Of a DNA stretch of 64,000 bases, positions 1 to 64,000 are shown piece after piece. The notes beneath the pieces are model-generated. The model ran no database searches. It was not told the DNA's origin and saw nothing but the letters and a program-made list of their open reading frames with translations. Source of the DNA: Mesostigma viride (lineage: Eukaryota > Streptophyta > Mesostigmatophyceae > Mesostigmatales > Mesostigmataceae); NCBI GenBank assembly GCA_009746045.1, contig RPFO01000595.1, positions 489,501-553,500 on the forward strand. The letters are read 5' to 3'. Each line of letters begins with the position of its first letter. Within the stretch, counting starts at the first letter, position 1. The position numbers and the translations under genes were made by a program.

Positions 1-1300
1 TGCTAGTCTTCCCCAGAAAACTGCACACCGTCTCTCTTTGCTGAAATGAAAATGTTCCTTTGCAGATGGAGCTAGTCTCTTCGAGTAATGAAAAGAGGGC
101 TCTCAGCCGAGGACAAGGAACTGTCCCTCGTGCCTGATGACCACCTTCTTGATCCCCTTGTGTACCGTCGCGTGCCGCGTTTGAATATCCTTGCTGGGGC
201 GTTAGCTAGACGCTCCAACTACTCTAATTGCGACAATATGATGGTGCAAGAGGGTGCTTTTGCCTCCCCTGCTATAGAACAATGCTTTCACAACACACAC
301 TTTGCACAGTCTGATGATGAAGCCGCACATGCGGAATTTATTGAGAAAGTTAATACAATTACAACACGTTGATAGTCTCAATATCGATGCACTCCATGCT
401 CACGAGCCCGCAGTTAGGCAGCGCTCCATGACATGCTACCGGCCTTGCTCCCAAGGAAAGGGAGAAACACGAAGGCCACTAACGAGAGACTCGAAGAGAC
501 TACACGCTGCGTGAGAGTCCTCTTCGACTATGAACCAAACCATTCGTCATGCCACACGCATGACACACGCCACACTTGTCAGTCCAGCCAGGAATGCCAA
601 AACTATCTTGCTGCCTGAACCATGCAAATAGAAACCGCATTCCAGTTGCCGTCCTGGCTTTCTACCACACATGCCAACAAAAGCAGGAAGGCATCCCGAC
701 AAATCTAAATTGCTACCCTGTTGCCGATCTCATCTCCTAGAGGCTCCGGCATTTCTGTCCCTGGGAATGTCCGGCATTGAGTCACGTCCACCAAGGTCGA
801 AGCATAATATCCTTCAGACAATCTGCACGCTCACACCTTGCGTGTGAGTGGCCCAGCAAACATTGCGTCTAATCGTTCCTTTCTAGAAGAAATCCCTTTG
901 TAGGGCTGCCAGCGATTTCGCATTCATTCCAGCGATCTGGCTCCGCACCGCAAATTGTCCTTTTCCATTTTCTGTCCAGTCCTCATAACGTTGACCCGCT
1001 ATTCTACACCACAAAGACACCTGGCCTGTCAATAGCCTCGGCGCTGTTGAAGTCCAGCAGTCCAGCTCAGCTCCAGCTCCAGCTGTCCTAACTCGCGTAT
1101 GATCCTCTCGACGCTGCGCACTTGTGCTGCCGTCCGCTCAAGTCAGTGCTGCGCGCCCAGCTGTGCCTGGCCCGGCGCGCGCGCACGTACACTTTCGTCC
1201 GCTCTTATGCTGCTAGCGCTAGTGTACCCCCCCGGTCACTAGCCTTTGTCGAAAATGCGTAGAAAACAAATTCCTTGCGCACGTCACCGGTCTTGTGCAT
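1..1300. other. No supported gene
   Basis: I see no coding exon I can support here. Short open frames exist but lack recognisable domains, convincing splice borders or codon bias. A short CAGCTC-type direct repeat lies near 1060-1090. The stretch ends at the 3' side of the minus-strand LINE remnant. Confidence 0.5.
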
Positions 1301-1311
1301 AGTGGGCGCCC

Positions 1312-3072
1312 GGATGACATAGCTCGCGTCCGTGACAATCCTCATTACTAATGTGCAAACCAAAGGGGATGTTAAGGGCCTTGCGCAGCATCTTGGTGAC
1401 GGCGCCGTCGAGTCGTTGCTCCAGCTCCTGCGTCAGTGTCCACGTCTCGGCGCCGTAGGGACCTCACGATCGTCAGAATGACGACCTTGAAGAGGTCATA
1501 CTTGACGATCCGGGGTAGGGCGGGGTTGCTCCACCAGCGGCGGTGGTCATGGAGGTGCGCCCACGTATGCCATGCCGATCTGTGTCGTCAGGTCGTCCTC
1601 GCAGTCGGGAAGCCAACTGCCGAGCAGCTTGAAGCGGCCTGAAGTAGGGTAGGGGACCTCGGTGTCATCTAAGAGGCGGAGTGTGGGTGGGGGCCCTGGC
1701 ATGCCGAGGGCCAGGGCCTCCGTTTTGGGGCTGATTTCTAGACCAACCGCCCGAGCCTCGAGCGCCAGGCAGTCCAGCCAAAGTTGGGAAGACTCCGACT
1801 TCTCGATGAGCGTGATCGATGTCGTCCGCATAAATGAGGTCAGCTAGTAAATTCTGCTTGTTAGTCGGCCCCCCTTCTCCAAGCTCGTTCGTGATCGCTA
1901 GGCCGGGGGCACGGCCTGCAATGCTAGCAAAGCGAGCACGTGCGCGCGCCTGGCGCATAACATAATCCACTACAATAATAAACAGGTACGGCGACAGGAC
2001 GCAACCCTGCCAGACGCCGGACTGCAGTGGGCATGGCGGGGTAACGCCGTGTTGAGTGCGCACGTACCGAAGTGCATGGTCGACCCCTCATACAGTGTGT
2101 GGATGACGGTAATCAGGGGAGTGGGGACGCGAGCGCGAGCAAGTACAGCCCATAGAGCGTCCCAGAGGACAGAATCAAAAGCCTTGATGAAGTCGACGAA
2201 GATCAGGATGGCGGGAAACTCACCAGGCTGCAGGAGAGCGATTTCCTCGAAGAGGCGACGCGCGACGAAGATGGCCATGACGGTGTTGCGCCCAGGACGA
2301 AAGCCCATTTGACTTTCCCCTAGGTGACGGTTGAGAGCAGAACGAAGGCGGTTGAGGATCATGCGCATGAACAACTCAGTGAGTGCGGCGCTCTGGATGC
2401 AGACTCCTCGGTAGTTGGCGGGGTCGTCAGGGGAACCTTTGTTTTTGTACAGCATAATACGGTAGCTGTGCTGCCACTCAGGAATCGGCGGCGCGTCGGC
2501 AAGCAGGATCCGGTTGCAGACGCCAAGCAGGAACCCCGTGAGCGCCGTCAGCTTAATCACCGGGGCGGGGAGCTGGTCAGGTCTACCGGCGGCGTAGATC
2601 GAAGCGGAGTGGCTTGGCGGCGATGCTCAGCTCGAGCTCGGTGAACGGCGGTAGCTCGTTGGGGTCGGCCAGGGGTTCCGTCAGGGCTGGGTACGTGTAG
2701 TCCTGCTCAGCGGCGGAGGCGGCGGGGGGCCGCCGAGCAGCCGGGACTGGGAGGAATACCACTGGTCGAGCTGCTGCTGCGGTGAGCCAGAGAGTGTCCG
2801 CGGCGCCGGCTGCGCGCCGCCGGCGGGCCGCTGGGCATGACGCAGGCGGGTCCAGGCGTACTTGCCATGCTGGTCCTTGAGGTGGGCGAAGTACTCGCGG
2901 ACATGGAGGTCCTCCTGCTCCTTGGTCGCCTGCCGGATGGCCGGATGGCCTCAAGGTCATGCAAGTCCGCAAAGAACTTCTGGCGTTCCACCTCAGTGTG
3001 GCACAGTACCACTATGTTGAGCGTAACGGCCCGACCCCAACCGTGAGGTGGTGCTTGGACCGCGGCCCTCAA
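1312..3072 (-). pseudogene. LINE ORF2 (reverse transcriptase) remnant
   Basis: This is the reverse transcriptase part of a non-LTR retrotransposon, read from right to left and split over at least three frames. The open piece at 1970-2560 holds the FRPGRNT region (residues 87-93) and motif A, FVDFIKAFDSV (from residue 121, with the catalytic Asp). The frame then shifts into the piece at 1665-2063, which has motif B (GVWQGCVLSP) and motif C (YADD, residues 78-81). It shifts again into 1547-1831 (LGSWLPDCEDDLTTQIG, the thumb region), and the end near 1312-1420 matches the LINE fragment at 15523-15600. The upstream part (2583-3072) is the poorly conserved linker. No apurinic endonuclease domain is visible. 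The frameshifts mean it is dead. Confidence 0.85.
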
Positions 3073-4009
3073 CGGATTCGCGATGTGCTACCATAAGGCG
3101 TGGTGGGGTTAAAAACTAAGCGTGCTGGGGCTAGCTGCTGCCAGCAGCGAGCACAAATTAAGGCCGAGTCACGCCACCTTGGCCTGGCATCTCCACTGCC
3201 AGCAGTCTGAGTAAAAACGCCAACCGCCTGCCAGACGTTCAGTAAGCACCGCGCCAGGAGGCATGCACCGAGCGACGGTGTTCCTGGACGCCTAGAATAG
3301 ACACACGTTTTTCAATCTCCTCTACCCGGTAGCTATGGTCGCTATCCGCCAGTAATGTATAGGCGTTGAAGGTGGCGCGGGCCAGTGTCGCCAGCTGGCC
3401 CAACAGGGGAGAACATGGGGAGGAGATGGGGGGGGATGCAGCGGAAGTCAGGGGAGATGGAGGTGCATGAGACGGTGGTGGTGGAAATGGGCCGGGAGAT
3501 AGTGCTTTTCATCGCATGTACCTTGTCCTGCAAGCGTAGGATGCGAGCCTGCCGCCTGCTCTGCGGTATCCGGGGCCGGAATCATGACTGCGCAGCGCAA
3601 AGGCAGAGGCAATTCAGCATGCGTTGGGTGTTGCGGATTTTGCTGCTTACCGCTGTCGTTCTGGCCCGAGATACCGGCACCACCATGTGTATCAGTCGAC
3701 TGGGTTGATGCATGGGGGTGGAACGGTCGGTGGGGACTCTTTAGAGGCTGTCCCCGAATCCTGTTAATCACGAGCCGACGAGGTTGTCCTACCTACTGGG
3801 TGTCAGGGGCAGGACGTTTCGAGCCATGAGACTCTGCATTCCTCGGGTGTTGGTATAAACACAATGCGAAGCTGCCACTGATCCTGCATCAGACGCCGCC
3901 TGAACTCGCGCCCTCCCCAGTATGTACTGTACTGCTGCTGCCTGACCTCCACGACGCTGGGGTGATTCCAGCTCCTTGCTCCTCGCCCTTCAGCTGGGCG
4001 GGGGTGTCA
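3073..4009. other. Spacer between LINE ORF1 and ORF2 remnants
   Basis: No exon or motif is supported. It lies between two minus-strand pieces of what is probably one LINE, so it may be decayed ORF2 5' sequence, where the endonuclease would be expected. I could not recognise endonuclease motifs. Confidence 0.4.
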
Positions 4010-4797
4010 GTCTTCATCCATGCTGATCAATGGGGGTGTTTTTGAGCAGATGCAGCGGGCCCCGATGACCCGCCGCCTGTCGTGCATGCACGGAGGCGTG
4101 CATGGCGACAAGAACCAGGCCCAGAGGGCCTGGCAGCCGAATGGCCCTCTCAATGGCAGCACTGTTGGCGGAGCTGCAACACCCCCAAGAGCGCCGAGCC
4201 TCGCAGTGTAAGTTCCTGAGCCGTCTCATTCTGGTGCTCGCCGACTTGGAATCCCTTGAGGATGATATTGCGTTGTCGCAGCTGCACCACATTCTGAGAC
4301 TGACCATTGGCAGTAGCGGCAGTCTCGGCCCCTGGTTGACGATGGCAGTCAGTTTTTTGCCAGTTACGTCTGCGAATGTTGTCTGCTTGGGCGGGGGGGG
4401 GCCCATGGCTGCCTTTAGTTCCAGCAAGGTTGCTGACGTGGCAGCAGAGGACGCTGCCAGTGTCTGCATCTCGCCGTGCATGGAGGTTAGAGACTACGTT
4501 AAGTCAATGCAGCAGAGCGGTAGCATCGACTGCAGGGTAGTGCTCATCGGCCGCTGGGGCAGCCATGGCCGCCAGCGGCTGGAAGAGTTCAGAGCAGCAC
4601 GTAAAACGACAGGCAGTGCGGAGCTGTGCAAGATTCCATTCACGACAGTCTTCCGAGGCAGCATTGTCGATAATCTTGCCACGGGGGTCACGATGGAACA
4701 TGAGAAAACGTATCGCGTCAGTAGATTCCATAAGGAAAACAGCAGCGATGTCGGCTGGCTTCAGGTTCAGGCGGGTGCCCGTAGGCTTGTAGGTTAA
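4010..4797 (-). pseudogene. LINE ORF1-like remnant
   Basis: Minus-strand open pieces (4504-4731 and 4014-4481) resemble a LINE ORF1. One contains TFADVTGKKLTAIVNQG. In a neighbouring frame a stretch RNIILKGF followed by NETAQELT resembles the SLNVIVKHF/DETSETLA stretch of the ORF1 at 17.8-19.2 kb. It lies upstream of the reverse transcriptase remnant on the same strand, as ORF1 should. Frames are interrupted. The assignment rests on local similarity to the second ORF1 in this window. Confidence 0.5.
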
Positions 4798-5045
4798 AGC
4801 GAAGGTATCCAGCTAGAGATGTGTTAGATTCAACTGACCGCCATAGAAACTGCTTCCATGTTTCTCGGCCGTTTGTTAGCGTCATTCTAGGTGATTACGG
4901 CGCCATTTTCGAGTTTGTTTGCGTCAGTAATGGTATCCAACGAAAGAGCGTCACGAGCTGAAGACGTTGCCGACATGTTGGTGGCAAAATAATGCGTCTA
5001 TCGAGCATCCACAGCTACGATCAATATCACGTATACTATTTCGTC

Positions 5046-5420
5046 ACTCGTGGGGGGTCACCCGGGCTGGCCATCTAGCCCGTGCTCATCAGGTTGATAC
5101 AGATGAGGGCCCGGCTGGTTCCTTGCGGACATTGGACATACCGCGATATGATTTTAGCTGACATGCAGAGCAAAGTCTGACGCTGTTGGCGTCATCCGCT
5201 CAACCCCTCTTACTAAGATATGGTCGGATATGCAGGATAAGCAGCATTGGGTAGACATTGTCAAAGACTACGACCCCCCAACTGTGGGTCCTATAGGAGA
5301 TGTAAAAAGCACGGTAGGCATAGTTTGCGTGCAAGATTAGCTCGAGGCCTCACTTGAGGCCCATATTATTTTAGACTAGCTGTGGACATCTATTAATTAA
5401 TTAATTAATTAATTAATTAA
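5046..5420 (+). mobile_element. 5'-truncated LINE 3' end, family B, with (TTAA)n tail
   Basis: Around 5060-5160 a plus frame reads AGHLARAHQVDTDEGPAG, a relative of the LINE C-terminal stretch LAGHLARTDQVDTSD at 15.65 kb. The 3' untranslated part (5231-5385) ends in ATTAATTAATTAA repeats (5392-5420). The (TTAA)n tail is typical of how a LINE 3' end is marked. Confidence 0.6.
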
Positions 5421-5580
5421 TGCAGGATAAGCAGCATTGGGTAGACATTGTCAAAGACTACGACCCCCAACTGTGGGTCCTATAGGAGATATAAAAAGCA
5501 CGGTAGGCATAGTTTGCGTGCAAGATTAGCTCGAGGCCTCACTTGAGGCCCATATTATTTTAGACTAGCTGAGGACATAC
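5421..5580 (+). repeat. Second copy of the LINE family B 3' end
   Basis: Starting with TGCAGGATAAGCAGCATTGG, this segment repeats 5231-5385 almost base for base, directly after the (TTAA)n tail of the first copy. It was either a second insertion into the tail of the first or a tandem duplication. Confidence 0.75.
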
Positions 5581-5621
5581 ATGTACATATTGACGTCTTG
5601 GTAAAAAGTCCACGATATCTT

Positions 5622-5966
5622 AATTAATTAATAGACACGTGACTGCCTCACGTGAGCACTAGCATAAGTCCTCAGTGGGAGGGGAACATGGGATGGAATG
5701 GATGGTGTAAGCTATCTAGGTCCTAGTTACAGGGGTGTGGGCACCGCGGCCCGAATCGCTATGAATGCCATACGCGGTCACACGCGGAGCCCCCACAGAC
5801 TTGGGGGTGGTCTCCTTCATCACTACTTGCCATCTATCCTTACGTACCATCTGCCTCTATATTACGGACAAACCAGGAGGCTGCCCGGGCGTGAGCCCGT
5901 CGCGTCTAGTGTAGCATATGTCCATGCCGAGTCTATCACGAAAAGTCCACTATATCTTAAATTGGG
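5622..5966 (-). mobile_element. 5'-truncated LINE 3' end, family A, minus orientation
   Basis: The sequence is the reverse complement of the LINE 3' end at 15.79-16.11 kb. It holds the same coding end (WRQMVHKDRW region), the TCACGTGAGC hairpin-like motif and a short TTAATTAA tail. It contains no intact reading frame. Confidence 0.75.
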
Positions 5967-5999
5967 GAATTCAGTCGTTCAGTGCTCCGTGGTCCCCCA

Positions 6000-7190
6000 A
6001 CGGGGACACGAGACTAATCAATTAATTAATTAATGCATGTTAAGGTTGGTTAGCCAGGCCATCTCCATCCCCATGCATTCATTAATTAAGGAATTCGTCA
6101 CGTGCCTCCGTTGGAAGGACACGGAGCACATAATCCTTGGCACGTCTAGCTCCTAGGAGTATGCCTCATGCGGCCCAAGCGCGCACCCTGGGTCGTCGAG
6201 TAATTCAGCTCCACAGCTGCTTAAAAATCATGGGTTCAGGGCAGGCAAACAATGGTAGTAGGATGTAACACATTGTCAGGCACCCACATACCCAACCAAT
6301 CATGCCGCAGAATAAAACATTCAGCCAAAAGGGCAATCTTCACGGCCAGTGCATCGACGAGTTCCCATAGAGAGAGAAAAAGCTGCGCATGGGCACATGC
6401 ATGGGCAAGCAGGGTATTCAACTAGGCTCACTAACTAAGATTGATCAAACTAGAGAACAAGGCACTGCTGCGTGCAAGGCATCATCTCGACTCTTCCAAT
6501 CCAGGTGTACCCCTTCAGCACACACAAGCGGTGTACCCTAGAGCACCGAGGCAAGGCACACACAAGCAGAGTGAATACATGTGGTACGTGCATGCAAGAA
6601 AGTGTGTGAACAGGAACCAACCAGGCCAGACTGTGGACCTTTGCTGATTCAAAAATGGCATGATATTGTACATCTTGATACTCATGGGGTGGTGATGGGC
6701 GCCAGCTACAGGAACCAACAAGGCCAATGGATCTTTGCTTGCAGTTGCATTGGCGTGATCTTTTCTCACACATCGGGCCTTGGTGGTCTATATAACGATT
6801 GCTAATCGTGATGCAGTCTCGTGATCTTATTTATTATCTCTAATGATCCCATATTAATAATATTTACTGCTATTTTACTTATTATCATCCCATCTGATGG
6901 TTGGAGCATCACTCAGGCTCCCAGTACACATAAGCTAAATGGCTCACCTACTAATGAGTAGAGTAATTGGGTTTGTGTGCACATCCCGGCTCAATGACCA
7001 TCGGTCAATAGCGTGCAACCAGGTACGTACCCATGACACCCTAGTTGAAAACTGTGGTTGCCTGGACCTTGGTTGGGCAGAGGCCTAGGTGGTTACCGGT
7101 ATATTCATTGATAATGATACATAAACGAAGGTGAGAGCATCATGCAACATAAGGAAAGCCCCGAAAATCTTGAGGAAAAACCATATACAT
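6000..7190. other. Intergenic, no supported gene
   Basis: TTAA-rich short repeats occur at 6012-6090. The short open frames at 6.4-6.8 kb have no recognised domain. A piece near 6650-6715 (plus frame QKWHDIVHLDTHGVVMG) resembles a piece near 11600-11655, so it may be old coding or repeat sequence. Confidence 0.4.
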
Positions 7191-7347
7191 AATATCACAC
7201 TACATACCAGCGTAGTATGAGTATCATACTATAAGTATTACTAGTGTGACACTATCAGTATTAATATCACACTACATACCAGCGTAGTATTAGTATCATA
7301 CTATTAGTATTACTAGTGTGACACTATCAGTATTAATATCACACTAC
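7191..7347 (+). repeat. 72-bp tandem repeat
   Basis: A 72-bp unit starting AATATCACACTACATACC begins at 7191, 7263 and 7335. The third copy is interrupted by the hAT-like element and resumes at 10534 (ATACCAGCGTAGTATTAG), so the pre-insertion sequence can be read directly. Confidence 0.85.
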
Positions 7348-7620
7348 ATACCAGCCAGTGTTTTTTTTAAGGTTTTCGTTACTAGTGGCGCTAGGCCACT
7401 TGTGGCGTTTCGAACTATGAAAACTTCAGTTTACTCGGCCAATGTGTGGCTTTAAGCCAATTAAAATTGGGCTTGGCACGGCCACGTGTGGCGGGCTGGC
7501 TTTTTGGTGCAGCAAATGACCCTACCGGCAGCGGGGTCAGCGCGGCGCGGCGCCGTACTGGCATTCCAAGTTCAAAGTAGTTCAGAACAGTATGTTCAAA
7601 CTAGTAGAATTTAGTAGAAT

Positions 7621-7696
7621 CATTCACGCCTTAAGTTGGGTTCACGCCTGAAGTTGGGTTGACCAAAAACCTCGAACCCAACTTAAGGCGTGAATG
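7621..7696. repeat. 23-bp perfect inverted repeat (hairpin)
   Basis: The arms 7621-7643 (CATTCACGCCTTAAGTTGGG and three more bases) and 7674-7696 are exact reverse complements around a 30-base loop, which holds a third, imperfect copy of the motif. The CATTC-CGC-TTAAGTT core resembles the ends of the MITE at 44681-45005. Confidence 0.9.
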
Positions 7697-7728
7697 CCTG
7701 TACACAAGGCGGGCGAGCGTCTCCGTCT

Positions 7729-7865
7729 CAGGCATCGGCGCCGGGCGTACTTGGTAAATTAACAACAACGATTACTACTACAGCCACTGCTTAACAAAAC
7801 GATTACTGAAGTGCCGAAAGTCGAAACACATTAGTCAGGGCAGTACAGTACTGTATGGCTGGCGA
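7729..7865 (+). repeat. 137-bp direct repeat, left copy
   Basis: The sequence from CAGGCATCGGCGCCGGGCGT to GTATGGCTGGCGA recurs, as far as I can see identically, at 9952-10088, both inside the hAT-like element. The two copies bracket the minus-strand gene-like region like short terminal repeats of a nested insertion. Confidence 0.9.
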
Positions 7866-8879
7866 AACCGTCATATGTCTCCATAGCTCCACCACACAGG
7901 GCCTAAAACGTATGCTACAGGAATGACTAACCTGGCCCAGGCCTTTGATGTGACCCATGCCTCCCAGTCCCACGCTGACGTCCACGCGGCCTTGAAGTCT
8001 TTGGTGCAACTGCTTGGGCCGCAGACATCATCAACATAAATCGGCATCTTATCAGCAGCATGACCCAAGCCGTTGATTTGGAATAATCCATCAGTCTCTC
8101 TTGCAAGAACATGAGAGAAGCATGAAGCTGATTGAAGCTTACCATATCTTCAACGTGTTTAAGGACTCCATCAACGAGGAATAGAAATAACATCGTTTCA
8201 ACAGTGACATTGATGAGCGGTAACTAATAGGGAATAAACAACACGTGCCCTAAATCCATAACAGAGACTTTATCCTAATAACTGCTTGAAAGTTCTGCAT
8301 CCAAATCATTTCTTGTGGCAAAGCCTTGAATCCTCAAGCGAAAGGGAAAAGAAAGGGAAGAACATTCAAAACAGCCTATGAGAAATACCAAAGTGCATGT
8401 AATGCACCAAGGACAACATTGCACCCATGGCACAAAGCTCAACAAACACTGCATGTTCTTCACCTTGTTGTTCATCGTCGAGTTGAAGATTGCTGAGCAG
8501 GTTCGACACGTCATCTGCTAGTTTGATTTTTATCATGGCAAGCATGGTTGACAACAAATAACAGAGTAAAACAGTGCAAGTGGGTGAGCGCTCAACCACT
8601 ATCAGCACATAATGCCTTCTACAATCATTCACAAAGACACGCCCAACAAAGTCCAAGGCTTGCTTACATTAATCACATAGCCCTATGAAAGCAAGGAAAA
8701 TTTTCATTACACTTTTTCGCCGAACTAACTGCCGGCAAAGCATCAAGGCGAGCACAGTGTAACAAAGGTCATAGAATACTCTTCTAGATATGAAAGAATA
8801 ACTTGTCGCTTTCGAAATACGACATGAAATATTGATGGACTGCAAGATGATCGTAAAGTAAGTTGCTTATTATAACAAC

Positions 8880-9132
8880 TCACTCAGCGGAGATCGCGGC
8901 TGCTGCTCTTCCTGGTGCTGACGCTGCTGTTCTTGTCGCGGTGCTGGTGGAAGCGATGCCGACGGCGACGGCATTACGGGTGGCTGGTGCTGAGGCCATG
9001 CCTGTGGGTCAAGCTGCGACTGCTGCCGCTGATGTTGCTGCGGCGGCGACTGAGGCTGCGCATGCTGCTGTGGTGGTGGTGACCAGGACGGTTGCTGCTG
9101 GTCCTCGCCTCCAATCTCCGTGGCCAGCAAAG
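8880..9132 (-). CDS. hAT-borne gene, exon 2 (Gln/Pro-rich)
   Basis: An acceptor (TCCTCCCAG) precedes this exon. Joined to the exon at 9314-9623 it continues in phase (G + CT) and codes a segment starting LLATEIGGEDQQQPSW, followed by a long Gln/Pro/His-rich, probably disordered stretch. The frame can run to a stop at 8870. A GTGAGT donor at 8874-8879 would instead make it internal, with further exons at about 8.3-8.6 kb (DFVGRVFVNDCRRHYVLIVV, then a segment ending LADDVSNLLSNLQLDDEQQ). Function not recognised. Confidence 0.5.
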
Positions 9133-9313
9133 CTGGGAGGATGAACAACAAGGCCAAGTACCACGAGAAAATCGAAAACAGAAAACTGAGGAATTCTAGG
9201 TCGATGGCTAAACTAGCAAAGGAGAAGTAAGAAAGCTAAAATTACAGGACGTATGCTTTTAAAAGGAAAATCTTGCAATATTGCATAACACAGGTTATTG
9301 AAAGCGGTATTAC

Positions 9314-9623
9314 CCGAACCTGCTGGGAGCGGGTTGTACGCGAGATACGCCTGAACGTAGAGATCGTTTGCCGCCAAATGGTACCCCGGGTGCAGAGTGC
9401 CATCCCGATACATTTCGCAATACGCGATGAACGCGCTTTGCATGCTGTCGTATTTCAGGGGGGTTCCATTTTCATCCAATGCATAAACGCTCCTGCCTGC
9501 TATCTTGAACTGTATTTTATAACACACAACCTTCGTGCGTTTTTTGTTTTTTTGTTCATAGATGTGTGACCCCTTGAAGTTCGGTTTTTTCCAAAACCCT
9601 GGCCCCAGCGGAAAGCCATCCAT
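9314..9623 (-). CDS. hAT-borne gene, exon 1 (unknown protein)
   Basis: This exon starts with MDGFPLGPGFWKKPNF and codes 103 residues before a GTAATA donor. The sequence is non-repetitive with normal protein composition (…YALDENGTPLKYDSMQSAFI…, then HPGYHLAANDLYVQAYLAYN), unlike the shadow frames around it. It lies entirely inside the hAT-like element, so it is either a transposon-encoded protein or a captured host exon. I recognise no domain. The start is the first Met of the frame and no upstream exon was sought. Confidence 0.5.
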
Positions 9624-9951
9624 TTCCAGCCGTGATGACAGACCACGCGCCCCTACACCACTTTTAAGTTCAACGGCCGTCAGGCCGTGCCCGCGAGGTC
9701 GCCAGCCGGGGGTATTCCAGCGCGCTGAAGTGGCCCGTGCAATTACAAGCGCCCGTGGAATTACGAGTGACGGCGCACCTGCGACATGCAGGCCTGGCGC
9801 GGCTGGCGGGCCGGCTTGCTGTTCTGTCTATAGTAGTGCGCTAGTAGAGATACTACAAAAGTTACTCAATGCGTTCCGGGTTAGTTACGAAAAAATTGGT
9901 AAATGCTAGAGACCTTGGTAATTGACCCTGGTAATTGCAAAAAATACACAA

Positions 9952-10088
9952 CAGGCATCGGCGCCGGGCGTACTTGGTAAATTAACAACAACGATTACTA
10001 CTACAGCCACTGCTTAACAAAACGATTACTGAAGTGCCGAAAGTCGAAACACATTAGTCAGGGCAGTACAGTACTGTATGGCTGGCGA
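9952..10088 (+). repeat. 137-bp direct repeat, right copy
   Basis: Partner of 7729-7865, in the same orientation. Beyond GGCTGGCGA the two copies diverge at once. Confidence 0.9.
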
Positions 10089-10541
10089 GTGACTGGAACT
10101 GAGGCGCCAGCCGCCAGGCCGCCAGCCAGCTGAAGCCAGAAAATGCACACAAGCTGCAGTCTGCACAGTGCACTCTGGTCTCTGGCAGCGGGCCACTTGC
10201 CACTTGGCACTTGGCCGGGCTCTACGTACATGCACTATGCAGTCAGTAAGTCAGTCAGTCATAGTAGTACTCATAGTAGTTCTAGTACTAGGGAGGCTTG
10301 TGGCGGAACGCCGGCCGGAAGACCGGCTGACACCGCCAATTGTGGCGTAGCCTGTACTAGAGTGAACTTCAGGCACGGCCACCCTGTGGCGAAACGAAAC
10401 TACAAAGTAGAACAGCACGGCCAAATTGTGGCTTCTTGGGTGCCCTGTCCAAGTGGGTGGCACCGCCACATTTTGCCAAAAAAAGTGCCACACCGCCACA
10501 TTTGGCGGCATATCGCCACTAAAAAAAACACTGATACCAGC

Positions 10542-12143
10542 GTAGTATTAGTATTACAGTCAAACCAAAAGGGCGACAGTAATCGGTGGATGTGGCCTTG
10601 GTAGGTGAGTAACATCATAATTTTCATACTAATATACTAACTTCCAAAGGGTTATAGTAACCAGTGGACAGAGGCCTGCAAACGGGGACATTACAACGGA
10701 AAAAGGGGGGTTGGGGGGTAAACAGGTAATTTTATACTACAGTTATACAAGCATTCGAAGGGTAACAGTAGCAAACAGGGACATTACAAAGGAAAAGTGG
10801 GAGTAGGTGTGGGGAAAACAAGTAGACAGAACGGTGCACCCAAAAGTTTGGAAATGTCCCTTGCAGGGGTGTGGGAGGAAAAAAGTGCGATTGCTTTCGA
10901 AGAATGCAGCATATGTGCGCCCCGACTCCTCTGCTCACAGTTGAGCCATCCCAAGTCCCCAACCCACAACACGCTATGAGCATTGAACTTCCTATCCACT
11001 GGGAGCTAGCACTCCATCAGCATCACACCTCCTGTCCTCTGGGGACAGGGTCGGCTGGGGTGGGAAGTGGGAGAAGAGAGACCGAAGAAATACAACCAAA
11101 CCTTGCACTAGAGACAAACATGCCGCGCCGCACGATCACTAACATCACATTAGCATCATACAGTAAAATCAGATTAGGCTGCAACAAGCTAACATCAAAT
11201 TAGCTCCATAGAGTATAATACTGCAACGGAGATGATGATAGAACCGAAGAAACATTTTACACATTTACTTGTCATAATATTCTAAATATTGACCTCTATA
11301 AATCCATAGTAGTATGAGTTCTTATCCTTAAATCTGAACAAACACATAATATCCTTCTGGGCACCCAGCTGGTCTAGATGCAGCGCATGGCCGCATGCTG
11401 ATAACTTCATACTTGTACTAAGTTATTACTTGCAGATCCTTTTCTACACTAGCTCACCAGTTTAGGCCTTATGCGGGTGACTCCTCGACCCTGCGTGACG
11501 GTTGCCATCTTACCATTCCTTCCGTGTACCTTTAAAGCAACTAGGCCTCACGAAGGTGAGTCCGGGCGTCGGATTCCCCAGCTGTAGAACGTACCATTGA
11601 AAAATGGAATAATACGGTGCATCTTGCTATACCTATGTGGTGGAGATGGTGAGAAGAGGGGGATTAGTCAAAGGGGGGGGGGCGGGGACCAAAAATTTTG
11701 GAATTTCCAAGCTGTAGAACGCACCCACGTGGTGGTAACGGGCGTCAGCTGCAGAACTTGGTGGCACGCTGCGGCGCATACATCCCTATTCCTGTGCAGT
11801 GCTCCCCCGAGGCCCCCGTCTTCATGGCCTATGTCATGCTAGCTGCAGCTAATTTGCCACATTAATTAAGTAATTAGTTTAGGGCTATCGCCCCATGGAC
11901 TGCGAAACAGACTGGTCCCGCAACGTAACTGGCGACAAAAAACGTGTCCCTGAATGTGGCCGCGTACAGTGGCACATACATGCAAATTCTTGTAGTGCTC
12001 GTATACAGTGATCGACCATATTCTCACACTGAACTTGGCCTTTGGTAGGCGATACTCTAGCCAGCAAGCCACAGCACCACCCAGCCCACTATCATATTCG
12101 TTCGTATATAGTGAATGCTCAAGCCACAGCACCCACCACTCAC
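10542..12143. other. Intergenic or intronic, no supported gene
   Basis: There are dispersed short repeats. GGGACATTACAACGGAAAA near 10684 recurs near 10779. An AGCTGTAGAACG motif occurs at about 11580 and 11710, with a variant at 11750. On the minus strand this last motif reads as a CTACAG|CT acceptor-like site, so it may belong to the splice-site echo phenomenon. Confidence 0.35.
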
Positions 12144-12236
12144 CAGTCCCAGAACTTTGCTGCGTACGGCGGCGCGCCCTCCGGCAGCTCGTAGTAGCGG
12201 TGCTGGTCGTCATGCCGGCGGCACACGTAGGTGCTC
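12144..12236 (-). CDS. Isolated coding exon (31 codons, unknown gene)
   Basis: Between an acceptor (CTTCCACAG) and a GTGAGTGG donor the frame reads STYVCRRHDDQHRYYELPEG and then a short stretch ending FWDW. The composition looks coding, and the GTGAGT donor overlaps an in-frame TGA just as in the array gene at 46-64 kb. The parent gene was not identified. Eight or so copies of the acceptor side of this exon lie upstream in the presumed intron (12.33-13.33 kb). Confidence 0.5.
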
Positions 12237-12330
12237 CTGTGGAAGCTGGCGGGTCGCATCGTTGGTATCCCATGTTTCACAAGCACGCACAAGCAGCAAC
12301 GGTAGATGAGATGATGGATCGATGGGCTGC

Positions 12331-13335
12331 CAGGTGCTCCTGTGGAAGCGGGCGGGTCGGCGGGAAGCCATGATTTATATTGTCGTCAGAAAGCAACAAA
12401 CGTGAAAACGCTATAGCTGCTCAAATCTGAGATTCCATGGCACACAGAAAATAAGCCATGACTTATATGCCATGAGAAGCCGATGGATGTGGGGATAATC
12501 AATGAATTAACTGATTAAACTCGGTGGGATAAAGGGTGACTGGATCGGTGGTCCTGTGGAAGCGGGCGCGTGCGTTAAGATCCCAAGCGACGTGTGGGGT
12601 TTCCAAGCAAGCAAGAGGAGTAATGTGGGGGATCATGGATAATTGGCACGTGCTCCTGTGGAAATGGGCGCGTGCGTCGCGATCCGTGGTTCACAAGCGA
12701 GCGAGAAAGACAAGCACTATCGGAGAGAATCTTTGTGAGATGATCACATTGGTCTAGATCTGGGCAAATCGACCCCTCTATCAGACCCTTGCGAAACTTT
12801 GTCTAACTATCATGGTCACTATCATGGTCACTGTAACTGTCACTGTAAGTGGACCCCAAATAAGGGGTGGCCCCCGCAAAACCGAGGTGTACTGGCCTGG
12901 GAGAGGTCCTAGTCAAGCTGGCCGGGTAGGTGCTCCTGTAGAAGCTGGTGATGCATGCATCGAAACCCAATGGCTATCATTCAAAGATGCGGCAAGCGAC
13001 CCATTGTTCGACTAGATTTGTGATTGGTGGACTGGTGGCAATAATTCGTGCTCCACACTCCACAGGAGCACCTCAGTTGGTGGGTGCTCCTGAGGAAGCC
13101 GGCTAGGTTGGTTGGAAGGAACCGTTCACAAACAGTCAAGACAAGCACGAGATTGGGGGATGTCGCAATCGGTGGGTGCTCCTGCGGAAGCTGGTCACTG
13201 ATAGGAAGCATTCGCTTGGATTCAGAGAAGGCATTGACCAGTATATGGGACAACTGCTTTAACCCTTAACTGCTTCAACACTAAATTGCTGTAACATCAA
13301 ACTGCTTCAACACCAATGGATAGCCGCTCCTGTGA
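12331..13335 (-). repeat. Array of duplicated splice-acceptor pieces
   Basis: The motif GGTGCTCCTGTGGAAGC recurs, with small changes, near 12333, 12549, 12650, 12930, 13084, 13176 and 13324. On the minus strand it is a polypyrimidine-CAG|GAGCACC acceptor plus exon start, like the one at 12236. Some copies share more flanking sequence (TTCACAAGCGAGCGAG types), which suggests a decayed tandem unit of roughly 100-200 bp. Confidence 0.65.
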
Positions 13336-13904
13336 ACACTGATGATATGGTGGAGTCAAGCCATGCAGCAGTGAAGCATTGTATGCCAGCAATTATAACA
13401 GCAAAACAAAAAAAGTAAGGCAAGCAGTCATGGGGGCAAAGGGTTACTCAATTGTTCATCCTGTGGAGGTTGGTTCCTCAGGCCTGAGCGTTTACATTTT
13501 CCAGTTTGACGCAAGTGATGAATGGGGGGATTGAAGAAAATGGATGCAGGGTTAACTCGAGTTAATGGATGAAAGGGTTTCCTGTGAGCCTCGTGCATGC
13601 ATGGGGATCACTTGTTTGAATCCAATCCACCTCTTTACCCTCCCCCGACCGCCCAGCCCTTCAAAATCCTATAGCTTGCCGGCGCATGCAACGCCGGTTT
13701 AGAGATTGCCGCCACATTAGCCTGCAACAGAGTGCGTAACATGTCGAACCCGGACTACGCCATTACCGTCAAAAGGTAATAAGAGGGACGATACTGCACA
13801 TGATGTATGAAAACAAGCGATGCATCCAGCAACCTGAGTACACTCCTCAAAAGAATTTTGACGTCCGTAGAGAGATTAGTTGCGAAAAGAACCCAAAACC
13901 TTAC

Positions 13905-13990
13905 CGGCAGAGGTCCCCCTTTTCGGATAGCTTGAACGTTTTCTTGCACCGACGGCAGGTTCGCTCCTCCTCTACAGTGTCCTTCTTCAT
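13905..13990 (-). CDS. Possible small first exon with paired Cys motif
   Basis: An ATG at 13990 opens MKKDTVEEERTCRRCKKTF, with a further Cys (KLSEKGDLC) just before a GTAAGG donor. The C-x2-C plus later Cys spacing looks like half of a small zinc-binding motif. No matching downstream exon was established, so this is tentative. Confidence 0.3.
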
Positions 13991-13999
13991 AGGTTAGGT

Positions 14000-15372
14000 C
14001 AACCGCGGCCTTTCGCAAATACGCGCTCAAAGCATATGAACAGGTGCGTGGGACTTTAGGCGATCCTCCATGTGTGAGAATTCAATAATTTAGACCGGCC
14101 GCGGGCCGGTACTGCATATTTGAGCCATTCGTTCTCCCCCAAGCTCTGGAGAGGATAGCCAGGAATCGCACGATGCGTCCGGCGAGACACGGCCATCAAG
14201 GTAGAACAAGATCAGCTAACGCAAATTTGCCTGTAACATCCTTGGCAAAAATGACTAGAATGCTAAGAAACAGCACGTCGAGTGTCGAGCGGGTTGCACA
14301 TGATCAGGATTCGCGTGACCACAGGCCGAATTCCTTCGAAGGACTTGGCTGTCTCGTGCACCGTGACACTGCGCCCAAGTCTGTCAAGAACTGTGTTGTG
14401 CCTGCGGTGGCGCGCCGCGTCCCCAAGCCGTTTAAAGAAATCCTGGCCGTCGATTGAGCAGCTTCAAACCCAGAATGTGGGCTTTGGACTGATTCGAAGG
14501 GTATATTAAAACTCGGTAATGAAATTTGTACGTGTTCGTTGAGCCGAGAGACGGTTGGCAAATCCCCTAGAAAAGGACGGATCAGCGCGTTCTGCGCTTA
14601 CACAAGGTTAAGGCTATCTCTTCGAGCAATCGAGGGATCTCAACCATTTTTTTCTCCCTAGCTGTTTATCCCATCAAGTGGCTTGTGCCCGGCCAGGTCT
14701 ACAGTAGGGGCGGCATCTCCTTAAGTGTAATAAAAAACAATTCTCTGCTTGGGCGAGGGTAGTTCCGGTGGCAAACGCAGGGGAAGTGGCGCGGGGGGGG
14801 GGAGCGGCCTCTGAGAAGTAAGGAATACTAAGCGAAAATGCCACGTGGGGGCACAAAGAGAGACTGGACTGAATCGTATTGAGTTGCTGCAAATGAAGGG
14901 AAGAAGGGTTAGGGGAGGGGAAAGGAGTAACGACGAATCGAATGAACTGGAGACGAAAATGGGTCGTGGGGTGCCCGGAACTGAGAGCTGTTCGAAGAAT
15001 CGGCGGTGGGGGAAAAGCTGACGCGTCCGCGTCAGCTTGGGGGGGATGTGCCTTGTTTCCTAGTAAAATAGAATAGAAGGCTGGCAACGTCCGTTTGACT
15101 AATTAAATAGGTTTAGACATGAGCTACATTGGTATGCCCACCATCGAGTACGGGGGGTTATGGGTGAATCTTGGGTATGCCCCCTGAAAGAACCCCTCAG
15201 GCTCCGGGAGAAGCCTTTATATTCTCTTGGGCTATCGGGGGTTAACATGCAACCTACCCCCACACTCTACATGTATGTACACGCCCCGCCCCACATTTCA
15301 AATTCTCAGTTTAATTAAGATCATGAGACCCTGGATTTTGAAATTTCAGGTCTGAAGATCGCAGGGCTGGTT
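14000..15372. other. Intergenic, no supported gene
   Basis: The open frames at 14173-14561 overlap on both strands and have no recognised domain. A G-run lies at 14792-14800. The region leads into LINE fragments. Confidence 0.4.
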
Positions 15373-15514
15373 TTGGGCAAAAAGATCTTGAAGTTGGTAC
15401 AAAAAGCTGCCAAGTTCCGGCCAGTGCCCAGTGTACTCAGGTATGCCGCATCAGGTTTAAGATCGCCTATAGCTCTCAACTTTAAGATCATTAGCCCTGG
15501 ATTTGATTTTAGGT

Positions 15515-16115
15515 CGGGGGGCGACGGCGCCGTCACCAAGATGCTGCGCAAGGCCCTTAACATCCCCTTTGGTTTGCACATTAGTAATGAGGATTTGTAC
15601 GCTGATTTGCCGTATGTTTCCCACATTATTAGGCACAGGCGCCTGGGCCTAGCCGGGCACCTGGCCCGCACAGATCAGGTAGATACATCAGATAGACTAG
15701 CTGGCACCAAGCCCGCCCAGCCTGGGCGATATGTCCTCACCTGGCGTGCCCCCGGCCACGCGCGGCAGGGCCGCCACCCGTGGACTTTTCGTGATAGACT
15801 CGGCATGGACATGTGCTACACTAGACGTGACGGGCTCACCCCCGGGCAGCCTCCTGGTTTGTCTGTAATATGGAGGCAGATGGTGCACAAGGATAGATGG
15901 CAAGTAGTGATGAAGGAGACCACCCCCAAGCCTGTGGGGGCTCCGCGTGTGACCAAGTATGGCATTCATAGCGATTCGGGCCGCGGTGCCCACACCCCTG
16001 TAACTAGGACCTAGATAGCTTATACCATCCATTCCATCCCATGTTCCCCTCCCACTGAGGACTTATGCTCACGTGACGCATTCACGTGTCTATTAATTAA
16101 TTAATTAATTAATTT
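15515..16115 (+). mobile_element. 5'-truncated LINE insertion with 9-bp target duplication
   Basis: The insertion begins inside the ORF2 C-terminal coding sequence and ends with (TTAA)n at 16092-16115. The direct repeat ATTTTAGGT flanks it (15506-15514 and 16116-16124), and host sequence resumes as TTTAAGATCGCA. This is a textbook target-primed insertion product. Confidence 0.8.
15523..16014 (+). pseudogene. LINE ORF2 C-terminal fragment
   Basis: The plus frame reads AVTKMLRKALNIPFGLHISN, then LGLAGHLARTDQVDTSD and WRQMVHKDRWQVVMKET, and ends at a stop at 16012-16014. It is the best-preserved copy of this end in the window and matches, in reverse, the end of the element at 1.3-1.4 kb. The reverse transcriptase core is absent through 5' truncation. 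Confidence 0.8.
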
Positions 16116-16332
16116 ATTTTAGGTTTAAGATCGCAGCCCTGGGTCGGTCGGACCCCAATTTACGTGTGTGTGTGTGGGGTGTAGAGTAGTTAGGATTTTC
16201 TATGGATTAGCTTAGAAGATTCTATAGATTCGCTTAGTTCGGTTTCGCGGCTCCGGCCGCCTCCATCCATCCAGCACTTCTACAAGTGAGGGAATACGTG
16301 CTACATGATCTCCCAACGGAGTCATGTTATAA

Positions 16333-16915
16333 TTTGATTTAACATCCCGTTTGGTTTGCACATTAGTAATGAGGATTTGTACGCTGATTTGCCCTATGTT
16401 TCCCACATTATTAGGCATAAGGCACAGGCGCCTGGACCTAGCCCGGCGGGCACCTGGCCCGCACAGATCAGGTAGACACATCAGATAGACTAGCTGGCAC
16501 CAAGCCCGCCCATCCTGGGCGTGATATGTCCTCACCTGCATGGCGTGCCCCAGCCAGGCCGCACGCGGCAGGGCCGCCACCCATGGACATTTCGTGATAG
16601 ACTCGGCATGGACATGTGCTACAATACCCTAGACGTGACGGGCTCACACCCGGGCAGCCTCCTGGTTTGTCTGTAATATGGAGGCAGATGGTACTCAAGG
16701 TGGCAAGTTGTGATGAAGGAGACCAACCCTAAGTCTGTGGGGGCTCCGCGTGTGACCGCGTATGGCATTCATAGCGATTCGGGGCGTGGTGCCCATAGCC
16801 CTGTAACTAGGACCTAGATAGCTTACCCCATCCATTCCATCCCATGTTCCCCTCCCACTGAGGACTTATGCTCACGTGACGCCGTCACATGTCTATCAAT
16901 GAATTAACTTGGCAA
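16333..16915 (+). mobile_element. Second LINE family A 3' end copy, decayed
   Basis: A diverged, small-indel-rich copy of 15585-16090, including the HISNEDLYADLPYVSH-coding segment and the CTCACGTGACG motif near the end. No open frame survives. Confidence 0.75.
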
Positions 16916-17009
16916 TGCGAGCTAGTACCTTCGCATTTGAAGTCATGGCTCGATTGTTAATCACCACAATGTTTCTAACTTGTGAATCGCCGGTCGCGCC
17001 GTCCATTAA

Positions 17010-17190
17010 TTAAGTATAATTAATTAATTAATATACACATGACTGCGTACGTCATGTGAGCATAGATCCCCAGTGGGAGGGGAACATGGGATGGAATGGA
17101 TGATGCTAGCTATCTAGTTCCTAGTCGCAGCAGGGTTGCATGTGGGCACCACGGCCCGAATCGCTATGAATGCCATACTGGGTCTCGCGC
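17010..17190 (-). mobile_element. Short LINE family A 3' end, minus orientation
   Basis: Reverse complement of the last roughly 170 bp of the LINE at 15.5-16.1 kb, with a TTAATTAA tail at 17004-17032. Confidence 0.7.
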
Positions 17191-17780
17191 GCCATGCAAT
17201 CACCTATATATCGATTGAACCCAGTTGCACCAGTTCGCGTGACATGCAAAAGATCCAGTTCCAGTCAAAGTTTGAATCAGCATCCTACAATTCTTATCCG
17301 TCGTACCGGCCTACAAAAGGCGCTTTGCAATGCACGAAATGAAGGGCTGCTCAGAGAGACATTGGCTGCCTCAGATTGTAGTACATTTATCTTGTCCAAA
17401 TGCATTCACGATTCATGCATCAATAAATAAGAAGTGCGGGAATCCGCAACAGGCCCCCAGATAAAGTTTCCCGGCCTGTCCGCAGCCACAAGCTCCTCAT
17501 GCTCGGTGGGGGTCTGAGCGCGTAAAAATAAAAAACAATCGAGGCAACAAATCCTTGGGATCCTAGAGCCCTTTGCTTCCTTCACAAAGTGACTTTCTTG
17601 GCCACGATTGAGCAACTCTACCCCAATTAGTTAGTAACGGCACGAGCCACGAGGTAGCCATGGCTGTCGGAGCTCATAACTTTCACGTTTGAGCCCCGAA
17701 TTCAGCTGTAAATATCACAATCGCTTCGTCTTTCTTAGACGCACAAGCTGATATAATTTTCCGAAGCTATAACGCAATAT

Positions 17781-19156
17781 ATGGCGAATAAACGCGCCTC
17801 GACGCAACGCAGCCTGGCGGCTGCGCTCGGCAATGAAAAAACGTCTGCAGCCCCGGCAGCAGATTCGCCCTCAAGCCCGGAAGGCAACGGTGACACTAGT
17901 CGTGCACTGGTGGACGTCGCCCAGCCCCCTCACGGACTTGCCTCGCCCTCTGCATCGCCTGAGCCTAAACGTAGCCGCCCTGAGGATCCGCCCCCTGACG
18001 AGCCGGGCTGGAAAGAAATCGACTTTGACGCCAAATCAGCTACATGGTGGACCCAAGGCCACGCAGCTCCCATCCAGTTTATGAACGCCGTGTTCTTCGG
18101 GTCGCGCACCTCGCTTCTTGCCCTGTGCAAGCACTTTTACGTCCTAGGCCGCATCATTCTGCCTACCCGCATGGATTCCCCGTCGGATCTGTCCCGCTAC
18201 TCCCGCCCCCGCCTTCAGCTCCTCGCCCTCTGCTGCCTCCTTGGGCGCTCTGTCGCCGAGATCTGGGCCCCCCCCTCCACCTCCGAAATTCGCTCCATCA
18301 TCAACAACGCCATCGAACAGCACGTGACACCCCTGGCCGCAGATGTGGCGGCCATGGGCGGCACGCTGGCTGCCGAGCTTCCCATCCTCTCCTCCACCAC
18401 CACCGCCACCTCCAAGCTCCTCGCCTCCACCTCCACCACAACCGACGCCCTCACCGCCCAGCTTCTCGCCATCGACAAGCGCCTGCAGGACAATGCCATC
18501 GCTATCGAATGCTTGCAGAACACCGCCGGCATCACTGCCCAGGCGGTGAAGGACATCGCCGCTCGGCCAGCCCCTGTTGGCCCTGCCAGCGATGCTCCTC
18601 CCATCCCGACCTGGGCGGACATGCTTACATAAGCAGCACGCCACCTCCACCACCTCCGCCGTCGCCGCCCAGCTTAAGCAGCAGACGCTGGACCTCCGCG
18701 AGGAGGCCGAGCTTGCCAAGCGCAGCCTTAACGTCATAGTCAAGCACTTCGACCCGCTGCAGGACGAGACCTCCGAGACCCTTGCCCTGGCGTTTGAGAA
18801 CAAAATCCTTGTCCCCATGGCTATCACTGGTAAGGGCAAGCCGCGGGGGGTGACCCGCCTTCCCCGCTCGCGGGGTAAGGCCGGCCCCTCCCCCTTGCTC
18901 CTCACCGTTTGACACCATGGCGGATAAGATGGAGTTCCTCAAGTGTCGCAAGCAGCTTGGGGGGACCGCCTACACGCTGGACGACGACTTGACCTAGACG
19001 CAGCAACAACGGCGACGGGAGCTATGGCCGACCTACCTCCAGCTTCGGCAGACGGCGGGGCAGAAGCCGGTCTACTGGAAGGGGGCGGACATCTACGTCG
19101 CCCACAAGCCCTGGCAGGCGACCCCTGCCGCCCCAGCCACCCCAGCCCCAGCCTAG
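17781..19156 (+). pseudogene. LINE ORF1 (frameshifted)
   Basis: A 283-residue frame (17781-18632) starts MANKRASTQRSLAAALGNEK. It has a Pro/Ser-rich N-terminus, a WTQGHAAPIQFMNAVFFGSR segment and an Ala/Thr-rich, probably coiled region ending PPIPTWADML. A frame change near 18620 leads into 18640-18912, where LDLREEAELAKRSLNVIVKH is a coiled coil running into the nucleic-acid-binding core (DETSETLALAFENKILVPM). A further shift leads to 18917-19156 with KCRKQLGGTAYTLDDDLT, an in-frame TAG, then RRELWPTYLQLRQTAG and WKGADIYVAHKPW. The TLDDDLT…QQ…RRELW ending is typical of ORF1 proteins of algal LINEs. ORF2 does not follow. Confidence 0.7.
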
Positions 19157-19257
19157 GGAATATATAGCAGTAGTGTAGCCTAGCAAGCTTAGTGACGTGG
19201 CCATCTATGCCTACGTGATGGGCCCACGCCCGCCCTTGCAATAGCCGTAGCAATTTC

Positions 19258-19595
19258 GAGTCATGCTTTGCCCATGCAGGGAGTTACTCTCTGCTGAGAG
19301 GCCATGTGTACCCCAGCTATAGCCTAGCCACATACCTTCCACCCCATATGTGCAGGCCTTCTAGGCCCTCTCCTCAAGCCGCCTTGTGTGCGCCTGTGCT
19401 TGTTTAGGAGGCATGAACCATCATGGCGGTGCAGGTGCACCTTGTGCACCCAGTACAGGTGATAGTTGTACATCCTACACCTGCAGGTTGTCGCCCTGAT
19501 TGTATTACAAACCCATAGATGCCCCTTTCTCAGGGCTATGTGTTACATATGCTCCCCACGGAGCTATGATTTTAATTAATCAATCAATTAGTACC
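19258..19595 (+). repeat. LINE-type 3' untranslated region, copy 1
   Basis: Contains GCAGGTGCACCTTGTGCACCC and a CAGGGCTATGTGTTACAT-type end followed by TTAATTAATCAATCAATTA. A diverged copy follows at 19735-20012. A related end sequence (CTCCCAACGGAGTCATGTT) is at 16310-16330. Confidence 0.6.
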
Positions 19596-19734
19596 TTTGA
19601 ACAATCCCATTCCCATAAAAAGGTACCACGCTGCATCAACCCGATTCCTGAGAAAGGCAATGCAGTTTGCTCCTGCCACGCTTATAACGGAGGGCCTAGG
19701 GTTCACCCTGATGCATTAAGAATTTAGCCATTGA

Positions 19735-20012
19735 AGCTTGCCTGTGCAGAGAGGTCCCCTCTGCTGAGAAGCCATGCCCTAGCCATTGTTTAGCTATGAT
19801 GATCTTCCTCCCTCTGCCCGCGCCTTCAGTGCTGGAATACATAGTGGTGCGGGTGCACCTTGTGCACCCAGAGCAGGTGTAGTTACACCCTAGCCTTGCA
19901 GGAAGTAGCCAAGAATGTATCAAAAGCCGTATGCGCCTTCTCAGGGATATGTGCTACATTTACTCCCAACGGAGATATGTTGCAATTTAATATAATTTAA
20001 TTTAGGGTTCAC
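19735..20012 (+). repeat. LINE-type 3' untranslated region, copy 2
   Basis: Diverged direct repeat of 19258-19595 in the same order (CTCTGCTGAGAAGCCATG, GGTGCACCTTGTGCACCC, CAGGGATATGTGCTACAT, CCCAACGGAG), ending in AATTTAATATAATTTAATTTA. Confidence 0.65.
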
Positions 20013-20280
20013 CCTGCTTGGCCCAGGCGCGGTGCCACCCAACTCTACGAGTTAGGTTAACTCAAATCTTGGGGTCAGCTTGTAGTTCTTGTGGCATAGC
20101 GCAACGTACGGCAAACATAGCTAGCAGTCGTCTACAGTACTGGTTTGTCTTGACTAGTGAGACAAGCCAGACTAGTAACACTCGACTAGTAGGACACGCC
20201 ACACGTGTGGTGGGGAAGGCTCACGCTTCACACGCCTGGGTGGCGCAACCAGGGGCCACCATCCGCCGCTCCCAAGGGGT

Positions 20281-42131
<21,851 letters not shown>

Positions 42132-42136
42132 CTGCA

Positions 42137-42714
42137 TGGGGCAACGGGGCGAGGGGCGAGGGGCAAGGGGCAAGGGGCAAGGGGCAAGGGGCAGGGGGCA
42201 AGGGGCAAGGCGCAAAGGGGCAAAGGGCAAGGGGCAAAGGGCAAGGGGCGAGGGGCGAGAGGCGAGGGGCGAGGGGCGAGGGGCGAGGGGCGAGGGCGAG
42301 GGGCGAGGGGCGAGGGGCGAGGGGCGAGGGGCGAGGGGCGAGGGGCGAGGGGCGAGGGGCGAGGGGCGAGGGGCGAGGGGCGAGGGGCGAGGGGCGAGGG
42401 GCGAGGGGCGAGGGGCGAGGGGCGAGGGGCGAGGGGCGAGGGGCGAGGGGCGAGGGGCGAGGGGCGAGGGGCGAGGGGCAAGGGGCAAGGGGCCAGGGGC
42501 CAGGGTCAGGGGGCAAGGGGCAAGGGGCAAGGGGCAAGGGGCAAGGGGCAAGGGGCAAGGGGCAAGGGGCAAGGGGCAAGGGGCAAGGGGCAAGGGGCAA
42601 GGGGCAAGGGGCAAGGGGCAAGGGGCAAGGGGCAAGGGGCAAGGGGCAAGGGGCAAGGGGCAAGGGGCAAGGGGCAAGGGGCAAGGGGCAAGGGGCAAGG
42701 GGCAAGGGGCATAT
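42137..42714 (+). repeat. 7-bp microsatellite, GAGGGGC and AAGGGGC blocks
   Basis: About 80 heptanucleotide copies, in blocks that switch from AAGGGGC to GAGGGGC and back to AAGGGGC. On the minus strand it reads GCCCCTT/GCCCCTC and runs up to the acceptor at 42132, supplying its polypyrimidine tract. Confidence 0.95.
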
Positions 42715-42860
42715 GATAGGAAGAAGTTAGGGAGGGGGATAGGGTTGATGATAGGAACAAGTTAGGGAGGGGATAGGGCCGATGATAGGAACAAGTTAGG
42801 GAGGGGATAGGGCCGATGATAGGAACAGCACTGGGAGGGGAAAGGGCAGATGATACAGGT
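42715..42860 (+). repeat. About 38-bp tandem repeat
   Basis: GATGATAGGAACAAGTTAGG followed by GAGGGGATAGGGCC, about four copies. Confidence 0.85.
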
Positions 42861-43163
42861 TTACTAGCACCGAGACACTATGCAGGAATCCACAAAAAAC
42901 AAGTGGAAAAAAGCTTCACGCAAAAGTAGGGCGTGCACCTAGGTCAAACAATCAGACAAAGAAGCTAGGCAAGATAGCTAGGCCAAGCACTTAGGTCAAA
43001 CACCTAGGCCAAACAAGTGGGCCCAGCAGCTGGGCCAAAGATCCACGAGTGCCGCCGGCCACACACGGCGCAAGCTCCCCACATGGATCGCGCGAGAGGG
43101 GCACCGGAACCAAAAAAGAAAACAATCCATGAGACCCCAATGCATGAGACCAAAACAATCGGC

Positions 43164-43415
43164 GCGGCGAGGCGAGGCGAGGCGAGGCGAGGCGAGGCGA
43201 GGCGAGGCGAGGCGAGGCGAGGCGAGGCGAGGCGAGGCGAGGCGAGGCGAGGCGAGGCGAGGCGAGGCGAGGCGAGGCGAGGCGAGGCGAGGCGAGGCGA
43301 GGCGAGGCGAGGCGAGGCGAGGCGAGGCGAGGCGAGGCGAGGCGAGGCGAGGCGAGGCGAGGCGAGGCGAGGCGAGGCGAGGCGAGGCGAGGCGAGGCGA
43401 GGCGAGGCGAGGCGA
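43164..43415 (+). repeat. 5-bp microsatellite (GGCGA)n
   Basis: About 50 perfect copies. The Arg-Gly-Glu-Ala open frames here are repeat artefacts. Confidence 0.97.
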
Positions 43416-44680
43416 GTGCAAAGTAGAGCAGAGCTGAGCCTAGTGTGGAGTAGGATAGAGTTGAGTTTAGATGACTTTAAATACTGTATAACATACAGGC
43501 CATGTCAATGATGTCAATGTAGCCAAGTGGTAAGTGCCAAGAACAAGTCTTTATGCTGGGTTTCCAATCATGTTGGAGCATAGCTGCCTGCGGTGCTATA
43601 TCTGGGCATAATGGGGAGAAGAGCACCAATTGATGCCTGCCGTGTCGCATGGCATGCTTAAGAGAACTAGCAAACGTCACCAACGTCATCAGGCAGGAAA
43701 ACCACGTCCTTCTGATGACGGGAGCTGGCTGTTAGAGAACTGAGGACACGTCCAGGGACACAATGATGCAGATGCAGATGCAGATGCAGATGCAGGCCTT
43801 ATACCTACTTCTTCTGCTCTTCACCAGTGTCGCTCGACCTCAAAGTTTCGCGATACAGTTGCACTTCCTTGTGGGAGTTGTCGATGTTGTTTTCTTTTAT
43901 TACGGCTCGAATGCTCTCTACCATGTTTGTTCGGGTGGCCCGGTCACGTGGGGCCAGTTGTGCGGGGTCCAGGGGCTCCCAGAAGTACCGGTGATCCGGC
44001 GGATCACCCATCTTGCAAGAATTATACTTTCTAGAGCATTAGTGCTTAGATTGGCCGCGGGCAAATGGTTTGACGCTACTTTCTAGTGCATAAGTGCTCA
44101 GATTGGCCGCGGGCAGAGGGTGCGACGCTCCAGCTCATTCCCTCTGTCATTGTCGCCCAAAGAACTGATTCGCTGAAACAGCGTTTTCCCGCACCAGGCC
44201 CGCCGGCAGGCATGTCAGGGGATCACGAAGGGATGCCGAAGTTTCATGTCGCCAAACAACAGAGAGCCAAGCTAGGGCGCAATGGGCTTTCATCGCTGCC
44301 TTTGCATGCATGGTTGCACCACATAACTTGCATTAGACTTGTAAGGACCACGGCTGGCAACATGCTATCGCATCCGTTCTTGGCAGCTACATGCATGCCA
44401 CAGTGCCCACGACTTCTTAGCCAAATCGGCGAAGAACATGTTTGCTTTGCTATTGAAATCACTTCTAGTAGCATGCTTGATCCTCCTGCTGCTGCCAAGA
44501 CACACTGGCTTGGAGGGGTGTAGTCCCGCCATATTGTAAACCAGGACTGCTAGCCCTGAAAGACTGGCAGCCTAAAACACGTTGCCGGAAGTTTTGGCTG
44601 GTTCACACCTAGATGCTAGATGTTTTCCCGCCACGAGACAAGTCAGACAACCGGCGGTCACTAAATAATCTAGTACAGTA
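43416..44680. other. Intergenic, no supported gene
   Basis: A (CAGATG)n run sits at 43769-43798. The open frame at 44086-44523 has no recognised domain or clear splice borders. The first exons of the minus-strand SUMO protease gene could lie here, but I could not identify them. Confidence 0.4.
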
Positions 44681-45005
44681 CAGTCGGTCGGGTCATTCCC
44701 ACGGTAAGTTACGATTGTTAAGGTTACGTTCCCGCGTCAAGTTTACGACGCCAAGTTTTTGGCGGCGTAAACCTCAGCGCCCACCTTTCCGTAAATTTCT
44801 GGCCGGAAAAATGGACTTCGGGCGACTTCGATGCTGCAGCTGGATCGGGCTTGACGAGAGCTGTCGATTGCCGTATGAGGAGGGGGGGGAGGCTGCTAGC
44901 CTAATTCTACCGCTAAGGTTACCTACCGTCGTTAAGTTACGTTCCCGCTTGAAGTTACGACGCCCAGATTTTGGCGGCGATCGTAACTTAAAGCGGGAAT
45001 GACTG
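44681..45005. mobile_element. 325-bp MITE, Tc1/mariner-like
   Basis: The ends are imperfect inverted repeats. The right end in reverse reads CAGTCATTCCCGCTTTAAGT; the left reads CAGTC, seven extra bases, then TCATTCCCACGGTAAGTTAC. TA dinucleotides flank both ends (44679-44680, 45006-45007). The arms extend inward over about 80 bp (GTTCCCGC…AAGTT.ACGACGCC…TTTGGCGGCG). No coding capacity, so it depends on a transposase elsewhere. Confidence 0.7.
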
Positions 45006-45007
45006 TA

Positions 45008-46009
45008 GTTACCAGAACTCTTCGCAGCAGGATGCAATTATGTAAAGTTGAGAAAGTTTATTATGTTACTTTCCATACTTTCCATACTAAAATGCAATTA
45101 GGACCTGATTAGGACTGAACTTTTAGTGAACTGAACTGAACTGAAATGAAATGAAATGAAATGAACTTATTGATTGACGTACATCCAGTCTGTTCAGAAT
45201 GTGGGATCCAAGGCTGACTGACTGACTTCCAGTCAGTTCAGAAAAACGAAGAATGGACTGGTACTGTAGAGAGAGGAGCTCTCTGCTGCCCTTGGGCGGC
45301 GTGGGACACAAGTCACACAACAACAACAAGTCAACAACAGAGAGACGAGCGTAGCTTTTTTTAATGGGTTAACTACTTACAACTGCCCCTTCACCCAACT
45401 CCTATTGGTCAATGGTTAATAAAAATACCCATTTACCCGGAAAATTTACTGTTATAACTGCGGAGTGCGGGCTACTGTAGGAAGAAAAAGGCGAAAGCCG
45501 TTAGGCAGCAGAGCCTCAGGCCAACATGCTGTTCTACCAAGCAGTAGCTACAAGTAAGAACTTTTGCAAGACATGTCTGAGACGTGCTGAGCTGTCAGTT
45601 TCAGCCGAAACAGGTGCTGATAATTCTCAGCTTGCCAGTCGACTGCCAGTGACTGGACTTCTATAACCCCTGCGCCCGTCGGCGTCACTGCCTGCAATCA
45701 CGACTTGCTGATTGCCGCGTGGAAAGCAGGCATCGCACGGCGAACCGGTCGCAACTAGGCATGGAGTGAATTTTGGTGCGCGTGGCAACCCAATATTCCC
45801 TTGCTTGCCGAACCCGCTGAATAATCAGGCAGAGTCACATCCACGTTCACGTGCAGCTTGTGGATAAGTCGAGGTCAGCCTGCGCACCGGCATCCTGCAG
45901 GCCAAGGTAAGAGCCGAGTTGGATTATAAGCACGCGTGAAACCTTGCCCTCGCGTGCGAAGTACCAACATGTCCGCGCTCATGACTTGTGCCCGCATTCT
46001 CCGGGTATC
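45008..46009. promoter_or_regulatory. Presumed upstream region of the array gene
   Basis: The sequence between the MITE and the start at 46010 has a short AAATG/GAACT pentamer run (45128-45163). I identify no TATA box or other named element. It is labelled by position only. Confidence 0.3.
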
Positions 46010-46280
46010 ATGACGCGAAGTATGGATATGGAGCGTAGTAACAAGATAGTTTTCCTTTCCTGTGTTTGTTTACTGCTATTTTTGCGTGGAAACCTTTTCG
46101 CGCAAGCGCAGCTAACCGAGGCGGACTGTCAGAGCACGGACGATGCACTGACGGCGAGGATAGTTCGCGCTGTCACGCCCCTTCCCATTTGTCGGTTCGG
46201 AACATTTGAATGGGACAGCGAATTGTGTCCCTCGCCAGACTGCAAGTTAAAGATTGGAAACTGCACGGACCCATGCGATT
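46010..46280 (+). CDS. Array exon 1: signal peptide plus first half-domain
   Basis: The Met at 46010 starts MTRSMDMERSNKIVFLSCVC. The hydrophobic core is residues 13-25, with likely cleavage after FAQA (near residue 33). The Mets at residues 5 and 7 and an upstream in-frame Met at 45944 are alternatives; the upstream one would bury the signal peptide. The mature part is only the C-terminal half found in other exons (LTEADCQSTDD…CRFGTFEWDSELCPSPDCK…CTDPCDC). Donor GTACGT. Confidence 0.8.
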
Positions 46281-49200
46281 GTACGTATACTTCCATGAGT
46301 GGAATCGTTATGCCCGTTTGTGTGCTCGTTGTTATACCCTCCCAGTTGCCGCCTCCTGGGTGACCTTTTGCTGTACTTACCTTGCCTCGTTGAACTCGAT
46401 GATGCTGTCAACTTACGTGCATCATCTGCCTGATTGGAACCGCTAACCTTGTTTTGGGCGCCCCTCATACGAACTCGACACCTATAAAGTATTTTCTCGT
46501 CTCTGAGCACGGCATCCCCGTCAATTATTTGCCCCGCGCTCCCACTCGTCCCCTCCGCGCTACGCCCGCGCAGGTATCGCGGAGCAGGTCCGCGTGGCGG
46601 CGCAAGACGTCACGCAGCTGCGAAACTTATTCCAGTGCGGCAGGGACACCATCGGGGGCTGCCCTTTGTCCAAGATCGTCGAATATGGCCCCATGTGCAA
46701 TATCACCCAACTCTTCGAAGACGTGTTTCGAGCCGTGGGGGTGCCCTTCCCGCCCCCCCGCGCGCCCCCCCCTCCTCCACGCGTCAGCACACCACCCCTG
46801 ACGACACAGGAGTGTGACGAGATCGATCAGACGCTGACATCGACCATCGTCAGGGCCGTCGCCCCGCTCCCCATCTGCACCAACGGTCGCTACTCATGGG
46901 ATGATAATCTGTGCCCGGCCGAGGACTGCAAGTTTGAGACGGGGAGCTGCCTGGCCCCCTGCCCCTGTAAGTTAACGCCCTTCAGTTAATGGCCAAGTGA
47001 AGGCCTAGAGTTAAAAGTTATCACTGCAAGGTTTGAGACGGGGAGCTGCCTGGGACCCTCCCCCCTGTACAGTGTTTCTGCTAAGGGGTGGGGGGGTTCC
47101 GGTAACTCCGGTAAGGGGGGGGGTCCGGCCGAGGCCGCGAAGCGGCCGAGGCCGGGGGGGGGTCCGGGGGGGCGGAGCCCCCCCGGATGTTGGCGAATTT
47201 TTTTTAGAAAAATAAAAACCCAATAGGATTTCTTATACAGTTATATAATTTATCCTAAACTGTGAAGCCTTGCCTTAGTGGGCTGCTTGTGCCCTGAATC
47301 CTGATTCACATAGCCTTGGCATACGCAGGGCTCCCTAATAAAACATACGAAAATGATAACTTAGCATGCATACAAGCATGCCTAGTCACAATAGGAGGTT
47401 ACAAAACATAGTTGTCATCACTTGTAGGCTATGTAGCTCACATTAGCTCACCCATACATTATTGGCGTGACCTCACACGATGCCGCCTTAGGGTTTGCAT
47501 GCACCATATACACCCATAGGCCGGTGTCGAAACAACCTGCTCCGACATGGCCTGCTCCGGAACATCACCGCCATGAATTTCGCGCTGTGGGTGCGCTGAG
47601 CCACCTGCATCGCCCTGCTCTACGGCACCCTCATCCCCATTCGTCTTATCAGTGTCGTCCCCTTCTAACTCGTTGCCTGCCTGCGCCTGGTGTGTAACGA
47701 CCGTGCCCAAAGCCCGGCGACCGCTCGTACTGCCAGCCAAGGTCAAACTGAAACGCCACCACCTCGTGTGAAATGGTCCTTGAACTTGTAGCCCAGGGGA
47801 ATCGGGGGCTCTTTCTTCTTCGTCATGATTCACTTCTCTAGCGCACTATCGAAAAATGTAGGATTAGAAAACACGCAAAACAAAGTCAGCTGCATGGCTC
47901 GATTGCCGTGAACTTCATGCATCGTCTAGCGGCTCAGCACCTTTACATCGTGTTGCGTACCTACTGCTGCAGGCATTCTGCAGCGCATTTGTTACCCGCC
48001 GCACTAAACTGACTGGAATTGCCGGCTGCCAAGTGCTGAGTGCTGACCCATTCGTTATAGGGTCAGATCTGCACCGCGCCACGCCTTTTGTTACTTGGGT
48101 ACGGATAATCTATTTGCTCACAAATTGAAGTTGAAACTTTAGCCCCTCCTCGATCAACAGTAGTTGTTAGCACGTCCAATAACTCAACTCAACTCAACAT
48201 CAACAACAACGAGATTTGTGCTGGTCAAGCTCACACCGGTAATAAAAGTGGGCAACAACAACGACAACCCGAGCGAGCGAGCAATGTTTGTGCAAATTCG
48301 CCTAGCCTTGACGAGCCGTTGCCCATGATTATTTTTTTAATACTGCATCTGAGGGTCACGCACTACTATTTTAACCTCATCAGTAAGGTATCTTGTACTG
48401 TAGCTACGATAGGACCGTCGCGAGATTCCATGCCCTGGCGCACTGGTTTTCGTCGGGCATTCAGCAGGGCTCCGTCTGCTGTGTCGGAATTTACATTCGG
48501 TGGAGGTGTTAGCATGGCAGCAAAGTGCAAACTATTTGTAAGTGCCGGGAATAGTAACATATAGTAATCGAAGTTGATATTTTGTAATAGTCAGTATATA
48601 AGTACCGGGTTTGTGTGACGGGGAAACCGGGGAACCCCGGCCGGCATTATTTGCTTCTCGGTCGACCAGGTCAGCCCGGGGATGGCTTACCGGTCGGCCG
48701 GGGGGGTTTCCTGCTCTGAACACAGCATACCGGTCGGTCGGGGGGGTTTCCTGCTTGACATATAGCATACCGGTCGGCCGGGGGGGGTTTCCTGCTTGGC
48801 ATATAGCATACCGGTCGGCCGGGGGGGGCTTACCGGTCGGCCGGGGGGGCACCGGTAATTACCGGAGAATTACCGGTACCGGTGCGTTAGCAGAAACACT
48901 GCCCCTGTAAGTGAAGGGTGTCAAGTGAAATGGCTCTGAAGTCAGAGTTAAGTTAAAGCTTACTCAAGGTTAGCAAGTTGAGGTCATGATCGAGGCCTTC
49001 CAGTTAAAGCTTCCAGGAAAGGCTTCCAGGCAAAACTTCCAGGTAAATCTTATGAGTGTTGCCTTCCTCCCTTCCACAGCTTCCAACGGGGGCTTCTTAC
49101 AGCGTCATCCGGTAACACTCCGAGAAATCTGAAAAAAATCTGGTAGATATAGCGCGGGTGAGTCAGCCATAGCAAGGACCTCGGCTCGATGGGCCAAACC

Positions 49201-52200
49201 CAGCGGTAGTTGACCATGGTTTCAAGATGACATTCACATACACATGCACACACACACCCATGTGCTCTGTCTTACATGCACATGCACTACTACACGCACT
49301 ACACTACTACATGCACATGCACTGCTACTACACGTACTACACTATTACATGCACATGCACTACTGTGAAGTCTACACGCATACCCACTACCAAGTGTGCA
49401 TGCGCCCACGCACCCCACCCCTCACCCAGGCATCTCGGAGCAAGGCTCTCACACACAGGCTGTCTCTCTGCCACTCCCACCCACCTCCCCTCCCCCGAAT
49501 ATCCTATCGCCCCCTCCCTCTCCCTCCCCCTCCCCCCCGCCCCCCTCCTCTCCCACCCCACCCCATAAGCATGCAACAGGCAGGGGGTTGCTTTGCAAAG
49601 CCACCCCCAACCCCACGGGCAGGCATCAGAGTGCAGATCCCTCACGCACACACGCTGACTCTCTCTCTCTCTCTGTTTCTGCCCCCATATCCCCCCACAC
49701 ATGTACCACCACCTCTTTCCTCTCCTCCCCCCCCCCACACACACGCACGCAGGCATCACGGAACAAGTCCGCGTCGCCTCTACGGAGAAGACTGCGCTCC
49801 GCCAGCTGTACGAGTGCGGGCGGGACGCCATCGGTGGCTGCCCCTTGTCCAAGTTCTTCGAGTACGCGCCCCAGTGTGGGTTCACCCAGCTTCTGAACGA
49901 CCTCCTCGTCGAGCTCGGCGTCCCCTTCCCTCCACCGTCCCCTCGCACGGGCCCCGCGCCGCCCCTGTCCCCGCCCCCCCCGCCGGGGCGGGCGAGCCCA
50001 CCGCCGCCCCCCTCCCCCCCCCCTGCTCTTCTCACAGCGGAGGAGTGTGCGGCGCTGGATGACGTGGTGACGGTGGAAATTGTGCGTGCGATCGCGCCGC
50101 TGACGGCGTGCATCTACGGCCAGTTTGACTGGAATCCGGACACACTCTGCCCGGCCGACACATGCAGGAACATGACGGGGCAGTGCAGGAACCCCTGTCC
50201 TTGTGAGTGAATAGAAATAAGGTGAAGGGATTAGCAATAACGTGGGTCAGCAGCTGCAGGAAACCCTGTCCTTGTGAGTGAATAGAAATAAGGCGAAGGG
50301 ATTAGCAATAACGTGGGTCAGCAGCTGCAGGAACCCGTGCCCTTTGTGAGTGCGGCGTCATACGAAGCTGTGTAGTGTTTTTGCTGTCGTGGTTTCCAGT
50401 GACGCTTGCCGTTGTGAATGCGACCGTGTGGCCTGCTGCAATTTCGGTTTGTGGTTTGTGGTAGTCGACAATCCATCTCAAACATGCAAACCTGTATCTG
50501 TACTACCGCTTACGCTAGGATCTGTTTTTAATGCAAAGCTGATAAGGCTGTCACGCGCGACGGTGCCGCCACAGGTTGGTGTCGAGGTTTGAGGGTTTTG
50601 CTAGCTAAACTTACATCTTTTGCCCCTTAAAGCACTTATTACTCCACATGCGCTGTACAGTGTTGAAGTGTTGTACAGGTCCCCACCCCACCCCCGATCA
50701 GCAAGCCTTGAGGAGCAGCAGAAGGACCCTTTGCTGCGGTTATTGAATTGACCAATGTATTGAAGTTGGCGGCTCGGCCCATCAGGCCACCACCGTCCAT
50801 CAGGCATTGAGGAGCAGCGACACAAACAAGCATTGCCACTTTCACTGTATAACGATGTATGGAATTGCCCCAATTATCATCATTACTATGATTGTCTGCA
50901 TGGCCCCTTCCATGCAGGCATCGAGGAGCAAATCAACCAAGCAGCCCTGCAGTCCTCCGATCTGCGCCGGCTCTACCAGTGCGGCCGCGACTCCATCGGC
51001 GGCTGCCCCATCGCCAGAATTGTGGACTACAGTCCCATGTGCGGGCTCCAGGCCAAGTTGAACAGCCTCTTCCTCTCCGTTGGTGTTCCATTCCCGCCAC
51101 CCGCGTCGGCGTCCACGGGGCCGTCTCCCCCTCCTGGGATCCTGCGCCCACCGCCGCCGTCACCCCCCCTCCGGGTGCTGACACCGGAGGAGTGCGAGGA
51201 GCTGGACGATCGACTCACGGTCTATCTAGTCATCGGGCTATCCCCGCTCGCAGTCTGCCAGTTTGGCGAGTTTGAGTGGGACACCCAGCTGTGCCCTGTT
51301 GCGGACTGCAAGCTGGGCATTAACAACTGCAGGAACCCCTGCCCTTGTGAGTGAATACTTAGCTTTACTATCTTACTAATATATGTTGTAATTATTTAGC
51401 CATGATGTGGGTCAACAGCTGCCGGAACCCCTGCCCTTGTGAGTTCTGGTAGTATCTGATTAACCTAGAATTTCTTATTGGTAGTATCTGATTAACCACT
51501 AAAACGCCTGCCTTCTGGGTTCAATGCAGAGAGCGTGTTCTGTGTCCTGCCCTCTCGTTCATGCGAGAAGCTGCGGTGCCTTACCCCCTCCTCGTTGCGT
51601 ACGAGAGACTGAATCTACCCTGTGCGACCAGCTGCTAACACGATCTATGCATGTTCAACTAACCTAATTTAACCTCCTTAGATGGTTGTCACAATCCCCT
51701 TACATAGAGGAGTCAATGCAATTCAATCCCCTTACATACAATACGTCCACGCTTATCCTTTCCTCGCGTTGTTGCATCGCCACCTGGCACCTGCCTTTGC
51801 CCAGGCCTCCGCGAGCAGGTCGCCTTCGCGTCCCAAAACGTGACCGAGCTGAAGCAGCTCTTTGCCTGTGGGCGTAACACCATCGGGGGCTGCCCCATCA
51901 GCCGCATCGTCGACTATGGCGCGCAGTGCAACCTCACCACCCAGATTAACAACTTGTTCACGGCCGTGGGGGTGCCAATACCCCCTCCCCGATCTGCCGC
52001 CCCTCCACCGCCACCCAGCCCGCCATCACCGCCACCGAGGGGGGTATTAACGGAACAGGACTGCGAAATCTTAGACGATGCCATGACGCTCTATCTGGTC
52101 AGGACCCTGTCTGCTTTGGGGATCTGCCAGTTTGGGCAGTTTGAATGGGACGACCGGCTGTGCCCGGTAGCAGACTGCAAGCTGCAGGTCAACAACTGCC

Positions 52201-55200
52201 GAAGCCCCTGCCCATGTGAGTGAAGGCTAGTCCGTATTTATGCTAGAGCTCATATGAGCCCATGTGAGTGAACAGGCTTCTTAGAACTGCCAAATCCTGA
52301 CCCTTGCCAAAGCATGCAAGTACTACTACCTTAACTAATCAGCAACCTTGTGGCTCAACAACTGGGGGAACCGCTGCCTATGTGAGGAAATACAAGGTCC
52401 ACCAGTACTAGCTAAATAGCAATCATGTGGCTCAGCAGCTGTAGAAAACATTGCCTGAGAATGTCTATTGCCACTAACTAATTAGCAGTTGTGTGGGATA
52501 GCCGCAGTGTGTGAGTGAACGGACCTAGTATCAACTCGCCCTTACAAAGAGAGAAATCACTGCAACATAAACTTCTGAGGGCAAACGTCCCTTTGCGAGT
52601 GCTGTCGTTTACTTTCCCTACCCCGCCTTATCTGCCTCACTTGCCTAGTTAATTAAGGTTGGGTGGCGCTGGGCTTTTTTTAGAGTCTGTATACTGTGAG
52701 CAACCTTGTCCGCGACCCCCTTGTCCCTCCTGCTTGTCCCCCGCTCCACAATAATCATCCTGCTGCGTGCGCCCTGTGATGCCGCCCGCTGCTTGCCACC
52801 CTCCAGGCCTCCGCGAGCAGGTCAACCTTGTATCTCGCAACGTCACCGAGCTGAGGCAGCTGTTTTCCTGCGGGCGCACCGAGGTTGCCGGGTGCCCGAT
52901 CGGCAACATCGTTGATTACGCCACGCAGTGCAACTTCACCACTGAAATAAACAACCTGTTTGGCGCCGTGGGAGTGCCGCTGCCCCCTCCTCGCCCTCCA
53001 TCCCCACCACCCCCACGGCCACCGCCTCCAAGCCCACCCCCACCCCCAAGCCCACGACCCCCACCTCCTAGCCCACGACCTCCACCACCCCCGCCTGTAC
53101 GCCCACCCCCACCACCGCCTACAAGCATCAGCCCCCCCCCCCCCCCCCCCAAGCACCAGCCCACCCCCTCCCCCGCCTACAAACACCAGCCCCCCCCCCC
53201 CCCCCCCCACCCCCACCGCCGCTTACAAGCACCAGCCCACCATCGCCACCACCTACTAGCCCCAGCCCGCACCCCCCTCCTCCATCACCACCGCCACCGC
53301 CAAGGGGGTCTTTGTCAGAGATAGAATGCGATGACCTGGACGACGCACTGGCTCTCTCTGTGGTCCGCTCGCTGTCCCCCCTGCCCATCTGCATCTTTGG
53401 CGAGTTTGAGTGGGACGACCGCCTCTGCCCTGTGGCCGACTGCAAGCGGGGAGTCAACAACTGCCGGAACCCCTGCCCATGTGAGTGTGGTCTGGTGTGA
53501 TAGAAGATGGAGTTAGGCATGGAAAAAAATAGCTGGGGATGTGTAATTGTTTGATTGCTTACTGGTTGAGGGAGGTGGTTAAGGCAGTGTGTGTGTGTGT
53601 GTCTGTGCGTGTGTGTGTGACATCGTATAGCCACTAAAAGCGGTCATGAAACTAAGGTGGTTAGATTTCTGGCTACTGAATGGAACGGCGTGCTGGAAAT
53701 CAGACCGTTTCGGTCATCTTAGCAGGGTATAATGACAGACCACCCAAATGAAGAAAACGGAGCCGTGCCGGTTCCAACCTTGGTTGGGTGGGGTAGCAGA
53801 AGGCTTTTGTCACTACAACGTGCCAGACGATGCCAACTCCTCCTCAGTCACAGGCTTTATTTTATTTATCTAGGGTAACACATCGCCCTTGTGTTTTTGC
53901 GCTTTTGTCCCTGGTCTGACTGGTTATGCGCTGGTGAAGGGCGATATTCAAAGGCCACAAAACTTGTCGAGAATGTACTGGAGCATGCTACCAAGACATG
54001 TAAACACTTTTGTGTACAAAACCTCTGGGAGTGGAGATAACCAAGTCTTTACTTTGGCATTTGAAGATCCTAAAATCACACGGATACGGAAAAATTTAAT
54101 ACCTACATATGTTTAGTATAAAAATATCTCAACATGCTTACCTGTGCAGGATGCTTACTTACAACGATGATGCTCCGTCTCTGAAACCCCATGATGTCAC
54201 CTCACTGCAACCTCGTCTGGCTACCCCCAGGCCTCCGCGAGCAGGTCACCGTCGTGTCTCGCAATGTGACCGCGCTTCGGCAGCTCTTCGCCTGCGGGCG
54301 CAACTCCATTGCCGGATGCCCTGTCGCAAACATTGTGGACTATGGCGTGCAGTGCAACATGACCACGCAGATCAACAACTTGCTTACGGCGGTGGGCGTG
54401 CCGCTGCCGCCTCCCCAATCGGCCGCCCCTCCACCGCCACCGAGCCCGCCATCACCGCCACCAAGGGGGGCACTGTCTGAGCAAGAGTGCGATGACCTGG
54501 ACGATGCCTTGTCCCTCACTTTGGCTCGCGCGCTCTCCCCTCTGCCCATCTGCCAGTTTGGGCAGTTTGAGTGGGACGATCGGCTGTGCCCGGTGGCGGA
54601 CTGCAAACAAAGCGTCAACAACTGCAGGAACCCCTGCCCATGTGAGTGACTGCTCGTCCGTATTCATGCTTGAACTGATGTTGCCAGGTCATTTTCTAGC
54701 GCTAACGCAAGTCGAGGTAAGGAATCTAATGCAAGTGAAAAGGAAGCTAGGAAGGATGGGGGCTGTTGCTGCCATCCGTCCACTGCCAGCTCAGAATAGC
54801 GACTAATATCTATTAGTCCACCCTCTTTCTTTTCCCCGTACATTACTTTTCTCTTGACAGGCATCGAGGAGCAAGTGCGACAAGCTTCCTTCAACGTCAC
54901 CGCGCTTCGGCAGCTCTTCGCCTGCGGGCGCAACACCGTCGCCGGCTGCCCCGTTGGAAACATCGTGGAATACGCCGCACAGTGCAACTTCACGACAAGG
55001 GTCAACAACCTGTTTGCTGCCGTGGGGGTGCCCTTGCCCCCCCCTCAGTCAGGCACCCGAGCACCCCCACCCCCACCCCCACCTACAAGCACCAGCCCAC
55101 GCCCTCCTCCCCCTCCTCCATCACCACCGCCGCCGCCAAGGGGGCCCTTATCGGAGCAAGAATGCGATGACCTGGATGGCGCTTTGGCACTGTCCATAGT

Positions 55201-58200
55201 CCGGTCCCTGTCTCCATTGGCAGCGTGTGCGTTTGGCGAGTTCAACTGGGACAACCAGCTGTGCCCGGTGGCCGACTGCAAGCGGGGCATCAACAACTGC
55301 AGGAACCCCTGCCCATGTGAGTTTAAGTTTTATCTGGTTAAGGAAGAGTTTCTTGCTGAAAAAGTGTCTGCTATGCATGTAAATTTGTTGCAAAAATTTT
55401 GAAAGTGTCTCGTTATTGTCTGTATTTACTTCGGGAAAATGAGGCTTGCGCAACCTCAAGGAGACGGATAGCTGACCACTTGGATATGTTTGTTAGCTTT
55501 GGTCTTTGTCAATGAAAGAGCAGCCTCAACAACAGGATGCATTTCCGTGAACTCACAAAGTGATAGAACTAAGTCATACTCTGTTTACTCTTTTTTGTTG
55601 ATGTATGTTTGCTATGGCCTTTGTTTTTCTGCCTGGCCCTGTCCCTTTCTGGGTCTTTGCCCTCCCCCAGGCCTACGCGAGCAGGTCAACGTTGTCTCTG
55701 GCAACGTCACCCAGCTCAGGCAGCTATTCGCCTGCGGGCGCAACACCATCGCGGGATGCCCCATCGCCAACATCGTTGACTATGCCGCGCAGTGCAACTT
55801 CACGACCCAGATCAACAACTTGTTTGTTGCCGCGGGCGTGCCGCTGCCGCCTCCCCAATCCGCTGCCAGGCCGCCACCGCCACCAAGCCCGCCATCACCG
55901 CCACCAATGGGGTCCATGTCGGAGCAGCAGTGCGATGACCTAGACGATGCCCTGACGCTGAGCCTGGCTCGCGCGCTCTCCCCTCTGTCAATCTGCCAGT
56001 TTGGCCAGTTTGAGTGGGACGATCGGCTGTGCCCGGTGGCCGACTGCAAACAAAGCATCAACAACTGCAGGAACCCCTGCCCGTGTGAGTGACTAACTGC
56101 ACTCATTTGCATATTTCTCTGCTTCCAATTTTGAGTCGCAAAATTGTCAGAGGCCTGTTGTTTGCGTCTGCCACCGCTCTCGTGACAGGCATCGAGGAGC
56201 AAGTGACCCTTACAGGGGTCTTTCTTTTTATTGCGTGTGTAATCGTTCTTTATTACAGGCATTGAGGAGCAAGTGCGACAAGCTTCCTTCAATGTTACCG
56301 CGCTTCGCCAGCTATTCGCCTGCGGGCGCAACACCATTGGGAGCTGCCCGGTCGCCAGCGTTGTGGAATACGCCGCACAGTGCAACTTCACGACAAGGGT
56401 GAACAACCTGTTTGCTGCCGTGGGGGTGCCCCTGCCACCGCCTCAAGCAGCCACCCCACCGCCCCCTACAGCTGTGTCGCCACCTGCAAACACCAGCCCA
56501 CCATCGCCACCACCTTCAGGCACCAGCCCGCGCCCTCCTTCCCCCCTTCCATCACCACCGCCACCACCGAGGGGGTCTTTGTCGGAGACAGAATGCGATG
56601 ACCTGGACGACGCGCTGGCTCTCTCTGTAGTCCGCTCGCTGTCCCCCCTGCCCATCTGCATCTTTGGCGAGTTTGAGTGGGACGACCGCCTCTGCCCGGT
56701 GGCCGACTGCAAGCGGGGAGTCAACAACTGCCGGAACCCCTGCCCATGTGAGTGTGGTCTGGTGTGATAGAAGAGGGAGTTACGCATGGAAACAAATAGC
56801 TGGGGATGTTTATTTAGATTGACTTGATAGATTTTCGATTGCTGACTGATATAGGGAGCAAAAATCCTTTGTCTTTATATTTCATAACCACTTTTCATAA
56901 CCGCTATAAGTGGTTACAAAAATATACTAGTAAGTGGTCATATTTTTCATATCGGCTGGAACTTGACAAAGTCTTGGAAATCAACCGTTTTGAAGCAGTT
57001 ATCTTGGCAGGGATGTAATTACAGACCACCCAAATGAAGAAAAATGTTCCAACCTTCGTTGGGTGGAGTTGCAGAAGGCTTTTGTCTCTGTGACTTGCTG
57101 GACGATACCAAACGCCTTAGCCGTTGTTGTCTCAAGGGGGGGGGGCGGGGGGGGGGGGGGAAGTTTCCCTATGGTGACTTCATTTTTCTACTCTAGGCCT
57201 TATTCATGGTTGTACACTTTTCCATTCCAAACTTTATTTTTCTAGGGTAAGCTATGACCCATGGGGTAGTACGCTATGACCTATGGCTCGTGCGTTATTG
57301 TGTTTCGTTCCTGGCTGGATTGGTTTTGTGCCTGTGAACGCCGACATCCACCGGCTGCTAACTTTGCGGAGTAAAATGCAACTACTGGCATTCTAACAGG
57401 ACGATTGACCACTCCAATGTGCGAAGCCTCCTGTGGGGGTAAAGCATCCATATCTTGACTTGGGCATGTGCATGACCCGCCCTTCACAAGGAAACGACAT
57501 GATGTGATACTTATGTCGTATGATAACTATAAATATACCGTAGCATGCTGACCAACATAGCATGCTGACAACCTATAACGATGGTTTCTCGTTTCTCGAA
57601 CCCCATCATGCCACCTGTCACCTGTTGTACCTGTCTGCAACCTCGTCTGGCTACCCCCAGGCCTCCGCGAGCAGGTCACCGTCGTGTCTCGCAATGTGAC
57701 CGCGCTTCGGCAGCTCTTCGCCTGCGGGCGCAACTCCATTGCCGGATGCCCTGTCGCAAACATTGTGGACTATGGCGTGCAGTGCAACATGACCACGCAG
57801 ATCAACAACTTGTTTACGGCGGTGGGCGTGCCGCTGCCGCCTCCCCAGACCGCTGCCCCACCACCGCTACCAAGCCCGCCATCACCGCCACCAAGGGGGG
57901 CACTGTCTGAGCAAGAGTGCGATGACCTGGACGATGCCTTGTCCCTCACTTTGGCTCGCGCGCTCTCCCCTCTGCCCATCTGCCAGTTTGGGCAGTTTGA
58001 GTGGGACGATCGGCTGTGCCCGGTGGCCGACTGCAAACAAAGCATCAACAACTGCAGGAACCCCTGCCCATGTGAGTGACTGCTCGTCCGTATTCATGCT
58101 TGAACTGATGTTGCCAGGTTATTTACTAGCGCTAACGCACGGTTAGGTAAGGAATCTAATGCAAGTGAAAAGGAAGCGAGGAAAGATGGGGGCTGTTGCT

Positions 58201-61200
58201 GCCATCCGTCCACTGCCAGCTCAGAATAGCGACTAATATCTATTAGTCCACCCTCTTTCTTTTTCCCGTACATGACTTTTCTCTTGACAGGCATCGAGGA
58301 GCAAGTGCGACAAGCGTCCTTCAACGTCACCGCGCTTCGGCAGCTCTTCGCCTGCGGGCGCAACACCGTCGCCGGCTGCCCCGTTGGAAACATCGTGGAG
58401 TACGCCGCACAGTGCAACTTCACGACAAGGGTCAACAACCTGTTTGCTGCCGTGGGGGTGCCCTTGCCCCCCCCTCAGTCAGGCACCCGAGCACCCCCAC
58501 CCCCGCCCCCACCTACAAGCACCAGCCCACGCCCTCCTCCCCCTCCTCCATCACCGCCACCACCACCAAGGGGGCCCTTATCGGAGCAAGAATGCGATGA
58601 CCTGGATGGCGCTTTGGCACTGTCCATAGTCCGGTCCCTGTCTCCATTGGCAGCGTGTGCGTTTGGCGAGTTCAACTGGGACAACCAGCTTTGCCCGGTG
58701 GCCGACTGCAAGCGGGGCATCAACAACTGCAGGAACCCCTGCCCATGTGAGTTTAAGTTTTATCTGGTTAAGGAAGAGTTTCTTGTTGAAAAAGTGTCTG
58801 CTATGCATGTAATTTTGTTGCAAAGATTTTGAAAGCGTCTTGTTATTGTCTGTATTATCTTCGAGAGAATGAGGCTTGCGCGATTTCAAGGAGACGGATA
58901 GCTGACCACTTGGATATGTTTGTTAGCTTTGGACTTCGTCCATGAAAGAGCAGCCTCAACAACGGGATGCATTGCCGTGAACTCACACAGTGATAGAACT
59001 AAGTCATACTCTGTGTACTCTTTTTTGTTGATGTATGTTTGCTATGGCCTTTTTTTTTTGCCTGGCCCTGTCCTTTTCTGGGCCGTGCCCTCCCCCAGGC
59101 CTACGCGAGCAGGTCAACGTTGTCTCCGGCAACGTCACCCAGCTCAGGCAGCTATTCGCCTGCGGGCGCAACACCATCGCAGGCTGCCCCATCGCCAACA
59201 TCGTTGACTATGCCGCGCAGTGCAACTTCACGACCCAGATCAACAACTTGTTTGCTGCCGTGGGCGTGCCGCTGCCGCCTCCCCAATCCGCTGCCAGGCC
59301 GCCACCGCCACCAAGCCCGCCATCACCGCCACCAATGGGGTCCATGTCGGAGCAGCAGTGCGATGACCTGGACGATGCCCTGACGCTGAGCCTGGCTCGC
59401 GCGCTCTCCCCTCTGTCAATCTGCCAGTTTGGCCAGTTTGAGTGGGACGATCGGCTGTGCCCGGTGGCCGACTGCAAACAAAGCATCAACAACTGCAGGA
59501 ACCCCTGCCCGTGTGAGTGACTAACTGCACTCATTTGCATATTTCTCTGCTTCCAATTTTGAGTCGCAAAATTGTCAGAGGCCTGTTGTTTGCGTCTGCC
59601 ACCGCTCTCGTGACAGGCATCGAGGAGCAAGTGACCCTTACAGGGGTCTTTCTTTTTATTGCGTGTGTAATCGTTCTTTATTACAGGCATTGAGGAGCAA
59701 GTGCGACAAGCTTCCTTCAATGTTACCGCGCTTCGCCAGCTATTCGCCTGCGGGCGCAACACCATTGGGAGCTGCCCGGTCGCCAGCATTGTGGAATACG
59801 CCGCACAGTGCAACTTCACGACAAGGGTGAACAACCTGTTTGCTGCCGTGGGGGTGCCCCTGCCACCCCCTCAAGCAGCCACCCCACCGCCCCCGACAGC
59901 TGTGTCGCCGCCTGCAAACACCAGCCCACCATCGCCACCACCTTCAGGCACCAGCCCGCGCCCTCCTTCCCCCCCTCCATCACCACCACCACCACCACCG
60001 AGGGGGTCTTTGTCGGAGACAGAATGTGATGACCTGGACGACGCGCTGGCTCTCTCTGTGGTCCGCTCGCTGTCCCCCCTGCCCATCTGCATCTTTGGCG
60101 AGTTTGAGTGGGACGACCGCCTCTGCCCGGTGGCCGACTGCAAGCGGGGGATCAACAACTGCCGGAACCCCTGCCCATGTGAGTGTGGTCTGGTGTGATA
60201 GAAGAGGGAGTTGCATGGAAACAAATAGCTGGGGATGTTTATTTAGATTGGCTTGATAGATTTTCGATTGCTGACTGATATAGGGAGCAAAAATCCTTTG
60301 TCTTTATATTTCATAACCACTTTTCATAACCGCTATAAGTGGTTACAAAAATATACTAGTAAGTGGTCATATTTTTCATATCGGGTGGAACTTGACAAAG
60401 TCTTGGAAATCAACCGTTTTGAAGCAGTTATCTTGGCAGGGATGTAATTACAGACCACCCAAATGAAGAAAAATGTTCCAACCTTCGTTGGGTGGAGTAG
60501 CAGAAGGCTTTTGTCTCTGTGACTTGCTGGACGATACCAAACACCTTAGCCGTTGTTGTCTCAAGGGGGGGGGGGGGGGGGGGGGGGGAAGTTTCCCTAT
60601 GGTGACTTCATTTTTCTACTCTAGGCCTTATTCATGGTTGTACACTTTTCCATTCCAAACTTTATTTTTCTAGGGTAAGCTATGACCCATGGGGTAGTAC
60701 GCTATGACCTATGGCTCGTGGGTTATTGTGTTTCGTTCCTGGCTGGATTGGTTTTGTGCCTGTGAACGCCGGCATCCACCGGCTGCTAACTTTGCGGAGT
60801 AAAATGCAACTACTGGCATTCTAACAGGACGATTGACCACTCCAATGTGCGAAGCCTCCTGTGGGGGTAAAGCATCCATATCTTGACTTGGGCATGTGCA
60901 TGACCCGCCCTTCACAAGGAAACGACATGATGTGATACTTATGTCGTATGATAACTATAAATATACCGTAGCATGCTGACCAACATAGCATGCTGACAAC
61001 CTATAACGATGGTTTCTCGTTTCTCGAACCCCATCATGCCACCTGTCACCTGTTGTACCTGTCTGCAACCTCGTCTGGCTACCCCCAGGCCTCCGCGAGC
61101 AGGTCACCGTCGTGTCTCGCAATGTGACCGCGCTTCGGCAGCTCTTCGCCTGCGGGCGCAACTCCATTGCCGGATGCCCTGTCGCAAACATTGTGGACTA

Positions 61201-63866
61201 TGGCGTGCAGTGCAACATGACCACGCAGATCAACAACTTGTTTACGGCGGTGGGCGTGCCGCTGCCGCCTCCCCAATCGGCCGCCCCTCCACCGCCACCG
61301 AGCCCGCCATCACCGCCACCAAGGGGGGCACTGTCTGAGCAAGAGTGCGATGACCTGGACGATGCCTTGTCCCTCACTTTGGCTCGCGCGCTCTCCCCTC
61401 TGCCCATCTGCCAGTTTGGGCAGTTTGAGTGGGACGATCGGCTGTGCCCGGTGGCGGACTGCAAACAAAGCGTCAACAACTGCAGGAACCCCTGCCCATG
61501 TGAGTGACTGCTCGTCCGTATTCATGCTTGAACTGATGTTGCCAGGTCATTTCTAGCGCTAACGCAAGTCCAGGTAAGGAATCTAATGCAAGTGAAAAGG
61601 AAGCAAGGAAGGATGGGGGCTGTTGCTGCCATCTGCCCACTGCCGGCCCAGATCAGCGACTGATATGCACCCTCTTTCTTTTTCCCGTACATTACTTTTC
61701 TCTTGACAGGCATCGAGGAGCAAGTGCGACAAGCTTCCTTCAACGTCACCGCGCTTCGGCAGCTCTTCGCCTGCGGGCGCAACACCGTCGCCGGCTGCCC
61801 CGTTGGAAACATCGTGGAGTACGCCGCACAGTGCAACTTCACGACAAGGGTCAACAACCTGTTTGCTGCCGTGGGGGTGCCCTTGCCCCCCCCTCAGTCA
61901 GGCACCCGAGCACCCCCACCCCCGCCCCCACCTACAAGCACCAGCCCACGCCCTCCTCCCCCTCCTCCATCACCACCGCCGCCGCCAAGGGGGCCCTTAT
62001 CGGAGCAAGAATGCGATGACCTGGATGGCGCTTTGGCACTGTCCATAGTCCGGTCCCTGTCTCCATTGGCAGCGTGTGCGTTTGGCGAGTTCAACTGGGA
62101 CAACCAGCTGTGCCCGGTGGCCGACTGCAAGCGGGGCATCAACAACTGCAGGAACCCCTGCCCATGTGAGTTTAAGTTTTATCTGGTTAAGGAAGAGTTT
62201 CTTGTTGAAAAAGTGTCTGCTATGCATGTAATTTTGTTGCAAAGATTTTGAAAGTGTCTCGTTATTGTCTGTATTTACTTCGGGAAAATGAGGCTTGCGC
62301 GATTTCAAGGAGACGGATAGCTGACCACTTGGATATGTTTATTAGCTTTGGTCTTTGTCAATGAAAGAGCAGCCTCAACAACAGGATGCATTGCCGTGAA
62401 CTCACAAAGTGATAAAACAAAGTCATACTCTGTTTACTCTTTTTTGTTGATGTATGTTTGATATGGCCTTTTTTTTTGGCCTGGCCCTGTCCTTTTCTGG
62501 GCCGTGCCCTCCCCCAGGCCTACGCGAGCAGGTCAACGTTGTCTCTGGCAACGTCACCCAGCTCAGGCAGCTATTCGCCTGCGGACGCAACACCATCGCA
62601 GGCTGCCCCATCGCCAACATCGTTGACTATGCCGCGCAGTGTAACTTCACGACCCAGATCAACAACTTGTTTGCTGCCGTGGGCGTGCCGCTGCCGCCTC
62701 CCCAATCCGCTGCCAGGCCGCCACCGCCACCAAGCCCGCCATCTCCGCCACCAATGGGGGGCATGTCGGAGCAGCAGTGCGATGACCTGGACGATGCCCT
62801 GACGCTGAGCCTGGCTCGCGCGCTCTCCCCTCTGCCCATCTGCCAGTTTGGCCAGTTTGAGTGGGACGATCGGCTGTGCCCGGTGGCGGACTGCAAACAA
62901 AGCATCAACAACTGCAGGAACCCCTGCCCATGTGAGTGACTAGTTGCATTTTTCTGTGTAGTAGTATTTTCTGCTTCCAAATTTGAGTAGCAAGCTCATG
63001 AGACCTGTGATTTGCTTTCGCCACTGTTCTCGTGACAAGCATTGAGGAGCAAGTGACCCGTACAGTGATCCTTTCTTGTTTTGTGTATGTGAAAGTTCTT
63101 TATGCCAGGCCTCAAGGAGCAAGTGCGCCTGGCTGTGCCCTGATGAACATATTGCTGTTGTTGCCTATGTGCTTGCCCTTACTCTCTATTCTGGCAGGCA
63201 TCGAGGAGCAAGTGCGACAAGCTTCCTTCAACGTGAGCGCACTTCGCCAGCTATTCGCCTGCGGGCGCAACACCATTGGGAGCTGCCCGGTTGCCAGCGT
63301 TGTGGAATACGCCGCGCAGTGCAACTTCACGACAAGGGTGAACAACCTGTTTGCTGCCGTTGGGGTGCCCCTGCCACCCCCTCAGGCAGCCACCCTACCG
63401 CCTCCTACAACCGTGTCGCCGCCACCACCATCACCTACACCTTCACCGCCACCATCGTCTTCACCACCGCCACCATCATCCTCACCTCCGCCACGATCGC
63501 CGCCACCTTCACCACCACCACCCGTCCAAAACTCGCCACCTCCCTCGCCATCACCACCACCACCCGCAAGATCCCCTCCACCATCCCCTCGACCCCCTCC
63601 ATCCTCACCACCCCCAGCAGCATCTGGAGGTACCGGCGACCCCCCGGTCGATCCGAAGTCGCCCCCACCCCAGCCAGCATCACCGCCACCCCCACCCCTG
63701 ACGGAGCAACAATGTGAGGACCTCGATGACGCTCTTGTAGTCTCCCTCGTGCGAGCGCTGTCCCCACTCCCAATCTGCATCTATGGCGAGTTTGACTGGG
63801 ACAGTCGACTCTGCCCCGTGGCGGACTGCAAGCAAGGCATCAACAACTGCAGGAACCCCTGCCCAT
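46010..63866 (+). CDS. Secreted Cys-rich/Pro-rich modular protein, at least 18 exons (gene span, partial 3')
   Basis: Exons: 46010-46280, 46574-46966, 49753-50202, 50918-51346, 51805-52215, 52807-53480, 54231-54641, 54861-55316, 55671-56084, 56259-56747, 57661-58071, 58291-58746, 59099-59512, 59687-60178, 61089-61499, 61710-62165, 62518-62931, 63198-63866. All introns are phase 1: each splits one Cys codon (T|GC, T|GT). Exon 1 has a signal peptide and then half a domain (C..DD…C…CP..DCK…C..PC.C). Each later exon supplies the other half (EQV…LRQLFACGR…GCP…QCN), a spacer of PPSPPPP type, and the first half of the next domain. Repeated NVT/NFT/NMT sequons suggest N-glycosylation. Location is probably extracellular matrix or cell wall (inference). 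I do not recognise the domain family. The gene continues beyond the window. Confidence 0.85.
46574..46966 (+). CDS. Array exon 2
   Basis: 131 codons, phase 1-1. AEQVRVAAQDVTQLRNLFQC, short PPP-rich spacer, then TTQECDEIDQTLTSTIVRAV and the Cys end. Donor GTAAGT. The following intron holds an exon-end echo and a hAT-like insertion. Confidence 0.85.
47033..47061 (+). other. Echo of the end of array exon 2
   Basis: GGTTTGAGACGGGGAGCTGC repeats the exon 2 end (46930-46950 region) inside intron 2. The donor part of the echo, CCCCTGTAAGT, is split by the hAT-like element and resumes at 48902. Confidence 0.8.
47070..48901. mobile_element. hAT-like DNA transposon (1,832 bp) in intron 2
   Basis: Terminal inverted repeats CAGTGTTTCTGCTAA (15 bp, perfect) at 47070-47084 and 48887-48901, flanked by an exact 8-bp duplication CCCCTGTA (47062-47069, 48902-48909). 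Subterminal regions carry CCGGTAA and ACCGGTCGGCCGGGGGG repeats. A minus-strand frame starting MTKKKEPPIPLGYKFKDHF is soon closed and no transposase domain is seen, so it is probably non-autonomous. It shares CAGTGTTT ends with the element at 7356-10533. Confidence 0.88.
48690..48855 (+). repeat. Subterminal repeats of the second hAT-like element
   Basis: Four copies of ATACCGGTCGGCCGGGGGG with TTTCCTGCTTGACATATAGC between them. They are possible transposase-binding sites by position. Confidence 0.8.
49753..50202 (+). CDS. Array exon 3
   Basis: 150 codons, phase 1-1. TEQVRVASTEKTALRQLYEC…, a spacer with SPRTGPAPPLSPPPPP, then LTAEECAALDDVVTVEIVRA. It diverges most from the 3' exons, as exon 2 does. 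Donor GTGAGT, followed in the intron by two donor echoes. Confidence 0.85.
50249..50353 (+). other. Two donor echoes after array exon 3
   Basis: CAGCTGCAGGAAACCCTGTC and CAGCTGCAGGAACCCGTGCC, each followed by TTGTGAGTG, repeat the exon 3 end (CRNPCPC coding) and its donor. They are spaced by a 72-73-bp tandem unit that includes AATAGAAATAAGG. Confidence 0.85.
50918..51346 (+). CDS. Array exon 4
   Basis: 143 codons, phase 1-1. IEEQINQAALQSSDLRRLYQ…, a spacer with PPPASASTGPSPPPGILRPP, then LTPEECEELDDRLTVYLVIG. A donor echo (CAACAGCTGCCGGAACCCCT, GCCCTTGTGAGT) follows at about 51410-51443. Confidence 0.88.
51805..52215 (+). CDS. Array exon 5
   Basis: 137 codons, phase 1-1. LREQVAFASQNVTELKQLFA…, compact APPPPPSPPSPPPRG spacer, then LTEQDCEILDDAMTLYLVRT. 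First exon of the LREQV type with the short spacer. Decayed donor echoes occur at about 52258, 52360 and 52435. Confidence 0.88.
52807..53480 (+). CDS. Array exon 6 (frameshift in poly-C spacer)
   Basis: LREQVNLVSRNVTELRQLFS…, then a very long Pro-rich spacer, then LSEIECDDLDDALALSVVRS. The length of 674 is not a multiple of three. The frame must shift inside the poly-C runs (53132-53150 or 53194-53210), by real mutation or by a sequencing/assembly slip. The 5' half resembles the exon 7/9 type, the 3' half the exon 10/14 type (CKRGVNNCR, then CECGLV in the read-through). Confidence 0.75.
54231..54641 (+). CDS. Array exon 7 (block copy 1, position A)
   Basis: 137 codons, phase 1-1. LREQVTVVSRNVTALRQLFA…TTQINNLLTAVGV, APPPPPSPPSPPPRG spacer, then LSEQECDDLDDALSLTLARA. 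Near-identical to exons 11 and 15. Confidence 0.92.
54861..55316 (+). CDS. Array exon 8 (block copy 1, position B)
   Basis: 152 codons, phase 1-1. IEEQVRQASFNVTALRQLFA…, a spacer with TSTSPRPPPPPPSPPPPPRG, then LSEQECDDLDGALALSIVRS…FNWDNQLCPVADC. Near-identical to exons 12 and 16. Confidence 0.92.
55671..56084 (+). CDS. Array exon 9 (block copy 1, position C)
   Basis: 138 codons, phase 1-1. LREQVNVVSGNVTQLRQLFA…NNLFVAAGV (VAA where exons 13 and 17 have AAV), ARPPPPPSPPSPPPMG spacer, then MSEQQCDDLDDALTLSLARA. Confidence 0.92.
56189..56210 (+). other. Acceptor echo before array exon 10
   Basis: GTGACAG|GCATCGAGGAGCAAGTGACC duplicates the acceptor and first codons (IEEQV) of the real exon start 70 bp downstream, then departs. 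An equivalent sits at 59617 before exon 14. Confidence 0.85.
56259..56747 (+). CDS. Array exon 10 (block copy 1, position D)
   Basis: 163 codons, phase 1-1. IEEQVRQASFNVTALRQLFA…GSCPVASVVEY, a spacer with AVSPPANTSPPSPPPSGTSP, then LSETECDDLDDALALSVVRS. Near-identical to exon 14. Confidence 0.92.
56748..57660 (+). other. Intron 10 (913 bp) with poly-G run
   Basis: Almost identical to intron 14 (60179-61088) and a diverged relative of intron 6 (53481-54230). It contains a G-run at 57136-57161 and no exon. Confidence 0.8.
57661..58071 (+). CDS. Array exon 11 (block copy 2, position A)
   Basis: 137 codons, phase 1-1. Like exon 7, but NNLFTAVGV and spacer TAAPPPLPSPPSPPP, and CKQSINNCR instead of CKQSVNNCR. 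Confidence 0.92.
58291..58746 (+). CDS. Array exon 12 (block copy 2, position B)
   Basis: 152 codons, phase 1-1, same protein as exon 8 as far as I can see. Differences are synonymous (for example CCGCCACCACCACCA in the spacer). Confidence 0.92.
59099..59512 (+). CDS. Array exon 13 (block copy 2, position C)
   Basis: 138 codons, phase 1-1, the exon 9 type with NNLFAAVGV. Confidence 0.92.
59687..60178 (+). CDS. Array exon 14 (block copy 2, position D)
   Basis: 164 codons, phase 1-1, the exon 10 type with one extra Pro codon in the spacer, GSCPVASIVEY and CKRGINNCR. An acceptor echo lies at 59617. Confidence 0.92.
61089..61499 (+). CDS. Array exon 15 (block copy 3, position A)
   Basis: 137 codons, phase 1-1. 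The first half matches exon 11 (NNLFTAVGV); the spacer and second half match exon 7 (SAAPPPPPSP, CKQSVNNCR). A recombinant by inspection. Confidence 0.92.
61710..62165 (+). CDS. Array exon 16 (block copy 3, position B)
   Basis: 152 codons, phase 1-1, the exon 8/12 type. The intron before it lacks about 11 bp present in copies 1 and 2 (near 61655-61670). Confidence 0.92.
62518..62931 (+). CDS. Array exon 17 (block copy 3, position C)
   Basis: 138 codons, phase 1-1, the exon 9/13 type, with MGGMSEQQCDDL and ALSPLPICQF where the other copies have MGSMSEQ and ALSPLSICQF. Confidence 0.92.
63036..63130 (+). other. Two acceptor echoes before array exon 18
   Basis: At 63036-63060 the sequence CAAGCATTGAGGAGCAAGTG has lost the CAG (now CAA). 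At 63106-63128 CAGGCCTCAAGGAGCAAGTG keeps it, but its frame (CLKEQVRLAVP) stops at once. The second mixes the LREQV and IEEQV types. The true acceptor is at 63195-63197. Confidence 0.85.
63198..63866 (+). CDS. Array exon 18 (last in window, long spacer)
   Basis: 223 codons, phase 1-1. IEEQVRQASFNVSALRQLFA…GSCPVASVVEY, then an exceptionally long spacer (SPPPPSPTPSPPPSSSPPPP, later ASGGTGDPPVDPKSPPP), then LTEQQCEDLDDALVVSLVRA…FDWDSRLCPVADC. It ends in a GTGAGT donor, so the gene continues. A donor echo lies at about 63940-63980. Confidence 0.9.
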
Positions 63867-64000
63867 GTGAGTGATTAGTTGCAATAAGCAAGCCGCGTTG
63901 GGAATGATGTCATTGGCAATTCAGGATAGCAGTTTCACGTGGGTCATGCAGCTGCAGGAAACCAGGCTCATGTGAGTGAACAGAACTATGAGTACTAGTG

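Follow-up and report, generated by a model that had tools for sequence, protein, structure and literature searches.

Does an intron that recurs at the same codon throughout an extracellular protein separate its domains, or does it cut each of them in two? The question is posed by gene 1 of the scaled streptophyte alga Mesostigma viride, which lies in a 64,000-nucleotide stretch of genomic DNA (the window, to which positions refer unless a contig is named). In the window, gene 1 runs from 46010 to 63866 on the + strand and has 18 exons with 17 introns between them. Below, A is the half-domain that ends an exon, B is the half-domain that opens the next one, and a slash marks an exon border.

Exon 1, 46010..46280, + strand: signal-peptide-like start, A half of domain 1; ends T/GTACGT; identical in gene model P0001
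Exon 2, 46574..46966, + strand: B half, Pro spacer, A half; in P0001
Exon 3, 49753..50202, + strand: B, spacer, A; in P0001
Exon 4, 50918..51346, + strand: B, spacer, A; P0001 continues into the intron to Cys-Glu-stop
Exon 5, 51805..52215, + strand: B, spacer, A
Exon 6, 52807..53480, + strand: B, spacer, A; length 674 bp, the two halves out of frame with each other
Exon 7, 54231..54641, + strand: B, spacer, A; opens the repeated four-exon block
Exon 8, 54861..55316, + strand: B, spacer, A
Exon 9, 55671..56084, + strand: B, spacer, A
Exon 10, 56259..56747, + strand: B, spacer, A
Exon 11, 57661..58071, + strand: copy of exon 7
Exon 12, 58291..58746, + strand: copy of exon 8
Exon 13, 59099..59512, + strand: copy of exon 9
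Exon 14, 59687..60178, + strand: copy of exon 10
Exon 15, 61089..61499, + strand: copy of exons 7 and 11
Exon 16, 61710..62165, + strand: copy of exons 8 and 12
Exon 17, 62518..62931, + strand: copy of exons 9 and 13
Exon 18, 63198..63866, + strand: B half like that of exon 10, a long spacer and a diverged A half, then a donor
Tandem array, 54192..63127, + strand: about 2.6 copies of a 3.43-kb block comprising four exons plus introns

All 17 introns start with GT and end with AG, all 17 are phase 1, and each splits one identical cysteine codon, to which the upstream exon contributes T and the downstream exon GC or GT, always giving Cys. At every junction in the window the donor reads T/GTGAG, T/GTAAG or T/GTACG and the acceptor AG/GC or AG/GT. 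After exon 1, the order within each exon is B half, Pro-rich spacer, A half; all 17 later exons in the window carry such a spacer, and secretion of the product is a prediction. Exon 1, which reads MTRSMDMERSNKIVFLSCVCLLLFLRGNLFAQAQ, has a start that resembles a signal peptide by eye, followed by an A half alone. An initial annotation of this DNA had claimed 17 phase-1 introns splitting the same Cys codon, and our reading of all junctions bore this out. It had also counted 16 of the 17 exons after the first as divisible by three in length, which is correct, the exception being exon 6 (674 bp), and its description of exon 1 as a signal peptide plus the closing half-domain agrees with the A half and the signal-peptide-like start seen there. 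A pattern for exon starts occurred 19 times in the window, compared with a mean of 0.09 in shuffled sequences; 15 occurrences were real exon starts and 4 were intronic, and the starts of exons 10 and 14 were missed.

The introns also hold extra copies of exon ends, about 70-330 bases from the real borders: an A-half end with a donor at 50273 and 51438, and an acceptor with a B-half start at 49427, 56186, 59614 and 63106. Use of the copy near 56186 would break the frame. Short tandem repeats with ACCGGTCGGCCGGGGGGG-type units lie in intron 2 (48690-48860).

Protein database searches, in part within length limits or among the candidates listed, gave one match only, the gene model jgi/Mesvir1/22897/Mv26593-RA.2 (P0001), in whose name we take Mesvir1 to stand for Mesostigma viride. 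This model is an annotation rather than a transcript; it is 100% identical to gene 1 over exons 1-4, shares junctions 1-2, 2-3 and 3-4, and ends where donor 4 is read through into TGT GAG TGA (Cys-Glu-stop). The same TGT GAG TGA appears on read-through at the donors of exons 3, 4, 5, 7, 9, 11, 13, 15, 17 and 18. Because read-through restores the split Cys and then adds Glu and a stop, retention of an intron would terminate the product shortly after an A half. Gene 1 itself continues beyond the window, to a total of 20 exons over C1923:535510-556605, and is followed in tandem by a second gene of the same kind:

Exon 19, C1923:554180-554679: beyond the window; frame shift in the spacer
Exon 20 (last), C1923:555872-556605: B half, spacer, whole uncut A-B domain, tail, stop
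Gene 2, C1923:566.4-582.7 kb: in tandem with gene 1; terminus in the style of gene 1

The tail of exon 20, VDNSAPASAISGVFTLYLALMGAALAFLL, ends before the stop in a hydrophobic run and looks GPI-anchor-like by eye. Of the 20 exons, 18 are open with intact borders. The halves of exon 6 lie out of frame, so the assembled reading frame of gene 1 breaks there; two 19-base C runs (53132 and 53190) separate these differently framed halves. In exon 19 the frame changes within a spacer that holds a 12-base C run. Assemblies often err at long C runs, and the two frame shifts may be homopolymer assembly errors or real.

Part of the array is of recent origin. A self-comparison matched 54192-59705 to 57623-63127 at 96.4%, and exons 7-10, 11-14 and 15-17 belong to the 3.43-kb block, with exons about 98% identical between copies. 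Since exons 7-17 are recent block copies, the 17 introns of gene 1 are not 17 independent events. Blocks 1 and 2 are 98.1% identical in exons (1736/1770 compared bases) and 97.5% in introns, and blocks 2 and 3 are 98.0% identical in exons and 90.4% in introns. Exon 6 appears to be a mosaic drawn from two types of exon: its B half is of one type, its A half and the following intron match exon 10 (76.7% over 701 columns), and this match begins inside the Pro-rich spacer, which makes exchange likely inside Pro-rich spacers as well as in introns. The earlier proposal that whole exons can be added or lost describes only one of two routes, the other being a switch within a spacer, as exon 6 suggests.

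The same domain recurs widely in this genome. A module search of the window's own 439.9 Mb assembly gave at least 132 matches and a search with a divergent relative at least 66, and the two together fell on 30 contigs. The domain is split in five genes (gene 1, gene 2 on C1923, and genes on C1757, C1215 and C1480), which range from six domains to about twenty. A T/GT donor follows all 33 split-type A halves that we read for it, 31 of them in the four other genes and 2 in exons 18-19 of gene 1. Each of the five begins with A, alternates strictly between A and B and ends with B; for genes 2-5 this order was read from hits of at least 40 bits, which dropped the terminal domains and a 12-bit A scrap on C1480.

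In most of the other matches the domain is uncut. Among the 66 divergent-relative matches, 46 span at least 100 of the 121 residues within a single open frame, and 20 are shorter. One locus (L019, C2023) has nine whole domains in a 1672-residue open frame, and another (L024, C1) encodes in a single frame a start, a signal-like N-terminus, two whole domains, an extended SPPP region and a hydrophobic tail. In these relatives A runs directly into B, and the spacers lie outside the domain. For the CQFP type (C1468 among others), a candidate phase-1 donor (G/GT or A/GT) is found 3-5 codons past the whole domain. By eye, such donor candidates follow the whole domain in 23 of the 25 listed rows, the other two being of other types, and in three of the five regions inspected upstream of whole-domain exons a phase-1 acceptor precedes the Pro stretch. 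The profile used for this listing and for the tree below includes a few half-exon rows read into introns.

Two loci have a more unusual structure. On C1480 (L018 near 9261 and L035 near 440), about 7.5 kb of sequence separates CC from GC in the terminal domain of gene 5; the interruption adjoins the codon of the split-gene intron, has a few repeated bases at both ends and is possibly a transposon insertion. At 697-3387 of L027 (C1435), a different Cys-rich region occurs in four copies, with Pro spacers, ahead of one family domain in a single open frame of 897 residues, the one case of joining to another region.

We aligned 87 domains, 48 split ones that were rejoined and 39 whole ones. The cysteine encoded by the split codon is present in all 87, including all 39 uncut domains. 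Exactly ten cysteines are found in 84 domains (47/48 split, 37/39 whole); seven cysteine columns are common to 85-87 of the 87, and the remaining three are filled in 76, 72 and 50. Gaps are absent from the nine columns up to and including the split Cys and do not exceed 5% in those that follow, and one insertion column, 12 positions past the split Cys, is filled in 35/87 domains. In a tree, the 48 split domains group together to the exclusion of all 39 whole ones, with a support of 0.955, and the uncut domains that terminate genes 1 and 2 are the neighbours of the split group. The tree was built from fetched loci, skipping identical sequences and rows of fewer than 96 profile positions and dropping two partial rows (one from C1468, one from C1801); its 48 split domains include near-identical copies, and its 39 whole ones are those of the fetched loci rather than of all matches. 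As the split domains form a single group, the simplest reading is one intron gain in the ancestor of that group followed by copying, and one gain with subsequent tandem expansion is likely on these sequences. At 5 of 9 positions, domains of gene 2 and gene 3 are each other's sisters, in matching order.

The domain resembles no known family in the libraries covered. A Pfam scan of 3 modules and 19 diverse members gave nothing above cut-off, the best weak hits being to unrelated families (E 0.017, 0.14 and 0.26); a PDB sequence search gave no relative of the ten-cysteine domain; and no relative was found in the viral and prokaryotic contigs searched. Within Pfam and PDB, the family is thus undescribed, as the initial annotation had supposed, and the profile search that it had recommended, pherophorin included, gave no match above cut-off for 19 members. 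Titles and abstracts in the literature, with few subscription papers covered, likewise contained nothing on a ten-cysteine domain family of this kind. Because protein searches also missed the relatives in this very genome, they are weak evidence of absence from other species, and the family may extend beyond Mesostigma. Two candidates were rejected: pherophorin, for which Pfam presumably holds a model, by the absence of any match above cut-off (3 modules, 19 members), and the eight-cysteine domain of plant nsLTPs by the ten cysteines in 84/87 domains together with the absence of a Pfam match above cut-off.

The unit joined across the intron, A plus B, is most likely the domain, because A-B is uncut in the relatives, the split genes read ABAB...AB, the junction is poor in gaps and ten cysteines are found in 84/87 domains. 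The initial annotation had proposed this cross-intron unit, and the uncut relatives, the A-start and B-end of the genes, the alignment and the ten cysteines support it. Alternatively, A and B could be separate small disulphide domains that alternate, with the intron in a linker and nothing bisected. The halves contain six and four cysteines, respectively, both even, so that cysteine parity does not exclude two subdomains, and in the weak AlphaFold2 models the B halves are of higher confidence than most of the A halves, B being helical in the model of exon 9. However, the junction is nearly gap-free across 87 domains while spacers between B and A vary from about 25 to 119 residues, A is directly followed by B in uncut relatives, and a non-exhaustive search recognised no A-alone copy, with the 12-bit scrap on C1480 and partial matches as its loose ends; we consider separate domains unlikely. 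Structure prediction, by which the earlier reading could have been overturned had the exon folded as a unit, gave weak models and no clear answer (mean pLDDT 59.5 for exon 9 and 51.2 for P0001, with few input sequences, and the packing of the halves not shown), and a Foldseek search with the low-confidence exon-9 model gave no match. That the exon itself (B-spacer-A) folds as the unit is very improbable. An exon also contains ten cysteines, and distances of same-exon B and A halves do correlate, at 0.59 in gene 1 when repeated copies are removed and 0.76 when they are kept, and at 0.36 in gene 3. The cross-intron pair gives 0.85 and 0.88 in gene 1, 0.14 in gene 3, and 0.60 in gene 5, where the same-exon value is -0.04; neither pairing is favoured in genes 2 and 4, and the pooled values (0.755 versus 0.748) do not differ. 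Against the exon stand the orphan A at the start and the orphan B at the end of all five genes, the A-B order of uncut relatives with their spacers outside, and a spacer length that is free to vary within the exon.

The remaining explanations concern the gene as a whole. The locus could be a decaying array that makes a short N-terminal protein only, the remainder being repeat-driven copying without coding selection. The frame shifts in exons 6 and 19, the annotated model that stops after exon 4, and an exon identity between blocks 1 and 2 about equal to that of the introns would all fit decay. Yet 18/20 exons are open with intact borders, both shifts fall in spacers with C runs of 12-19 bases that are prone to assembly error, the introns of blocks 2 and 3 diverge more than their exons, and the domains of genes 2 and 3 are sisters in the same order at five of nine positions; decay is, in our judgement, a rather poor prospect. 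That gene 1 encodes a conventional green-algal or plant pherophorin or extensin seems barely credible: SPPP spacers between globular Cys-rich parts recall such proteins, but 0/19 family members scored above the Pfam cut-off.

Gene 1, in the reading that we prefer, is probably a 20-exon gene for a secreted, likely GPI-anchored protein of about 20 domains with Pro-rich spacers, whose introns cut the same Cys codon. An ancestral uncut domain would have gained one phase-1 intron in the cysteine of its CxC motif, and tandem copies would then have arisen by unequal crossing-over of spacer-to-spacer units (A-intron-B) or of whole exons. Because both routes add a multiple of three bases and an intact domain, the array can lengthen with frame and fold kept. 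The product would be a long, beaded, glycosylated, disulphide-rich molecule of the cell surface with hydroxyproline-type spacers.

Where on the surface might it reside? To our knowledge, the sugars of the scales in the Mesostigma coat have been described and its proteins have not. The initial annotation had inferred a cell-wall protein, which does not fit, for the alga has a cover of basket scales and lacks a wall (PMC6947507; scales without a wall also in PMC10762512); 'cell-wall' should hence be read as 'predicted surface-coat'. Keto-sugar acids are a component of the scales, and what covers the alga in its non-motile phase is described as unknown (PMC10762512). By eye, genes 1 and 2 and L024 each end in a GPI-like hydrophobic tail after small residues, which suggests a membrane-anchored coat protein. 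In 2392 residues from 16 exons of gene 1, with exons 1, 6 and 19 left out of the count, the spacers contain 31 SPPP, 12 SPPPP and 30 N-x-S/T motifs. N-glycosylation, secretion and a GPI anchor are predicted for the gene 1 protein, and a product of about 20 domains would fit a coat or scale-layer protein, most likely in the coat under or between the scales.

Extensin-type proteins consist in bulk of SPPP and SPPPP motifs. Gene 1 shares these motifs, and has the repeated S-P3 or longer motifs by which extensins and other HRGPs are recognised, but in gene 1 they form spacers between Cys-rich domains rather than the bulk. Volvocine pherophorins and other chimeric HRGPs are like gene 1 in their globular Cys-containing parts, hydroxyproline-type Pro-rich rods, large families and, as predicted for gene 1, secretion (compare PMC10762512). 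Gene 1 differs from pherophorins in having no Pfam domain above cut-off and many tandem domains, and in belonging to a scaled streptophyte alga. The nearest precedent that we found for such an interlocked array is the LRR family of Tetrahymena, whose genes likewise have tandem exons divisible by three, a single intron phase, a codon shared across each intron and growth by ectopic recombination (PMC6564038). Those genes have phase-2 introns, fixed 90-bp exons and an LRR fold (PMC6564038), whereas gene 1 has phase-1 introns, exons of at least 393 bp after the first, a ten-Cys domain and Pro spacers.

Like the predicted product of gene 1, animal class 1-1 modules are secreted and Cys-rich, with phase-1 introns and symmetric exons, and a review asks why such exon shuffling is restricted to Metazoa (Patthy 2021, PMC8001218). 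In animals the phase-1 introns lie on either side of a class 1-1 module (PMC8001218), whereas those of the five Mesostigma genes cut the module. The flanking introns of exons in the split genes are both phase 1, as in class 1-1 modules, and the exon borders are not domain borders. In whole-domain exons, the candidate donors just past the domain suggest that exon and domain borders do coincide. Tentatively, and at somewhat less than an even chance, we propose that Mesostigma evolved a private modular matrix toolkit independently of animals, in which a ten-cysteine domain on phase-1 exons, spread over at least 30 contigs, makes up beaded, GPI-anchored proteins of the coat, and that in one branch a single in-domain intron made the array self-registering, so that it could grow by unequal crossing-over with frame and fold unbroken. 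One genome holds the domain in its uncut form as well as five genes in which it is cut, an internally controlled case in which an intron within the domain, not at its edge, can accompany tandem growth of an extracellular protein. The account of symmetric phase-1 modules, usually an animal story, extends here to a unicellular streptophyte, and the split-domain genes become candidate sources of the proteins in the Mesostigma coat.

Two further features lie elsewhere in the window. A 2885-codon open frame on the - strand (20284-28938), rich in Gly, Ala and acidic residues and in short repeats and with no Pfam match, might not be a gene but a GC-rich open frame. At 1973-2626, also on the - strand, there is a reverse-transcriptase fragment (Pfam RVT_1, E 2.4e-11).
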